A stretch of 64,000 nucleotides of DNA. It comes from Pleurocapsa sp. MO_226.B13 (GTDB taxonomy: Bacteria; Cyanobacteriota; Cyanobacteriia; Cyanobacteriales; Xenococcaceae). Shown piece after piece: positions 1 through 64,000 of this stretch. The translations under genes were made by a program, and so were the position numbers. Position 1 is the stretch's first letter. Each line of letters starts with the position of its first letter. The notes beneath the pieces are model-generated. The model made no database searches and was not told where the DNA came from. It was given only the letters and a program-made list of their open reading frames with translations. The DNA lies in assembly GCA_030064795.1 (NCBI GenBank), contig JASJEI010000002.1:1-64000 (forward strand). The letters are read 5' to 3'.

Positions 1-1620
1 ATTTTGAGTTTCAAGATTTTTGGCGGGGGTAAAATTAACTAGCCAGAGTTGAAAGGGACGGGGTATTTTGGAGACAGCATCGATTAACAATTGCGTAGCT
101 TGTTTTTTGTCTCCTCTGGCTGAATGTGCCAGAAAAAACTCTGGCCGCAGAGGGAAAAACTGCTTAAACTGCCAAGCCAAACTCATCATTTCTCCTGTTT
201 GTCCGTGGGTTTGATGGAGAGTGGCAACGATCGCGGGAGTATTCCGATTATCTTGGGCTGCGACTATTTCTGAGACAACTAATTCAGGACGTTCGACTTT
301 TTGATAGGCTAAGTTATTGATAATCGTCAATCCACCTAATAGTCCTAGAAATAGGGTAACTGTCACGACTCGTTTTCCTGAAGCTAATAGCCCACTACCC
401 TGAGACTGCTGCCACAAACAGGCAAGGATGACGGCAACTAATAACAAAATTGCTGGAGCATAAATATACTGGAAACGAGCCGATAAGCTTAGATCTGCAC
501 CAAAAATATAAGTAATAACTAGAATTAGGGCGATCGCGCTGATGCTAAAACTCCCCAGGATATCTATTGCCGTGCTATTAAGTTTAAATTGGCGACAAGT
601 ATTAATAACTCGCCAACACTGAGGAACTGCCCAAATTAAAAAGCCTAAAATAATTATTCCTGAGATAATGTCTATTCCAGTAGGTACTCCTTCTACGGGT
701 AGAATAAACAACATCGTAATCCAGTAAGCTAACAATCTTTGCAGGGGGGCAAAAAAATCACTCAGAGGATTTCCTTCAAATACCCAGCTGGTAAGCTGAT
801 TGTTACTAACACTACGCCAACTGTCTAACCAAACCAAACACCCACAGATAGTAGCTGCGATCGCACTGTAGATCCTCAGCCAGTAATTGCTCAACCCCCT
901 TTGCCAGTCTGGTAGCCAATAACGCCACAAAACTAATACCTCTGCTACGAGGGTGAGGACAAAAAAATAATGAGTCGCCACGCCCAAGCAATTAACTATT
1001 ACCCAGATCGAGACTAACCACCACCTAAGTTTGGTTTTGGTTAAGATTGAATTTACTGCTAAGTTCAAACCAGCTAAAGAAGCAATTACCCATAAAATTG
1101 CCAAAGTATAGTGACGTGCCTCTTGCGCTAAATAGATCCCCCAAGGAGAAACCGCCATCAAGGCAGCAGACAATTGAGCTACAGTCTTACTGCGAAACCA
1201 CAGCCAACCCAAACCATACATAGCGGGTATTGCTGCCACTCCCAGTAAGGCACTAAGAAATCTTGCCCACCAAATTGAAATCAGGCGATCGCCTGGTAAA
1301 AACTGCAACCACCAATGAGAAAGCAGAAAATATAGGGGTGGATGGGTGCTTTCACTCATCAAATGCTGAACAACAGCTTGAGGTTGTGTTAATTTATCTA
1401 CAACTAAAGGCTGGAGTAAATCATCTAGAGAAATGAGGGTATTGATGGGAATCGTTTGAAAACTATGACCCAAACTAAAGACAATAGTTGCCCATTCGTC
1501 AGACCAAGGTGGTTTGAGAGCTAAATTAGTCAGACGAAGCACAAGACCAAGCAAGATCCAACCTGACAAGATAACTACTTGCGCTCGCCTATTAAAGTGC
1601 GATCGTAATTTTCCCATCAT
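1..1620 (-). CDS. Membrane glycosyltransferase, GT39/ArnT-like (partial)
   Basis: Polytopic membrane protein of the dolichyl-phosphate-mannose / ArnT-like glycosyltransferase superfamily, which transfers sugars from lipid-linked donors on the outer face of the inner membrane. About 540 codons are visible; the C-terminus lies beyond the window edge. The N-terminus has a hydrophobic helix followed by SDEWATIVFSLGHSF, the acidic first-loop motif of the fold, then THPPLYFLLSHWW and a series of membrane helices. The start ATG at 1620 directly abuts the stop codon of the upstream gene (1621-1623), so the two are translationally coupled. It is clearly a paralogue of that neighbour over its whole length (shared motifs SDEWATIVFSLGHSF, PAMYGLGWL, YLAQEARHYTLAI). 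The donor and acceptor cannot be told from sequence. Confidence 0.85.
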   Translation of the reverse strand, partial: MMGKLRSHFNRRAQVVILSGWILLGLVLRLTNLALKPPWSDEWATIVFSLGHSFQTIPINTLISLDDLLQPLVVDKLTQPQAVVQHLMSESTHPPLYFLLSHWWLQFLPGDRLISIWWARFLSALLGVAAIPAMYGLGWLWFRSKTVAQLSAALMAVSPWGIYLAQEARHYTLAILWVIASLAGLNLAVNSILTKTKLRWWLVSIWVIVNCLGVATHYFFVLTLVAEVLVLWRYWLPDWQRGLSNYWLRIYSAIAATICGCLVWLDSWRSVSNNQLTSWVFEGNPLSDFFAPLQRLLAYWITMLFILPVEGVPTGIDIISGIIILGFLIWAVPQCWRVINTCRQFKLNSTAIDILGSFSISAIALILVITYIFGADLSLSARFQYIYAPAILLLVAVILACLWQQSQGSGLLASGKRVVTVTLFLGLLGGLTIINNLAYQKVERPELVVSEIVAAQDNRNTPAIVATLHQTHGQTGEMMSLAWQFKQFFPLRPEFFLAHSARGDKKQATQLLIDAVSKIPRPFQLWLVNFTPAKNLETQN

Positions 1621-3444
1621 TTAATCAACTGAGTGGATAAGTTCTGGATAATTATAAATTACATTTCGCCTGCGATCTTTTTTCTGACAGTGATACATTC
1701 GATATCGATAACCTGAAACTTTGCCACGATAATCTGGATCGGCGAGGCAGTTTTGAGAGTTTAAAGTATGATATGGCAATCGATCTGATGCCGAAAAGTT
1801 AACTAACCACAGATCGAAAGGTCGAGGTAACACATTGAGATAACTGTATAAATTCCTCGTAGCCACGCTAGCATCGTTTTCTTTGTGGAGGAGCAAAAAT
1901 CGCGGTGGAGTCAATTGTTGCTCGTTACTAGAAGACTGAATTTTTTGCCATTCCCAAGCCAACCCTAGCATTTCTCCTGTTTGTTCGTGAGTTTTATGGA
2001 CGGTGGCAATTATGTGAGGAATATTTGATTGCTGTTGTTGCGCCTCGACGATCGCGGGTACTACCAGATCTGGGCGATCGCTTTTTTGAAAACCATAGTT
2101 GCTAATTACCGTTACTCCCCCCAGACAACCCGCTAGTAAAACGGCTATAGCTAAGATCTTCCCATGCTTTAAGTGCCATTTTTGACTGAGTATACCTGCA
2201 ATCAAAAGTAAAATGGCGGGAAAATAGAAGTATTGAAAACGGGCAGCTAAGGTTAGATCCTTGCGCAGAATATAGGGAAATAAAATCACCAGCACAATTG
2301 CCACCCCAATAAATCCAACTAAAGTTTTGGCAACTAACGGTAATGGAGTGTGAAGATATTGCCAGCCTGCTTTTATTAACCAACCAACTAGCGGTAACAA
2401 TATGGCAACTGCCCCAACGCTAATCCAAGTAGGTGTTCCCTCAACGGGCGGTAAAACGACCATAGTCAAGATCCAGGTCAATAACCTCCCAACTGGAGCA
2501 AAAAAATCTAGATTCCAAGTAAATTTATAACGAATCCACTCAGTCAACCGAGGATCGGGAAAATACTGCCAGCGAAACACCCAAACCAAACAACTGGCAA
2601 TCGTCCCGAAAATTGCTAGACTAATTCTGCGCCAAAAAATTGGGGAAACAGAAACGCCTCGACCGATTTTATAACCCCAAGGGTTCTTGGTATCTTGCCA
2701 CCACAACCAGCCTAGAATCATTACTTGAGTTAGCAAATTTAGACCAAAAAAATAGTGAGTAGCCATTCCCAAACTATTCACCAAAATCCAAGCTAGGATT
2801 AGCATTAGCGAGGGGACTCGCCGTTGTTTCCAACAACGTACCGCAGCCATGAAGCAAGCTAAAGATGCCACAACCCAGAAAATTGCCAAGGTGTAATGAC
2901 GAGTTTCTTGCGCTAGATAAACACCGTAGGGAGAAACTGCCATTAATGCTGCTGCCATCTGTGCTGCTAAGAGAGAGTCAAATACTAGCCAACCCAAAGC
3001 ATACATAGCAGGGATCGCTAACACCCCTAGGATTGCGCTGAGAGATCTTGCCAGCCAAATCGAGACTAAATCGCCTTGCTGAGAAAATAATTTTAACCAC
3101 CAATGTCCTAAGACAAAATACAAAGGAGGATGGGTGCTTTCGGTCATTAAATTGGCGATCGCGCTATTAGTACCTAAATTACTATCTACTCTCAAAGGTT
3201 CTAAGAGAGTCGAGATTGAAATAACTCGGTCTAGCGGTACGGTATGAAAACTATGACCCAAACTAAAAACAATAGTTGCCCATTCATCAGACCAGAGTGG
3301 TTTACTATCTAGATAAGCAAATCGTAACAAACTACCAATTATTAGCCAGATTAATAGCCAAAAAAGCTGGTTAATATTTATACGTTTTTCCCTTGACTCA
3401 TAACTAAAATAAATTGTTTTTGAATTGTTGTGAATTAGCTTCAT
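1621..3444 (-). CDS. Membrane glycosyltransferase, GT39/ArnT-like
   Basis: A 607-residue polytopic membrane protein and tandem paralogue of the gene that follows it. A short basic N-terminus leads into helix 1 (about residues 26-45), then the acidic loop motif SDEWATIVFSLGHSF near residues 52-66, STHPPLYFVLGHWW, and roughly ten more hydrophobic segments up to about residue 445. A soluble C-terminal domain with LLHKEND and PFDLWLVNF follows. The family uses polyprenyl-phosphate sugars, and the loop aspartate/glutamate is the presumed catalytic base. The first gene of a two-gene unit: its stop touches the next start. The acceptor (surface polysaccharide or protein) is unknown. A 690-bp AT-rich spacer lies upstream. 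Confidence 0.85.
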   Translation of the reverse strand: MKLIHNNSKTIYFSYESREKRININQLFWLLIWLIIGSLLRFAYLDSKPLWSDEWATIVFSLGHSFHTVPLDRVISISTLLEPLRVDSNLGTNSAIANLMTESTHPPLYFVLGHWWLKLFSQQGDLVSIWLARSLSAILGVLAIPAMYALGWLVFDSLLAAQMAAALMAVSPYGVYLAQETRHYTLAIFWVVASLACFMAAVRCWKQRRVPSLMLILAWILVNSLGMATHYFFGLNLLTQVMILGWLWWQDTKNPWGYKIGRGVSVSPIFWRRISLAIFGTIASCLVWVFRWQYFPDPRLTEWIRYKFTWNLDFFAPVGRLLTWILTMVVLPPVEGTPTWISVGAVAILLPLVGWLIKAGWQYLHTPLPLVAKTLVGFIGVAIVLVILFPYILRKDLTLAARFQYFYFPAILLLIAGILSQKWHLKHGKILAIAVLLAGCLGGVTVISNYGFQKSDRPDLVVPAIVEAQQQQSNIPHIIATVHKTHEQTGEMLGLAWEWQKIQSSSNEQQLTPPRFLLLHKENDASVATRNLYSYLNVLPRPFDLWLVNFSASDRLPYHTLNSQNCLADPDYRGKVSGYRYRMYHCQKKDRRRNVIYNYPELIHSVD

Positions 3445-4130
3445 CTTAGTTACAGTATTGATGATTGCTATACTAATAGCATCAAGTTACTAGTAAATCT
3501 TTTCAAAAACGATAAAAAGAAATTAAGCTTAGGTTAATTTATCTTCTACAGATTATTTAAGTATTATTCTCATCTCACTTCATCGTCTAATCTAAAAGAG
3601 TATCTCAAAAATCTTTGAACTATCTTACTGTAAGATTGGGAAAAAACAGAAAAAACCATATTTATTTCGACTAAATTTAATTAGAAATTCTTTTCCTTCG
3701 GTGTCTTTGTAAATATTTTTCTCTAATTTTTTAAGTTTTTTTCTTTTCAAGAAATTACTTTAAAGATTATTTCTGATTTTTAAGTTTATATTTAATTTAA
3801 TTACTTAAATAAGACAAATAAATTCAAAAAAATATTGGTAAATAATTTTAATTTTTTCTAATTTTTTGATGAGTATTCAAAAATTAGAATTAATTTTTGA
3901 ATACTATCATTGTACATTTATAAACAATATTGACAATTATCTTGACTTGGATTTAAAGCATCAGTCATCCTTTTAACGAGGCGCGATTGCGAAGCTAGTC
4001 GAAGACATCGCTTCTTCTTGATTTTCTATTATTCTGCCATTAAATAAATGCTCCCAACCAGACTCGGTATTATTTTCCAAGTCTTCAGAATTGAAATCAT
4101 AAACAAATTCACACAAAATTTTTGGCAATT
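3445..4130. other. AT-rich intergenic region
   Basis: About 690 bases without a convincing gene, very AT-rich between 3480 and 3950. It probably holds the promoter of the glycosyltransferase pair. Next to the queA end, a minus-strand open frame (about 3975-4130) reads like a protein tail that ends inside the 29-bp palindromic element at 3983. It has no start codon, so I treat it as a possible gene remnant only. Confidence 0.5.
3983..4011 (+). repeat. 29-bp dispersed palindromic element, copy 1
   Basis: An imperfect palindrome beginning GCGATTGCGAAG and ending CGAAGACATCGC. A near-identical 29-bp copy (four or so substitutions) occurs in inverted orientation at 6788-6816, inside an acetyltransferase gene. 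Here it lies in a spacer. Confidence 0.8.
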
Positions 4131-5177
4131 TTAAACAATGAGATTCAAATCGCCAAACTCATGCCAAAGATACTGTTTGGCTACTGCTTCAGTGTAAGCA
4201 TCTTTGATTTTTTCGGCAGGAAGAAACGCCGTTAACAAATCGAGATGACTGGCTTCTGGTTCGTGCATTCCCGTCAACAAACCATCTACGACTTTAAGCC
4301 GATGATTGGCGTTAATATGTAACCGCGTATAACCGTGCTGTGCTATTGTATTTTTCTGCTGTGCTACCGATTCTAAGGCTCTAACTACTGTAGTTCCAAC
4401 CGCAATTACTCTGTTTCCTCTACTTCTAGTAAAATTGATTTTCTCTGCTGCTGCATCACTAATAAAGTATTCCTCTTGGGATGCGGGATGTTGGGCATCT
4501 AATTCGTCGTCCATATACGAAGATAAACCAGTGTGTAGCACGATATTAGTTGTTTCGATACCTTTGCCTTTGAGGTCGAACAACAGCTTCCAGGTAAAAG
4601 CACGTCCTGCTGAAGGCATTTCTGCCGAACCAGGTTCGACGGCATAAACGGTCTGATAGTAATCTAAATCCCAAGGTGCAGAAACATAACTATAACGTAC
4701 TGGTTGTCCCAGACGATAGAATAAATCGATTAGTTCTGTATCCCGATGATTAAAACGAATTTGCCATAGTCGATGAATATGAGAATCTCGTTTTTCTACT
4801 GTAGCAGTCAAACCCAAGCCAAAATCTAACTGCATACCGCTATGCAAACCACAGCTAAAAGGTTCTCCCTGCTGACATAGTAGCAATGCTAACCAAGAAT
4901 CATCTGGTAATTTGTGCGCCAGACGCACTTCCAAACAAGTACCGTTGGCTTGGCAACCTTTAAGGGAGGCAGGTAGAGTACGGCTAGAATTGAAAACCAA
5001 TAAGTCTCCTGGTAAGAGAAACTCACTGAGATTGTTGAATTTAGTATGGGTGACTAAATTATTTTGAGTGCGATCGATAACCATCAACCGTACTCCGTCG
5101 CGACCTATACCGCGTCTTTCGGCTGGTTCTTTTGCTGCTAATTCTTTAGGTAATGTAAAAGTAAAAGGTGCAGACAT
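4131..5177 (-). CDS. queA: S-adenosylmethionine:tRNA ribosyltransferase-isomerase, QueA-like
   Basis: QueA transfers the ribosyl moiety of SAM to preQ1 in tRNA anticodons, giving epoxyqueuosine in the cytoplasm. At 348 residues the length fits the family. Family motifs are visible: FTLPKEL near the N-terminus, LLPGDLLVFNSSRTLPA (residues about 54-70), SAPWDLDYYQTVYA with EPGSAEMPSAGRAFT near residues 166-195, and HTGLSSY. The N-terminal PAERRGIGRDGVRL differs from the AQ.P...RDxSRLL pattern usual in the family and recalls QueA-like proteins of actinobacteria, from memory. A second, canonical queA elsewhere in the genome is therefore possible. It stands alone on the minus strand. Confidence 0.82.
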   Translation of the reverse strand: MSAPFTFTLPKELAAKEPAERRGIGRDGVRLMVIDRTQNNLVTHTKFNNLSEFLLPGDLLVFNSSRTLPASLKGCQANGTCLEVRLAHKLPDDSWLALLLCQQGEPFSCGLHSGMQLDFGLGLTATVEKRDSHIHRLWQIRFNHRDTELIDLFYRLGQPVRYSYVSAPWDLDYYQTVYAVEPGSAEMPSAGRAFTWKLLFDLKGKGIETTNIVLHTGLSSYMDDELDAQHPASQEEYFISDAAAEKINFTRSRGNRVIAVGTTVVRALESVAQQKNTIAQHGYTRLHINANHRLKVVDGLLTGMHEPEASHLDLLTAFLPAEKIKDAYTEAVAKQYLWHEFGDLNLIV

Positions 5178-5508
5178 AATTTGTTTTCTCGATTAAATAG
5201 TGAAGTTAAAGTAGTAAGTAGTGAGTAGTGAGTATAAAGTTATATAAAATACTTTAATTCCTGCTACTAATACTTGAGAGATGAGTTAAGTAGCGAGTAG
5301 TAAGTAGCGATCGCGCTTTGACTAATAACTAACAACTTATAGCTATTTGGATCATTCTTTTTTCGATTTCATTTGAGATTGGTTTTGTCAGAATGCGATC
5401 GCGCTATCGTGTCTGCTTCGGATCGCCATTCTCAATAATTAGGTTGGCGTTGCTCAATTGTAATGCTGCCCGTGCATTTTCTTCTCTTTAAAGAGAATAG
5501 ACTCTTAT
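5178..5508. other. Intergenic region with TAGTAAGTAGTGAG low-complexity repeats
   Basis: About 330 bases upstream of queA. Between 5205 and 5310 there are several imperfect copies of short TAGT(A/G)AG units, a low-complexity pattern. HIP1-type GCGATCGC sites follow. No open frame of interest was seen. Confidence 0.6.
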
Positions 5509-5883
5509 CTAAATGAAATTCTCATAAATAAAATTGGCAATCAAAGAAAAAATTATTGCCCCAATACCGCCAACGATCCACTTGAGGATTTTTTTGACAT
5601 CATCGATTAATTTTTCTACATTAGATAATCTGCTGTCCAAACTAGACACATCAGTCTTGAGTCCAGCAACATCAGTTTTGAGTCCAGCAACATCAGTCTT
5701 GAGTCCAGCAACATCAGTCTTGAGTCCAGCAACATCAGTCTTGAGTCCAGCGATATCCTCTGCCATTTTTGAGGTACTGGTTTTTAGATCTTTGATATCT
5801 CTTTCAATTACAGCAATTCTTTCTCCATTGCTAGTTACTTTATTTAATAGAGCTTGCTCCCACTTTGTATCTGTGTTAGACAT
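5509..5883 (-). CDS. Coiled-coil protein with C-terminal membrane helix, XhlA-like
   Basis: A 124-residue protein of unknown function. Residues about 10-95 form a continuous heptad coiled coil, with a run of five near-perfect AGLKTDV heptads in the middle (about residues 46-79). It ends in a single hydrophobic helix (WIVGGIGAIIFSLIANFIYENF). The layout of coiled coil plus C-terminal anchor resembles XhlA/haemolysin-type small phage or cell-surface proteins, but also many unrelated anchored coiled coils. No phage genes are nearby. The identical DNA heptad units suggest copy-number variation by slippage. Confidence 0.65.
   Translation of the reverse strand: MSNTDTKWEQALLNKVTSNGERIAVIERDIKDLKTSTSKMAEDIAGLKTDVAGLKTDVAGLKTDVAGLKTDVAGLKTDVSSLDSRLSNVEKLIDDVKKILKWIVGGIGAIIFSLIANFIYENFI
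5650..5755 (-). repeat. 21-bp in-frame tandem repeat (5 units)
   Basis: Five nearly identical 21-bp units, on the plus strand roughly ttgagtccagcaacatcagt. They encode the AGLKTDV heptads of the coiled-coil protein. The unit length is a multiple of three, so gain or loss of units would keep the frame and lengthen the coiled coil by whole heptads. Confidence 0.9.
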
Positions 5884-6056
5884 TTTGCTGCTTTGTTGCT
5901 AGATCGTAGTTGATTATTCAATTCTAAACGAGAAAGAATACGGACTATAAAAGTAAGAGGAATTGCTAGATCGTCTAGATAAAAAAGCGATCGCAATCGC
6001 GCTTACACTTATTATTCTGCCTAACGGGACGAATGGATGTACCCAAGGGATCGCAT

Positions 6057-6632
6057 TTATTTAATTTCTCCATTTTGTTCGTTTTGCCTTTCGTGCCATT
6101 CAGTAGCCAGAATTCCGTACAAAATACGGTCTTCAAACACTCCCCATTTGTTCGCGTCTTGTCGTAAACAACCTTCACATATCATCCCTATTTTCTGCAT
6201 GACCCTTCCCGAAGCAGGATTGCGCCTAAAATGAGATGAATGAATGCGATGCAAACCTACATTTTCAAATCCATAAGCAATAGTGGCTTTAGCAGCTTCA
6301 GTACAATAACCCCTTCCCCAATAAGGAACGCCAATCCAATAACCGAGTTCGGCTTTATATTTTTGGCTATTGACATTTAGTCCAATTGCTCCACATAGTT
6401 GAGTAGTTGCTTTTTCAACAATGGCAAAATTAACCAATCTACCTCGATCGAATCTCTCTTGATGGGTGCTAATCCATTCCTCAGCCATACCATCTTCATA
6501 AGGATGAGGTATGTTGAGCGTTACAGAGGCAATTTCTCTCGCACCCGCTAACTTTTGAACTTCTGGCGCATCCGTTAATTCAAAAGGTCGCAAAATCAAT
6601 CTTGCTGTTTGCAGTGTGGGACGGGGTTTCAT
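6057..6632 (-). CDS. GNAT N-acetyltransferase, RimJ/RimL type
   Basis: A 191-residue GCN5-related acetyltransferase that would transfer an acetyl group from acetyl-CoA to an amino group. It starts TARLILRPFELTDAPEVQKLAG, typical of the RimJ/RimL group. The acetyl-CoA binding region is ELGYWIGVPYWGRGYCTEAAKA (about residues 94-115, with the R/Q-x-x-G-x-G/A-like WGRGY), followed by NPASGRVMQKIGM. The gene overlaps the preceding acetyltransferase gene by one base, so they are probably co-transcribed. Its C-terminal third was apparently copied into the chimeric gene at 7198-7590. The substrate is unknown. Confidence 0.85.
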   Translation of the reverse strand: MKPRPTLQTARLILRPFELTDAPEVQKLAGAREIASVTLNIPHPYEDGMAEEWISTHQERFDRGRLVNFAIVEKATTQLCGAIGLNVNSQKYKAELGYWIGVPYWGRGYCTEAAKATIAYGFENVGLHRIHSSHFRRNPASGRVMQKIGMICEGCLRQDANKWGVFEDRILYGILATEWHERQNEQNGEIK

Positions 6633-7180
6633 TATCTTAAGCTTGCATTTAAAGATTTACCCGAGCGGTAGATAGCATAGAGACGAACATTTTTTCCCCA
6701 CATCTGTACGTCTTTTTCGTAGGTTAAACCTGTTTTTAATGCGACTTTTTGTGAGGCAATGTTGCCGTGGTCAATTAAAGAAATAAGGCGATGCCTTCGG
6801 CTAACTTCGTAATCGCAACCTATCTTAAAACCATAATCTCGAATTGCCCTGGCAGCTTCTGTTGCTAAACCTCTTCCCCAATACTCTTTAGCTAACATAT
6901 AACCAATTTCTGTTTCTGGAACTCCGTTGACTAACCAATATTTCAATCCACACCGACCAATGAATTTATTATTAGCTTTGTAAACTGTTGCCCACAGTCC
7001 CCATACGTGTTGCCGATAATCATCAATTATTCGCTCTATTTGTTGCTTTGTTTCTTCATAAGTTCGGGTACGGGGATAAAACTCCATCACAATCGGATCG
7101 TCATGGATAGCTGCTAAATCTTCTACATCATCTAAAGTAAAATGTCGCAAGATTAAGCGAGGAGTTTCGATTACAATCAT
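6632..7180 (-). CDS. GNAT N-acetyltransferase with in-frame palindromic insertion
   Basis: A 182-residue RimJ/RimL-type acetyltransferase: TPRLILRHFTLDDVEDLAAIHDD at the N-terminus, ETEIGYMLAKEYWGRGLATEAA at the acetyl-CoA site, and GNIASQKVALKTGL near the C-terminus. Relatives usually run from YGF directly through a short stretch to RLISLIDPGN. Here about ten extra residues (CDYEVSRRHR) interrupt this segment, and they are encoded by a 29-bp dispersed palindrome (6788-6816). The frame stays open. Whether the enzyme still works is unknown, since the insert lies between the acetyl-CoA helix and the final strands. It is co-transcribed with the next acetyltransferase. Confidence 0.85.
   Translation of the reverse strand: MIVIETPRLILRHFTLDDVEDLAAIHDDPIVMEFYPRTRTYEETKQQIERIIDDYRQHVWGLWATVYKANNKFIGRCGLKYWLVNGVPETEIGYMLAKEYWGRGLATEAARAIRDYGFKIGCDYEVSRRHRLISLIDHGNIASQKVALKTGLTYEKDVQMWGKNVRLYAIYRSGKSLNASLR
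6788..6816 (-). repeat. 29-bp dispersed palindromic element, copy 2 (inside a gene)
   Basis: Reverse complement of the element at 3983-4011, differing at only a few positions (GCGATTACGAAG ... CGAAGGCATCGC). It sits in frame inside the acetyltransferase gene. Confidence 0.8.
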
Positions 7181-7197
7181 TTGATTTTTTCACTTTG

Positions 7198-7590
7198 TTA
7201 TTTGTTTTTTCGCTCGTACCATTCAGCAGCTAAAATTCCGTACATCGCCAAGTCTTCAAATTTTTCCGATTTTTTGCGGTGATGTCGCAAGCAACCTTCA
7301 TATATCATTCCTATTTTCTGCATGACTCGTCCTGAAGCTGGGTTACTTCCAAAATGAGATGAGTGAAGACGACCTGCGATAATATTCATACCAGGAAACA
7401 AACCGCCATCAGCTACACAACCCCAGAACCCCCGACGCATATCTAACTTACTCTCGACGATAAGGTGAGCTAAATCGTGGGGTACGAGAAATTTTTTACC
7501 TACTCCCTGAAATTGCAGTTTAACGCGATCGCATCGATTAACTATGACTGAGTAAGTATAATTTTTCTGTTTGGTAAATATAACCTGCAT
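7198..7590 (-). CDS. Chimeric small protein: hypothetical N-terminus fused to GNAT tail
   Basis: A 130-residue product of two unrelated parts. Residues 1 to about 73 (containing KFLVPHDLAHLIVES and RRGFWGCVADGGLFPGM) resemble a small uncharacterised protein family. From about residue 74 (LHSSHFGSNPASGRVM onward) it matches the C-terminal third of the acetyltransferase at 6057-6632 (IHSSHFRRNPASGRVM onward), and the DNA is still clearly similar (7200-7375 versus 6060-6245). The acetyl-CoA site is missing, so it cannot be a working acetyltransferase. Most likely it is a recombination product whose N-terminal domain has lost its own end. It may be a pseudogene. Confidence 0.7.
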   Translation of the reverse strand: MQVIFTKQKNYTYSVIVNRCDRVKLQFQGVGKKFLVPHDLAHLIVESKLDMRRGFWGCVADGGLFPGMNIIAGRLHSSHFGSNPASGRVMQKIGMIYEGCLRHHRKKSEKFEDLAMYGILAAEWYERKNK

Positions 7591-7613
7591 GACTGAAAAA
7601 TTAGTGTTTTTTA

Positions 7614-8501
7614 TTACATGACAGAATTAATTGCTCGACCATTATTATTTACTTCCACCTCTGCTTGCGCTTCAAATCTCTGTCCGTGTACTTTTTCAGA
7701 TTCGTCGGATGCTAAATAAATAAATACTTCGGTAACATCGGCGGGGTTTGCCCACTGGTTAGGATCTGCTTCGGGTTCGGCTGCGCGGTGCATGGCGGTA
7801 TTCATATCCCCAGGATCGACCCAGTTTAGTCTAACACCACTACCTTCTAGTTCGGCTGCCCAGGTTTGTGACATTCCTTCAATGCCAAATTTGGAAATAC
7901 CATACGCACCCCAACCAGGATAGCCAGTTACTCCCGCATCGCTGGTAACATTAATAATCGAACCGCCGTGGTTACTCATGGCTGGTAAGACTTTTTTGAT
8001 TAACAGAAAAGGCGCGATTAAGTTAGTGTCGATAACCTTACGAAAGTCTTCTAAAGGATAATCTAAAAGGTATGGCATTGGTGTCGCACCGATAGTAGAG
8101 GCGTTGTTAACTAAAACATCCAAACGTCCGTTAAATTCATTTAGGGTTACTGCTACGACTCGTTCTATATCTTCTGGACGACTCAAATCGGCAGTAATAG
8201 TTAGCACTTTGGTTTGAGACTGCTTTGCCATTAACTCGGTTCGCACCCGTTCGATAACCCTTTCCACTTCTCCAGAACGGCTTAAATCGGCTGCTACTGC
8301 TAATACTACCTGGTTTGGATGAGTATTTTGAGTAATGCGATCGCTTACTTTTTTTAAAGCGGATTCATCTCTAGCGACGATTGCAATTCCTGCTGCACCT
8401 TCCCTTGCATAGTCTAACGCTAATTGTTTGCCCAATCCTTGTGATGCTCCAGTAATTAAAACATATTTGCCTTGTAATCTACCCATTGGTTTGTTCCTCA
8501 A
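7614..8501 (-). CDS. Short-chain dehydrogenase/reductase with internal duplication
   Basis: NAD(P)-dependent oxidoreductase of the classical SDR family, 295 residues against about 250 usually. It has the nucleotide motif TGASQGLGKQLA near residue 17, NNAS (about 133-136), the catalytic Ser in INVTSDAG, and YGISK (Tyr-x-x-x-Lys). The extra length comes from a repeated segment: VLAVAADLSRSGEVERV is followed about 34 residues later by VLTITADLSRPEDIERV. Both copies match the strand that normally occurs once before the NNAG-type motif. The substrate is unknown. The MFS transporter gene starts 200 bases away, divergently. Confidence 0.85.
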   Translation of the reverse strand: MRNKPMGRLQGKYVLITGASQGLGKQLALDYAREGAAGIAIVARDESALKKVSDRITQNTHPNQVVLAVAADLSRSGEVERVIERVRTELMAKQSQTKVLTITADLSRPEDIERVVAVTLNEFNGRLDVLVNNASTIGATPMPYLLDYPLEDFRKVIDTNLIAPFLLIKKVLPAMSNHGGSIINVTSDAGVTGYPGWGAYGISKFGIEGMSQTWAAELEGSGVRLNWVDPGDMNTAMHRAAEPEADPNQWANPADVTEVFIYLASDESEKVHGQRFEAQAEVEVNNNGRAINSVM

Positions 8502-8700
8502 TTTGGTTGAATCGAGTACGCTTATTAAAAATTATTCTTCATTAACTAAATCATACTCGTTATGAGTACGCTTTGACAAGCAAAAGAGCAAATATTTAAT
8601 TTCCATTGGCACAATAATTAAACGAAACCTGCTTCATAAATACATTTCAGCTTGAATATAAAGTTAATTAAAGAAGCAAGAATCAGATTAATATGAACAC

Positions 8701-9891
8701 ATGAATTTACGAGATCTTAAATTACCAGTTACTTGGCTTGCTATTCTGGTTGCTTTTATTAACACGGCAGGTTTTACTACAACTATGTCTGTTCTTTACC
8801 CATTGGCAAAAGAACTAGGACTGAGCGATCTTGAAGCTAGTTTATTGAATGCAGCCTATGCTATTTGTCAGTTTTTTGCCATTCCCATACTTGGTAAACT
8901 ATCGGATCGCTTTGGTCGAAAACCATTATTAATTGCTTGCTTTTCTGGGTCTGTAATTGCTAACTTAAGCATTGGTTTCTTTTCTTTGCCGTGGGTTTTA
9001 TTTACGGCGCGGATCGTGGATGGATTGACGGGTGGTAATCTTTCAGTTGCACGTCTAATAATCAGCGATACTACACCTCCCGCTCGTCGTCCCAAAGCTT
9101 TTAGTTTTTTTGAAGCTGGCTCTCGTTTGGGTTTTATAGCTGGTCCTGCTCTAAGTTATGCTGCTTTATCTTTATCAAAGATAAGAGAAATTTTTTCTTT
9201 TAGAATTGGTTTCTTAGTTGCTGCTGCGATCGCGTTTTTAGCTACTTTACTATGTATTTTTTTATTACCAGAAACATTACCGCAGAAACAAAGTTTTCGT
9301 TTAAAGTGGAACGAACTAGGCTTGAGTAAAATAGTAAAGTCAGCAGTTCATACTAATTTTAGTAAGCTCTTTGTAATTAGCTTTGCTAGCGGTTTAACTT
9401 ATACAATTTTTACTTTTGCTTTTCAACCCTTTTTGATCTATGTACTCGAACAAGATGCTCAAATGCTGGCTGTTCCATTTGTTCTGATCGGAATATTAGG
9501 GGCGATCGCTCAAATTGTTTTATTAGCACCTTTAACCTTACGATTTAACTTAAGTAATATTCTCTCCATTTGTTTAGCTATCAGAGGAGTACTGTTTCTT
9601 TTAATCCCAATTTTTCCCTTCCCCAGCATATTTTTTACTATATTTATAGCTTGTAGCATTGTTAATTCTTTTCCTCGACCACTATTGATGTCAATCGTAT
9701 CTCTCAAAAGCAGTTCCGAAGAACAAGGGGAAATTCTCGGTATTAATACTTCTTACCTCAGTTTGGGAAATACCATAGGTCCTGCGATCGCAGGTGTATT
9801 GGTAAGTTTTAGCTACGGAATTCCTTTTTGGGTAGCAAGTGTCTTAACACTTGTAACTGCTTGGATGGCTTTTAATTTGGAAAACAAATAA
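8701..9891 (+). CDS. Major facilitator superfamily transporter
   Basis: A 396-residue inner-membrane transporter with about 12 hydrophobic helices. The MFS signature between helices 2 and 3 is intact (GKLSDRFGRKPLL, about residues 64-76). A second half-signature lies in helix 5 (FEAGSRLGFIAGPAL). It resembles the drug:H+ antiporter / TetA-like group with 12 helices, so export of a small molecule is a fair guess. The start ATG at 8701 follows an AT-rich spacer shared with the divergent SDR gene. No regulator is adjacent. Confidence 0.85.
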   Translation: MNLRDLKLPVTWLAILVAFINTAGFTTTMSVLYPLAKELGLSDLEASLLNAAYAICQFFAIPILGKLSDRFGRKPLLIACFSGSVIANLSIGFFSLPWVLFTARIVDGLTGGNLSVARLIISDTTPPARRPKAFSFFEAGSRLGFIAGPALSYAALSLSKIREIFSFRIGFLVAAAIAFLATLLCIFLLPETLPQKQSFRLKWNELGLSKIVKSAVHTNFSKLFVISFASGLTYTIFTFAFQPFLIYVLEQDAQMLAVPFVLIGILGAIAQIVLLAPLTLRFNLSNILSICLAIRGVLFLLIPIFPFPSIFFTIFIACSIVNSFPRPLLMSIVSLKSSSEEQGEILGINTSYLSLGNTIGPAIAGVLVSFSYGIPFWVASVLTLVTAWMAFNLENK

Positions 9892-10047
9892 GAGTGTTTT
9901 AGTTTTATTGGATGAAATAATAATGTAAAGTTATGCTTCAAAGCCAACTGTAGCTAATTTGTAGTTTTTAACAGCGTCAAAAAAACTTTCGCCAACATCA
10001 CCCATTGCCGTTAATCTAGATAAGGTATTGCAGTCAGGACAAAAGTT

Positions 10048-11340
10048 GTGGCTTTCAAAATTGGTTTATTAGGATACGGTACAGTTGGCACGGGTACGGC
10101 GGAAATTCTTCTCGATCCGTTGGGAAGAAATAATTTGCTGCGGGAAATTGAAATAGCAAAGGTAGGGGTACGATCGCTCGATAAACCGCGATCGCCAGAA
10201 CTACCAGTAGGAGTTTTGACTGCGGACTTAGAGGCAATTGTCAGCGATCCTGAAATTGATATTGTAGTGGAGTTATTAGGCGGATTAGAACCAGCGCGAT
10301 CGCTAATCCTCAAAGCTATAGCCAACGGTAAGCATATTGTGACGGCAAATAAGGCAGTAATTGCTCGTCATGGCGAAGAAATTTTTAATGCAGCTAATGG
10401 TGCGGGGGTATATGTCCTCTTAGAAGCAGCAGTAGGAGGAGGAATTCCCGTAATTAAACCTTTAAAACAGTCTTTAGGGGTAAATCGCATCCAGACTGTA
10501 ATTGGCATTGTTAACGGTACGACCAACTATATTCTGACCCAAATGACCGAAGAGGGAGCAGATTTTGCTGAAGTCTTAGCCGAAGCCCAAAAATTAGGCT
10601 ATGCTGAAGCCGATCCCACCGCCGATGTTGATGGTTATGATGCAGCCGACAAAATTGCTATTCTAGCTGCGATCGCTTTTGGGGGGAGAATTAAACGGGA
10701 AGATATTGCTTGTGAAGGTATCCGTCAGATTAATGCTACCGATATCAGCTACGCAGAAGATCTGGGTTTTGTGATTAAGTTATTGGCGATCGCTAAAGCC
10801 AATCAAGGCAATGACTCTCTTCAGGTAAGAGTCCATCCCACCCTCGTACCAAAAGACCACCCCTTAGCCAACGTTAATGATGTCTATAACGCTATTTTGG
10901 TCGAAGGTGAACCACTAGGACAGGTCATGTTTTTTGGCCCTGGTGCGGGTAAAGGGGCGACTGCTAGCGCGGTAGTTTCAGATATTGCTAATATCGTCGC
11001 TATTTTACAGACTAACGGTACTAACCAGAAGCTCGATCCTCTGTTGAGTTGTCCTCACGAACACTTTAGTGAATTGACTTCAATTGCCGAGATCGAGACT
11101 CGTTTTTACGCCCGTTTTCTCTGTCAGGATGTACCTGGGGTAATCGGTCATTTAGGTACTAGCTTTGGCGAGCATGAAGTTAGCTTAGAATCAGTAGTGC
11201 AAATTGGCTATCAAGATAGCTTAGCCGAAATTGTCGTTGTCACTCACGATGTGCGGGAAGGAAACTTTCGTCAAGCATTGGCAGAGATTAAAAATCTAGA
11301 TGCTATTGACAGCATTCCCAGTATTCTAAGAGTCTTGTAG
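10048..11340 (+). CDS. hom: Homoserine dehydrogenase
   Basis: Reduces aspartate-semialdehyde to homoserine with NAD(P)H, at the branch point to threonine, methionine and isoleucine. The 430-residue length is normal for the monofunctional enzyme. The N-terminal Rossmann motif is GLLGYGTVGTGTAEIL, then ELLGGLEPA and TANKAVIA. The catalytic region has GTTNYILTQM and GYAEADPTADVDGYDAADK (about residues 180-200). A C-terminal ACT domain (RFYARFLCQDVPGVIGHL) starts near residue 350. I chose the GTG start because MAFKIGLLG is the family N-terminus. The 3' end overlaps a convergent DUF5615 gene by 70 bases. A decayed fragment of the same gene lies at 18507-18590. Confidence 0.95.
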   Translation: MAFKIGLLGYGTVGTGTAEILLDPLGRNNLLREIEIAKVGVRSLDKPRSPELPVGVLTADLEAIVSDPEIDIVVELLGGLEPARSLILKAIANGKHIVTANKAVIARHGEEIFNAANGAGVYVLLEAAVGGGIPVIKPLKQSLGVNRIQTVIGIVNGTTNYILTQMTEEGADFAEVLAEAQKLGYAEADPTADVDGYDAADKIAILAAIAFGGRIKREDIACEGIRQINATDISYAEDLGFVIKLLAIAKANQGNDSLQVRVHPTLVPKDHPLANVNDVYNAILVEGEPLGQVMFFGPGAGKGATASAVVSDIANIVAILQTNGTNQKLDPLLSCPHEHFSELTSIAEIETRFYARFLCQDVPGVIGHLGTSFGEHEVSLESVVQIGYQDSLAEIVVVTHDVREGNFRQALAEIKNLDAIDSIPSILRVL

Positions 11341-11600
11341 TTAGTCGCGATCGCACTAATCGCTCGTTGAGTAGGTACAAAAGAGATCGCAGTTAGCGGA
11401 TGTCCGTAAACTAAACTGCGCTGATGAAAGTCAGAATCCTTAGAAACAATCACAAAATCATTCGTCTTTGCATACTCCCAAATAACGGCATCATCAGTAT
11501 TAGTCATTGCCAGGGTTTTGACGTGCTCAGAATCAGGATACAAATCTATAATCCTGTTAATAATTCGATCTGACAGGTTTTCGTCCAATAGCAGTTTCAC
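11271..11600 (-). CDS. DUF5615 PIN-like toxin, C-terminus replaced
   Basis: Predicted RNase-type toxin of the DUF5615 (Mut7-C-like PIN) family: MKLLLDENLS, then DAVIWEYAKTNDFVIVSKDSDFHQRS, the two acidic clusters expected of the family. Relatives continue after YGHP with a strand and a helix containing GNCST; here this is missing. From about residue 78 the frame runs on through HIP1-containing spacer into the antisense of the hom 3' end. The protein thus looks truncated with a new tail, and its activity is doubtful. Its start overlaps the stop of the DUF433 antitoxin by four bases (ATGA). Confidence 0.75.
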   Translation of the reverse strand: MKLLLDENLSDRIINRIIDLYPDSEHVKTLAMTNTDDAVIWEYAKTNDFVIVSKDSDFHQRSLVYGHPLTAISFVPTQRAISAIATNYKTLRILGMLSIASRFLISANA

Positions 11601-11821
11601 AACGATGCTACAAATAACTTTTTCTCACGATCGGTCGCAAAGGCAAGACAAGCCTTGATGTCTTCCAAAGTGAGTTCAGAAAAATCTTCTAGAATTTCTG
11701 CTTCGGTCATGCCACCTGCCAAATATTCTAATATGTCATACACTGTAATTCGCATCCCCCGAATACAGGGCTTGCCACTGCGTTTTCCAGGCTCAATTGT
11801 GATGATGTTTTGGTAGTCCAT
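11597..11821 (-). CDS. DUF433 antitoxin
   Basis: A 74-residue DUF433 protein with the typical ITIEPGKRSGKPCIRGMRITVYDILEYLAGG followed by LTLEDIKACLAFATDRE, a small helix-turn-helix-like fold. DUF433 genes commonly precede DUF5615 toxin genes and are taken as their antitoxins. Here the two overlap by four bases, as expected for translational coupling. With the toxin tail apparently lost, this may be a solitary antitoxin in practice. Confidence 0.85.
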   Translation of the reverse strand: MDYQNIITIEPGKRSGKPCIRGMRITVYDILEYLAGGMTEAEILEDFSELTLEDIKACLAFATDREKKLFVASL

Positions 11822-11874
11822 AAAGTGGCATGAGGTAGAAATATTTGCCTACATTATATCAAGTAGTTTTGTTT

Positions 11875-11950
11875 CGAGATCGCCCCTCAAAATCTCTGCA
11901 GTATCTTCGTGCCTTCCCAATTCCTGCCATATTTCCACTAGCCTGGTGTC
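11875..11950 (-). pseudogene. Fragment of carbamate kinase 3' end
   Basis: About 75 bases match the codons for the C-terminal MAGIGKLKDAAEILSGDL region of the arcC gene at 15703-16608 in the same orientation. Shared blocks include GGAATTGG, GCAGAGATTTT and GGGCGATCT, with a one-base shift in between, so it is not translatable. It ends next to the truncated PIN toxin. Two arcC 3' ends therefore bracket the integron region (about 12-15.7 kb). Confidence 0.65.
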
Positions 11951-11970
11951 AACTGAACCTACAAGATCGG

Positions 11971-12093
11971 CTATTCCTCTACAATAGCAGTCAATCTTAC
12001 CGTGTTCAATGCTTGTGCAGAAGCTACAATGAAGGGCTGACGTTGAGCCAGAACATCCAGCAATACATCACTATCAAACAATACTCGCTTCAA
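11971..12093 (-). pseudogene. Truncated PIN-domain (VapC-like) toxin
   Basis: Only the first 40 codons of a PIN toxin remain: TTG-start LKRVLFDSDVLLDVLAQRQP then FIVASAQALNTV, typical of a VapC N-terminus with its first acidic residues (FDSDVLLD). A TAG follows after about 40 codons, and the sequence then changes to the arcC fragment. The start overlaps the stop of the preceding antitoxin-like gene (TTGA). Without the other acidic residues it cannot be a nuclease. Confidence 0.75.
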
Positions 12094-12260
12094 CGGTATT
12101 TTTCCTCCAGATAATCAACGTAGGACTCTGTAGAATCTTCTGAGTCTAGCTGAATTACACCGATCGAGCTTTGAGTCCAAGGATCGAGGTCAATTACAGG
12201 CTGCCCGCTTGGCTTTGGAGAAATGGATGATAGGGTTTCTTGTTGAATTGAGGTCAACAC
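12090..12260 (-). CDS. Small antitoxin-like protein upstream of PIN remnant
   Basis: A 56-residue open frame with GTG start: TSIQQETL near the N-terminus, SGQPVIDLDPWTQSSIGVIQ, and the ending ESYVDYLEEKYR. Short acidic proteins with this DxEDSTESYVDYLEEKYR-like end are found in front of PIN toxin genes in cyanobacteria, from memory. The stop/start overlap with the PIN remnant supports pairing. No convincing ribosome binding site is visible and the N-terminus may be shortened. Confidence 0.55.
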   Translation of the reverse strand: MLTSIQQETLSSISPKPSGQPVIDLDPWTQSSIGVIQLDSEDSTESYVDYLEEKYR

Positions 12261-12284
12261 AGATTGGACTAAAAGCCAGCGATC

Positions 12285-12374
12285 GCACTAAGACCTTGAG
12301 CTCAGCGGTGCTAGACAAACAATCGAAAGAAGATGATAGTTTAGTCAAGCATCCGCTGCAGTGAACGGTTAGGT
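12285..12374 (-). other. Candidate degenerate attC site (third)
   Basis: Read leftwards it starts ACCTAACCGTTCA, followed by GCAGCGGATGCT, a loop, then AGCACCGCTGAGCTC and a decayed right end GGTCTTAGTGC in place of GTTRRRY. The arms GCAGCGGATGCT and AGCACCGCTG pair with a one-base bulge, as in attC sites with extrahelical bases. A minus-strand open frame ends with TAA inside its RYYYAAC box, as in cassette 1. The damaged right core lowers confidence. Confidence 0.45.
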
Positions 12375-12464
12375 TTGATGGCCCACTTGCAACAGCCAAA
12401 ACCATTGTGGAGATCGCAGGTTAGCACCTCCCAATTTCACCCACAAAACATAAGGACAGCAGAA

Positions 12465-12556
12465 ACCTAACGGAAAAACGCAGCGGCGGCAAATTGAACT
12501 TACCCTCTCAGCAGTGACTTTCAAGCATCGACTGCCATGACGTGATAAGCTTAGAC
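12465..12556 (-). other. Candidate degenerate attC site (second)
   Basis: The right-hand core, GTTAGGT at 12471-12465 (minus strand), is perfect and is preceded by GCCGCTGCG. The left-hand core would be GTCTAAG at 12556-12550, one base off RYYYAAC. CTAA, ACG and GGC recur at matching distances in the two arms, but pairing is otherwise weak. It would close the cassette carrying the acyltransferase gene. Confidence 0.4.
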
Positions 12557-12637
12557 GCATTTACATTGCACTTTGAAATCCTCAAACGCCTTATGGAGAA
12601 GGAATAGAATAGGTAACTTTAGTGCGTCTAAGCTTAT
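12545..12637. repeat. 15-bp perfect inverted repeat, 63-bp loop
   Basis: ATAAGCTTAGACGCA at 12545-12559 is repeated as its exact reverse complement at 12623-12637, just downstream of the acyltransferase gene. It could be the ends of a tiny insertion or part of an unusual attC. It is too widely spaced for an ordinary terminator. Confidence 0.8.
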
Positions 12638-12705
12638 GAGGGTTAAAATGCAGAAATGCCGTGACATTCTACCAATAGAACAACCTATGAGACCATAGAC
12701 TTTGC

Positions 12706-14046
12706 CTATAATAGCCATTTTAATTTTCCTACTAATTCTGGCATTACTTCTTTTTGATCACGATATCTGTGTATTCTTCGTAGATTATCATGTTGCATTA
12801 GATTCTTAGCCAATTTACTCGGCAGAAGAACAGAGTAAAACAGCCCATTATTTGAGAATCCCTCAGTAATGCTCGATAACCAGGGAAAAGGATAATCTCC
12901 AAAAGAGCTAAAGTAGAATGGCTTTGACTCTCCAAATATTATGTCGTAAGTACCAAAGTTGACCCAGCTAGTAACCAATAAAGTTCTTTTCAGAGGATCA
13001 ATACCTTTGCTGACGAACCTGTCAATTTTATTGATGCCACCTTTTTCTTCAATATACTTTTTTGTCGAAAAGAAATTCATGTGTAGTTGTTCGAAGTTGT
13101 CAACTGATGCTCTTAAGTCTTTTGCTAATTGAAAAGGCTTAACTCTCTGATTAACCGAAATATTTATACTTGAACCAAAGTTTCCTGAAATATTTTCTGG
13201 CAATTTCATTTTAGATCTATAATTAATAGCTATGGATAAAACTCTTTCCTTACTGTACTCATCCAGTTCCGATATGATGTTAAATAGATGTGCACACAAT
13301 ACATCGTTTCTAGATAAGTTTCTGTGGGCATTTTCTGAGAATTTTTGCTTCATATTATTTAATTCATTCTCAGAAAAATAGAATCGCAAGCTGGTTTTAT
13401 TTCGAGCCTGGAATAACATATAAAATGCCAGCTCAAACAATTCTCTTCCGTTCAGATATCTAACGGCGGGAGTATTATTGTTATTTTCTTCTAGGTTCTC
13501 TTGAAGATACTTATCTCTTTCTTTGGTAATCAGAGGTAAAATATATTCTTTTTTGTTTGCTGAATTTGACCAAGCTTTCATAAGTTGCATAAATGTATGC
13601 ATATCTCCAATAGAATGATGCCAGCAAATCCCCAGTGCCATCCCTCCGCAGGCAAAATAGGTAAGATTAATAGTCATTAAGGGGCTTTGGTTAGGTATTA
13701 CCTTTTTAGGATTGATGATATTGACAAGTCTTTCTTTCTTTATTCTGGGCAATTTTTCAAGAATCTGGTTTACCGTACAGTTCTCTCTCGCAACTGAGAA
13801 GAGTACTCCCTGGTTGTTACAATCTATGTACAAATTATTATTTGATTTTTTCAATATTCCTGCAAAAAATGGGAAATCACTCAAAACTTCCCTTAGTGAA
13901 TCAATTAATGCATTGCGATCAAAGCTTTCTCTGTAAAAAAATACAACAGGCACAGCAAGATTTCTAAGCAATTGATCTGTAATGGCACAAGTTATTACCT
14001 GTTGAATATGGTGATTAGCTTGAACAAGAAATGCTTCCGTTTTCAT
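12706..14046 (-). CDS. BAHD-type (HxxxD) acyltransferase in an integron cassette
   Basis: A 446-residue protein of the BAHD/Transferase superfamily, which moves acyl groups from acyl-CoA to hydroxyl or amino groups. The catalytic motif HHSIGD (His144-x-x-x-Asp148) sits in ALGICWHHSIGDMHTFMQ, at the usual place about a third of the way in. The second family motif DFGWG appears as the variant DIIFGESKPF near residues 368-377, within WVNFGTYDIIFGESKP. Also typical are the N-terminal LRNLAVPVVFFYRE and SLREVLSDFPFFAGIL. The acceptor is unknown; relatives acylate plant alkaloids and flavonoids or fungal toxins. The codons are AT-rich and contain no HIP1 site. It starts 59 bases after the preceding cassette boundary, reads away from intI, and has no partner genes. 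Confidence 0.85.
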   Translation of the reverse strand: MKTEAFLVQANHHIQQVITCAITDQLLRNLAVPVVFFYRESFDRNALIDSLREVLSDFPFFAGILKKSNNNLYIDCNNQGVLFSVARENCTVNQILEKLPRIKKERLVNIINPKKVIPNQSPLMTINLTYFACGGMALGICWHHSIGDMHTFMQLMKAWSNSANKKEYILPLITKERDKYLQENLEENNNNTPAVRYLNGRELFELAFYMLFQARNKTSLRFYFSENELNNMKQKFSENAHRNLSRNDVLCAHLFNIISELDEYSKERVLSIAINYRSKMKLPENISGNFGSSINISVNQRVKPFQLAKDLRASVDNFEQLHMNFFSTKKYIEEKGGINKIDRFVSKGIDPLKRTLLVTSWVNFGTYDIIFGESKPFYFSSFGDYPFPWLSSITEGFSNNGLFYSVLLPSKLAKNLMQHDNLRRIHRYRDQKEVMPELVGKLKWLL

Positions 14047-14104
14047 AAGTTTATAGTTTCTGGTTTATGCTTGTATGATTGGACTTAATTTTGAGCCTTG
14101 GAAT

Positions 14105-14174
14105 ACCTAACGACCAAGCTCAGCCGCGACGGGCCGCTACGCGGCACGGCGTCGGCTGCAGCGCCTTGTTAGGC
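14105..14174 (-). other. attC recombination site (first cassette)
   Basis: A 70-bp site, read leftwards: GCCTAAC (R box) - AAGGCGCTGCAGCCGACGCC (L side) - central loop with CGCGTAGCGG - GCGGCTGAGCTTGGTC - GTTAGGT (R' box). Both conserved cores are perfect (RYYYAAC and GTTRRRY) and the arms pair with short mismatched spacers, the hallmark of the 60-bp attC class. It is strikingly GC-rich against its surroundings. The stop codon of the 86-codon gene lies inside the R box. Confidence 0.92.
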
Positions 14175-14429
14175 ATCCGACTCCGTCTTCGGCCTGGTTT
14201 CGGTCTCGCTCGGACGACCGAAGCCAGGAGCTCTAACAACGAAAAACAAAGCAAAAAGGGTCCCCACGAGATACCAGAGATACTCCGTCGTCAACCTATC
14301 TGCTGTCTCAAATCCATACCCGAAACCAACAGCTACCCAGAGGATCTGAGCGGTCACCACCGCCAGGACCGCCGACGTCCAAGCGTTACGGCTCCATGAA
14401 GTCGACCGCCAGCTAAACACACTCATCAT
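14169..14429 (-). CDS. Cassette-encoded small membrane protein
   Basis: An 86-residue protein of unknown function with two hydrophobic helices (about residues 17-39, TSAVLAVVTAQILWVAVGF, and about 49-67, YLWYLVGTLFALFFVVRA) and a charged, Pro/Glu/Thr-rich tail. It starts with ATGATG, 29 bases after the attI-side core at 14458, and ends with TAA inside the attC R box; both are normal for integron cassettes. The base composition is much richer in G+C than that of the flanking genes, so a foreign origin is very likely. I do not recognise the family. Confidence 0.7.
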   Translation of the reverse strand: MMSVFSWRSTSWSRNAWTSAVLAVVTAQILWVAVGFGYGFETADRLTTEYLWYLVGTLFALFFVVRAPGFGRPSETETRPKTESDA

Positions 14430-14457
14430 CTCAACCAGGGTTGTTCGCGCACTAGAT

Positions 14458-14620
14458 GCCTAACTATATATTCAACCGCACCCTGTAGTCTAGCATTCAT
14501 ATAATGTTTAAATCATTGCATTTTGCAATCTAGTATTCATTATAAGCGACAAAAACCGCACTTTACTATCTAACAAACACATTTTGTTACTTTTACCGCA
14601 GTTTGCCATCTAGTAACGTC
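14458..14620. promoter_or_regulatory. attI-like region with four 40-bp direct repeats
   Basis: The insertion core GTTAGGC (minus strand) is at 14464-14458. Between it and intI four imperfect direct repeats follow at an exact 40-base period: GCA ends at 14480, 14520, 14560 and 14600, each followed by a YTTNNNATCTAGTA-like block. attI sites of known integrons carry direct repeats bound by the integrase, so these are candidate IntI binding sites. A related ATCTAGTG block lies inverted at the cassette edge. Confidence 0.7.
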
Positions 14621-14681
14621 AATCTGGGAATAATGAAAATGAGCAAACTTTACTTTTTCCATCAAAAAAGTTTTACTAAAT

Positions 14682-15656
14682 TTGCATATGAACAATCCAC
14701 AACAACCTCGCCTGCTAGAGCGAGTACGCAGCACATTGCGTCTCAAGCATATGAGTCTTAAGACCGAAAAGTCTTATCTATACTACATTAAGCAGTTTAT
14801 TCTGTTTCACCATAAACGTCACCCCAGAGAAATGGGAGTTGAGGAAATCAGAGCTTATCTTTCACATTTAGCAGTAGATAAAAATGTGGCTGCATCAACA
14901 CAAAACGTTGCTAGAAACGCACTATTGTTTTTATACAAAGAAGTTTTACAAATAGAATTACCTTTTATTGATGGAATTAAGCCAGCAAAACGTCCTAAAA
15001 GACTTCCTGTTGTTTTTACTCGTGAAGAGATACGTATTGTTTTAGCAAATTTGAGTGGTGTTCATCATTTAATGGCGAGCTTACTATATGGTTCGGGTTT
15101 ACGTTTAACAGAATGCTTAAATTTACGAGTTAAAGATATTGATTTTGGATATCAGCAAATCACAGTGCGCGATGGTAAAGGGAGCAAAGATCGTATAAAG
15201 ATGTTGCCACAATCAACTATTGAAGGGCTTAAACTGCAATTAGAAAATGCCAAATATTTACATCAACAGGATTTGGCTCAAGGATACGGTGCCGTCTATT
15301 TACCTTATGCTTTAGAGCGTAAATATCCTAATGCCAATCGAGAATGGGTATGGCAATTTGTCTTTGCTGCTAATAATCGCTCAAAAGATCCGCGTTCGGG
15401 TATTGTTCGCCGACATCATATTTATCCAGATTCGCTATAAAGAGCCGTTAAAAAGGCAATTCGCCAAACAGGAATTACTAAACGAGCAAGCTGTCATACT
15501 TTTCGTCACAGCTTTGCCACACATTTACGGTCGGATGGTTATGATATCCGCACGGTACAGGAACTATTGGGTCATAAAGATGTTTGTACTACAATGGTCT
15601 ATACCCATGTCTTGAATCGTGGTGGTAGAGGCGTGAGAAGTCCTCTCGATTCATGA
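14682..15656 (+). pseudogene. intI: Integron integrase, interrupted by one in-frame TAA
   Basis: A tyrosine recombinase of the integron-integrase family. The N-terminal part has [34 protein letters not shown]; box I is [15 protein letters not shown]. The IntI-specific extra domain is present as [21 protein letters not shown] followed by [12 protein letters not shown]. Codon 253 is TAA (15438-15440), where relatives have Gln (LQRAVK). Beyond it the same frame continues with [12 protein letters not shown], box [24 protein letters not shown], the catalytic [11 protein letters not shown] and a normal end RSPLDS. Without readthrough the 252-residue product lacks HxxR and the Tyr nucleophile. This is the only lesion seen. 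It reads away from the cassettes. Confidence 0.92.
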
Positions 15657-15702
15657 AGATCGGGCGTTAACTCTGACATAAAGTTAAAAACAAAAGCGAT
15701 CG

Positions 15703-16608
15703 CTATTTTACTCTTATAATTGTCCCAAGATCGCCCGATAAAATCTCTGCTGCATCTTTTAACTTGCCAATTCCCGCCATACCGCCAGTAGTCTCAACAA
15801 AACGACAAGCTGCTTCTACCTTTGGTTGCATTGAACCAGGAGCAAAGCTATAGTTGCGTAACTGCTGAGGAGTAGTCCCGTATATTGGTTGTGCTTCTGG
15901 AGTATCCCAGTTAGTGTAAACCGCATCTACATCAGTCAATAAAAGTAAAGCATCAGCTTGTAACTCTGTTGCCAGTAATGCTGTGGCTAAATCTTTATCG
16001 ATAACTGCTTCAATCCCACGAATACTGCCTGCGGGGGTAACTACAACGGGTATGCCACCACCGCCAGCACAGACGACTAAGGCTCCCACTTTTACCAGTA
16101 ACCGAATTGTGGTCAATTCTAAGATTCTCTTAGGTTCGGGAGAGGGAACGACGCGACGATAGACATTGCCATCGGCAGCAATTGCCCAACCTCTTGCTTG
16201 GGCTAGCTGTTTAGCTTCTATTTCTGAATAAACCGCACCGATAGGTTTAGTAGGACGAGCAAAAGCAGGATCGTGGGGGTCTACTTCGATCTGGGTGAGG
16301 AGAGTAACTATTTGCTGTTCTGGTAGTTGATTGCAGAGTTCTTGTTCGATTAGATAACCGATCGCTCCTTCTGTCTCTGCGTCTAAAATATCTAGGGGAT
16401 AGGGTTTAACTCCTTTGTAAGCTTCGGCTTGCATAGCCAGCAGTCCTACCTGGGGTCCATTACCGTGGGTGACTACCACCTGATGTTCTCTAGCAACAAG
16501 GGCGATCGCTTTGGCTGCCAAGCGAATATTTTGTCGCTGGATTTCTACTTCTGGAGGTTGACCGCGCCTAACTAGGGCATTACCGCCCAAGGCAATAACT
16601 ACGAGCAT
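15703..16608 (-). CDS. arcC: Carbamate kinase
   Basis: Interconverts carbamoyl phosphate + ADP with carbamate + ATP. The 301 residues show the whole amino-acid-kinase fold: MLVVIALGGNALVRRG, VVTHGNGPQVGLL, CAGGGGIPVV, VIDKDLATALLA, LLLLTDVDAVYTNW, GSMQPKVEAACRFVE, and a standard C-terminus. It starts six bases after the cyclic-DPG-synthetase-like gene and is surely in one operon with it. No arginine deiminase or ornithine carbamoyltransferase is in the window, so whether it degrades carbamoyl phosphate from arginine, agmatine or purines is open. A decayed copy of its 3' end is at 11875-11950. Confidence 0.95.
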   Translation of the reverse strand: MLVVIALGGNALVRRGQPPEVEIQRQNIRLAAKAIALVAREHQVVVTHGNGPQVGLLAMQAEAYKGVKPYPLDILDAETEGAIGYLIEQELCNQLPEQQIVTLLTQIEVDPHDPAFARPTKPIGAVYSEIEAKQLAQARGWAIAADGNVYRRVVPSPEPKRILELTTIRLLVKVGALVVCAGGGGIPVVVTPAGSIRGIEAVIDKDLATALLATELQADALLLLTDVDAVYTNWDTPEAQPIYGTTPQQLRNYSFAPGSMQPKVEAACRFVETTGGMAGIGKLKDAAEILSGDLGTIIRVK

Positions 16609-16614
16609 AATTAT

Positions 16615-17964
16615 CTATCCTCCCAAATTTTTACGGACAAGAAACTGCTCTATTTGAGCCGATAAACTCGGTTTACCCACCTCAGCAAATTCATAGCGGG
16701 CGCGTACTACTGGCTTGTTAAGTTGCATCAGAGAACTCAGATCGCTAGGAGTAGCTGCCACAACTACGTCGGCTTCGGCGTTGTTAATTGTTGTTTCTAG
16801 TGCTTTGAGTTGAGCGGGGAAATACCCCATAGCTGGTAATATTGAGCCAATGTGGGGATAGCGGACATAAACTTCGGCAATTTCAGGAACAGCATAAGCC
16901 CTGGGATCGACGATCGCTGCTGCCTGGGCGCGGGTAGTAGCTACATAGCCGGCACCATAAGGCATTCCTCCATGAGTGGTAGTAGGACCATCCTCTACTA
17001 CTAATATATGGCGATCGCGTATTGCTTCGGGATTGTCTAATTTGATGGGTGAAGCACCACGAACAATAACTGCTGTCGGATTAACCCTCTTGACTGTCTC
17101 GCTAACTCTTTGTACATCAGCATCAGCAGCCGAATCGACTTTGGCAATAATTACAATGTCTGCCATCCGCAATACTACTTCTCCTGGGTGGTGAGTAGTT
17201 TCATCTCCAGGACGCAAGGGATCGACTAAGACCAGATGTAAATCGGGTTTAATGAAGGGAAAGTCATTGTTACCGCCGTCCCAGAGGATAATATCTGCTT
17301 CTTGTTCGGCTTTCTGGACAATTAATCCATAATCGACTCCAGCATAGACTATGTTGCCCACCTCTAAATGGGGTTCGTATTCTTCCCTTTCCTCAATTGT
17401 GCATTCAGCTATATCTAAATCGGCTTTGGTGGCAAACCTTTGCACAGCTTGCTTTTCTAAATCTCCGTAAGGCATGGGATGACGGATAACAGCTACCTGC
17501 AAACCTTTTTGTCGCAGTAGTTTAGAAAGCCAACGGGTAGTTTGAGACTTACCACAACCAGTCCGTACCGCAGAAACAGCGATTACGGGGACTTTTGCTG
17601 ACAGCATGGTTCGTTCGGGACCCAAAAATAAGAAATCTGCACCCGCTACCATTGCCCGCGATGCTAAATGCATCACTTCAGCATGAGTCAAATCGCTATA
17701 AGCAAATACAACACAATCTATTTGCTCTCGACGACAAAGAGATTCCAATTCTGTTTCGTCAACGACAGGAATACCTTCAGGATAAAGAGAACCTGCAAGA
17801 CTGGGTGGATAGCGACGATTAGCAATACCAGAAATTTGTGCTGCGGTAAATGCCACTACTTCCGCTTCTGGATTATGGCGGTATACTCGATTAAAATTAT
17901 GAAAATCGCGACCTGCTGCCCCCATAATGACAATTCTCGTAGGAGATCGCTTTTGACCGTCCAT
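16615..17964 (-). CDS. Cyclic 2,3-diphosphoglycerate synthetase-like GTPase/ATPase
   Basis: A 449-residue protein with an N-terminal Rossmann segment (IVIMGAAGRDFHNFN), then a P-loop-like AVSAVRTGCGKSQTTRWL (about residues 130-147), VIRHPMPYGDLEKQAVQRF, DIILWDGGNNDFPF and the C-terminal EDGPTTTHGGMPYGAGYVA. This is the family named after archaeal cyclic 2,3-diphosphoglycerate synthetase. In bacteria it often accompanies carbamate kinase and carbamoyltransferase genes, where its true reaction is uncertain. First gene of the two-gene unit with arcC. Confidence 0.85.
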   Translation of the reverse strand: MDGQKRSPTRIVIMGAAGRDFHNFNRVYRHNPEAEVVAFTAAQISGIANRRYPPSLAGSLYPEGIPVVDETELESLCRREQIDCVVFAYSDLTHAEVMHLASRAMVAGADFLFLGPERTMLSAKVPVIAVSAVRTGCGKSQTTRWLSKLLRQKGLQVAVIRHPMPYGDLEKQAVQRFATKADLDIAECTIEEREEYEPHLEVGNIVYAGVDYGLIVQKAEQEADIILWDGGNNDFPFIKPDLHLVLVDPLRPGDETTHHPGEVVLRMADIVIIAKVDSAADADVQRVSETVKRVNPTAVIVRGASPIKLDNPEAIRDRHILVVEDGPTTTHGGMPYGAGYVATTRAQAAAIVDPRAYAVPEIAEVYVRYPHIGSILPAMGYFPAQLKALETTINNAEADVVVAATPSDLSSLMQLNKPVVRARYEFAEVGKPSLSAQIEQFLVRKNLGG

Positions 17965-18094
17965 TAAAATACTCCTTTATTCGATAATTAGATTGAGAAA
18001 GGATCGAGAAAAATGAGCCTATCTAACCGCCTTATTTATAAAAAAGTATCTTGAAGAACTTGTGAGGAAAGTAGTAAATTGAAGCTTTTATCGC

Positions 18095-18304
18095 TCAAAA
18101 TATTCTTTTTTGAAGATTAAATTCTACTATCTTATCGAAAGACGTAAGAGAATCTTCTTTATTTTCTTTTGGTAATCCTGTAGAAGTAATGATATAAAAA
18201 AGATTCAACAACACCCTGAGACAAAGAGGATCGCGTTTAGTTAGAAAAACTTTGTCTTTTTCTAAATCTTTAGAAAACCACATAGGTGCTATTTGGTATT
18301 TCAT
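18095..18304 (-). CDS. Hypothetical small protein
   Basis: A 69-residue open frame (starts MKYQIAPMWFSKDLEKDKV) that I do not recognise. It is rich in Lys and Leu with a mixed hydrophobic centre (LRVLLNLFYIITSTG). It lies in a spacer with other gene fragments, so it may be the remaining piece of a longer gene. Confidence 0.3.
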   Translation of the reverse strand: MKYQIAPMWFSKDLEKDKVFLTKRDPLCLRVLLNLFYIITSTGLPKENKEDSLTSFDKIVEFNLQKRIF

Positions 18305-18506
18305 ACACCATTACAATGAATCATTACTTGTTTAGCACTACCCCCATCTTTTATTAAATTCATCATCAAAGTAGGTTAACATTGTAGTCTATTGGAATTT
18401 GTTAGCATTATGACTACACAATAATCTTTGTGTCTTTGTTTTGAAACTCATGTACGGACGGGATCTGGTGCGTCTTCTACAAATTCCGAATTCCGAACTC
18501 ACACAT

Positions 18507-18590
18507 TTACGCAGAAGATCTGGGTTTTGTAATTAGGCTATTAGCGATCGCTGAAGCCAATCAAAATTATAATTTCCTTCAGGTAAAAGT
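18507..18590 (+). pseudogene. Fragment of homoserine dehydrogenase
   Basis: About 85 bases match hom around 10749-10835 (codons for YAEDLGFVIKLLAIAKANQ and the following residues) at roughly 80 percent or more identity: tacgcagaagatctgggttt is identical in both. The flanks do not match, so only this internal piece has been copied. It is non-functional. Confidence 0.8.
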
Positions 18591-18730
18591 CGCGACTATT
18601 TATTCTCAGATTTAATTGAACTTAGCCTGGATATTAAACTCACCTTAATCAGATTCTCACAGTAATCATTCACAATAGTGGATGACATCATCATTAATGA
18701 CTAGCCTCACACCTGCTAGTTTTCAAAGAA

Positions 18731-18759
18731 AAAGCCGAGGACATCCTCGGCTTTTTTTT
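18731..18759 (-). terminator. Rho-independent terminator of the ndh operon
   Basis: Stem AAAGCCGAGGA / TCCTCGGCTTT with a two-base loop and T-runs on both strands. It lies 25-50 bases past the ndhE stop on the minus strand and could act in both directions. Confidence 0.85.
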
Positions 18760-18782
18760 AAATGCTCTTATGGAAAATAAAA

Positions 18783-19088
18783 CTACCACTTGAGTAAATT
18801 AAACTGTTCCATATCGATGGTGTTGCGGTTGCGATAAATAGCTAAGACAATTGCCAAACCTACTGCTGCTTCCGCTGCTGCTACTGTAATCACAAAAACG
18901 GTAAAAACCTGACCTCTGATATTACCAGGGTCTAAATAGTTAGAAAATCCGACCAAATTTAAGTTCACTGCATTGAGCATTAATTCAATCGACATCAAAA
19001 CCCTAACTGCATTACGGCTGGTTATCAGTCCATAAATACCGATACAAAACAAGGCTGCTGCCAATAACAAAAAATATTCTAATTGCAC
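18783..19088 (-). CDS. ndhE: NAD(P)H-quinone oxidoreductase subunit 4L (NdhE/NuoK)
   Basis: A 101-residue thylakoid-membrane subunit of cyanobacterial NDH-1, which oxidises ferredoxin and reduces plastoquinone in cyclic electron flow and respiration. Three helices are visible, with the family motifs [26 protein letters not shown] (helices 1-2, conserved Glu in the membrane) and [21 protein letters not shown]. Last gene of ndhA-ndhI-ndhG-ndhE, 29 bases after ndhG and followed by a strong terminator. Confidence 0.97.
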
Positions 19089-19117
19089 TTTTGTGGTTAC
19101 TCCTGTGTGATTATTGA

Positions 19118-19735
19118 TTATTGATTTTGTTCTTCGCTGTTTAAGGTAGCCAATTCGCGGGGACGCTCTGGTAAAGTCAAGCTAGTAGTTACAGTATCTT
19201 GAGTCGCCATAGACTCAGGAATAAGATCGCGACGAGCCAAAATTATCGCCCCTACCATTGCCATCAAAAGCAATACAGAAGCTAATTCAAATGGTAGTAA
19301 ATAATCACTAAAGAAATGCTCCCCTAAAGTTACAATCGTATTTTCGATTACCGCAGGAGAAGTACTATCCAAAGACCAAGGAGTAGCCAAAACCATGGTT
19401 CCTAAGAGCGCGAACAAACCGAGACAAACCACGCCAGTTGCTACTTTCCGTATTGCACGCCCAGACTGATTGACAAAATTTTCTTGTTTGTTTACCAGCA
19501 TAATGGCAAACAAAATCAGTACGTTAACCGCACCGACATAAACCAAAATCTGAGCAGCAGCTACAAAATCGGCATTGAGCAAAATATATAAACCAGAGAT
19601 ACTGACAAATACCCCTGCTAACAAAAAAGCGGAGTGGACAATTTTGGGTAACAAAACTACTCCCAAAGCCGTACCAATCATCATCACCGCCAAGATGCCA
19701 AAAGAAACTACTTGGACTCCTTCAGCTAAATTCAC
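19118..19735 (-). CDS. ndhG: NAD(P)H-quinone oxidoreductase subunit 6 (NdhG/NuoJ)
   Basis: A 205-residue NDH-1 membrane subunit with five helices. The diagnostic third helix is [24 protein letters not shown] (about residues 58-81), the pi-bulge region of NuoJ. The C-terminal tail after helix 5 ([13 protein letters not shown]) is hydrophilic, as in cyanobacterial and plastid homologues. It lies between ndhI and ndhE in the usual order and acts in proton translocation. Confidence 0.97.
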
Positions 19736-19823
19736 TTTTTTCTCCTCTGTTTAAATTGTCTAATTTTTGTATTTGTTTAAGGAGCAAAAATCGCTAGTTT
19801 TTCGCTCCTTTATCCTCGCTGCT

Positions 19824-20441
19824 TCATCCTTCAGCTTTAGCTTCTTCTTTTGGTTTAGCTGCTTCAATTTCCTCTAAAATTTCTTCGGGACGTTTACCAG
19901 CGCGTTGCGATCCAGTGGGCAAACCATGGGGTTCTACTTCATCTTTGGGTAGATAAGCAAACTCTTTGAGAGGAGTCACCATTGGATCTTGAGTTACTTT
20001 GTAGGGTAAGCGTCCTAAAGCTACGCTGTCATAATTAAGCTCATGGCGATCGTAAGAAGCCAATTCATACTCTTCTGTCATCGAAAGGCAGTTGGTAGGA
20101 CAATATTCGACGCAGTTACCGCAGAAAATACAGACCCCAAAGTCGATACTGTAGTGATTGAGTTTTTTCTTTTTGGCTTTCTTATCAAATTCCCAATCAA
20201 CTACGGGTAGATTAATCGGACAAACGCGAACACAAACTTCGCAGGCAATACACTTATCAAATTCGTAATGAATTCTGCCGCGATAGCGTTCGGAGGGAAC
20301 TAATTTTTCGTAAGGATACTGGACGGTAACAGGACGACGTGACATATGATCGAAAGTCACGGAAAGACCCTGACCGATATATTTTGCAGCTTGCAAACTT
20401 TCCTTTGCATAGTCTTGTACTTGTTTGAGAATTTTAAACAT
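19824..20441 (-). CDS. ndhI: NAD(P)H-quinone oxidoreductase subunit I (NdhI/NuoI)
   Basis: A 205-residue peripheral NDH-1 subunit that carries two [4Fe-4S] clusters. Both ferredoxin motifs are complete: [13 protein letters not shown] (about residues 63-75) and [13 protein letters not shown] (about 103-115). The N-terminal [23 protein letters not shown] is typical of cyanobacteria and plastids. The acidic Glu/Lys-rich tail is variable in the family. Electrons pass through it towards plastoquinone. Confidence 0.97.
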
Positions 20442-20550
20442 GGTGTTTACTTTTACTTTACTTTATAGGAACAGATCGATCGGGGTTGGGACGAGATCGA
20501 CAGACTTATCTCTTTAGCAAATAAATACTTACTGCTTCCGCCAAGGTATA

Positions 20551-21669
20551 TTAGCCACCAAAAGCGATGGGAAAAGCCAGCTTCAAGGCAGCAGTAATTA
20601 AAAGATTCGCCAAAGAAACGGGTAATAAGAATTTCCAGCCGAGGTCTAGTAGTTGGTCAATACGAACGCGGGGTACAGTCCAGCGTAATAAAACAGCAAT
20701 AAAGACCAAAAAGTAAGCTTTAATTAGGGTCATGAGAATACCTAAAGAGGCAGTCAATACCTGTAGCCAGGGAGTCGTTTCGGCAACTCCAATCCAGTCA
20801 GCTAGACGATCTAAAGGGATAAAAAATTCCCAACCACCTAAATACAGAACGGCAAAAACCAAAGCTGATAGTACCAGGTTGACATAAGAACCAAGATAAA
20901 AAAGAGCAAATTTCATCCCTGCATATTCTGTCTGATAACCTGCAACTAATTCTTCTTCTGCTTCGGGTAAGTCAAAGGGTAAACGCTCGCATTCTGCTAA
21001 GGCTGCAATCCAAAAAATTAGAAAGCCTACGGGTTGTCGCCAAATATTCCAGCCTAAAATACCATAACCAGATTGTTGTTCGACAATATCCACCGTACTG
21101 AGACTATTAGACATCATCGCGATCGCCAGTACGGATAATGCCAAGGGAATTTCGTAACTAATTGATTGTGCAGCAGCCCTCAAACCTCCCAGCAAGGAAT
21201 ATTTGTTATTAGAAGCATAACCAGCCATCAACAAACCAATTGGGGCGATGCTAGATAAAGAAATCCAGATAAAAATACCGACATTCAGGTCTGTTACTAC
21301 TAAATTTTGTCCAAAAGGAACGATTAGATAGGACAAAAACACGGGGACAACGACCAAGACAGGCCCCATGGTAAACAGCCAAGGATCGGCTTTGGCTGGG
21401 ATAACGTCTTCTTTAAAAACTAATTTAATACCGTCGGCAACTGGTTGCAAAACTCCCAAAGGGCCAGCATATTCAGGGCCAATTCTTTGTTGAGCAGCAG
21501 CGGAGACTTTTCGCTCCAGCCAGACAACTACCAAAACTCCTACAGTCGCGCCAATGATCATTAACAACATTGGCAACGGCAGCCAAATAGCTTTAGCTAA
21601 ACCAAAGGGAAGCCCAAAATCTTGTAGAGTTTGGATAAAGCTTCCTTGTAAATCAATTCCTGAGTTCAT
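20551..21669 (-). CDS. ndhA: NAD(P)H-quinone oxidoreductase subunit 1 (NdhA/NuoH)
   Basis: A 372-residue NDH-1 subunit with about eight helices at the quinone-binding junction. Conserved stretches include [20 protein letters not shown] (about 50-69), [37 protein letters not shown] and [14 protein letters not shown], all intact. First gene of the operon. A 140-bp spacer separates it from the divergent, broken carotenoid oxygenase gene and presumably holds the operon promoter. Confidence 0.97.
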
Positions 21670-21812
21670 TTTTTATATACGGTATTAGGTTAGGCTCATC
21701 TCAAACGAAATTGAGAAGATCTTACAATTTTTAACACTTACTATTGGTTAGTATATCGTTGTCCGCTGGTCTATATCTCTTGAATTAGTTATAAAAAAGC
21801 AAAAAGAAACTG

Positions 21813-23222
21813 ATGATAACTACATTTAAACAAAAAGCTTGGGCAAAAGCGATCGCCAAACCCGCTCTAGAATTTGATTCTACTCCTCTGTCGCCGATTG
21901 CTGGAGCAATACCCACAAAGCTTCGAGGAAAGCTTTATCGTAATGGCCCTGCTAGATTATCTAGGGGCGGACAAAGAGTCGGACATTGGTTTGATGGGGA
22001 CGGGGCGATTTTAGGAGTTGATTTTACCGATACCGGGGCAACAGCAACATATCGCTACGTGAAAACTCAAGGTTATTTAGACGAACAAGAACGGGATGCT
22101 TTTGTTTATCCTAACTATGGTATGACCGCAGCTGGGTCATTTTGGAATAATTTGTTAAAACCAGTCAAAAATTCCGCGAACACTTCAGTTTTGGCTCTAG
22201 AAGACCGTTTGCTAGCTCTTTGGGAAGGGGGTAAACCTCACGCTTTAGATTTAGAGACTTTGACAACTATAGGTGTTGACGATCTCTCTGATTTGACAGA
22301 TAAACAATCTTTTTCCGCTCATCCCAAAATATGTGGAGTTACGGGAGAAATATTTAACTACGGGGTCAGTCCTGGTCGAAATGCCACTCTAAATTTATAT
22401 CGTTGCGATCGCTCTGGTCAACTGACCCACCAGAATTCCCACAACCTATCTGGATTACCGATCGTTCACGATTTCTGTCTGGCAGGGCAATATTTAGTCT
22501 TTTTAGTCTCGCCAGTCAGGGTCGATCTAGCACCTATAGTTCTAGGACAGAAAAGCTATAGCGAGGCAATGGAATGGCAAAGCGAACTAGGCACAGAAAT
22601 TTTGATTTTCGATCGCCAAAATTTGTCTTTGGTTAGTCGCGGTCAAAGCGATGCTTGGTTTCAGTGGCATTTTGCTAATGGCTATGTTGATGGCGAAGGT
22701 AATATCGTCACCGAATTTATTCGCTACTCGGACTTTGCCACCAATCAATATCTCCAAGAAGTAGCATCTGGCTATACCCAAACACCAGCTAAAGGGACTT
22801 TGTGGTCGCTCACCATTAATCCCCAAACTGCGCGAGTTATCGATAACCAATAACAATCCGATCTGGCAGCAGAATTTCCTGTAGTCGCAGCGCGAAATGT
22901 AGGACGAGATTGGCGTTATACCTATCTCAACGTCCATCGCCATGAGGCAAAAGTAGGTCAAGAATTGTTTAATGCGATCGCCTGTTTAGATCGCGAAACT
23001 GGTAAGATGGCGATCGCCGATCTGGGTAAAAATTGCTATCCCTCCGAACCCGTATTAGTTCCCAGTCAGAAATTACTCTTAACTGTTGTCTACGATGGCA
23101 ATAGCGATCTAAGCGAAGTCAGAGTTTACCAAAGCGATCGACTATCCGAACCTCCTATCTGTCGCCTCGCTTTCCCCTCGGTAATTCCTCATAGTTTTCA
23201 TGGCACTTGGAAACCAGCTTAG
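21813..23222 (+). pseudogene. Carotenoid oxygenase (RPE65 family), interrupted by TAA
   Basis: A non-haem iron carotenoid or apocarotenoid cleavage enzyme. One open frame of 470 codons would be full length, but codon 347 is TAA (22851-22853), following VIDNQ. Beyond it the frame continues with QSDLAAEFPVVAARNVGRDW, WRYTYLNVHR and a normal end. All four iron-binding His regions are present: SFSAHPKICG, PIVHDFCLAG, WFQWHFANGY and, after the stop, IPHSFHGTW. No frameshift is seen. A truncated product would lack the fourth ligand and should be inactive, so this is a recent pseudogene or a readthrough case. Confidence 0.88.
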
Positions 23223-23249
23223 TCTCGATCGTATTTTACGATCTTGATT

Positions 23250-23368
23250 TAATACTAAATCCTGTTTACATAGAATACTATTGGTTAAATCGTTAAACCC
23301 TGTAGAGACGCGATATATCGCGTCTCTACGAGCGATTTTTTGGTACTTTTTGGTAATCGGATTTCGGA
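23250..23368 (+). mobile_element. MITE-like element, copy 1
   Basis: A 119-bp element whose near-identical copy lies inverted at 33027-33146. The ends form imperfect inverted repeats (ACCAAATCCGATT / ACCAAGTCCTGTT on the other copy). The centre holds a perfect 28-bp palindrome at 23302-23329, starting GTAGAGACGCGATA. There is no coding capacity. It lies between the broken carotenoid oxygenase and a methyltransferase gene. Confidence 0.85.
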
Positions 23369-23376
23369 TAACTTCT

Positions 23377-24060
23377 TCATCGGTCGGGTTTTTGCCAAAC
23401 TACCGAATAACGCCACAATAAATGCTTTCTGATTTTAGGTGTGGTTAAAAACTCAGTGTAGATTTTTTTTACCTCTACTAAGTTTAAATATTTATCAGTA
23501 CGAATATGCTCTTGCATTGCTGCTTTTGCTTCAGGAGAAACCCGTACATCTCGATTTTTGAGCTTTAAAAAATACCAGTTTAAAGGAACGGCGATCGCAT
23601 CGCTCAATAAGCCTCTAAGATGATGATTTTTCAGCAAATCTAAAACTACTAGTACGCCTCCTGGTTTTAAAGCAGCTTTGAGTTTAGGGAGTAATTCTGT
23701 TAGGGACAAGTGATGAAAAGTAGCAATAGATGCGATCGCGTCAAAATGTTCTGGAAGCAATTCCCACCCTCGAACATCAGCAATTTGATAATCAATATTA
23801 CTAAACTGCCTTGATTTTTCTCTGGCTATTTTAATGCTGTTGGGAGACAAATCAATGGCAACAACTCGCTCTGCACGTTCGGCAAGAAGACGCGAAAATT
23901 CCCCTACACCACAACCTAGATCTAAAACTGTTTCACATCGAGGGGGTAGCTGTTTTAATAAAAACTGATGATAGTGATTATTATGATTCCACTGTTCTAC
24001 CTCGTATAAAGCAAGGCGATCGAAGTCATTGCGGATTTTTTCGGTTAGATTTTGGTTCAT
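23377..24060 (-). CDS. Class I SAM-dependent methyltransferase
   Basis: A 227-residue methyltransferase with the standard motifs: VLDLGCGVGEFSRLLAE (motif I, about residues 43-59), VVAIDLSPNSIKIA (motif II), FDAIASIATFHHL (about 105-117) and LKPGGVLVVLDLL (about 131-143). The helical C-terminal part (RGLLSDAIAVPLNWYFL) suggests a lipid-like or membrane-near substrate, but the substrate is unknown. It stands alone on the minus strand. Confidence 0.85.
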   Translation of the reverse strand: MNQNLTEKIRNDFDRLALYEVEQWNHNNHYHQFLLKQLPPRCETVLDLGCGVGEFSRLLAERAERVVAIDLSPNSIKIAREKSRQFSNIDYQIADVRGWELLPEHFDAIASIATFHHLSLTELLPKLKAALKPGGVLVVLDLLKNHHLRGLLSDAIAVPLNWYFLKLKNRDVRVSPEAKAAMQEHIRTDKYLNLVEVKKIYTEFLTTPKIRKHLLWRYSVVWQKPDR

Positions 24061-24123
24061 TTTGCTCGATTGTCCCGCCTTGCTATAACGAACGGAATTG
24101 ACATTGCCTTTATTTCCAGCAAA

Positions 24124-25164
24124 CTAACTAGGAAGAGAATAAATTTGTCCGTCAATTAGTAATCTAGTAATTCCTTTATCTTGGAGGTAGCGAGAAGTTT
24201 TTTGAAGCATACGTCCGTCAGGTACTTTGATTACTCGTTCGCGACGATGAGAAAAGCGTTTAGCAATACGATGGTTGTCAAACACGGGTAAAGTTCTTTG
24301 TCTGATTTCATCTTGAGGAATTTCACCTAAATCGGCAAAATCTGCCAGAGGTTTGACAATCAACTCCGCAGAACGGTCGATGACGAGATAGCAAGTACGA
24401 GGAAATGTAGCTTGAGAAAGGGGCAGGATTTCAACATCACTATACCTCGAACCCCGACTAGGATAGGCGATCGCTTCTTCTTCGTCTTCCCAATCTTCGT
24501 CTTCTTCGTCTTCATCATCATTAATATCTTCAAGATCTTCTCCCAACATTTCTTTGAGAGTGATGATATCAACCTCATCGTCGTCCTCTTCCTCTTCTAG
24601 ATCGGGGCGATCGCTTTTGAGAATGAGACTATTACTTTTAGAAGTTTTACTTTCGACTCCTAGTTTTACTGGTGGTTTCTCCTCTAGAGCTTCTTCTTGA
24701 GCCTCTAAGTCACTGGTTTTTGCTTCTAATGCTGCCGCAGGTTCGGGACTAGTCGAAGAGCGACGACGGCGACGACGTGTCTGTATTGATTGAGATTCGC
24801 CAAGGGTTTGAGCGATCGTTGGCTGAGGAGATTCAATATCTGGTACTACAGCAGTAGTTTCTATGGTTTCCGTTTCCACTAGCTTGGTTGTTGGGGGGGA
24901 TTTTTTGCCAGTCTTTTTCTTCTTAGCTTCAGTAGTTTTTTCTTTCTTGGCCGAAGTTTTTTCTCCTCTGGGAGTCCGCGCCAAGCGTTTTTGCTGAATC
25001 AGATCCTCGTATTCTGCCGAAGATAGTTTATTTTTAAGAAAGCGACTAATCGTAGAACTACTGACCTCATAACGAGTTGCTAGGGTTGAAGTAGTGGCTT
25101 CAGAGTTACGATATAGCTGAAGAATTTCTTGCTTATCATCTTCGGTTAGTTTTCTAGGACTCAT
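24124..25164 (-). CDS. Conserved cyanobacterial HTH protein with acidic linker
   Basis: A 346-residue protein of unknown function. Residues 1-55 form a helix-turn-helix resembling transposase and resolvase N-termini (DKQEILQLYRNSEATTSTLATRYEVSSSTISRFLKNKL). A long low-complexity linker follows: Lys/Thr-rich (about 65-95), an Arg run near 135, and strongly acidic stretches (about 195-230, EEEEDDDEVD and DDEDEEDEDWEDEEE). A compact conserved C-terminal domain (about 245-346) contains TCYLVIDRSAELIVKPLADF and PDGRMLQKTSRYLQDKGITR. The combination suggests a DNA-binding chromosomal or regulatory protein rather than a transposase; this is inference. Confidence 0.7.
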   Translation of the reverse strand: MSPRKLTEDDKQEILQLYRNSEATTSTLATRYEVSSSTISRFLKNKLSSAEYEDLIQQKRLARTPRGEKTSAKKEKTTEAKKKKTGKKSPPTTKLVETETIETTAVVPDIESPQPTIAQTLGESQSIQTRRRRRRSSTSPEPAAALEAKTSDLEAQEEALEEKPPVKLGVESKTSKSNSLILKSDRPDLEEEEDDDEVDIITLKEMLGEDLEDINDDEDEEDEDWEDEEEAIAYPSRGSRYSDVEILPLSQATFPRTCYLVIDRSAELIVKPLADFADLGEIPQDEIRQRTLPVFDNHRIAKRFSHRRERVIKVPDGRMLQKTSRYLQDKGITRLLIDGQIYSLPS

Positions 25165-25311
25165 GCTTTCTTATATCCAAACTTGGAATTGTTTGCCGTG
25201 TTAGTTCACCGTATTAATTATAGGACTTTGATGATTCAATAGTCTGGAATTGCTCGGATAGTAAACAGATTATTGAGCTTTGGGGTGAAATATCTGGAAG
25301 CTTTTTAGCGT

Positions 25312-25386
25312 CTTACGTGGTTGGACAAGGCGAGGAAACCAAGTCTTCGACTTGCGTTGCGCTTCCGCCGTCCCCCACGCGCTTTT
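25312..25386. repeat. Palindromic dispersed element (CTTACGTGG...CCACGCG)
   Basis: Starts CTTACGTGG and ends CCCACGCGC. The same ends occur at 57622-57669, with a different interior. It is flanked by near-perfect direct repeats (GCTTTTTAGCGTCTT on the left, GCTTTTAGCGTCTT on the right), which look like a target duplication. It interrupts what is left of a ubiX-like gene. Confidence 0.65.
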
Positions 25387-25412
25387 AGCGTCTTTGCCAA
25401 CTCGATCGAGTT

Positions 25413-25481
25413 TAAAGTACGCACAGCATAAATTAGTCCTGAAGCACCACTTACGCTGACAATCAGGGGTTTGTCAGCTAA
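25413..25481 (-). pseudogene. 5' fragment of a flavin prenyltransferase (UbiX-like) gene
   Basis: On the minus strand directly after the HEAT-repeat gene: LADKPLIVSVSGASGLIYAV then RTL, the unmistakable N-terminal FMN-binding start of UbiX/Pad1 flavin prenyltransferases (GxSGASGxxYA). The sequence then runs into the palindromic element at 25312-25386, and the rest of the gene is absent. There is no start codon. Confidence 0.8.
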
Positions 25482-25492
25482 TAATTTTCTAG

Positions 25493-26242
25493 TTAAATTA
25501 ATCCTTCAAATTCCAATTCTTCGATCATCTGCAAACCGCGAGGATCGCCGACCTTGAGGATAGCACTTCTAGCGTCATCTTTAACCCCAAAATCTTCGTC
25601 TTCTACCAAAGATTCAATCAAAGCATCGATCGCAGTGGCATAAACTACATTAGAAGGTAGCTCTCGACACAGTTGCCCAATTGCCCAAGCACAGTTACTC
25701 CGTACTGCTGCGGTCTGGTCTTTTCTCAGACCCTCAATTAGAGGCGGAATTGCTGCAATGATGTTTTCGTAGTTTAAGGGGGCTATCTGCGCTAAACCAC
25801 TAGCAGCCCAAAGTCTGACTGCTGAAATATCAGTTTTCAGGGCATGGATCAAAGGTTTGAGCGCGCGGGAATCTTTGCTATTGCCTAATGCCCAAACTAT
25901 TCCTTTACGAACATAACCATTAAAGTCTGTTGCCAGTAGTTTAATCAAGGGTTCGACCGCACTAGGATCGGTATTGCGTCCCAGAGCATAGGTAGTACTG
26001 ACTCGAACTAGAGGGCAAACATCGTCTAGCAGTTTGATTAGTAGAGGTACAGAGCGTCGATCTTCGAGTTCGCAAAACGCTCTGGCAGCTAGCATTCTTT
26101 CTGAAGGGATTTCTGATTCTAAGAGCGTTAACATTCGCTCTGGATCTGGAGGGGGAATCTCGGCTGTGGACTCTGCTGAATCGATTCGATCTAGAGGACT
26201 GCTGAGTTCGGCTTCTATTATACTTAATTCATCATTTTTCAT
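25493..26242 (-). CDS. HEAT-repeat protein, CpcE/NblB-like
   Basis: A 249-residue protein built of about six HEAT / PBS-lyase repeats from residue 32 on, e.g. RMLAARAFCELEDRRSVPLL, VRVSTTYALGRNTDPSAVEPL, VRKGIVWALGNSKDSRALKP, VRLWAASGLAQIA. Such proteins attach or remove bilins on phycobiliproteins (CpcE/F type) or bind phycobilisomes during bleaching (NblB type). Others are general scaffolds. No phycobiliprotein operon is adjacent, so the exact role stays open. It stands upstream of the ubiX remnant. Confidence 0.75.
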   Translation of the reverse strand: MKNDELSIIEAELSSPLDRIDSAESTAEIPPPDPERMLTLLESEIPSERMLAARAFCELEDRRSVPLLIKLLDDVCPLVRVSTTYALGRNTDPSAVEPLIKLLATDFNGYVRKGIVWALGNSKDSRALKPLIHALKTDISAVRLWAASGLAQIAPLNYENIIAAIPPLIEGLRKDQTAAVRSNCAWAIGQLCRELPSNVVYATAIDALIESLVEDEDFGVKDDARSAILKVGDPRGLQMIEELEFEGLI

Positions 26243-26390
26243 AATCGCTCTTTGTCGCTCTGTTCTGGTTTGATTCTGGGCAGGTGATTAAAATTTTATA
26301 TTTTACGTGCTTTTATCTTTTCATACTACTATTGGATTGTCTTAGCATAAACTGAGAAGGTTTTGCTAAATTGTTTGGGGATCGGAATAA

Positions 26391-27131
26391 CTAGGCTTCG
26401 GCAGCTCGTATCGCTAAAAAGGCTTGTTTGGCAGCAGCTTGTTCTGAAGCTTTTTTGGAACGTCCAAGGCCTTCACCTAGTAAACGATCCTTGAGCCAGA
26501 CTTCGGCTAAAAAACGCTGTTCCTGCCAATCGTAATCTGCTGCTTTGGTCGATAATTTAAGCTGCTTGTTTTCTCGCACTCGGTATTCGGGCAGGAGTTT
26601 GTATTTTCCTTGTGTCCATTCTTGTAAGGCATCTTTGTAGTTAAAGCGAGCGGGATCTCGAAGCACTTCTGCGGATTTAGTTTTTAATTTCCCATCGAGC
26701 CAAGGACGAATCAAATCCATATTGTGAGTACTTAGATACAATGCTCCCAATACCGCTTCAAAGGCATCTGCCAACCAAGACTGTCTACCCGTGGGGTTGC
26801 CTGTCGCATTACTACCGATCAGTAGATAAGGTTCGATGCCATAGTACTCGGCAAACTGAGCTAAAACGCGATCGCTTACCAAAATCGAACGAATAGCAGC
26901 AAATTCACCTACAGATTCTTGGGGATAGATTTCCAACAGTAATTCAGCAGCAATTAACCTGATCGCTGCATCTCCGACAAACTCTAACTGTTCGTAATTA
27001 CCATCGCCAGAAATACTAGGATGAGTTAGAGCTAAATTTAGCAGCGACCAATTTACAGGTGCGGTTGCAGGTAAACCGAGCTTTTGAATAAATTTTTCTA
27101 ATTGCTTTTGTCGTCTGGGATCTTCAAACAT
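26391..27131 (-). CDS. rnc: Ribonuclease III
   Basis: Cleaves double-stranded RNA in rRNA and mRNA processing. It has 246 residues. The RNase III domain (about 1-150) contains the signature YEQLEFVGDAAIRLIAAELL with its acidic residues, and the second acidic site LADAFEAVLGALYLS. The dsRNA-binding domain (about 163-240) has YKDALQEWTQGKYKLLPEY and the final GRSKKASEQAAAKQAFLAI. The start lies only about 24 bases beyond the 3' end of rnpB on the same strand, so the two RNA-processing genes may share a transcript. Confidence 0.95.
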   Translation of the reverse strand: MFEDPRRQKQLEKFIQKLGLPATAPVNWSLLNLALTHPSISGDGNYEQLEFVGDAAIRLIAAELLLEIYPQESVGEFAAIRSILVSDRVLAQFAEYYGIEPYLLIGSNATGNPTGRQSWLADAFEAVLGALYLSTHNMDLIRPWLDGKLKTKSAEVLRDPARFNYKDALQEWTQGKYKLLPEYRVRENKQLKLSTKAADYDWQEQRFLAEVWLKDRLLGEGLGRSKKASEQAAAKQAFLAIRAAEA

Positions 27132-27154
27132 TTAAATACGGACAGCGTAAAATG

Positions 27155-27604
27155 GAGAGAGTTGGAACGTAAGCCGGATTCTGTTCTCAACCTTAATTAA
27201 CTGGTGTTTGACACAATTAATTTTGCTTGAGGGTAGTTATCTATCTGGGATGTTTGTTACCAAACACCTCCTGCGGTTCTCCAAATTCGGGACTGGAAAA
27301 AGACCAACCATAGTCCCTCCGACCTTGCTCCCTACCGGGGTTTACCGAGCCAGTATCTCTCGATACTGCTGGTGCGCTCTTACCGCACCTTTGCACCCTT
27401 ACCAACCGTAGGGGCGGTTCGCGATGCGGAGCGAGTCCTTTAGGGCGAACCGACCCTACATTTTTAAATTGGCGGTATTTTTCTGTGGCACTCTCCTCGC
27501 GATCGCTCGCACTGGGAATTATCCAGCAAGTCTGGTCTTTCGGGAGTCCGGACTTTCCTCAGATCTGCCTCTAGGACAGATCTGCAACTACCTCGCCAAC
27601 TCTC
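27155..27604 (-). ncRNA. rnpB: RNase P RNA
   Basis: The catalytic RNA that matures tRNA 5' ends. On the minus strand it begins GAGAGTTGGCGAGGTAGTTG and shows the conserved GAGGAAAGTCCGGACTCCC, then GGTAAGGGTGCAAAGGTGCG with GGTAAGAGCGCACCAGCAG, and AAACCCCGGTAGGGAGCAAG. It closes with CAGAATCCGGCTTACGTTCC. The P12 stem-loop between CACAGAAAAATACCGCC and GGTAAGGGTG carries a dispersed palindrome (27408-27459). The ends are estimated from pairing and could be off by some bases. Confidence 0.95.
27408..27459. repeat. Palindromic insert in the P12 region of rnpB
   Basis: A 52-bp inverted repeat with arms GTAGGGGCGGTTCGC and GCGAACCGACCCTAC. The inner part GCGATGCGGAGCGAGTCC is unrelated to the RNase P consensus. 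It would form an extended hairpin on top of P12. Confidence 0.8.
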
Positions 27605-27857
27605 TCATGTATCTAGTTTATTATTGATCGATATGGAACTTCAATTAACTTGACGAGTTTAATCAATGAGAGCGATCGCTATCTTCTTAACAGCTAGAAG
27701 CTAAAAGCTATAAACTATAAGCTTTTTTGCCTTTGCCCAGAGTCAATGAAGTCATAATTTTTGGTCACAAAGCTTAATCTAAGTAATTAAGTAGTGTCTT
27801 TTGAATCAATAGCTTACAAAATTGAATGATATTTTTTAATCAGAGAGAAATTTAACC

Positions 27858-28463
27858 ATGAATAACGAATCAGAGATTACACCTTTTTCAGATAACATTA
27901 GTTCTTCCTCCTCTGCATCTGTTTCTAAATCAGCGCGGATGCGTCGGGTAGCTACGACTTTGAAGTGGGCGGGTTTAGCTGGATTTTGGATTCAAATAGT
28001 TTTGGGGGTAGTTTCTGCTGTCACCCTCGCTTTAGCGATAGTCAATAAAACCGAAAGAAGCAGTCCTGGTGTCGGGTTCAGCTTGTTTTGTGCTGTCTGT
28101 GGCTTGATTTGCTTGGTTGTCGGAATTTGTATTTCCTTTAGGTATGGCAAAATGGCAAATAAATTTTCTATTCCCAAAGCTGTTCCACCTAAAAAAGCTA
28201 CTACCATCAAAATAGTGCAAATTGCTATTGTTACTAGCCTAGTTGGTACATTGCTTTCTATTTTGGGGGCAGAAACCATCGCTGGTATTGTCCTCTCGAA
28301 AACCTTGGCTTTCGATCCAGCAAAGGTCTTTAATAATCAAAGCAATACAGAATTTGTTAATTCTTTGGATGTATTTATTATCCAAGCCTGTATTAATATT
28401 ATCGCAGCTCATTTTGCAGGACTGGTTAGCTCTTTATGGGTTTTTTATCGGATTGATAAGTAG
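27858..28463 (+). CDS. DUF3611 family membrane protein
   Basis: A 201-residue protein conserved in cyanobacteria and chloroplasts, function unknown. After a Ser-rich N-terminus come RRVATTLKWAGLAGFWIQIVLGVVS (helix 1, the family signature), helix 2 around FSLFCAVCGLICLVVGICIS, a basic loop with RYGKMANKFSIPKAVPPKK, helix 3 (IVQIAIVTSLVGTLLSILGA) and helix 4 (INIIAAHFAGLVSSLWVFYR). It was preceded by 'aaatttaaccATG' and is followed by ycf20 on the same strand. Confidence 0.85.
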   Translation: MNNESEITPFSDNISSSSSASVSKSARMRRVATTLKWAGLAGFWIQIVLGVVSAVTLALAIVNKTERSSPGVGFSLFCAVCGLICLVVGICISFRYGKMANKFSIPKAVPPKKATTIKIVQIAIVTSLVGTLLSILGAETIAGIVLSKTLAFDPAKVFNNQSNTEFVNSLDVFIIQACINIIAAHFAGLVSSLWVFYRIDK

Positions 28464-28519
28464 CAGCTTGGCACGGTTAAACCGCAGCGAAATCTTAAGT
28501 AATTAATTAGTAATTAGTA

Positions 28520-28882
28520 ATGCAACGTACTCGGATCAATACTTTGGTGGAGCTTACTAGCGATCGCCTTAAGATATTTTTTAGTAATCCTTGGCGACGA
28601 ATTGCCCTCAGTTTAATCAGTATTCTCCTGGGCTTTTTTATGGGTTCGGCAATTGTCACCACCGCAGGACAAGATGCTGTCTGGGATATTCCTGCTGCTG
28701 CACTTGTATTTACCTTGACGGAATTAACGAGTAGATTTGTTTATGGTCGTTCTAAGCGTCGGCGATCTGATGCTTTTCCTAACGTACTACAAAGATCTTC
28801 GCTTTATATCGATGTTTTAAATCTGTTCAAGGTCGGTTTGATTTATAGTTTGTTTCTCGAAGCCTTTAAATTGGGGTCTTAA
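28520..28882 (+). CDS. ycf20: Ycf20-like protein (DUF565)
   Basis: A 120-residue membrane protein related to chloroplast Ycf20, a family linked to non-photochemical quenching in algae and plants. Recognisable features are the N-terminal QRTRINTLVELTSDRLKIFF, NPWRRIALSLISILLGFFMG (helix 1), ALVFTLTELTSRFVYG (helix 2) and a final LFKVGLIYSLFLEAFKLGS. It is followed after only two bases by glycerate kinase, so translational coupling is likely. Confidence 0.88.
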   Translation: MQRTRINTLVELTSDRLKIFFSNPWRRIALSLISILLGFFMGSAIVTTAGQDAVWDIPAAALVFTLTELTSRFVYGRSKRRRSDAFPNVLQRSSLYIDVLNLFKVGLIYSLFLEAFKLGS

Positions 28883-28884
28883 GG

Positions 28885-29859
28885 ATGAAGGAAGAAGGAA
28901 AAGGAAAAAAAGCAGAAATATTCAGTCAGAGATTAGAATCTTTGACAAATAAAACCAATTCGGAGTTTTTTGCCGATTTATCGGCTGAGGCGATCGCAGT
29001 TTGCAATAGTTTGGGATTTGAACAGCAGGATCTAATCGCACCACAACTGGAAAAGTTATGGCTACCTACCGCCTTGGAATTGGCTGAAGCCAGACAAAAG
29101 TCAAACAGAACCATAATTCAAGGAATTTTGGGCGGACAGGGGACGGGCAAAAGTACTCTGTGTATTATTTTGAAGTTAATTCTGAATTACTTAGGCTTTG
29201 AAGTTGCCAGTCTTTCCATAGACGATCTCTATCTTACTCATGCAGAAAGACAGGAGTTAAAACGACAAAACCCTCGTTTAATTTGGCGCGGCCCTCCTGG
29301 TACTCATGATGTTGCTCTGGGTTTGAAGGTCATCGAACAGTGTTTGCAGGAAGATTCAGAGGCTGAAATCTTGATGCCACGCTTTGATAAATCTGCCTGG
29401 AATGGTTCGGGCGATCGCATCTCCCCAGAAGCGATAACTAAACCAGATATTTTATTGTTTGAAGGCTGGTTTGTGGGAGTGAAACCCGTCCCTGAAACTT
29501 GCTTCGATAATCCTCCTGCACCTATTGTCACCGCCGAAGATATTCAATTTGCTAAAGATAATAATCAGCGTCTCCAAGCTTATCTGCCCCTGTGGGAAAA
29601 ATTAGACCGTTTGATTGTTTTGTATCCCGAAGACTATCGTTTGAGCAAACAGTGGCGCAAAGAAGCAGAACATAAAATGATCGCTTCAGGCAAGACAGGA
29701 ATGAGCGATGAGGAGATCGATCGCTTTGTAGAGTATTTCTGGCAAGCGTTACACCCAGAATTGTTGATCGAGCCTTTAACTAAGACTGCCGATCTGGTAG
29801 TGGAAATAAAAAGCGATCGCTCTTTAGGTAGAATTCATCGAGCGATCGCCAAGAAATAA
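28885..29859 (+). CDS. glyK: D-glycerate 3-kinase
   Basis: Phosphorylates D-glycerate to 3-phosphoglycerate in the last step of photorespiration. The 324-residue length and motifs fit the GLYK family: P-loop GGQGTGKSTL (about residues 78-87), SLSIDDLYLTHAERQ, RGPPGTHDVALGL, MPRFDKSAWNGSGDR, ILLFEGWFVGVKP, and the C-terminal MSDEEIDRFVEYFWQALHPEL. It lies directly behind ycf20. Confidence 0.93.
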   Translation: MKEEGKGKKAEIFSQRLESLTNKTNSEFFADLSAEAIAVCNSLGFEQQDLIAPQLEKLWLPTALELAEARQKSNRTIIQGILGGQGTGKSTLCIILKLILNYLGFEVASLSIDDLYLTHAERQELKRQNPRLIWRGPPGTHDVALGLKVIEQCLQEDSEAEILMPRFDKSAWNGSGDRISPEAITKPDILLFEGWFVGVKPVPETCFDNPPAPIVTAEDIQFAKDNNQRLQAYLPLWEKLDRLIVLYPEDYRLSKQWRKEAEHKMIASGKTGMSDEEIDRFVEYFWQALHPELLIEPLTKTADLVVEIKSDRSLGRIHRAIAKK

Positions 29860-29862
29860 AAT

Positions 29863-30219
29863 CTAACTGCTAATTGGCACTTTGTCGAAGATTGCTGTTT
29901 CGGGGATAATAATATCAATTACATCTATTCCTTCAGGAACTTCCAACCAGAAATAAGCATTACCCCAAGAATCTCTCGGTAGATTGTTGATGTATGTCAA
30001 ACTAGTACTTCTGTTTCTAATAGTACGGTAAACTTCGCTTGTTTCAGGATTCCTACCTTTTGACATCTTTAGGTTAAGGGAATCTACTTCTCCTTTGGGA
30101 ACGATCCGACGAACTCGCAGCTGCACTACCACAACATTTTTCTCGTTGCTTTTGGGATTTTGAATTCTTTTAACTGACAGCAGCTCGATTTTTATTTTGT
30201 TATCAACCCCTTGGCGCAC
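29863..30219 (-). CDS. Hypothetical protein, probably 5'-truncated
   Basis: At least 118 residues from a GTG start; the frame stays open back to about 30335 with no start codon, adding a Ser/Thr/Asn-rich stretch (SVSTNNSESTNNPIQPGQFV). The conserved-looking part is a beta-rich domain with KIKIELLSVKRI, VVVVQLRVRRI and YINNLPRDSWGNAYFWLEVPEG. I do not recognise it. A linker before a beta-domain suggests an exported protein that has lost its signal peptide. It converges on glyK with three bases between. Confidence 0.5.
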   Translation of the reverse strand: MRQGVDNKIKIELLSVKRIQNPKSNEKNVVVVQLRVRRIVPKGEVDSLNLKMSKGRNPETSEVYRTIRNRSTSLTYINNLPRDSWGNAYFWLEVPEGIDVIDIIIPETAIFDKVPISS

Positions 30220-30464
30220 GAATTGCCCTGGCTGAATGGGATTATTCGTTGACTCAGAATTATTAGTAGAAACGGACTGTCGCGCTGTTTGACTAGATAT
30301 TTGAGTTTTATTTTCTTCTAACCCACCTTCCGCACGTCAAAATGTAATATGAAGCAATCAAGACGAGCGGTAGAAAAAGATTAGAGATGCGCGTCGCCCC
30401 CGCGCCTTTCTCACCTTCAATCTGTAGAAAAGCAGATAAATGAATCTGCGTTTATCTGCGGACT

Positions 30465-31220
30465 TTATTTTCTTTGTCTAATCTCTATTAATAAACTATT
30501 CAACTCCGACTTTGCCGATGGGTTGTCAGGTAAATGACTATCTTGAAAAGCTACTTCCAATTCAGCTTGCAACCTTTGATATTCTTGAAAATGAGCTTCT
30601 AAATCGGTTTCTCTTAAAATTGTCTTTTCTGATTCCGTGCATTTCTGCGCGATTAAATCGTCAAGATAAGGTAAATTAAACTCTTGATTTAAATTAACCA
30701 AACTAGCTTCAACGATGCCAGTATTCATTAAATGAATTCCCGTGAGTAACACCCGATAAACATAGAGTAACGGCTTGACTCTATAAATATCTCCTTTAGT
30801 AAATAGTCGCCATTGACTCCTAGCAAAACCCAAATAATGATAATAATGATTGCGAGTAATGCAGCCAGAGGCGATCGCTTTTAATTGTTGGTGTTCTGGA
30901 GTAGTCTGGACTACTAGAGGGGAATATAACTGTTCGAGAACATATCCATTTCTTTTGAGCAATAAAAGAAAAAACTTTTTGAGATCGTGGGTTACTAAAT
31001 CGATTTGTAAACCTGCTTTAATTTCGGATATTTCGATAGTTTCTCGTAGGGGATACAAGCCAACTACTTCTTGGAGAGGTAAGATATGAATGCCTCGTAG
31101 ATCGTAGTCAGAATCTGGCGAAGGAAAACCATATAAATGCGCGCCACTAATAGTTGCAAATAGTAGTGGATAGGTTTGTGACTTAGCTATTTTTGCTAAT
31201 ATTTCCTGCTGAATTATCAT
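30465..31220 (-). CDS. Predicted nucleotidyltransferase, RlaP-like
   Basis: A 251-residue member of the DNA-polymerase-beta-like nucleotidyltransferases (PF10127/RlaP type). The catalytic strand is SGAHLYGFPSPDSDYDLRGIHI (about residues 23-44), with G-x-x-x-YG and the D-x-D pair (SDYDLRG). A third acidic position is likely in AGLQIDLVTHDL. The rest is helical, with YYHYLGFARSQWRLF and KPLLYVYRVLLTGIHLM. Some relatives sit with RNA repair ligases, but none is found here. Its substrate is unknown. Confidence 0.8.
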   Translation of the reverse strand: MIIQQEILAKIAKSQTYPLLFATISGAHLYGFPSPDSDYDLRGIHILPLQEVVGLYPLRETIEISEIKAGLQIDLVTHDLKKFFLLLLKRNGYVLEQLYSPLVVQTTPEHQQLKAIASGCITRNHYYHYLGFARSQWRLFTKGDIYRVKPLLYVYRVLLTGIHLMNTGIVEASLVNLNQEFNLPYLDDLIAQKCTESEKTILRETDLEAHFQEYQRLQAELEVAFQDSHLPDNPSAKSELNSLLIEIRQRK

Positions 31221-31323
31221 TAGCTAACTATTTTTTCTACCTCGAATCATTCGAGTAATTATCTAAATATCTAAACTTTAAGGTTTATTAATGTATTTTT
31301 ATTAAAATAATTTAAATTATCAG

Positions 31324-31974
31324 ATGGTCAATGAATTATCGCAAAACGGATATAAAATGATCGGGCAGTTTATTAATGTCGATCTAGTCGATCGCTTAAT
31401 AAATGCTATTGATGACCGACTAAAAACCAAGTCAAATTATGGCATTAGAAATTTACATCATCAAATACCTGAGGTCAATAATTTAGCAAATTCTAAGTTG
31501 ATTTTAAATACCTTACAAAAGTATACTCAAGCCCAGAATTTAAAATTAATTTAAGCTATATTTCTTAATACAAACTTAAATCATAATTGGTCAGTAGCTT
31601 GGCATCAGGATAAAACTATTGCCGTTGAAAATAAAATTATCCTTCCTGGCTTTAAAAATTGGACGGTCAAACAGGGAGTTCCTCACGTACAACCACCATC
31701 GAGTATTTTAGAAAAAATTATTACTATTAGAATCGCCTTAGACGATACCGATCGCAATAATGGTGCTTTAAAAATAATTCCGCGATCGTACAAATTAGGA
31801 GTCTTAAACTAAGAAAAAATTAATCAAATTAAAGAGCGACAAACTTCTTTATTCTGTTCTCTTCAAGCAGGAGATGCTTTGATTATGCACCCTTTGATTT
31901 TGCATTCTTCTCTTAAATCTAGAAGCAATAACGAACGACGCACGATTCATTTAGAATATATCAGTAGTGACTGA
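31324..31974 (+). pseudogene. Phytanoyl-CoA dioxygenase family protein, two in-frame TAA
   Basis: An Fe(II)/2-oxoglutarate dioxygenase. The 217-codon frame is intact except for TAA at codon 77 (31552-31554) and codon 163 (31810-31812). Between and after these stops it reads NHNWSVAWHQDKTIAV (iron ligands His-x-Asp), VPHVQPPSSILEKIITIRIALDD, NNGALKIIPRSYKLG and, past the second stop, LQAGDALIMHPLILHSS (distal His) and RRTIHLEYIS, with a normal TGA end. No frameshift is seen, so loss was by point mutation only. It lies about 5 kb from the MAA cluster, but I see no MysH-specific feature. Confidence 0.85.
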
Positions 31975-31983
31975 CCGATGGCA

Positions 31984-32127
31984 TTTTACAGCCGTTTTCA
32001 GTTGAATAGACGAGGACACGGGGGGCGAGGTTGCCTCGCCCCTGTGAGATGTCCGTTCCGCTGTTAATGAACTAGTTCGTAGCTATTAGCTATCAGCTAT
32101 TAGCTACCCGCTTTCTTAAATTTTATA
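31984..32127. repeat. Dispersed repeat, copy A (contains empty site)
   Basis: The block opening TTTTACAGCCGTTTTCAGTT and closing CCCGCTTTCTTAAATTTTAT recurs at 57528-57686. This copy has an interior palindromic stretch (GGGGGCGAGGTTGCCTCGCCCC, about 32020-32042). It lacks the CTTACGTGG element, so it shows the uninterrupted target. Confidence 0.75.
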
Positions 32128-32149
32128 AGCGCAGTAAAAGCAAAAGATC

Positions 32150-32923
32150 TTAGTGTTGATGACCTAGCCAATAGGATTCGATCCAAACTTTATCCTCATC
32201 CAATTTATCGGCAATACCTCTATCGACAAAAGAAACAAATGGTTCGATACCCAAGCTTGCTTGCTTTCTTAAATCGGCATTCATTCGAGTCAGGTAGATA
32301 GGTATATGAGCAAGAATTTCGTCTGGTTGAATCTTTTGGTAAGCTTCACAAAATACTGTCAAACGTTTTAATTTATCGAGATCCGATATATGGGCGATCG
32401 TTTCGGAACTATAAGGGCAAATGGGAATAAACGTAAAAGCAAACTCCGCCACATCGTCGATCGCGTAACCATAATGCGCCAAGTCCCAGTCAATAATTCC
32501 TTTAAATTCGCCGTTAAGTTGAATGCAGTTCCAAGGGCCTAAATCGCCGTGACATACGATCATTTCAGGTTCGGGAGACTTTACACCCCAGTTAAATCTG
32601 ACATCACCTTGCAATCTAAAATCAGCAATGACATGATGATAATCTTTGAGCCATTTTCCCACTGAAGTAATAAAGCGATCGCTTTTAATAGCATCGCACC
32701 AAGGTCGAAAAATCGGTTTACCAGGAATATAAGTCAAATATTCATAATTTTCATCCCAATCTATCAGTCGAGGAACGCCCGCCAAATTTCTTGCTTCCAA
32801 GTGTTTGAGTAGCTTATGGATCGCAGGACTTACGCTTGTAAGCTTGCGCCGAACAATATTATCTTTAAAGGCAACTATGTTTACACATCCTCCTTCTAAA
32901 GGAGTCCAGTTATTAGCAGTCAT
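32150..32923 (-). CDS. Aminoglycoside phosphotransferase-family kinase
   Basis: A 257-residue small-molecule kinase of the APH/choline-kinase fold. The Brenner motif is VCHGDLGPWNCIQLNG (about residues 141-156), followed by the DFG-equivalent GIIDWDLAHYGYAIDDVAEF (about 160-179). The N-terminal lobe (WTPLEGGCVNIVAFKDNIVRRK) is short. Such proteins phosphorylate sugars, antibiotics or choline-like compounds; nothing here fixes the substrate. It is a single gene on the minus strand. Confidence 0.85.
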   Translation of the reverse strand: MTANNWTPLEGGCVNIVAFKDNIVRRKLTSVSPAIHKLLKHLEARNLAGVPRLIDWDENYEYLTYIPGKPIFRPWCDAIKSDRFITSVGKWLKDYHHVIADFRLQGDVRFNWGVKSPEPEMIVCHGDLGPWNCIQLNGEFKGIIDWDLAHYGYAIDDVAEFAFTFIPICPYSSETIAHISDLDKLKRLTVFCEAYQKIQPDEILAHIPIYLTRMNADLRKQASLGIEPFVSFVDRGIADKLDEDKVWIESYWLGHQH

Positions 32924-33026
32924 CTAGCTATAGAAAGGTTAAATAATTGATGATCAAAGCGATCGCCAGAAGAATATGATTAGTTAGCAGTTTTATTTGT
33001 AGCTATATCTTCTAATTTAGCAATTT

Positions 33027-33146
33027 ATACCAAATCCGATTATCAAAAAGTACCAAAAAATCGCTCGTAGAGACGCGATATATCGCGTCTCTACAGGGTT
33101 TGACGATTTAACCGATAAGTATTCTATGTAAACAGGACTTGGTATT
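33027..33146 (-). mobile_element. MITE-like element, copy 2
   Basis: Inverted copy of the element at 23250-23368, almost identical including the central 28-bp palindrome (GTAGAGACGCGATA and its mirror). The two ends, ACCAAATCCGATT and the complement of ACCAAGTCCTGTT, are imperfect inverted repeats flanked by TA-rich sequence. Confidence 0.85.
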
Positions 33147-33182
33147 AGCCCTCTTTTATGACTTTGGGGCAAATTAGTCGAA

Positions 33183-33405
33183 TTAGCAAGCAACAAAAGG
33201 TAAATTTTTTAAAGACTGACTTTGAGAAAAAGGAGAAGCACGAAAGCGATTCATAATATTAATTAACTTAGACAAACCAAGTTGAAGATATTCGGGATTT
33301 TTGTCTTCTTTTTTACTTATTTGATAGAAACGAATGTGTTTTCTTTGACCAAAAATAATTTTCCTAATGTATCTAGTTTCACTCTTTCGTCGAGATAAAA
33401 AAAGA
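33183..33405 (-). pseudogene. Possible gene remnant
   Basis: A 70-codon minus-strand open frame without an upstream start reads like a real protein end (KIIFGQRKHIRFYQISKKED, then YLQLGLSKLINIMNRFRASP and a stop). It has coding character but no recognisable family. It sits between thiC and the MITE copy, and the missing 5' part may have been lost. Confidence 0.35.
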
Positions 33406-33462
33406 GCAAGCTATCGCTCACTCCCACTTACTAACTTTTAATCTTCAATTATCTGTTATTTA

Positions 33463-34946
<1,484 letters not shown>

Positions 34947-35137
34947 ATGGGAATTCTACCATTATTTAAGCTTTCAGCGTACTATTGCCAGGGGAAATAA
35001 TTATTTCTTTATCTATCTACCAAAACCTTCAAATTTAAAAATTTCTACAATTTAAGTTAAGTAAGAACAAACTACTAGTTGTTTTTGAATTACGATAAAT
35101 TACATTTAAAATTCTGGAGCAAGACAGAGCAGAGGAG

Positions 35138-36997
<1,860 letters not shown>

Positions 36998-37029
36998 TCG
37001 CAGAATCATCCCGCGACTATGCAACACCA

Positions 37030-38121
37030 TTAATTGTTGTCAGGATTGATATATTTAAACAAAGAACCATAAGCAACACGAGTCCTTTTGGCCGCATTAT
37101 TCCAGAGTTCAAAGGCTACATCCTCTAACTTTTGATTGTCAGCTGACACCATCCGCGACAATACGCTGGCATCAATAAACGACCAAAAGGAACAAGACTC
37201 TAACATATATGGTTCAGCAGTTTCTGCATGAATCCGAAAATCATAGAGAGAATAATCGCGGTTTCCTAAAGCTTGGTGGGCATTTTTAACCGCTTTAGTT
37301 AGTTTTTGCCTTAATTCTGGATTTATATCCGCAGGACAAGCTATTTCCACTGGCTGTCTAGCTAACATACCGTCGTCTTGAGTACCTAATTTATCATCGA
37401 GGGTTCTGATTGGATTATCTTTTGTAAGCAGATATTCGATCGCTGGTAAGACATAGAGTTCGGCATTTTTTTCAATTACACCGACGCGCAATTCTCTGCC
37501 TGGGATATATTCTTCAATTAGCAAGATATCGTCGTATTTAAAACCAGCTTCTAATGCGGGTTCGATTTCCGCTCTATTTCTCACCAAAGTCACCCCCATC
37601 GAGTTGTCTTCGGAGTTGGGTTTGACAACAAAGGGTGGTTGCATAGTTAGGCGATCGCCCCGTCTTAGTTGTTGTGCTTGAGCAACTTTGACTCCCGCAG
37701 CTTCGAGGATATTTCTCGTATAAGATTTATTGGTAGTTAATGCCGTACAGTCAGATTTTGCGCCGACTACAGGTATCCCCAGAATATCTTCAAAAAAGGC
37801 TCGGTAGCTGGTCATTCCAGGGAAACAAAACATATGCGGAACAACTACATCTACCTGGGGGAGTTGCGCGATCGCTTCGACAAGAGTTATTTTGGCTTCT
37901 AAGTTATCTAAAGATGAACCCAACTGCCACGAACCATCGGGATGTACTACCGCATAATAACTTTTTACTCCCGTAGGCTGTACTACCTCTTTAGCATAAA
38001 TTACTGATAGTTTGTAATAAAAATCGGAAACAGCAGAACCTACTAGATGTAAAACCGATAAAGTAGAAGTATTTAGAGAAGATTTAAATTTATCTGAAGT
38101 AATTGTTTTAAATGTAGTCAT
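37030..38121 (-). CDS. mysD: D-Ala-D-Ala ligase-like MAA synthase
   Basis: Matches MysD, which adds serine, threonine or a similar amino acid to mycosporine-glycine to give shinorine or porphyra-334. It has 363 residues with an ATP-grasp fold: VVVPHMFCFPGMTSYRAFFE, GAKSDCTALTTNKSYTRNIL, PFVVKPNSEDNSMGVTLV (about 166-183), LLIEEYIPGRELRVGVIE and YSLYDFRIHAETAEPYMLE. It differs from peptidoglycan Ddl enzymes and follows a mysB-mysC pair. Last gene of the leftward cluster, 16 bases behind the symporter gene. Confidence 0.88.
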   Translation of the reverse strand: MTTFKTITSDKFKSSLNTSTLSVLHLVGSAVSDFYYKLSVIYAKEVVQPTGVKSYYAVVHPDGSWQLGSSLDNLEAKITLVEAIAQLPQVDVVVPHMFCFPGMTSYRAFFEDILGIPVVGAKSDCTALTTNKSYTRNILEAAGVKVAQAQQLRRGDRLTMQPPFVVKPNSEDNSMGVTLVRNRAEIEPALEAGFKYDDILLIEEYIPGRELRVGVIEKNAELYVLPAIEYLLTKDNPIRTLDDKLGTQDDGMLARQPVEIACPADINPELRQKLTKAVKNAHQALGNRDYSLYDFRIHAETAEPYMLESCSFWSFIDASVLSRMVSADNQKLEDVAFELWNNAAKRTRVAYGSLFKYINPDNN

Positions 38122-38137
38122 TTTAAAATTTTTATTG

Positions 38138-39535
38138 TTAGATTTGTTTTTTGTTTAGCTGTAGAAATATAGAGGCGATCGGGTAAATTAAAAAGCCCGC
38201 AGCCATACCAGGAAAGACTTCATAAACTGCCCCAGAAAGTTCTAGACCTAGTTTCCAAGTCATTGCCACGGCAATACCCGTTACCATCATGGCGATCGCC
38301 ACTGGGGTAGAGACAGGCTTTTCAAAACAGCGCAAAATTAATAAAACTCCCAAGCCAGAAGCTAAAATCGACCAAGCAAAGGTAATCAAACCAAAAACGC
38401 TATCGTTATTTACTAAAGCGATTACTAAGACAATGGCGGTGACAACTAAAGTACCGATCTTGGCAAAACGATAGGACTTGGCTAATCCAGGAAATAAGTC
38501 CTGAGTCAAAGCTGCCGAACAAGATAAGATCTGGGAGTCGGCAGTCGAAATAGTAGCTGCAAACAAGCCAGCTAGCATTACCCCTACTAATATTCCTGGT
38601 AGTAATTCCTGAGATAGATCCAGTAGGGCTAATTCTGGATCGTCTAAGCTTGGTAATAATACTCTTCCTGCCAAGCCGATCGCGATCGCCGTAAAAGCGG
38701 TAACAAGACCACAAATTATTTTAAGATCCCGCGCTTTCCCCATATTATCAGCTGAATCCAGTGCCATCGCCCTGACTAATATATGAGGTTGTCCCACAAC
38801 GCCAAAACCCGCTACTAACCAACCAATAAAGAAAGGTAAAAAGCCCCAGGCTAGATCGGAGGGAAATAGAGCTACTAGGTTGACATCTATCTGTCTTAAA
38901 TCAGTATACAGGTTATTGAACCCGCCACCAGCAAAAATAGTGGCAATCAATAGCAACAGCAAAGCCATAATCATGACGATGCTTTGTACCGAATCTGTCC
39001 AGATCGAGGCTCGAATCCCGCCACTGAAGCAATAAGCAACCACAATTACTGCCCCAATAATAATACCCCAGGCATAGTCCCAACCGAAAAGACTGTTGAG
39101 GGCTTTACTTCCTGCCAATAGTTGTGCAGCAGCATATGTACCCAAAAAGAAAATAGTTATCAGGGCCGAAATAATCATAATCCAACGATAACCAGATTGC
39201 TTTTGTGCCAAAAATGCGGGAACGGTTTCTGAGTCCGAGGCTTCTGAAACCTGGCGCAATCGCTTAAAAACTAACGCCCAAGCGAGATAATCGCCGATCG
39301 CCCAACCAATCGCCAACCAAATCCCAGAGATTCCCTGAGTATAGGCATAGCCTACCTGGGCTGTAAATAAAAAACCACTTTGCCCAGTAGACAGTGCCGA
39401 CAAAGCGATCGCGACTGGATTGACTTTTCTCCCTGCTAATAAGTAATCAGTTGTCGTATCCTGCTTTTGGGTTGCAGCATAGACTCCAACTACGGTAAAT
39501 AAGATTAAAAAGAAAATAAAAGAAAGAGCGATCAT
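38138..39535 (-). CDS. Sodium:solute symporter (SSS family) within the MAA cluster
   Basis: A 465-residue inner-membrane transporter with about 12-13 helices, related to the Na+/proline-pantothenate symporters: TDYLLAGRKVNPVAIALSALSTGQSGFLF at the N-terminus, PHILVRAMALDSADNM, and SAALTQDLFP after helix 8. The SSS fold couples uptake to sodium. Its place between mysD and the rest of the cluster (16 bases to mysD) makes an amino acid substrate or a mycosporine plausible. Transport of MAAs by this family would be new as far as I know; that is inference. No regulatory partner is seen. Confidence 0.85.
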   Translation of the reverse strand: MIALSFIFFLILFTVVGVYAATQKQDTTTDYLLAGRKVNPVAIALSALSTGQSGFLFTAQVGYAYTQGISGIWLAIGWAIGDYLAWALVFKRLRQVSEASDSETVPAFLAQKQSGYRWIMIISALITIFFLGTYAAAQLLAGSKALNSLFGWDYAWGIIIGAVIVVAYCFSGGIRASIWTDSVQSIVMIMALLLLLIATIFAGGGFNNLYTDLRQIDVNLVALFPSDLAWGFLPFFIGWLVAGFGVVGQPHILVRAMALDSADNMGKARDLKIICGLVTAFTAIAIGLAGRVLLPSLDDPELALLDLSQELLPGILVGVMLAGLFAATISTADSQILSCSAALTQDLFPGLAKSYRFAKIGTLVVTAIVLVIALVNNDSVFGLITFAWSILASGLGVLLILRCFEKPVSTPVAIAMMVTGIAVAMTWKLGLELSGAVYEVFPGMAAGFLIYPIASIFLQLNKKQI

Positions 39536-39681
39536 TTAAGGAAGAAAGATAGAGGAATAAGGAATAAGGAAATTAACTGTAGGGTGGGCAAAACCTATTT
39601 TATTGCCGACAACTCAAACTTTTAAACTATTGCCCCCCTAATACCCGAAAATTTTATATATTTTATATATTTAGCTCAAGA

Positions 39682-39975
39682 TTATTTGTTGAGGATTTCA
39701 GATGATTTTTGAAAACTTTCTTTCGGAAATACAAATGGTAGATTCCCCCAATAGTTTTTTTCTGGCTTACATTTTAAGGAGTCTGGAATAATAAAAGCCC
39801 CTGGTTCAAAACCTGCTGAGGTAAATTCCCATTTTCTCAATCGGTAAGACCAATGGTAAAGGGTATATTTATTTTGTTTTTCAACGACTAAGACTGCGTG
39901 TCTCAGCCCTGCACCTCGATCGCCACTAGGCTTATTCCAGGCAGTTAAGGGAGTTAAATATAGCCAAGATTTCAT
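39682..39975 (-). CDS. Hypothetical small protein in the MAA cluster
   Basis: A 97-residue protein, no family recognised. It is rich in Trp, Tyr and Lys (MKSWLYLTPLTAWNKPSG, ALVVEKQNKYTLYHWSYRLR, FTSAGFEPGAF). There is no signal peptide or membrane helix. It lies between the second methyltransferase and the symporter and reads in the same direction, so it is probably part of the transcript. Confidence 0.55.
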   Translation of the reverse strand: MKSWLYLTPLTAWNKPSGDRGAGLRHAVLVVEKQNKYTLYHWSYRLRKWEFTSAGFEPGAFIIPDSLKCKPEKNYWGNLPFVFPKESFQKSSEILNK

Positions 39976-40081
39976 TGGCTTTCTATCGGTTTGAATACAA
40001 TGTTTAGTATCGCGATCGCCATGATCTTCGATAACTTTCCTGGTTTCTTTTCTATTACTAATTACTATGGCGATCGATTAG

Positions 40082-41134
40082 TTACTTCAAGCTAAATTCC
40101 ATCCCAGACAAGCTATTAGTAGTTTTAATAACTCGTTCTAGTTTAAAACCACTGCTTTCAAACAGTTCTTGGAATTGCTTTTTAGTACGCCAGCCACCTC
40201 CAGGAGTAGCAACGTTGATCTGTACGGCAAAGATACCAGGCATAATGCCATCCGCTTCGGTTTTGGGTTCGTCAAGATCGGGTACAAAAGACTGTAGCAA
40301 GATTAATCTGCCGTCATCGGGGAGGGCTGCTTGGCAATTTGCCAAGATTTTTCTCGCGTCCTCGTCACTCCATGCAGAGATAAAATGCTTCATGACGATC
40401 GCTTTTGCCCCCGTCGGCACTTGTTTAAATACATCTCCCGTCTTAATTTCGATGGCATCTGGATCGACTCCCTGACTGCTGATATATTCTTTTGCAGTTT
40501 CAGCTACATCGGGTACGTCAAATAAAATTCCCTTGCAACCATAACGTTTGACAATGTTCGCAATTAAGCCACCCTGTCCCCCACCGACATCCATTACCGT
40601 TTCGTACTGACCAAAATCATAGGCATCTAGTAACCCATCTACCTGAGAGTCGGTCAAGAAACTCATCGCCTTGATGAAAGTATCTTTACTCCACTCGTTG
40701 TCATAACAATATTGATAAACACCTTTATCATTGGCTAGTTCAAAAGGGACTACTCCTTTCTCTAGTGCCTCTGGTAAGATCTTCCAGGCATCCCACTGCG
40801 CTGGTTCGATTAGATGCATTGCTAAATGTCCCGCAGAAGGTTGTTTATTTGTCACCAACAAAGAAGATGTTTCCGTCGGTGCAAATACTCTTCCTGGCTT
40901 TTCTTCTAGTACATCTACATGAGCTAAGGCGCGGAGAATAAAGTATAGTCGTTCGGTATCGGTGTTAGTTTTTTCTGCCAAACTTTCTACGGTTTGTTCT
41001 CCCTCATCGTCTAACAAATTAAATATACCCAAGCGAGTCGCGTTATAAAGACACTGACTCTTAACAAAAGTTAACATTAAATCGAAAACTCTTTGCTGGG
41101 CTGCGGTATTGGGGTTTGCGTTAGTGGCGACCAT
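40082..41134 (-). CDS. Second O-methyltransferase of the MAA cluster (Methyltransf_2 type)
   Basis: A 350-residue SAM-dependent O-methyltransferase of the type with an N-terminal dimerisation domain (LMLTFVKSQCLYNATRLGIF), like hydroxyneurosporene and plant COMT enzymes. The SAM-binding part has VMDVGGGQGGLIANIVKRYG (about residues 177-196), LFDVPDVAE, TGDVFKQVPTGAKAIVMKHF and RLILLQSFVPD. It is unrelated in sequence type to MysB and does not replace it, since a MysB homologue is present at 42708. It stands between mysC and the small ORF in the same direction. Possible roles are methylation of a mycosporine or a different step; the substrate is unknown. Confidence 0.85.
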   Translation of the reverse strand: MVATNANPNTAAQQRVFDLMLTFVKSQCLYNATRLGIFNLLDDEGEQTVESLAEKTNTDTERLYFILRALAHVDVLEEKPGRVFAPTETSSLLVTNKQPSAGHLAMHLIEPAQWDAWKILPEALEKGVVPFELANDKGVYQYCYDNEWSKDTFIKAMSFLTDSQVDGLLDAYDFGQYETVMDVGGGQGGLIANIVKRYGCKGILFDVPDVAETAKEYISSQGVDPDAIEIKTGDVFKQVPTGAKAIVMKHFISAWSDEDARKILANCQAALPDDGRLILLQSFVPDLDEPKTEADGIMPGIFAVQINVATPGGGWRTKKQFQELFESSGFKLERVIKTTNSLSGMEFSLK

Positions 41135-41227
41135 TTTTTAAATTGATAATAAACAACGGACAACGATTATTTTGTGACGGAAAAGAGGCATTTTCCTTTC
41201 TCCTCCTTCCTCTTCTCTCATTCCTTT

Positions 41228-42592
41228 TTAATCTCCTCCTATTTCGACTAGTTTGCCGATGTTGAAGTCAATTTTGACCCAGCCTTTGAGACGGCGAAGA
41301 TTATCTAGCAAAAGTAAAGGAATTTGCCAATTATGTAGCATTAAAAAAGGCAAAGGGTCATTAGGGTCTAAAATTGCGTCAGTTCCTTTTGTTACCTTTT
41401 GCCACCAAGCTTTTAATTCTGCTAAAGAACGAATACTTAATAATCTCCAGAGTTCGTGATAAGTCCAATAGGTAGGCTTGCTATCGGGTAAAGGAGTAAT
41501 TGGTGGTTCTCCTGGTTCGCCATCGGTTAAATAGGCTGCTGCTACCCCTGGATGGTCGTGAAACATGGTGATCGCCGAATGCAAACGGGGATTACATTCA
41601 ATCGGATACACCGTACCGTCTTCGGTTTGAATCATGTCAAAACAGATTTGTCCCGTCAGATTCATTTTTTGGATAAAAGTTGCTACCCATTGGTAGATTT
41701 CAGGATTATCTATCTGTTCGTAATTGACCTGAAAAGGAGAGGATTTGGAACAGCAGTGCAGCCTAATTTTTCCTTTGCGCGCCGTGGCGTGGAAACAGTA
41801 TTCTTGTCCGCGAATAAATTCCTGCATCACCCAAGGTTTTTCGGGACTAATGGGTAAGCTACGCACGTATGCTTCCATTTCAGAAAAAGGAAGTCTGGTT
41901 AAATCTAACCGCAGCACCGAATCATAAGGAATGCTCTTGACAATATACTTGCTACCATCACTCTCGAAATCAAAATCCAAAATCTGCTGCGGATCGCTGA
42001 TGCGGAATACTTTGGGTGCAGACAGACCTAATTCTCTGGCTTGAGAACAAAATGCGTGTTTGTCGTCGAGAATTGCCGTTATTTCTGGATCGAGATGAAT
42101 TGACTCGCAGTAAGGTTCTAGAGCTTTTTTAGCTAAAGAATCGTAGTAACTAGCAATGGGACTGGATACGGGAACAAACAGATCGATGTCTTTTTTTTTC
42201 GCTATATCTACCAAAGCTTGACAGTAGCCTTCTGGATCTTTTTCTGGTATCGGTACGGTAAAAAAGCCTTTGACAGCACGAGAAAAACGATGACCCGACA
42301 ACCAATATTTATGGGTTTCGACTAAATATACTTCGTGTCCGTCTCGATAAAAAGACCGTGCTAGCTGCAATGCCTTGGTCATTTTTGCCCCAGTAATCAG
42401 GATGCGTTTTTTTGCCGTTGGGTTGACTGTCGCAGAGGTAGCTTGTTTGCGCAGACCAAAGAGGATGTTGTCGATCCAGGAAAGCAATACCATTGCCAGA
42501 TTAAAAGGAAGCAACAGCAATAGTAAAGCCAGAGTACCTATATTTTTAGCGATCGCCGAACTACGCTCTAATATCAATAGTATTTGAAACAT
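41228..42592 (-). CDS. mysC: ATP-grasp MAA synthase (mycosporine-glycine synthase)
   Basis: MysC joins 4-deoxygadusol and glycine to give mycosporine-glycine. The 454 residues match the characterised cyanobacterial protein in layout: N-terminal hydrophobic segment (NIGTLALLLLLLPFNLAMVLLSW, about 16-38), then RILITGAKMTKALQLARSFYR, HKYWLSGHRFSRAVKGFFTVP, CSQARELGLSAPKVF, PWVMQEFIRGQEYCFHATAR and ECNPRLHSAITMFHDHPGVA (catalytic Glu-Cys-Asn-Pro). The C-terminus KGWVKIDFNIGKLVEIGGD is also conserved. It lies 115 bases after mysB. Confidence 0.95.
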   Translation of the reverse strand: MFQILLILERSSAIAKNIGTLALLLLLLPFNLAMVLLSWIDNILFGLRKQATSATVNPTAKKRILITGAKMTKALQLARSFYRDGHEVYLVETHKYWLSGHRFSRAVKGFFTVPIPEKDPEGYCQALVDIAKKKDIDLFVPVSSPIASYYDSLAKKALEPYCESIHLDPEITAILDDKHAFCSQARELGLSAPKVFRISDPQQILDFDFESDGSKYIVKSIPYDSVLRLDLTRLPFSEMEAYVRSLPISPEKPWVMQEFIRGQEYCFHATARKGKIRLHCCSKSSPFQVNYEQIDNPEIYQWVATFIQKMNLTGQICFDMIQTEDGTVYPIECNPRLHSAITMFHDHPGVAAAYLTDGEPGEPPITPLPDSKPTYWTYHELWRLLSIRSLAELKAWWQKVTKGTDAILDPNDPLPFLMLHNWQIPLLLLDNLRRLKGWVKIDFNIGKLVEIGGD

Positions 42593-42707
42593 ATCTTTTA
42601 AGGAAAAAGGAGCGAGGATAGAGGAATAAGGAATTTTTTGGCATCGGTAAAAAGTCTTTAAGATCGATCTTCTTTGCCGATCTGCATCTTATTCCCCAAT
42701 CCTTAAT

Positions 42708-43586
42708 TTACTTGCGTTTAATTAGAGTCAGACCATCTCGGATCGGGACTAAAACCTGTTCTACCCGAGGATCTTCGGCAACAAAACGATTAAAACTGGC
42801 GATCGCTTCACCATTAACACTGCGTTGAGTTTCTGAGAGATAGGGTTGTCCCTGCAATAAGGTATTGTCTACACAGATCAAACCATTGGCTGTCAAGAGG
42901 TTGGTTTCCAACAGTAGGTTAAAGTAGTCAATATACCCACCTTTATCGGCATCGATAAACACTAGATCGAAGGATTCTCCAGCCTCGATTAAATCTTGCA
43001 TCGTTTCTATTGCTGGTGCAACTTTAATCTCAATTTTTTTACCGTGGGGTGAGGCCGCAAAACACTCTTGAGCAAAATTAGCAACATATTCATCTACTTC
43101 ACAAGCCAGCAAATAGCCATCATCGGGCAACGCTTCGGCGATCGCTAATGCCGAGTAGCCTGTAAACATACCAATTTCTAGGACGCGCTTGGACTGACTA
43201 ATAGACACCAACATCTTCAGCAACTGTCCTTCTATATGTCCCGAAAGCATTTCTTGTTCTAGGGCTTTTACAGTTTCGCCATCGCTAAAACGTTTACTCC
43301 AATCTTCTGCTTGAGTTTTTTGAGTCAAATTGGCTAAAGCTTCTGATTCAGAAGTCGTGCAGTCTTCTAAATAGGGGTCAATTCCCGCAGCCAATTGATA
43401 TACCTTGTCTAATGAGGTTTTTAATTCCCTCGAAATTGATTCGCTTTTAGCTGCTTTTAAGATTTGCTCTAGCTGCTGAACAATAATTCCCAAGGGAGTT
43501 ACTGGTCTGGCAGCTTTTTTTTGTTCATTCGCGCTATTGGAGTTGTCTCCAACATTAATCCCAGAAGTATTTACTGTACTTACCAC
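42708..43586 (-). CDS. mysB: MAA O-methyltransferase
   Basis: MysB methylates desmethyl-4-deoxygadusol to 4-deoxygadusol. It has 292 residues. N-terminal VTPLGIIVQQLEQIL and AAGIDPYLEDCTTSESEAL are family marks; EQEMLSGHIEGQLLKML follows. The SAM site is VLEIGMFTGYSALAIAEALP (about 136-155), with FDLVFIDADKGGYIDYF and LICVDNTLLQGQPYLSETQR. The first gene of the leftward block. The gene for the sugar-phosphate cyclase MysA that normally stands next to it is not in the window; the upstream spacer (about 950 bases) shows no trace of it. Confidence 0.93.
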   Translation of the reverse strand: MVSTVNTSGINVGDNSNSANEQKKAARPVTPLGIIVQQLEQILKAAKSESISRELKTSLDKVYQLAAGIDPYLEDCTTSESEALANLTQKTQAEDWSKRFSDGETVKALEQEMLSGHIEGQLLKMLVSISQSKRVLEIGMFTGYSALAIAEALPDDGYLLACEVDEYVANFAQECFAASPHGKKIEIKVAPAIETMQDLIEAGESFDLVFIDADKGGYIDYFNLLLETNLLTANGLICVDNTLLQGQPYLSETQRSVNGEAIASFNRFVAEDPRVEQVLVPIRDGLTLIKRK

Positions 43587-44540
43587 TTTTTATTCAATGT
43601 TCCCCACTAATAGTTTTTGAATTGATGTTGTTTTTCGCGTCTGTATGCTCGCGTGTCTAATCTCGCATCAGGATATTATTCATGCAAATTTTGCATACTG
43701 CTCTATTTTTTTGACTCTCTTTTCTCAAGAGCTTCAAATAAAAAACAGCATTCTAATTTTTTATAGCCATAGCAAGTTCTCAGGTTTCGTCTTTGAATAC
43801 GCCTTTGACTAATAAATAATAGTATTTAATTTTTTGACCTTCTCTAACTCGAAAGATAATATCCGTAGCTATCAATCATTGCTGGGATTTTACTGACAAT
43901 TTTGGCACGATAATAACTAGAAGCTTACCGAGATAAACTTCCATTTATTGCTTAGAGATTTGTTCGCTTACTTTGAACAGAAATGTCTTCGATCGAGACA
44001 ATTCAGTTTTCAATTTAGCAGAAAAATATCAGACATTAAAGATTTGCTAGTTAATCTATCATTGGATAGATGCTAAGTTTGTCTGTCTGATTATCGACCC
44101 TTGATAATTTTAATTTCCAAGCTTTTGCTTTGCCAAAAAATAAGCTAAAGAGAATAGATCTCCAACAAAGTTTTATTAATAACAGTATTGTGGACAGCCT
44201 TTAATTAATTTTCTTGACCCCACTTAAATATGTTTAACACATTTTCCGTTTACGAGCATCTTTAAATAGTCATAAACAGAAAAATTAGGTTCGAGGTAGG
44301 CAAACAACTAATCGCCATGCAAACCTCAGTCTACTATTACTAAATCACTTTCAAGCTTAAAATAAAGTTTACTTTACAGAGTTTATCATTATCGAGCTAC
44401 TTAATGTAAAGTTTTTTTGAAAAATATTGACTAATAGTTACGATTACCAGAGTGTTTTTGTGGCAAAGTAATCAAGGACTCAAGGAAAATTTAATTCTCA
44501 TTAATTGGGTTAACAGCAGCGCAAATTATAGGAGTAGTTG
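43587..44540. other. Long spacer between mysB and the CruG-like gene
   Basis: About 950 bases with divergent flanking genes. No open frame of note and no remnant of mysA could be recognised on either strand. It is AT-rich with a 15-bp imperfect palindrome at 43682-43696 (ATGCAAATTTTGCAT). It presumably holds the promoters of the MAA block and of the glycosyltransferase gene. Confidence 0.55.
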
Positions 44541-45731
44541 GTGAATTCTGAGTTGTTTTATGGAATTGCATTGATAATTTTGCTATCTCAAATAGTAGCC
44601 ACAGCAATTTTATTATCTCGCTTATTAAAGGGAGCAACTAGGCGATCGCCTTTGAAACCCCAGGTAGCTAATCCCGATTTAATCGGTAAAGTAAGTGCAG
44701 TCGTGCCTACTCTCAATGAAGCCGAACGAATTGGCCCTTGTTTAGAGGGATTGAGCCGTCAGAGTTATGAATTACGAGAAGTAATTGTGGTCGATAGTAA
44801 TTCTCAAGACGGCACGCAGAATTTGGTTAAAGCTGCGGGAGAAAGCGACCCTCGATTTCGTCTGATGAGCGATCCTCCTTTACCTGCTGGCTGGGTTGGT
44901 CGTCCTTGGGCATTACATACAGGATATTTAAACATATCTCGGCAAAGTGAGTGGTTTTTGGGTGTAGATGCCGATACTCAACCTCAACCTGGATTAATCG
45001 CTAGTTTGGTTAGCGTTGCCGAAGCAGAAGGTTACGATCTGGTTTCCCTCGCACCACAGTTTATTTTGCAGTATCCAGGGGAATGGTGTTTGCAACCTGC
45101 TTTATTAATGACTTTGCTGTTTCGTTTTGAGTCGGCTGGAGTCGATGCGGTTAGTCCCAGTCGGGTAATGGCAAACGGACAGTGTTTTTTGTGTCGTCGT
45201 TCGGTACTAGAAAAACTTGATGGTTATAGTACGGCTGCGGGTTCGTTTTGTGATGATGTTACCCTGGCAAGAAATATTGCGGATGCGGGTTATAAAGTCG
45301 GCTTTTTCGATGGCTCGCAGGTAATTAAAGTCAGAATGTATGAGGGTGCAAAAGAAACTTGGAAGGAATGGGGGCGATCGCTAGACCTCAAGGATGCTGC
45401 TGCTACTCCCCAGGTGTGGGGTGATGTTTTGTTTCTCTCGTGCGTACAAGCTTTACCCTTACCGCTGCTTTCGATCGGTTCTTACTTACTTTATTTGGGC
45501 AACACATACCCCACAATAATCGCTATATTTAGTTTAAATGCTTTCTTGTTGTTATTGCGTTACGGAATGTTAATCGCGATCGCGCCTTCTTATTCTGGTT
45601 TATCCTGGTTCTTTTGGTTATCTCCCCTTGCCGATCCGTTAGCGGTTTTACGCATTTTTTTATCCTCCCTGAACAAGCCAACCAAATGGCGAGGGAGGAG
45701 TTATGTTAAAGGAATGAGGATAGAGGAATGA
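44541..45731 (+). CDS. cruG: Family 2 glycosyltransferase, CruG-like
   Basis: An approximately 396-residue membrane-bound GT2 enzyme. N-terminal helix (about 8-30), then SAVVPTLNEAERIGPCLEGL, VIVVDSNSQDGTQNLVKAA, GWVGRPWALHTGY and GVDADTQPQPGLI (D-x-D), the ED-type CDDVTLARNIADAGYKVGFFDG, and two to three C-terminal helices. This layout agrees with CruG, the carotenoid 2'-O-glycosyltransferase of myxoxanthophyll synthesis. The assignment rests on general resemblance. I prefer GTG at 44541, six bases after GGAG, to the TTG at 44538. Confidence 0.72.
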   Translation: MNSELFYGIALIILLSQIVATAILLSRLLKGATRRSPLKPQVANPDLIGKVSAVVPTLNEAERIGPCLEGLSRQSYELREVIVVDSNSQDGTQNLVKAAGESDPRFRLMSDPPLPAGWVGRPWALHTGYLNISRQSEWFLGVDADTQPQPGLIASLVSVAEAEGYDLVSLAPQFILQYPGEWCLQPALLMTLLFRFESAGVDAVSPSRVMANGQCFLCRRSVLEKLDGYSTAAGSFCDDVTLARNIADAGYKVGFFDGSQVIKVRMYEGAKETWKEWGRSLDLKDAAATPQVWGDVLFLSCVQALPLPLLSIGSYLLYLGNTYPTIIAIFSLNAFLLLLRYGMLIAIAPSYSGLSWFFWLSPLADPLAVLRIFLSSLNKPTKWRGRSYVKGMRIEE

Positions 45732-45788
45732 GGACGAAAACAATAGCAAGACAATTGCCAGCTATCTATACGCTCTCTAAACAGAGAT

Positions 45789-46010
45789 TTACTTGGCAAC
45801 TGAAGGAATTTGGAAGGTTTTGGCTTTAGGTAGGGTTTTTCCTTGAGATTTAAATGATTTAATTAAAAATGTTAAAACTTTTTGGGCATTTGCCAAGGCT
45901 TGTTCGTAAGTTTCTCCGCAAGTATTGCGATTACCCCATTCTGGAAGACTAGCAACAAAACAATTGTCTTTTTGTGACCATTGAATAATTATTGAGTAAT
46001 TATCGTTCAT
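45789..46010 (-). CDS. HicB-type antitoxin domain protein
   Basis: A 73-residue protein from the ATG at 46010, which has a good AAGGAAG ribosome site (a longer upstream start is less likely). It has the partial RNase-H-like fold of HicB: YSIIIQWSQKDNCFVASLPEW, then CGETYEQALANAQKVLTFLI. HicB neutralises the mRNA interferase HicA, but no hicA gene is adjacent. Solitary HicB-like proteins are common in cyanobacteria. There is no DNA-binding C-terminal domain. Confidence 0.8.
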   Translation of the reverse strand: MNDNYSIIIQWSQKDNCFVASLPEWGNRNTCGETYEQALANAQKVLTFLIKSFKSQGKTLPKAKTFQIPSVAK

Positions 46011-46114
46011 TATTATTAACTTCCTTATGATTACAAAGTAACTGATGTACATACATCATCTCTGTTATAACCTGTGGCATTTCATTTATCATTTATCGCT
46101 ATCTCAAGATCGTT

Positions 46115-46993
46115 ATGAATAAATTACTAGTTACGGGTGCAAGTGGTTTTTTAGGTTGGAATTTGTGTCAATCTGCTTTAAATACCTGGGAAGTATACGG
46201 GACTTATTTTAGTCACGAAATTAAACTACCTGGAGTAAACTTATTTAAAACCGATCTCCGAGATGATCGGGCGATCGCCGAGATCTTCCAAGCTATCCAA
46301 CCCGATGCGGTAATACATACCGCTGCTGCCTCCAAGCCTAATTTCTGTCAAACTCATCCTGAAGAGTCTTATTCGATTAACGTTACTGCCTCGATTAATA
46401 TCGCTCGTTTGTGTGGCGAATATAATATCCCGTGTGCCTTTACTTCTACGGACTTAGTTTTTGACGGGAAAAACCCTTTTTACACTGAAAGCGACCCCGT
46501 TTCTCCTATCTGTTACTACGGCGAACAAAAAGTAACAGCCGAAGAAAAGATGAGCGAAATCTATCGGGCGATCGCAATTTGCAGAATGCCTTTGATGTTT
46601 GGTTTGGCTTCTCCTGTCTCCTCTAGCTTTCTTCAGGGAACGATCGACGCTCTTCAAACTGGTAAAGAAATCAATTTATTTGTGGATGAATTTCGTACTC
46701 CTGCTAGTGCTACTGCTGCCTCTCAAGGATTATTATTGGCAATAGAACAAAAGGTTCGAGGAATTTTACACTTGGGAGGAAAAGAAAGAATCTCTCGTTA
46801 CGATTTTGGCTTACTCCTGGCAGATAAATTACAGTTGCCACCAGAACTAATTAAGTCAGTCAAGCAAGCAGATGTAGTCATGGTAGCACCGCGATCGCCC
46901 GATACTTCTCTAGATAGCAGCAAGGCTTTTGCCCTTGGTTATCAACCCTTGTCTTTAAACGAAGAATTAACCAACTTGTTGCTAAATTATTGA
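46115..46993 (+). CDS. NAD(P)-dependent sugar epimerase/reductase, RmlD-like
   Basis: A 292-residue extended SDR protein: MNKLLVTGASGFLGWNLCQS (nucleotide motif), DAVIHTAAASKPNFCQTHPEES, SINVTASINIARLC, CAFTSTDLVFDGKNPFYTESD, and YYGEQKVTAEEKM with the catalytic Tyr-x-x-x-Lys. The pattern STDxVFDG is typical of dTDP-4-dehydrorhamnose reductase-like enzymes. No other rhamnose genes are adjacent, so the substrate is uncertain. It may work on a nucleotide sugar or a related compound. Confidence 0.82.
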   Translation: MNKLLVTGASGFLGWNLCQSALNTWEVYGTYFSHEIKLPGVNLFKTDLRDDRAIAEIFQAIQPDAVIHTAAASKPNFCQTHPEESYSINVTASINIARLCGEYNIPCAFTSTDLVFDGKNPFYTESDPVSPICYYGEQKVTAEEKMSEIYRAIAICRMPLMFGLASPVSSSFLQGTIDALQTGKEINLFVDEFRTPASATAASQGLLLAIEQKVRGILHLGGKERISRYDFGLLLADKLQLPPELIKSVKQADVVMVAPRSPDTSLDSSKAFALGYQPLSLNEELTNLLLNY

Positions 46994-47201
46994 CACAAGA
47001 ATTAAGTTTGACAAGTTGCAAGACATATTTAGTATGGGGAAAGAAAATAAAGATAGACTAAAAAATCAACAAAACAAAAAAGCAGGGAATTAGGGAAGTA
47101 GGGGATTCCCCTCCCCAAATCCCCAAGCCCCCAAGCCCTACACAGGACGGAAATTCATGCGCCAACCCACATAAATTTCCGTTTTGTCTAAAGTCCAAAA
47201 G

Positions 47202-47585
47202 TTAAAGATTGGAGTGAGGACATTGTCCGGCATCTATTGATTCTACAGTTTTGGCAATTGAGTCTTGTTTTGATGAGTGCGACACTCGCTCTATATCTAC
47301 TGCTTCTTCAAAATGATGGCTCTCAATAGCTGTCTCTAGATCGAGTAAATTAGCTTCTTGAATTATTTGCTCTAATTCTGGAGTCGGCGAGCCACCATCA
47401 ATAGCTTCAACCAATGTTGATTCTGAGGTTTTACCTGGCACTGGTACTGTTAGGACTGTTTCTCCTGAAAATCTCAGTAAAGATTCAGGAGGCATACCGC
47501 CATTGATTGCATTTCCCATTTCAGCTCCAGCAAGGTTGGTGGTCTGAGTGTTTTGGCTGTGTTGGTCTCCGATTATGGTGTTCAT
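47202..47585 (-). CDS. Small protein with three I(N/D)xG..P motifs, beside a subtilase
   Basis: A 127-residue protein of unknown function. Three similar motifs are evident: NAINGGMP (25-32), EAIDGGSP (60-67) and ESIDAGQCP (115-123), each with acidic, Thr-rich linkers before it; the last ends the protein (QCPHSNL). The single Cys is in the last motif. It has no signal peptide or transmembrane segment. The arrangement (repeated cores, next to a subtilisin-like protease gene on the same strand) recalls a protease substrate or peptide precursor. No modification enzyme is seen, so this stays inference. Confidence 0.5.
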   Translation of the reverse strand: MNTIIGDQHSQNTQTTNLAGAEMGNAINGGMPPESLLRFSGETVLTVPVPGKTSESTLVEAIDGGSPTPELEQIIQEANLLDLETAIESHHFEEAVDIERVSHSSKQDSIAKTVESIDAGQCPHSNL

Positions 47586-47733
47586 ATCTCTTTCTAATTA
47601 ATTCATAATTGACCTCTAGTGGTTTGCAACTAGATAAAATACACCCTCTAAAAATAGGATTAAAGGTGGCGAATCTGAGGGACAAGATATTCTCCTCGAG
47701 CTTTCCTACAATACCTGCCCCATCAGTTTACTG

Positions 47734-49470
47734 CTACCAGCCTAGCACCGCATAACGAGCCTCGATGTTGACCTCAGCTGTGCTAACATTGGTGATGCTA
47801 ATCCAGTAGGTGATATGTTCGTCTGAAGCTCTTTCTACTTGTACCTCCCACTTGATTTGAGGATTTCCTGGATTGGGAGTCATGGGTACTACAGTCCAAA
47901 CAACGTGCCAGTGGGCTGGCCAGCGATATGTAAACCAGCGACGAGTTTGACCTGCCGGAATTGTTCCGTAGAACTGAACTCCTTCCCATTCTCGCGTATA
48001 AAGAGCAGCCGAAATTAGTTGGCGCAGATTGGGACGATTGCCAATCCGTTGAGTACGTGGTCGTCCTGGCGTATCTTGTTGCGGTGAACCCGTACTACGT
48101 AGTAGCTGCCTTGCGCGTGCGGGACTTAAAGGAATACGTCGGCGAGCTCTCAAGACTCCTTGAACACAGGCTAAAGCACCAACAACAATCGGCGAGGCAC
48201 TAGAGGTACCACTAAATCGATCCGTATACCACAAATTTTCACTACCGCCACCTTGTAAATCACCGTATCCGCAAGTAGTGACTTCCCGTCCCCATCCCTG
48301 AACATCAAGTCTTGCTCCATAGTTTGAAAAAGACAGGCGGGAGCGATCTGATCCATGGTCGCGACCATGAGTACCTGGAGGCGGCGCACCAGCTCCTACC
48401 ATAACCGCACCAGAACTAGGGTTGACTGGATTAAATGGGTTTTTCCAAGAGTTGGGAAAGCCGTTTGGTCGATTATTGTAGAAGGGATTGTCTAAATTTT
48501 CACCGCCATTGCCTGCTGCCTCAACGACAATCACTCCCTTGACCGTTGCATAGCGAATTGCAGCGAAATCATCAGGCCAAAACTCCAGGGGTAGATAGCG
48601 GTTACGAGGACCAGTCCGTTGGAGTTCAATCAGGACAATATCGCCTGGCTTCGATAAGTTAGCCGCTTGATGAATCGCACCAGCCGAACCTAGACCTCCA
48701 AAAATTGAAACCCCGCGTACGTTAGCGTCTGGGGCAATACCCGTACAACCAAAAGAATTGACATCGGCACCAAACTCGCCAATTACTGCTGTTCCATGGT
48801 TTCTCCAGCCCAGATCGGTCGATGGCGTACCGCCAACAATTCCTCCCTGATTTTGGCTCAAATCTTCATGGGTAAATCGCCAAGCACCCTCAATGTCAAT
48901 AATTCCAACCCCTCGACCTCTGCCGCCAGACAGAGTCCAAGCATAGTGGGCATCAATTCCCTCAGGAGCAGAATTCAGATAACCTTGGCGACTAGTATAG
49001 TTGGGAGTTACTGGCGGTGCCTCACTACTAGCAGGCATCATATCGTTGAGTGCTTCTACAGATTCCTCTTTCTCAACTGCTTCTTCTAGCATTACTGCTA
49101 GTTGAGCAGCAGATTTGACATAAGCAGCTTCCACAAATTCTAGTCCAGATAAACGTGTTGCCAGTTCGTCTAACTGTTCATCCCCTGCCCTTACCCGATA
49201 ATGATTTGATAGGTCTGGCACTCTTTCTCCAGTAGTAGAAGCTAAAGATGCAGCTTCCTGCTTTAACCGCTCCTCGCTCACTCCGAACAGCGGCTCTAAA
49301 GTAGCATTTTCTAAGTTAAGTAGATTGACAAGGGGGGTAACATTTTCTCCAGTAACGGAGGTCACCTGTTCCTTGGTTGCTCTTAATCCTGCCTCAGGTT
49401 TTGTAATAACGATGAGTTCGCGCTCCATCAGACTTTCTGGTGCTGTCAAGGAGTTATTTATATCAGTCAT
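47734..49470 (-). CDS. Subtilisin-family (S8) serine protease
   Basis: A 578-residue S8 peptidase. Residues 1 to about 160 form a propeptide-like, Glu-rich region (FGVSEERLKQEAASLAS, FVEAAYVKSAAQLAVML). The catalytic domain has Asp192 (GVGIIDIEGAWRFTHEDL), His225 (WRNHGTAVIGEF), the oxyanion Asn321 (VVEAAGNGGENL) and Ser423 (FSGTSSASPIVVG). A C-terminal beta-domain (about 500-578, e.g. YRWPAHWHVVWTVVP) follows. There is no evident Sec signal, so secretion route or intracellular action is open. It precedes the small repeat-motif gene by 148 bases. Confidence 0.9.
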   Translation of the reverse strand: MTDINNSLTAPESLMERELIVITKPEAGLRATKEQVTSVTGENVTPLVNLLNLENATLEPLFGVSEERLKQEAASLASTTGERVPDLSNHYRVRAGDEQLDELATRLSGLEFVEAAYVKSAAQLAVMLEEAVEKEESVEALNDMMPASSEAPPVTPNYTSRQGYLNSAPEGIDAHYAWTLSGGRGRGVGIIDIEGAWRFTHEDLSQNQGGIVGGTPSTDLGWRNHGTAVIGEFGADVNSFGCTGIAPDANVRGVSIFGGLGSAGAIHQAANLSKPGDIVLIELQRTGPRNRYLPLEFWPDDFAAIRYATVKGVIVVEAAGNGGENLDNPFYNNRPNGFPNSWKNPFNPVNPSSGAVMVGAGAPPPGTHGRDHGSDRSRLSFSNYGARLDVQGWGREVTTCGYGDLQGGGSENLWYTDRFSGTSSASPIVVGALACVQGVLRARRRIPLSPARARQLLRSTGSPQQDTPGRPRTQRIGNRPNLRQLISAALYTREWEGVQFYGTIPAGQTRRWFTYRWPAHWHVVWTVVPMTPNPGNPQIKWEVQVERASDEHITYWISITNVSTAEVNIEARYAVLGW

Positions 49471-49705
49471 AATTAAACCTCTCTTCGCGTTTTTTCAAAA
49501 CGAAATAGGCAATGCTGAACTTCAACTGCTTAATTCATGCAGTCAGCGACTATTCCGCTCTTTTTATCTCGATTTAACTGCTTCTATTAAGCTATGCAAA
49601 GATTGTGAGAAACTTGTGTGCCGACTTAAATGTTACATAAGTTTATTTTGATAAATGCAGCGATCAAAATATCTATCTCAAATCAATCAAGTGTTAAATG
49701 AGTAA

Positions 49706-49855
49706 GTTTCAGGTTGGAATCAACAAGATGCCAATTTACTAGAAAGTATCTGGAATTTCGATCGCGATCAAACGACTTATATTCCTGTAGAATCTGAGGA
49801 TATTATTCAGGGTGAAGATAACATTGTTCAATACTATCAAAATGCAACCCTATAA
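49706..49855 (+). pseudogene. Fragment of a SnoaL/DUF4440-like gene
   Basis: A 49-codon open stretch with no start codon: SGWNQQDANLLESIWNFDRD, then TYIPVESEDIIQGEDNIVQYYQ. It resembles the N-terminal half of NTF2/SnoaL-fold proteins. It ends with TAA and neither end of a normal gene is present. Confidence 0.55.
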
Positions 49856-49972
49856 TAATTATCTGTTTTGATTATATTCACAGATAACCATGAATCTATA
49901 GTTCTCAGCCAGATTTGTGGTTATTTGCAATCTAAATATTTATTTTCTCATTTGAAGCTTCAGCGTCCTACA

Positions 49973-50401
49973 TCAATCGGATTTGGAGCTTTTCGTCATT
50001 TTCTGATTTTCCTTTAAAAGTAATATAATCGCTCCCAATTCCAAAACTAGTGCAGCGATCGCCGTTGAGGTAAGTTTTAGTAGTCCCCCGTCTGCTGTCT
50101 CAAAAGATCCTGCAATAATACTCAAATAGGCAGAAACAATATCGGTTAGATCGATAGCAACACAGCCAATCAAAAGCAGCTTAATCACAGTTCGATCTGC
50201 TAAGACAACTAGTATCGAAATTACCAGATCTCTAATCGCCCAAGCACGAATAGCGTAAGGCATTTGAGGATTAGAAGACCAAGAAATTCCTACTGCTTCC
50301 ATAAACCAATGAGGTGTTGCATAACCAAAAGCACTTAAACTAAAGCGAATAAGGCACATCAGTCCAATTAGCAAAGCAACATACCGAGTTTGACCTCTCA
50401 T
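49973..50401 (-). CDS. Hypothetical membrane protein (DUF4267-like)
   Basis: A 142-residue protein with four hydrophobic helices (about 7-27, 58-72, 74-98, 108-128). The motif YAIRAWAIRDLVISILVV (about 48-65) resembles the RxxxxRDxxxG core of DUF4267-like proteins. Function unknown. It is transcribed away from an HxlR-type regulator whose start lies 118 bases off, a common arrangement for a regulator and its target. Confidence 0.65.
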   Translation of the reverse strand: MRGQTRYVALLIGLMCLIRFSLSAFGYATPHWFMEAVGISWSSNPQMPYAIRAWAIRDLVISILVVLADRTVIKLLLIGCVAIDLTDIVSAYLSIIAGSFETADGGLLKLTSTAIAALVLELGAIILLLKENQKMTKSSKSD

Positions 50402-50518
50402 TTTGCTCCTCCAATAAATATTTCCAACTAGCTTAGCTAGACATTAAATCTTTTAGTTACTAAAGTAAAGTAGTTACCTTTAAGTAAGCAAATTACTACA
50501 TAGAAAGCCTTGAAGTAT

Positions 50519-50833
50519 ATGGTAAAACCTGAATATGTTCCTTTAGAAAAGCTGCTCAATCAAATTTCAGGAAGATGGACGATGTACATTTTGTGGATTT
50601 TAGACACCAATGGAAGATTACGTTTTGGAGAATTGAAGCGCGAAGTTGAAGGAATTTCCACTAAAGTCTTAACAGAGAGATTACGGATGTTAGAAGAGAT
50701 CGGTATTATTTACCGCAATTACGAACCGACAATTCCACCAAAAGTTAGTTATGAATTGACCGAACGCGGAAAAGAGTTGTCCGAACCACTTTATCAACTC
50801 TGCGATCTAGCCTCACGTTGGTATGGCAATTAA
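50519..50833 (+). CDS. HxlR-family transcriptional regulator
   Basis: A 104-residue winged helix regulator: PLEKLLNQISGRWTMYILWIL, GRLRFGELKREVEGISTKVLTERLRMLEEIGII (recognition helix) and PKVSYELTERGKELSEPLYQLC. These regulators often respond to redox or toxic compounds and control the gene next door, here the divergent membrane protein. I chose the ATG at 50519; a TTG nine bases upstream is possible. There is no conserved Cys near the N-terminus, so the sensing mode is unclear. Confidence 0.88.
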   Translation: MVKPEYVPLEKLLNQISGRWTMYILWILDTNGRLRFGELKREVEGISTKVLTERLRMLEEIGIIYRNYEPTIPPKVSYELTERGKELSEPLYQLCDLASRWYGN

Positions 50834-50837
50834 AAAA

Positions 50838-50871
50838 GGCTGGCAAAATTAACCAAAGTAGTTTGCCAACC
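50838..50871 (-). terminator. Possible terminator behind hxlR
   Basis: Stem GGCTGGCAAA / TTTGCCAACC (with one mismatch) and a loop of 14 bases. A six-base T-run follows on the minus strand, so it would work best leftwards, for example for transcripts coming from msrB. Confidence 0.4.
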
Positions 50872-51286
50872 AATAGCTAATAAATGACGTTCCAAGATCT
50901 ATAGCAATATGCACTCTTTGTTAGGACACTTATTACTTATTACTTATTACTCACGAGTAATTAAATTAGACTGGTTCTAAATTTAGAATAATATCGCCTT
51001 TCTCAAATAGGTGAGATCCAAAATTTTCCGAACTCCCGTACAGACAAGGCATGCCTGTCTTGGTGCGTGACCGAAAGGAATCCTTTAGGGCGTTCCCTTG
51101 CGCCTACATGCGGCTAAAGCCTTTGTGTCGGCGCGGGGGTGGATAGGGGGACTTATTTTAGTTGTCTTAATCTATTCAATAGTTAACTGTTCTTAGTTAA
51201 AAGTCCCCCATCCCCGCGCACCGCTTGTCTCTCCGAACTTATCTCAACCGAGATGTATTTCACGCTTTTCGAGAATTGCTATATCC
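50872..51286. other. Spacer with palindromic repeats
   Basis: About 415 bases. It holds CAAGGCATGCCTGTCTTG near 51048, GGAATCCTTTAGGGCG near 51077 (a piece also seen in the rnpB insert), and an inverted pair around a 65-bp gap: GCGCGGGGGTGGATAGGGGG near 51133 and CCCCCATCCCCGCGC near 51206. No gene. Confidence 0.5.
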
Positions 51287-51697
51287 TTATTGTTTGGGAA
51301 CAAACTTAAGAGATACCCCATTCATACAGTAGCGTTGACCAGTAGGCTGAGGCCCATCGCCAAACACATGACCTAAATGTCCGCCACAACGACTACAGTG
51401 TACTTCGGTTCTGGTCATAAATAAAGAGCGATCGACACTAGTCTCAATGGCATCTTCTAGAGGTTGATAAAAACTGGGCCAACCAGTACCGCTATTAAAC
51501 TTAGTCTCAGAACTAAATAAAGGTTGACCACAACCAGCACAAAGATAAGTCCCCTCCTCGTAATTTTTATCTAAAGGACTGGTTCCCGCTCTTTCTGTAC
51601 CGTGCTTGCGTAATACGCGAAACTCTTCAGGGGTCAGAGTTTCTTTCCATTCTTGTTCTGTTTTTTGAACTTCGTATTGATTTTGGGAAGTTGCCAT
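51287..51697 (-). CDS. msrB: Peptide-methionine (R)-S-oxide reductase MsrB
   Basis: Reduces methionine-R-sulfoxide in oxidised proteins with thioredoxin. 136 residues from the preferred ATG at 51697 ([11 protein letters not shown]); the frame is open 11 codons upstream. Both zinc-binding CxxC pairs are present (CAGCGQPLF and [16 protein letters not shown]), as are [10 protein letters not shown] and the catalytic Cys in [11 protein letters not shown]. It is a single gene. Confidence 0.95.
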
Positions 51698-51786
51698 AAT
51701 GATTGAATTAATAATTGTAAAGAATTGCAAACATTATTATTATGACGCGAGTTGTAGAAAAATGAGCTGGAGGAATTAAGATCCCC

Positions 51787-52881
51787 TTAAGCCAGAGGAA
51801 GGCAGAAGCGGAAAGCACTGCCTATACCTAATTGACTGGATACTTCGATCCGACCTCCTTGTAGTTCGACTAGACGACGAGCGATCGCCAGACCAATTCC
51901 CGTTCCTCCTGAATGACTAGAGCGAGAAGGATCGGCACGCCAAAAGCGTTCAAAAATATATGGCAGGTCTTCTTCGGCAATACCCACTCCCGTATCGATG
52001 ACCGAGATCCAGACTTGGCGGTGGTGTTTATTTGCCTTGACGGTTATCGAACCAGTTTCGGTGTAGCGAATGGCATTACCCAATAAGTTGACTAAAATTT
52101 GTTCGGTGCGATCGCGATCGGCAACCACGGGGGGCAGATCTGGGGGACAATCTAATTTTAGACTCGGCCCTTCTTCCAACAATTGATCGGCAAAGCGATC
52201 GACCAATGAAGCCAGTAAAGGATATAGTTGTAGGGGTTGAGAATCAATTGATAGATAGCCTGCTTCTGCTTTAGAAAGTTCTTGTAAATCGTGAATTAAT
52301 CTTTCTAAACGTCTAGTTTCTCTAACCAAGCGTAAATAAAGTTCGGGCGTACCGTCTATTGTGCCATCGGCTAATTCTTCTAAATAACCCCGCACCACAG
52401 TCAGAGGTGTACGTAATTCGTGAGTAAGATCGCCGATCAATTCTCGTCTTCGCTGTTCTACATCTCCTAGGCTGCTAGCCATCGAATTAAAACTAACACC
52501 GAGTTGATTTAATTCTGGTATGATACTTTCAGGAACTCTTTCGGCGAGGTTTCCTGCTGCAAATTTTTGGGTAATACATTTCATTTGCTTCACAGGTTGA
52601 GTAATGCGCTTGGAGGATAAATAGCTAAGTCCTCCTGCTGCACTTGCACCAACGATTACCGATAGAATAGCACTTCGGTTCCAAGCATTTTGAAAACCCT
52701 CAACCAAATAAGTACGAGCGGAACGCACGGTAAAAATACCTCTACTTTCTAGTTGTTCTAGACGTAAAACAAACATTCTGGGCGAAGAGACTTTGGCGAT
52801 GATCACGAAGCTACCTAAACCCACCATCATAACTAGTAAGTGAGAAATAAATAGACGCGCTCCTAAACTCAGTTTGGGCAT
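51787..52881 (-). CDS. Sensor histidine kinase (HAMP-HisKA-HATPase)
   Basis: A 364-residue membrane sensor. Helix 1 (about 9-29) and helix 2 (about 69-86) enclose a short periplasmic loop, then HAMP (SSKRITQPVKQMKCITQKFAAGNLAERVP). The H-box is DLTHELRTPLTVVRGYLEEL (about 152-171). N, G1 and G2 boxes are intact: LVNLLGNAIRYTETG, VIDTGVGIAEEDLPYIFERFWRAD and GGTGIGLAIARRLVELQGG. It resembles BaeS/RppB-type kinases. No response regulator is adjacent, so its partner is elsewhere. The signal is unknown. Confidence 0.9.
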   Translation of the reverse strand: MPKLSLGARLFISHLLVMMVGLGSFVIIAKVSSPRMFVLRLEQLESRGIFTVRSARTYLVEGFQNAWNRSAILSVIVGASAAGGLSYLSSKRITQPVKQMKCITQKFAAGNLAERVPESIIPELNQLGVSFNSMASSLGDVEQRRRELIGDLTHELRTPLTVVRGYLEELADGTIDGTPELYLRLVRETRRLERLIHDLQELSKAEAGYLSIDSQPLQLYPLLASLVDRFADQLLEEGPSLKLDCPPDLPPVVADRDRTEQILVNLLGNAIRYTETGSITVKANKHHRQVWISVIDTGVGIAEEDLPYIFERFWRADPSRSSHSGGTGIGLAIARRLVELQGGRIEVSSQLGIGSAFRFCLPLA

Positions 52882-53023
52882 GATCGATAACGTTTTTTAT
52901 AGTAATTATACCGATATATAGACCTTGCCCAAAGTAAATATAGAGATTAATACGGGCATTATCTTCGAGCGATTAAATTACAATTAATCTGTGTATTTTT
53001 ATGTTTATAAATCCAATATATAG

Positions 53024-53746
53024 ATGACTTTAGCTCCAACAAAATCTAACAATAGTTTAGGAAACTTAAGTTTAGCAAATTCACACGATCTTAAGCAAAA
53101 ATTTCCGCAAAGAAGACAACATTATAGTTTCAAAGATTTTTTTTCATTTCAAACCAGCACTGGGACGATTTCTGACTGGAATGAGTCTCGTAGTATTTTA
53201 GTTAGCGAAAACTTTATTATCGGTTTAATCAAAGGCTTAGAAGCAGAAGTAGGAGACGCTTCTGGAGTAATTATGTACAACATTGGCAAAGAATGGGGTC
53301 AAGAAGATGCCCGATTTTTTCGTCAATCTTTTTTACAAGAATATGGCTATGAAGATTTTAGTCAAGTAAATTTAATGTATGTTTTAGAAGCTTGGTGGTG
53401 GCCCTTTATCAGTCAGGGATGGGGTAACTGGGATGTAGATATGAGCGACCAAAAAAATGGCTTCATGTTTATCAATATTTTCGATTCCGCAGTTGCTAGA
53501 AGTTTGGGAGATGTCGGTAAGCCAGTTTGCCATATTTATGCAGGTTTATTTGCTGGTTTTTTCTCCGATCTAATTAAAAAAGATCTAGGCTGTATTGAAA
53601 TTCAGTGTTATGCAATGGGAAAGACTTACTGTAAGTTTCTCTTAGGTAAAAAAGACCGTATTGATGCAGCATCTTTTTGGCACAATGAGGGAGCGACAGC
53701 TAGAGATATTGAAAAGAAATTACAAAATGGAGAATATCTTAAGTGA
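53024..53746 (+). CDS. V4R-domain protein, Slr0144-like
   Basis: A 240-residue soluble protein with a V4R (4-vinyl reductase) domain (about 65-210): FIIGLIKGLEAEVGDASGVIMYNIGKEWG, YVLEAWWWPFISQGWG, VCHIYAGLFAGFFSDLIKKDLGCIEIQC and a Cys near GKTYCKFLLG. V4R domains bind small ligands or tetrapyrroles. It begins a five-gene cluster whose content matches Synechocystis slr0144-slr0152, linked to photosystem II assembly and repair. Its stop overlaps the next start by four bases. Confidence 0.8.
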   Translation: MTLAPTKSNNSLGNLSLANSHDLKQKFPQRRQHYSFKDFFSFQTSTGTISDWNESRSILVSENFIIGLIKGLEAEVGDASGVIMYNIGKEWGQEDARFFRQSFLQEYGYEDFSQVNLMYVLEAWWWPFISQGWGNWDVDMSDQKNGFMFINIFDSAVARSLGDVGKPVCHIYAGLFAGFFSDLIKKDLGCIEIQCYAMGKTYCKFLLGKKDRIDAASFWHNEGATARDIEKKLQNGEYLK

Positions 53747-54144
53747 GCATTGATATTGCTTGGGAACGTTTGTCTGTCGAGAAATTTTTAGATAATTGTA
53801 ATTGGGTTGGTTGGTCGCCTCAAATGTTATCAGAGGTTGCGGAAGTATCTGAATCAATCGAGAGATTAAAGTTCTCGCTTATAGATTGGAAAAGCTTAAC
53901 AACTCAAAATTTTTTTGCTTCAAATAACTGGAATGGTCTGGCAATTTTGCCTGGTGAAGTAGATCCAGCGGTTGCAATTGAGGAAAGCCAGATTTTTTCG
54001 CTAACTTTAACCAATCGTGATTTTTGGCAATGTTTTTCTTGGTTAGGCCCAATTAATCTGCCCTCAAATACCACTTCCGAATCGGACGAAGTTACTGATG
54101 CTGCTGCTGAATTTACTCTCAAAGATCTATCTCAATTATTTTAA
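53743..54144 (+). CDS. Conserved hypothetical protein, Slr0145-like position
   Basis: A 133-residue acidic protein with repeated Trp-rich phrases: WERLSVEKFLDNCNWVGWS, WKSLTTQNFFASNNWNGL and DFWQCFSWLGPI, which look like three variants of one short motif (W..L....FF..N.W.G). There are no membrane helices. Second gene of the cluster, overlapping the first by four bases (GTG start inside AGTGA) and 8 bases before the next one, so operonic. Its place fits slr0145; function unknown. Confidence 0.65.
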   Translation: MSIDIAWERLSVEKFLDNCNWVGWSPQMLSEVAEVSESIERLKFSLIDWKSLTTQNFFASNNWNGLAILPGEVDPAVAIEESQIFSLTLTNRDFWQCFSWLGPINLPSNTTSESDEVTDAAAEFTLKDLSQLF

Positions 54145-54152
54145 ATAATCTT

Positions 54153-54701
54153 ATGATTACCGATCTAGAAGCAATTTTATATAAAGCTGATGAAATCTAT
54201 TTGGATGCTCAGGATTTAGCTAGGTTTAAAAGCCAGACTTTTTCCTTAGAAAAACGTCTACAAACCTATGAAATCTTAAGACAACAAGAAACTAGTATTT
54301 TTCAAAAGGATTATTTATCAACCGTGGAATTGCGTTTGAGTGCTTACCAAAAAATTCGCGATGCTGAAGATGAAATTGTCAGTCGGCTACAGACCAAGAT
54401 GCGGGAAACACAACCAGATATATTCCAGGTAAACTCTAAGGATAAGAGCGACAAATGCAAACATGACTGCAAAATAGTTTTACGCAATACGAGCGCAGCA
54501 ATGTTGATTGGCGATTTGGATCGTTTACGAGAACATATTTTATTATGGCAGCGATCGATTATTAAAGCTTTTAAAGAAGAACATATTGCAGCCATGGTTT
54601 ACAATACCATGCCTCAAGTTATGCAGCAATTTTTGACTCCTGATGAATTTGCACTGCTCAAGCCAGTCTTGCAACTCAATCAAGCTGTATTGGCTTATTA
54701 A
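54153..54701 (+). CDS. Phycobilisome-protein-like helical protein, Slr0146-like
   Basis: A 182-residue all-helical protein. The segment CKHDCKIVLRNTSAAMLIGDLDRLREHILL (about 104-133) recalls the phycobiliprotein core around Cys84 (CxRD...YAxxxGD), and the N-terminal part fits the helical hairpin. The lyase-linked Cys context is altered, so bilin binding is uncertain. It belongs to the same operon. The corresponding Synechocystis gene also carries a phycobilisome-type domain, as I remember it. The 3' end overlaps the next long frame, but the probable start of the next gene (54739) lies beyond it. Confidence 0.7.
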   Translation: MITDLEAILYKADEIYLDAQDLARFKSQTFSLEKRLQTYEILRQQETSIFQKDYLSTVELRLSAYQKIRDAEDEIVSRLQTKMRETQPDIFQVNSKDKSDKCKHDCKIVLRNTSAAMLIGDLDRLREHILLWQRSIIKAFKEEHIAAMVYNTMPQVMQQFLTPDEFALLKPVLQLNQAVLAY

Positions 54702-54738
54702 ATATCGATTGACTAAAGATAATTATTATTTTAATTCT

Positions 54739-55653
54739 ATGAACTCACCAATTATAAAAAATACTCATTGGTTGGACATTGCCGAAATTGCTGCTGTTTT
54801 GGGTTCTCTTGCAGGTTCGGTTGCTAGTGTCGTTTTGAATCAATTCTTCTGGGCAACAATTCCGCTTTCGACTTCAGCAACCTTGAGTTTATTAAATCAT
54901 CAACGCTTAAAAAAAATAATTAATGCAGAAATACTTAAAGAACAAGTTGCGATCGCTAATGTAGTCACGGAAAATAAAGAAAATATTAGTAACACAATTA
55001 TTAAATCCCAAAATCAATATCAAGACCTTAAAAGCAATATCTCTACCTTAACTAGTGAGTTGGAGAAAATGCGAGATTTGGCAACAACAGAATTAGCTAT
55101 ACTACAACAAAAAGGTAAAGATAATTTTGGTAGGACCTCGAAAGAGTTACAAAAAATAGAGGCTTCCTTGCTTCAATTGGATAGCTTGAGCAGTCGGCTG
55201 ACAGAAAACCTAGACCAAGTAGATCGAAAGCAGAAAGAAACTGGAAAAATAGTTAGAGAACTAAAAGCAATTGATATCTTTTCACAAAATATTAAATCAG
55301 ATTTAAATTCCGTTCAATCCTATTTTGAAAGAGGACTTGCCTATCAACGTCTAGGAAATAAAAATAGAGCTATTGACGACTATAGCAAAACTATTGAATT
55401 ATCTAACGATCATGCTAAAGCCTATCATCATCGTGGCTTACTCTATCTAGAATTAGGGCTCGACCAAAAAGCAATTATAGATTTACGCAAAGCATCTCAA
55501 CTGTATTTTGATAAAGGAGACTTAGACAAATATCGAGAAACCAGAGATTTGAGCCAAACAGCATATCAACAAGACGAAGAGCGATCGCATCTGCCTGAAA
55601 ATCAGATAAATAATAGTTCGGAGCAAGTAGTGGTTGGTAATTTATTTGGCTGA
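54739..55653 (+). CDS. Membrane-anchored coiled-coil TPR protein, Slr0151-like
   Basis: A 304-residue protein from ATG 54739 (an upstream frame start at 54643 overlaps the preceding gene and is unlikely). An N-terminal hydrophobic hairpin (IAEIAAVLGSLAGSVASVVL and FFWATIPLSTSATLSLL, about 9-50) anchors it in the membrane. A long coiled coil (about 60-200) follows, then two TPR units (AYQRLGNKNRAIDDYSKTIE and AYHHRGLLYLELGLDQKAII). The same architecture is found in Slr0151, a thylakoid-related factor of PSII repair. It would hold partner proteins at the membrane. Confidence 0.75.
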   Translation: MNSPIIKNTHWLDIAEIAAVLGSLAGSVASVVLNQFFWATIPLSTSATLSLLNHQRLKKIINAEILKEQVAIANVVTENKENISNTIIKSQNQYQDLKSNISTLTSELEKMRDLATTELAILQQKGKDNFGRTSKELQKIEASLLQLDSLSSRLTENLDQVDRKQKETGKIVRELKAIDIFSQNIKSDLNSVQSYFERGLAYQRLGNKNRAIDDYSKTIELSNDHAKAYHHRGLLYLELGLDQKAIIDLRKASQLYFDKGDLDKYRETRDLSQTAYQQDEERSHLPENQINNSSEQVVVGNLFG

Positions 55654-55678
55654 TTTGGGAATTCGGAGTTCGGAATTA

Positions 55679-55706
55679 GTAGAGACGTAGCATGCTATGT
55701 CTCTAC
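55679..55706. repeat. Palindrome related to the MITE centre
   Basis: TAGAGACGTAGCATGC followed by its near mirror (TATGTCTCTA). The outer arms TAGAGACG / GTCTCTA are those of the 28-bp MITE palindrome at 23302 and 33075. It lies in the operon spacer in front of the kinase gene. Confidence 0.7.
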
Positions 55707-55747
55707 ATTTAACTTGTCTTCTACGATAAATATTCCAGATAAAATGA

Positions 55748-57505
55748 GTGAAGCAAAAATCTAATTATAAAATCTTAAATTTAATTGGTAGAGGACAATT
55801 TGGTAGGGTTTTTGTCGCAGTCGAGCGGAAAACTGGCAGGTTAGTGGCTTTAAAAGAATTAAACCCCAAGCGTTTATCTACTAATGATTTTTTACGCGAA
55901 CTAAACTTCTTGGTAACTCTCAATCATGAGAATATTGTTAGCTGTCAAGCTCTAGAACATTATCAAAACAGCCGTTATTTGGTAATGGACTATTGTGAAG
56001 GAGGAACTTTACGCAATCTCTTAAATAGCTCGCTGCGGTTAACCCTCAATCAAAGTTTAGAGTTGATTATTGATATTTTACGCGGTCTTCAGTTTGCTCA
56101 CGATCGCGGTATTATTCATCGGGATATCAAACCAGAGAATATCTTACTAAAAATCAAAGATTTTACCTGGACGGCGCACATATCTGATTTTGGAATTGCC
56201 AAGCTAGATCGGGAAATCAACCCCCAGGTAAATATGGGAGATACAGGTTCACCCGCCTATATGTCTCCAGAGCAATTTTACGGACAATATTCTTATAGTT
56301 GCGATCTCTATGCTGTAGGGATCGTTCTTTATGAATTGGTTGTAGGAGAGCGTCCCTTTTCAGGAATGCCCAAAGAATTGATCTCTGCTCATCTCAATCA
56401 GCCAGTTACCATTCCCCAAACCGTACCTTTTATGGTGCGATCGGCGATCGCCAAAGCTCTAGAAAAATTACCCCATCGTCGTTTTAAAGATGCCTTGGCA
56501 ATGGCTAAAGCTCTTCAGTTAGCCAAGGATATCTTACCCAACGACTACTGTCACATTGCACCACAACCCCACCCACCCGCAGTATTAAAGTTGCTGGCTA
56601 CAGAACTATTACCTAAGTCGGTAAACCAAATAGCCATAGCAGCACAAAAGATCTATCTAGGTACGGGAAATCGCTTATATCTCAACCTTTACTCAGACTC
56701 CGACTTATCTGGAGATGTAGTTCAACAGTGGAATATTCCCTTAGATAATCAAATTCAGCATCTACAAATTCAGCCTCAAGGCTGCTTAATTGCTACCCAA
56801 GCTTCAATCTACTTTTTACCCTCGGACACAACTACGGAGAAGTTTCGTTTTTTTACCAAGACATTTTTACCAATTCTCTCTTTTCCTACCAACAGCTTGG
56901 TTAGCAGTATCGAGCCACAGGGACATTGGTTGAGTGTATCTTATCTCCCCCATAGATCCAAAACACCCAATTGGGAAATCTGGCAATTACCAAATTGTCA
57001 GTTAAAGCGATCGCAAATTAACCGCAAACCCTGGCATCATTTAATTGCCTTAAATCGACGCTATGGATTGGGTATATATATTAATCGAGAGCAAAATACA
57101 GAATTTCATCTTTTCAATCGTCGTGGTAATTGGCTGGCTAACTTTACAGTTGAGCTTCAACTCGATCGAGTAGTCTATAACCCCCTATTTCCCGTCCGAC
57201 TCTTGGCAACAGAAGTTAATAATCCCGATCTGGTAATTTCAATTACTCTCAGAGGATTTACTGTCGAGCGCATCGACTCAGAAATAACTTCTGCACTGAT
57301 TACTTCTTGTCCCCAAGGTTATCTTATAAGCGATCGAGGGAAAAATATTACTCTAATCGATGGTCGAGACTTGAGTATCGATCGATTCCAAATATCTCTG
57401 GAATCAACAGTCACCGCCATAACCTCAACCTCTTCACAGTTATTAGTCGCCACAACTTCTTCGCAACAGTCTCAATTACACAGGTTTGCCTTATCAAGGA
57501 GATAG
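55748..57505 (+). CDS. spkG: Ser/Thr protein kinase, SpkG-like
   Basis: A 585-residue Hanks-type kinase. Catalytic domain (about 8-265): P-loop GRGQFGRVFVAV, the Lys in VALKEL, FAHDRGIIHRDIKPENILL, ISDFGIAKLD, SPAYMSPEQFYG and SCDLYAVGIVLYELVVGERPF. The remaining 300 residues form beta-strand-rich repeats (for example IYLGTGNRLYLNLYSDSDL), perhaps a propeller. It closes the operon of V4R, small proteins and TPR protein, the same as slr0152 (spkG) in Synechocystis. The start is GTG at 55748; the ATG four bases upstream is out of frame. Confidence 0.85.
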   Translation: MKQKSNYKILNLIGRGQFGRVFVAVERKTGRLVALKELNPKRLSTNDFLRELNFLVTLNHENIVSCQALEHYQNSRYLVMDYCEGGTLRNLLNSSLRLTLNQSLELIIDILRGLQFAHDRGIIHRDIKPENILLKIKDFTWTAHISDFGIAKLDREINPQVNMGDTGSPAYMSPEQFYGQYSYSCDLYAVGIVLYELVVGERPFSGMPKELISAHLNQPVTIPQTVPFMVRSAIAKALEKLPHRRFKDALAMAKALQLAKDILPNDYCHIAPQPHPPAVLKLLATELLPKSVNQIAIAAQKIYLGTGNRLYLNLYSDSDLSGDVVQQWNIPLDNQIQHLQIQPQGCLIATQASIYFLPSDTTTEKFRFFTKTFLPILSFPTNSLVSSIEPQGHWLSVSYLPHRSKTPNWEIWQLPNCQLKRSQINRKPWHHLIALNRRYGLGIYINREQNTEFHLFNRRGNWLANFTVELQLDRVVYNPLFPVRLLATEVNNPDLVISITLRGFTVERIDSEITSALITSCPQGYLISDRGKNITLIDGRDLSIDRFQISLESTVTAITSTSSQLLVATTSSQQSQLHRFALSRR

Positions 57506-57527
57506 TAACGATTCGATGAATTCTAAC

Positions 57528-57686
57528 TTTACAGCCGTTTTCAGTTGAATAGACTAAGCTGATGATTAGCTAGTTCGTAGCTATACCACAAGGGTACAAT
57601 GTCAGCTATTAGATACCCGCTTCTTACGTGGTTCTACTAGCTGCGGAAGCCGCAGCATAGCCCACGCGCTTTCTTAAATTTTATTT
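57528..57686. repeat. Dispersed repeat, copy B (carries an insertion)
   Basis: Second copy of the block at 31984-32127 (TTTACAGCCGTTTTCAGTTG ... TCTTAAATTTTAT). Here the target CCCGCTTTCTTA is split by the CTTACGTGG element (57622-57669). Confidence 0.75.
57622..57669. repeat. Palindromic element inserted in copy B
   Basis: Starts CTTACGTGG and ends CCCACGCGC. Its core TGCGGAAGCCGCA is a near-palindrome. CGCTTCTTA before it and CGCTTTCTTA after it are a short duplication of the target, whose empty version is CCCGCTTTCTTA at about 32106-32117. Confidence 0.7.
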
Positions 57687-57861
57687 TTGTGGTCTACTCA
57701 TTTGAGCGCGGGAGATGCCGAACCTGAGTCGGCATATCTAACCGCGCTGTTGAAAAGCGCAATAAGATCGTAAGCTAATAAAGAAGCGATCGCAGGTAAG
57801 ACTTTGGCATCTAAACATTCCGCCTAATTCCAGAATTAAATCAACTAAATCAGCAGCGATT

Positions 57862-59388
57862 TTAAGAATGCGCCACATTTGAATAGGAGCTATTATTCTG
57901 ATTGCCAAGGGGCAGAAAGATAGTTAATTCTTTACCTTGTTCTTGTCTCTGTCTGACGGTGAGCTTGCCTCCAAGAGCCTGGAAAATATTTTTAGTTACG
58001 TCTAAATTAAGACTCAGACATCCCGTAGCTGGTTGAAAAGAAAGCAATTGTCCCAGAGATTTAAAAGGGTTATCAGAATTGCTATTACTCGCCTGAGAAA
58101 GCATCTGTAGCTTGAGTTGACTTCCTGCGGTAGAAACCTTGACCTTTACATGTCCGCCAGTAGGCAAACTGCGAGTACAGCTTTCTATTAGTCCAGTCAA
58201 AACCGTATCTAACATCGCTGGATCGCTGACTATTTTCGGTAGTTTCTGTGGGAGGGTGAACTCTAAATCTACATTGCGCCGTTGGGCTTTTTCTTGCCAA
58301 CGGGGAATATTTTGCTGAAATACCTGTTCTAAGGCGAAGGGGACTAACTCTACTGGTTTGGCTTTGGGGGTAGACTCTAATTCCGCAGCACGAAAGATCA
58401 GTTCCATCCGCTCGATTTGTTCGGTACATTCGCGATCGATAATCTGCAAACGCTTGACTACATTAGGTTTTAAGTCTTGCTTGCGTTTGAGTAAGAGTTT
58501 GGTGAGAGTCCGAATTGTAGTTAGTGGGGTACGTACTTCATGAGTTAGAGCTTGTAATAACTCCATTTCTACTTGGCTTGTAGCTTTCTTATTGGTAAAA
58601 ACAGCTGGAAATTGCTCTAAATCTGAAGTTGTTGGCACAGTTTCTACGACACGGTTTTTTGCCGTTACCGAAGTCGTCCAGTCCGATAGATGTTCGACTA
58701 ACTGACGACTAAAACTAGAGACGAGACGATAACTAGGTTCTGGAGGAGCAAACTGTTTGACTAGATTGTCTAATTGTTCTAAATGGTGATAGTTAGCAAT
58801 CACTAGACGCGATCGCAAAGTCAGCCAGGCTTCATTAATAGTTGTCGGATCGAAGGAAAAATGAAACTTAGCTATCCCTTGGGTATTCTTGCCCAAAATT
58901 ATTACTAAGCCAAAGCTAGCAGTCAAAACGAGACAAAACTGTTCTTGACTAATAGGGTCTTGGGGAATTAAGGGCAGTCTTATTATTGGTGCTACATCAA
59001 GCTCGATTGCCCGCTCGTTAGGCATAGAATTACGACAGGGCATTAAAACGTTAGCATTAAAAGCGTCAACGGTAAATACTGCCGATTGAAAACTAGAAAC
59101 CAGTTCCGCATTACTTAATAGAGGTACTGGGCCAGAAAAAATTAGTCCTTGCTTGCCCAAAGGATTTGTTTCCCGATGAGAACTAAGTTCCGATAAGAGT
59201 AACTTTTCGATTGAAGCGATCGCGCTACTCCATTCACCCTGTGCTTTTTGCTCGGCCAAACGATTTTTCTCGCTATGATATCTTGGCTCTTGAGTATTGG
59301 CATTAGTTAGCGTCGAACTAGCGGTAAGTTCTGCTTGTGTTTCTCGATTGAGTACATCACTCAAAGTTTGCAGTAACCAGTTTTGCAC
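57862..59388 (-). CDS. Histidine kinase-like protein with atypical ATPase domain
   Basis: A 508-residue soluble protein. The N-terminal half may hold a GAF-like sensor (FCLVLTASFGLVIILG, about 150-165) and no membrane helix. The HisKA region is normal: QALTHEVRTPLTTIRTLTKL (about 284-303). The ATPase part is unusual: at the N box it has GLIESCTRSLPTGG, lacking the conserved Asn, and there is no D-x-G-x-G segment. The final strand/helix (LDVTKNIFQALGGKLTVRQ) remains. It may be a conserved cyanobacterial variant, so loss of autokinase activity is inference. No response regulator is adjacent. Confidence 0.75.
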   Translation of the reverse strand: MQNWLLQTLSDVLNRETQAELTASSTLTNANTQEPRYHSEKNRLAEQKAQGEWSSAIASIEKLLLSELSSHRETNPLGKQGLIFSGPVPLLSNAELVSSFQSAVFTVDAFNANVLMPCRNSMPNERAIELDVAPIIRLPLIPQDPISQEQFCLVLTASFGLVIILGKNTQGIAKFHFSFDPTTINEAWLTLRSRLVIANYHHLEQLDNLVKQFAPPEPSYRLVSSFSRQLVEHLSDWTTSVTAKNRVVETVPTTSDLEQFPAVFTNKKATSQVEMELLQALTHEVRTPLTTIRTLTKLLLKRKQDLKPNVVKRLQIIDRECTEQIERMELIFRAAELESTPKAKPVELVPFALEQVFQQNIPRWQEKAQRRNVDLEFTLPQKLPKIVSDPAMLDTVLTGLIESCTRSLPTGGHVKVKVSTAGSQLKLQMLSQASNSNSDNPFKSLGQLLSFQPATGCLSLNLDVTKNIFQALGGKLTVRQRQEQGKELTIFLPLGNQNNSSYSNVAHS

Positions 59389-59536
59389 TTGAGACTCGAC
59401 CTCCCCTTACTTCTCATCAACCAAATCAATAAAAGGTAATACTTCTTAGGTTGTCTTGATACTATCCGTTTTCTGGCTCTATTTCCAAGAAGTAAAACCG
59501 AACTGAGGAAGTCGAGATCGCCGATGAAATCCAGGT

Positions 59537-60340
59537 TTAATTTGCTTGACGACTAATTTTCTTTTGTTGAAGATTAGGTTCGACGGCTTTTGTAGGATTG
59601 CAAATATATCCCCCGATGCCGACGATAAAATCGTCAAAATCGCTATCTTCATTGGCTGTTTTTACCAAAGCAGAACCAGTATCGTCTAGATTTACGAGCA
59701 AACCCCCACTAATTAGAGCCTCATATTTATTGCCATCAAATTCTGCGGTATTGCGCCGTTGGGCTACGGTTTGAGTAGTTAAGTCTTCTTGGTGAAATAG
59801 AGCCTGTTTGTTGCCTTGAGGATTAATCATGTCTGTACTGTAGACCACCCCCGCAGGTTTACCATCGAACTGGGACTCTAGATAAAAAGCATAAATTTTG
59901 TTGGCTTTAAATAAATATTCGGCTAAATGATTGGGTACGGTATTACCAGGAGTTCCCAAAAAATCATTATTACGTCCTGCTTGCAGATCGGTCTCGTAAC
60001 TAGACTGACGGTAGACATCATTAAAATCAAAGCGATCGGAAGCTTTTACCTCGGCAAGCAAAGGGGTTTTAGTACAAGATTCAAAAATAATTTCTCCCGT
60101 ACTACTGGCTTGACATGAGTCTAAATCGATCACGCCAAAAGTAGATTGATATGCGCCGTGAGACTCAATAAATTCAAATTCGACAATTGTATCTTCATCA
60201 AAGGTAACACCTTTATTGCCCACAATGTCTTCTGCTACTGCTGAAAGACTCATGGCGTTGAGCAGTCCTAAGACACCAAAGGAAATTCCCCAATAATTTA
60301 ATTTAGGTAAGAATTTTGTGGTTAATTGCGATCGCTTCAT
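59537..60340 (-). CDS. Secreted hypothetical protein (DUF4114-like end)
   Basis: A 267-residue protein with a Sec signal peptide (WGISFGVLGLLNAMSLSAVAED, cleavage likely after AVA). The rest is beta-rich with IVEFEFIESHGAYQSTFGVIDL and a C-terminal NEDSDFDDFIVGIGGYICNP. The DSDFDDFIV motif recalls the acidic (D.DY.D) end of DUF4114 domains, which bind calcium. Third gene of a leftward operon, 15 bases behind its neighbour. Confidence 0.7.
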   Translation of the reverse strand: MKRSQLTTKFLPKLNYWGISFGVLGLLNAMSLSAVAEDIVGNKGVTFDEDTIVEFEFIESHGAYQSTFGVIDLDSCQASSTGEIIFESCTKTPLLAEVKASDRFDFNDVYRQSSYETDLQAGRNNDFLGTPGNTVPNHLAEYLFKANKIYAFYLESQFDGKPAGVVYSTDMINPQGNKQALFHQEDLTTQTVAQRRNTAEFDGNKYEALISGGLLVNLDDTGSALVKTANEDSDFDDFIVGIGGYICNPTKAVEPNLQQKKISRQAN

Positions 60341-60355
60341 ATCTATTACTCCTGA

Positions 60356-61333
60356 TTACCAAATATTTTTTTCGGGTTGGATCTGATTGACTTGTTCGAT
60401 AAATTTTTTTGATGCTTCCAGTTGTCTTTCTACAATCTCACGAGCTACCATAACTTGACGGACATCAACGCGAGCCTCAACAGTAGGAAGATTTGGATTG
60501 GCGCAACTTCTAGCACAGCCACCGCCACTTTCTAAGGAATTTTTGCGGACAATACGTCTGGGATCTCCGTCTAGAGTATTTCTTCTAGTATTGTCGTTTC
60601 TGGCAATACGTCTAGCACCTGCGGTCTGTGGGTCGTCCGTAATGGCAATTCCAGGATCGCCTGCGGGTTCGCCTCCAAGATCGCCCGTAGGATCGGCTGC
60701 ATTTTCTACTGCCAGCAAATTGTCTACTGACTGTTCGAGATTGTTTTCCAGTAATTCGGCAGCTTCATTCAGGGAAATTTCTTGAGGTTCATCAAGATTT
60801 TTTTGCTCCAGCGCGGTACTACCACCGTCTCCACCGTCCGAACCTTCAGGAGTCGCGATACTACTACCGTCTCCACCGTCCGAACCTCCAGGAGTAGCGA
60901 TGCTACCATCGTCTGCGCTTCCCGAACTATCTACCGTACCTGTGTTTCTTCGTACTGTAGGAGTACCTAGACCAGAACCACCCCCAGAAGATGAGCCAGT
61001 GCCAGAGTCAAAACTAGTTCCACCACCAGAGCCACTTGCCGAACCCAATCCAGTACCAAAACCAGTTCCACTTCCAGAACCACCAGAAGAACCAAATTGA
61101 ATCGGAGTTTCTATACCACCCCCCGAAATTGTTCCCGTGCTGGGAGTATATGTGGTAGCGGTACTAGAAAAGCCATTACCATTAGTACTGTCTATACTGA
61201 CGCTAGAAGAGTTAGTGGTTTGTGCGCCAGAAGTATCAGATAGATTGGTTTGTTGGGCATTAACCGATGTCGTTGCTGTAAATACTCCTACTGTGGCTAA
61301 GAAACTCAGCCATAACATTTGCTTTTTGTGCAT
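60356..61333 (-). CDS. Secreted Gly/Ser-rich protein
   Basis: A 325-residue protein with a Sec signal peptide (MLWLSFLATVGVFTATTSVNAQQ). Residues about 60-180 are a low-complexity Gly/Ser/Thr region (GSGSGTGFGTGLGSASGS, GGDGSSIATPEGSDGGDGG). Its DNA has imperfect repeats near 60820-60900. A more regular part with LNEAAELLENNLEQSVDNLL and a C-terminal helix (DVRQVMVAREIVERQLEASK) follows. Two Cys (GCARSCANP) may form a disulfide. Unknown family, probably surface. Middle gene of the operon. Confidence 0.65.
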   Translation of the reverse strand: MHKKQMLWLSFLATVGVFTATTSVNAQQTNLSDTSGAQTTNSSSVSIDSTNGNGFSSTATTYTPSTGTISGGGIETPIQFGSSGGSGSGTGFGTGLGSASGSGGGTSFDSGTGSSSGGGSGLGTPTVRRNTGTVDSSGSADDGSIATPGGSDGGDGSSIATPEGSDGGDGGSTALEQKNLDEPQEISLNEAAELLENNLEQSVDNLLAVENAADPTGDLGGEPAGDPGIAITDDPQTAGARRIARNDNTRRNTLDGDPRRIVRKNSLESGGGCARSCANPNLPTVEARVDVRQVMVAREIVERQLEASKKFIEQVNQIQPEKNIW

Positions 61334-61363
61334 GATTAATCGTCTTGATAAATTGATTTACAA

Positions 61364-62338
61364 TTAGAATCCCGTACCAATTCCAAAAACAAAACGCGCT
61401 CCATCTCCAGCACCAGCAATATCTCTAGCACCAAGATTGATAGTAATTGGCAGGGTACGGATAGGAGACACCGATAAACCCATCGCCAAGTCTTGTCCCG
61501 TCCATTCAGTAATAAAGCTAACGGGGCGAGCTACGCGGAAAGCGAGACTGCCAAAAACATTAAAATTTTCATTGTCGTTGGCAATATCGTCCTCAGTACG
61601 GAATTGTCCGTTACCAACTCCAATGGTTACTCCCACCCGACTAAAGGGAGAAGTTACCTTTTCTCTGAGTCGGAAAATTTTAGTCGTCGAAAGATATAGA
61701 GAGTCGTCTAAATCGTTAGCATCGCCAACAGATATAAAACTATTCCACCCCGCAGCAACTCCCCAACCTTCAGCAATTTTGCGATGCAGCTTGAGGTTAA
61801 AGCCACCCGAACCAAAATCACGGCTATTTTGACCAAAACTGGCTATGTTATAGCTTAGTTCTGCACCGATCGCTTTTTGAGCGTTACCAAACCCCAAACC
61901 AAATCCCCAGGTAGCATCGCCATCATTTTCTCCCTCGGTTCCGCCACGAGTATCTACCTGATAGCTAAGTCCACTAAAGAATCCTCGATCCGCACCGAAA
62001 CCGAAGGGATTGGCAATGGTAATCCCAGGTGTGCCACGACTGGGGGTAAAGTTGCGTTGACTGATGTTTTGTAACTGTAATTTTACCTCTTCGATTTCAT
62101 CGCGATTGGAATCGTTCCAACCACTATTATCAGCGGTAATTTCTGATTTATTTCCTTGACGATCGCTTTTTTGTTCGGCAACTTTAGATGATTGCAAATC
62201 AGAGCGATTTGGATTTGCCAACACCTCTGGGTTAACCATTAGTATCAACAAAATAGATGCAAGACTCCCCGTTGCCAGAAATCGCCAGCACCAGGAAAAG
62301 CTCAAGTTAATACTACTAGCAAAAGTTAATTTACGCAT
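61364..62338 (-). CDS. Outer-membrane beta-barrel-like protein
   Basis: A 324-residue exported protein. An N-terminal hydrophobic signal ends around NPEVLANPN. An Asp/Ser-rich linker (about 50-100) follows, then alternating amphipathic strands rich in Gly and aromatics (GFGADRGFFSGLSYQVDTRG, ATWGFGLGFGNAQKAIGAEL, FSRVGVTIGVGNGQFRTEDD). The final residues DGARFVFGIGTGF end in Phe, as is usual for barrels handled by BamA. First gene of the three-gene operon, so the three products may form one envelope structure. Confidence 0.65.
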   Translation of the reverse strand: MRKLTFASSINLSFSWCWRFLATGSLASILLILMVNPEVLANPNRSDLQSSKVAEQKSDRQGNKSEITADNSGWNDSNRDEIEEVKLQLQNISQRNFTPSRGTPGITIANPFGFGADRGFFSGLSYQVDTRGGTEGENDGDATWGFGLGFGNAQKAIGAELSYNIASFGQNSRDFGSGGFNLKLHRKIAEGWGVAAGWNSFISVGDANDLDDSLYLSTTKIFRLREKVTSPFSRVGVTIGVGNGQFRTEDDIANDNENFNVFGSLAFRVARPVSFITEWTGQDLAMGLSVSPIRTLPITINLGARDIAGAGDGARFVFGIGTGF

Positions 62339-62894
62339 AAATTTTTAGACATAGATGCAATTTGTTGACAGTTGAAAAACTTAGTTACATAAATATCCAC
62401 AACCATAGCTAGCAATGGATGAAGTAATCTTCCGTATTTATGCTTTGCTTTTAGCTTTTTTTATATCTATCTAGTTATTACTTCGTAGGCTAATATCACT
62501 CTCTAGCTGTTATATCTTATTTTTTTTTTAGCCTCAAGTAATTAAAAATAAAATCGTTATTTTTACTGATAAGATCGAAGGTTTTTCTGGTATTAAACAG
62601 TATTTATATAGTTTTACTAGTTGGATTTACATAATCGTTTTTTAATTTACAATAATATTACATTTGAATTTTAAATATTTATACACAAGACAAATATTAC
62701 TTCAATAGATATATTTAATGCAGTCAGTGTTTGTTTTTGACAATTAGTATATTTTGCTAGTTAGTCAGTTATACTTTTGGCTAGATTTGATTAATTTCCT
62801 CGCTTGCTCCTAAGATTAATATGTTCTTTGGGAGTTACTCTAGTCATTGAAAAATAACTTTTGAATATACAACAACAATACTGAATTAAATCTT
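62339..62894. other. AT-rich intergenic region
   Basis: About 555 bases between divergent genes: the envelope operon to the left and the protease gene to the right. No open frame or structured element was recognised. It should contain both promoters. Confidence 0.6.
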
Positions 62895-64000
62895 ATGGCT
62901 TTTGATATTGAATTTGACTATCGCTTCGATCGAGCTAATTTTTTTACCGATGAAAGAAAAGCGATCTTAGAACAAGCAGGAGAAATTTGGAGTTCTTATA
63001 TTCTTGATGAATTTAATTCTATACCTGCGGGAGAAACTCTGAGATTTACAATCGATGGCGAACAACAAGAAGTAACTTTAGATGAACCCATTGATGATGT
63101 AATTATTTTTGTTTCTTCGGTAGAGTTAGGAGCGAATGAATTCTTACTAGGTGAGGGTGCTTTTTTTGCCGACTTTGTTATCGGTAGCGATCGCCAGGAA
63201 CGCATTCAAGGAGATGATTTTGAACCCTGGTTGGGGACGATTGAATATAATGCTTTAGCAGCAGACAATTTTTATTTTGATGCGACTCCTGAAACCGACG
63301 ATGATATTCCCTTCAATAAACAAGATTTCTTGAGTTTAACCCTGCATGAAATCGGTCATGTTTTAGGAATTGGTGTTTCTGATGCCTTTAATAATCAAAT
63401 AGAAAATGGTGATTTTACAGGTAGTCAAAGTGTCGATCTCAATAACGGACAACCAGTACCTTTAGATGACGATGCTATTCATATTGAAAACGGTTTTACT
63501 TTAGACAGTGATGGGGATGCTCTATTAGATAAGTCTTTTACTTTTGGAGAGAGAAATCTACCTACAAATTTAGATTTAGCAATTTTAGCCGATATTGGTT
63601 ACGATATCATTGCTTACGATGATGTGCCAGTACATCGCTTTTTTCAATACGAAAAAGGATTTCATTTTTATACGGCGGATGAAAACGAAAGAGAGTACGT
63701 TTTTGAGCGTAGTATTGATGGCGAATTGAAGTACGACTACGAAGGTGTAGCCTATCGGGTTTTGGCTAGCGATAAAGATAGTTTGACGGGAGAAACTATT
63801 GAAGGCGCAAAACCAGTTTATCGTTTCTTTAATACAGATATAGGTGCGCATCTATATACTATGGATGAAAACGAAAAAGATTACATTCTAGAGAATTTAA
63901 GTAACTATAGTTTTGATGGCGTAAATTACTATGGATTTGAATTTCAACCAGAAGATATAGAAACAGTTCCTCTATATCGAATGTATAATACTCAATCTGG
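62895..64000 (+). CDS. Matrixin-type zinc metalloprotease with DUF5648 repeats (partial)
   Basis: Starts at ATG 62895 (MAFDIEFDYRFDRANFF) and runs off the window; about 368 codons are visible. The N-terminal domain (about 1-235) is a metzincin-like protease with LTLHEIGHVLGIG (zinc motif HExGHxLG, residues about 152-159) and, further on, LDLAILADIGYD. After it come DUF5648 repeats: VHRFFQYEKGFHFYTADENERE, VYRFFNTDIGAHLYTMDENEKD and a third unit beginning LYRMYNTQSG. No signal peptide is visible. It is presumably exported and related in its repeats to the protein at 35138. Confidence 0.85.
   Translation, partial: MAFDIEFDYRFDRANFFTDERKAILEQAGEIWSSYILDEFNSIPAGETLRFTIDGEQQEVTLDEPIDDVIIFVSSVELGANEFLLGEGAFFADFVIGSDRQERIQGDDFEPWLGTIEYNALAADNFYFDATPETDDDIPFNKQDFLSLTLHEIGHVLGIGVSDAFNNQIENGDFTGSQSVDLNNGQPVPLDDDAIHIENGFTLDSDGDALLDKSFTFGERNLPTNLDLAILADIGYDIIAYDDVPVHRFFQYEKGFHFYTADENEREYVFERSIDGELKYDYEGVAYRVLASDKDSLTGETIEGAKPVYRFFNTDIGAHLYTMDENEKDYILENLSNYSFDGVNYYGFEFQPEDIETVPLYRMYNTQS

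Follow-up and report, generated by a model that had tools for sequence, protein, structure and literature searches.

Integrons are described in print from cyanobacteria, and two of these systems stand closest to the locus analysed here. Pleurocapsa sp. PCC 7327 (G631) carries two sedentary chromosomal copies (L162 and L163), whose integrase is 88% identical to that of the window, the 64-kb stretch of DNA that was analysed as a whole. Its attI stretch and repeats are the same as the window's, and its attC sites lie on the strand opposite to intI in three of three cases in L162 and in one of two in L163. Pleurocapsales cyanobacterium LEGE 06147 (G397; L137) has an integrase 79% identical to the window's, attCs of the cyanobacterial type, a 41-bp phased attI and the attI layout found in the window. 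The integrase frames of both strains are open, unlike that of the window, which contains a stop. The best-known attI, attI1, measures about 65 bp and contains two repeats (PMC4792948). This class 1 site shares with cyanobacterial attI an insertion site supplemented by direct repeats, named DR1 and DR2 in attI1 (PMC8946536 and PMC4792948).

The element at positions 12285-15656 of the window is a real integron in a cyanobacterial chromosome, and very probably a small integron, sedentary and chromosomal, that belongs to a native cyanobacterial lineage and is now decaying. On its left, the match to the relative G391 (94% identity) takes up again at 12286, and on its right that to G394 at 15673, which places the limits given in the first-pass annotation within about 20 bases of these edges. 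Three cassettes are found in the array: the first has a membrane-type ORF of 86 aa, the second encodes a BAHD-like acyltransferase, and the third has no ORF of note.

The integrase gene and its stop codon

The integron integrase gene, intI, occupies 14688-15656 on the plus strand. Translated past its stop, it reaches 460.1 bits with NCBIfam TIGR02249, for which the cut-off is 265. It has the IntI-specific stretch, proposed earlier as an IntI-only domain, and this can be aligned to 2a3v, an integron integrase of solved structure, in a match spanning residues 10-321. A Xer-type recombinase lying beside a chance hairpin, with no integron at all, would likewise have the tyrosine-recombinase domains, which are shared; but the scores against XerC (141.5 bits, cut-off 335.15) and XerD (130 bits, cut-off 329.6) fall far under the cut-offs, the first attC site has an E value of 5.2e-13, and attI and the order of the array match other cyanobacterial integrons. 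That explanation is refuted by the family scores of the integrase together with the covariance score of the attC, and deserves practically no credence. The integron reading had been made to depend on an attC covariance model accepting the site at 14105-14174 and on the integrase being IntI rather than XerC/D, and on both counts it holds.

An in-frame stop, implied by the mention of a "repaired" IntI in the first-pass annotation, is found at codon 251 (15438-15440), a position at which 26 aligned relatives share one identical residue. The conserved residues H270, R273, H296 and Y305, which we take to be catalytic, are encoded 3' of this stop, and the gene as it stands, barring a sequencing error, does not supply the functional integrase of an integron. 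This copy is probably frozen, its integrase cut short. Stops are present in five of the 49 integrase rows tested (two of these five, L002 and L094, being one site), and that at codon 251 only in the window's. The protein P0087, 89% identical to the window integrase, ends at residue 250 like the broken frame. Its contig may simply end there, and a stop shared with P0087 is not accepted. A sequencing error might account for the stop, and an integrase made whole, either because there is such an error or through stop readthrough, would leave the integron active. The frame is open to its end on both sides of the single stop, the remainder is conserved and a relative 96% identical (P0002) is intact; against this, the distal attCs are eroded as well and other cyanobacterial intI copies have stops at other codons, so that an active integron is distinctly improbable.

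attC sites and cassettes

The attC of the first cassette (attC1; 14105-14174, minus strand, 70 nt) is complete, with R'', L'', L' and R' boxes. It scores 55.9 bits in 64 kb with R1, a covariance model trained on 35 attCs that come from other genomes, and 45.9 bits with R2, a cyanobacterial attC model whose training sites were found using R1. Its bottom strand, the plus strand of the window, folds beyond chance (z -4.36; none of 200 shuffles equalled it), and the opposite strand folds less well (z -1.95, 11 of 200). The attC of cassette 2 (12465-12550, minus strand, 86 nt) retains an intact R' box and is eroded on its R'' side; it scores 22.1 bits with R2 (E 0.0037) and 11.4 bits with R1 (E 0.55), and its folding is no better than that of shuffles (z +1.05). 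The attC of cassette 3 (about 12287-12374, minus strand, 88 nt) has kept its stem, while its R' box is degraded; it scores 19.0 bits with R2 (E 0.024, on 12296-12363) and 11.2 bits with R1 with filters off, and folds with z -3.14. At E<=10 and default filter settings, R2 has no other matches in the window than attC1 and these two eroded sites, which are of about cyanobacterial attC length. Neither the eroded sites nor the exact 40-bp spacing of the attI repeats figured in the first-pass annotation. R2 found no attC at E<=1 in seven loci of relatives (L131-L136 and L111) whose DNA does not match the intI of the window, nor at the same threshold in L138, L139 and L140, which do have an intI match; thus not every integrase is adjoined by an array.

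The cyanobacterial model places all three attCs on the minus strand. The cassettes run leftward in one orientation, away from attI and divergent from intI as first described, and the minus strand also carries their two ORFs (14169-14429 and 12706-14046). This copy has acquired at least three cassettes, as is shown by the number of its attC sites, of which two are weak. From the anatomy of the locus and from what is established for integrons, IntI in intact form would bind to the attI adjoining its own gene, and recombination would join the G/TT point of the box at 14458-14464 to the folded single-stranded attC of a circular cassette. Successive cassettes would stack leftward, all read away from intI. 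With a stop in intI ahead of its conserved catalytic residues, and with both distal attCs eroded, the array has most likely become fixed, unless another integrase acts in trans.

Cassette 1 (14111-14463, minus strand) extends 353 bp from the attI crossover point to that of attC1. Its ORF (14169-14429, minus strand) encodes 86 aa assigned to no family, has its stop codon inside attC1 and specifies a product that by eye resembles a membrane protein; a protein search returned one match only, identical to the window's, on a 1,019-bp contig. Cassette 2 (12471-14110 by its crossover boxes, minus strand; about 1640 bp, 35% GC) contains an ORF of 446 aa (12706-14046, minus strand) that scores 134.4 bits against PF02458 (cut-off 22.7). 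BAHD acyltransferases are characterized by the motifs HXXXD and DFGWG. The first is present as HSIGD and the second is degenerate, DIIFGESKP standing in its place. The protein, which has solved plant relatives, is like plant-type hydroxycinnamoyl transferases in its PF02458 score and HXXXD motif, and unlike them in its degenerate DFGWG and in being borne by an integron. After this gene lies an unexplained palindrome of 93 bp with perfect arms of 15 bp (12545-12637), which touches the R'' side of the eroded attC at 12465-12550. Cassette 3 (12287-12470 by its boxes, minus strand) has no ORF of note and ends at the left edge of the element.

The cassette 2 protein has 133 protein matches including itself, and the organisms named among the matches listed are cyanobacterial. 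The family occurs in only two of 388 sampled cyanobacterial genomes, and three homologous loci were located in whole genomes, one in G274 and two in G229. None of the three has an attC at E<=5 within 12-14 kb, although the G274 gene lies only 334 bases from a contig end, which left one of its sides hardly covered, and the viral contigs scanned gave no match. The family as a habitual dweller of cassettes is therefore unsupported. Three of the six loci in this attC scan (L121-L123) overlap those of the integrase scan and are not counted as extra controls. The acyltransferase cassette suggests that integrons can carry genes for small-molecule acylation.

Insertion place and origin

Between the same two flanks, G391 carries a gene for pentapeptide repeats and a further ORF, together with a vapB-like gene whose start is present. 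The vapB-like gene of the window lacks its first codons and adjoins the last attC, and the missing start was not seen at the other edge of the element. No simple empty site was found at this place, the G391 flanks enclosing other genes, and this different content indicates that the place is variable. Six genomes match the right flank: in four of them nothing matches the integrase at E<=1e-90, and G407 and G414 have more distant integrase matches elsewhere in the genome.

The locus had been presented as remarkable for a cyanobacterium, which the sampling contradicts: such an integrase is found in 122 of 388 cyanobacterial genomes. In the integrase tree, proposed earlier as a check, the window integrase forms a clade with 17 cyanobacterial rows (SH-aLRT 97) and nests among cyanobacterial IntI, not XerC/D. 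The origin of the integron in a non-cyanobacterial donor is very unlikely. It would agree with the GC-rich cassette 1, with the patchy presence of intI in the nearest family (5 of 27 genomes at E<=1e-90) and with the different 2.2-kb stretch that G391 has at the same place. The integrase is, however, nested within cyanobacteria, the attI is common to PCC 7327 and LEGE 06147, and the GC content of intI (39%) compares with 41% for the window. The lack of HIP1 sites over 3.4 kb, once offered as weak support for transfer, is to be expected by chance, because random placement of 72 sites in 64 kb produces a gap of at least 3.4 kb in 82% of cases. The earlier statement that the integron arrived by transfer is accordingly unsupported for the platform, given its cyanobacterial clade, its PCC 7327-like attI and this chance-expected gap; the high GC of cassette 1 (58% against 41% for the window) fits a foreign cassette such as integrons collect. 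Transfer between cyanobacteria is possible.

attI and its 40-42 bp phase

The attI insertion box GTTAGGC, of the form GTTRRRY, lies at 14458-14464 on the minus strand next to intI, as identified from its sequence. Read on the plus strand, it is followed by the conserved stretch TAACTATATATTCA, and aligning the window with eight other cyanobacterial loci, two of them from one genome, shows this context to be conserved. Between the insertion point and intI, four 20-bp copies of a repeat (14476-14615) start at 14476, 14516, 14556 and 14596, at a spacing of exactly 40 bp. These bear out the attI-type direct repeats reported initially. Three copies score 16, 16 and 18 of 19, and the copy at 14476 only 13; autocorrelation at lags of 40-42 has a shuffle p of 0.0005. 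A scan for the cassette promoter Pc gave one promoter-like site, at 14492-14463 on the minus strand, against 1.1 expected by chance, and no promoter-like site on the plus strand.

Of 42 cyanobacterial intI upstream regions, 31 have a phase of 40-42 bp, as against 2 of 65 regions from other phyla, counts that were taken from the best-scoring loci and ignore kinship. The remaining 11 cyanobacterial regions do not show it at p<0.01. In the same 42 regions, control lags of 30-32 and 52-54 gave none and one, respectively. Both main cyanobacterial integrase clades display the phase (14 of 17 and 16 of 23 tested). In a search for repeat units, the best period likewise fell within 39-43 bp in 10 of the 65 regions from other phyla and in 4 of 60 shuffles, mostly at low scores. 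Inverted boxes are found in several loci, with little of this pattern in the window's own repeats. Dyads number 1.95 per cyanobacterial locus against 0.53 in shuffles, and core boxes 1.21 against 0.54; other phyla are also enriched (1.32 against 0.48 and 0.86 against 0.46, respectively). We found no description of this regular repeat row in the literature, and the phased attI is the new point here. The repeats of attI1 are spaced by about 20 bp. Unlike attI1, the attI described here has at least four units at 40-42 bp and extends over about 140 bp in the window.

We read the repeats as putative integrase boxes that share one helical face, upon which IntI would assemble cooperatively, favouring insertion and repressing its own gene. 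It is somewhat unlikely that they are instead operators for a host regulator of intI transcription. Their location between the insertion point and the intI start, where the intI promoter would be expected, and the dyad form of many of them, like that of repressor sites, agree with operators. The repeats of one locus, however, resemble one another in sequence, and the sequence changes from one integrase clade to the next, a pattern that a binding protein encoded alongside would produce; many units have GTTA-type ends resembling the recombination box; and among the 65 regions from other phyla the phase was found in only 2. With integrase boxes as the reading that we prefer, we give an even chance to a cyanobacteria-specific kind of attI, in which at least four integrase boxes, often as inverted pairs, would recur every 40-42 bp, close to four turns of the helix, over the whole stretch that separates the insertion point from intI. 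On these a helically aligned IntI multimer would drive insertion and shut its own gene off, and the box sequence would shift with the integrase clade while the spacing is kept. To our knowledge, studies of integrons have been conducted mostly on proteobacteria. If about a third of cyanobacterial species have integrons, many of them with a long phased attI, then recognition, the control of intI and insertion may differ throughout the phylum.

The integron and its genomic setting

The element claimed by the first-pass annotation as a chromosomal integron in a cyanobacterial genome is a real integron, as borne out by its integrase (460.1 bits) and its attC (E 5.2e-13). Integrons in cyanobacteria have already been reported, according to passages of PMC2426708 (2008), which also refers to an earlier survey, PMC8352920 (2021), PMC8618304 and PMC9668308. 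The 3.4-kb element sits between a carbamate kinase gene on its right (15703-16608, - strand) and, on its left, a vapB-like gene (12090-12286, - strand) that was named by eye and gave no Pfam match over its cut-off. The integrase gene intI (14688-15656, + strand) reads rightward; attI and the cassette array, whose cassettes lie on the opposite strand, make up the whole stretch to its left, to 12287. DNA at 15703-18000 was matched in six of the 27 nearest-family genomes found (E<=1e-150, 84-90% identity), and the window is therefore cyanobacterial. What lies between carbamate kinase and vapB varies: in the relative G391 the same two flanks border different genes, namely a pentapeptide-repeat gene and another ORF of 112 aa (locus L132, 2466-4334).

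The vapB-like gene is without its first codons at the integron's end, and its start is kept in G391 (L132, 4661-4831). A 67-bp fragment at 11878-11944, oriented like the carbamate kinase gene and 3.8 kb away from it, resembles that gene's 3' end; it is adjoined by a vapC-like reading with a frame change, judged by eye. A toxin-antitoxin-like DUF5615 and DUF433 pair (11271-11821, - strand) adjoins the vapB-like remnant. The window also carries an RNase P RNA (27154-27603) and a TPP riboswitch (34853-34950), both on the - strand.

Integrase type, activity and kinship

Read through a single stop, the intI product reaches 460.1 bits with the integron-integrase model (cut-off 265) and far less with XerC and XerD, both under their family cut-offs, which upholds its earlier assignment to the IntI type rather than to XerC/D. 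Its residues 10-321 align with 2a3v, an integron integrase of solved structure. The stop is codon 251, a position with one identical residue in 26 aligned relatives. The conserved H270, R273, H296 and Y305, which we take to be catalytic residues, are all C-terminal of this stop; the product should for this reason be inactive, judging from the sequence, and the window's integron is probably frozen. Intact relatives of the integrase occur, with identity up to 96% (protein P0002).

In the class, 122 of 388 genomes have an integrase above cut-off, and 5 of 27 nearest-family genomes have a match at E<=1e-90. In a tree of 122 rows, made by a quick method without bootstrap and with four outgroup rows on very long branches, the window integrase groups with PCC 7327 and then with LEGE 06147, within a clade holding 17 cyanobacterial rows (SH-aLRT 97). 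Cyanobacterial integrases form two main groups in this tree, with the single row L120 apart. Arrival by transfer had been proposed earlier; for the platform, a source outside the phylum is not supported, because the integrase is nested in this cyanobacterial clade. A plasmid of the cyanobacterium Kovacikia minuta carries an integron integrase with 59% identity (NZ_CP083584.1, 32027-32983) and may be a vehicle between cyanobacteria.

attC sites and cassettes

From other genomes, 51 different attC candidates lying upstream of intI were gathered and 10 poor ones removed; a covariance model (R1) was built from 35 of the remaining 41, none taken from the window. R1 accepted the complete attC predicted at 14105-14174 (- strand; 55.9 bits, E 5.2e-13), and gave 95 matches at E<=1 across 43 cyanobacterial loci, counting training sites and near-duplicate loci. 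A cyanobacterial attC model has been described in PMC8352920 (2021). Our own (R2), built from 48 of 75 R1 matches, picked out three sites on the window's - strand, with 45.9, 22.1 and 19.0 bits. The latter two are eroded attCs: one has an intact R' box and no fold, the other folds and has a broken R' box. In seven loci of relatives, none with a DNA match to the window's intI, R2 gave nothing at E<=1. A 93-bp palindrome with perfect 15-bp arms (12545-12637) lies between the acyltransferase gene and an eroded attC and is possibly a small inserted element that harmed the attC; neither the window nor the fetched loci contain a second copy.

Cassette 1 has a GC content of about 58%, against 41% for the window, and its 86-aa ORF gave only an identical protein in the protein search. 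Cassette 2 encodes a BAHD-like acyltransferase of 446 aa (134.4 bits against PF02458) with 133 matches, its own included, among 5.8 billion proteins. At E<=1e-30 it occurs in just 2 of 388 cyanobacterial genomes, one of which is the single genome found among 368 of the order; the DNA seen around the three acyltransferase loci in those genomes contains no attC. No report linking an integron to BAHD was found in the open-access literature, judged from listings. No noteworthy ORF lies in cassette 3.

Phased repeats at attI

An insertion box upstream of intI is followed by a stretch conserved in the window and eight other cyanobacterial loci. The window attI contains four 20-bp repeats in exact 40-bp steps, scoring 16, 16 and 18 of 19, with 13 of 19 for the fourth copy at 14476; elsewhere on the + strand of the window, the consensus, chosen by eye, reaches at most 14. 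Phase was tested in the 240 nt upstream of intI, in 107 different regions where 230 nt or more of such DNA was present, as self-match at lags 40-42 (p<0.01, 2,000 shuffles per region). It was found in 31 of 42 cyanobacterial regions (window included), mostly best-scoring rather than random loci and with related rows not independent, versus 2 of 65 others; one of these two is a Chloroflexota row that adjoins a cyanobacterial clade in the tree. At the control lags 30-32, 52-54 and 20-22 the counts were 0, 1 and 3 of 42 cyanobacterial regions, and 1, 0 and 3 of 65 others. Clade A (18 rows) shows phase in 14 of 17 tested, with peaks at 42 and 84, and clade B (28 rows) in 16 of 23, with peaks at 40 and 80. 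A separate unit search scored above all 60 shuffles in 26/42 cyanobacterial regions versus 1/65 others; a best period of 39-43 alone occurred in 30/42 cyanobacterial regions without the window, 10/65 others and 4/60 shuffles.

In several of 16 printed loci, for example L095, L128 and L023, inverted boxes alternate at intervals of about 21 bp, a pattern that is weak in the window attI. Other phyla also have more dyads and core boxes than shuffles do, though the excess is smaller.

Passages of PMC8946536 and PMC4792948 describe two direct repeats in attI1, none in the Vibrio attIA, and accessory domains in certain attIs; the window attI differs from attI1 in its four 20-bp repeats at 40-bp steps. 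No attI phased at 40-42 bp was found in the open-access literature, as covered by listings and the attI passages of PMC4792948, PMC8946536 and PMC9668308. This attI architecture appears to be a hitherto undescribed variant, and its phased repeats are predicted to be bound by IntI.
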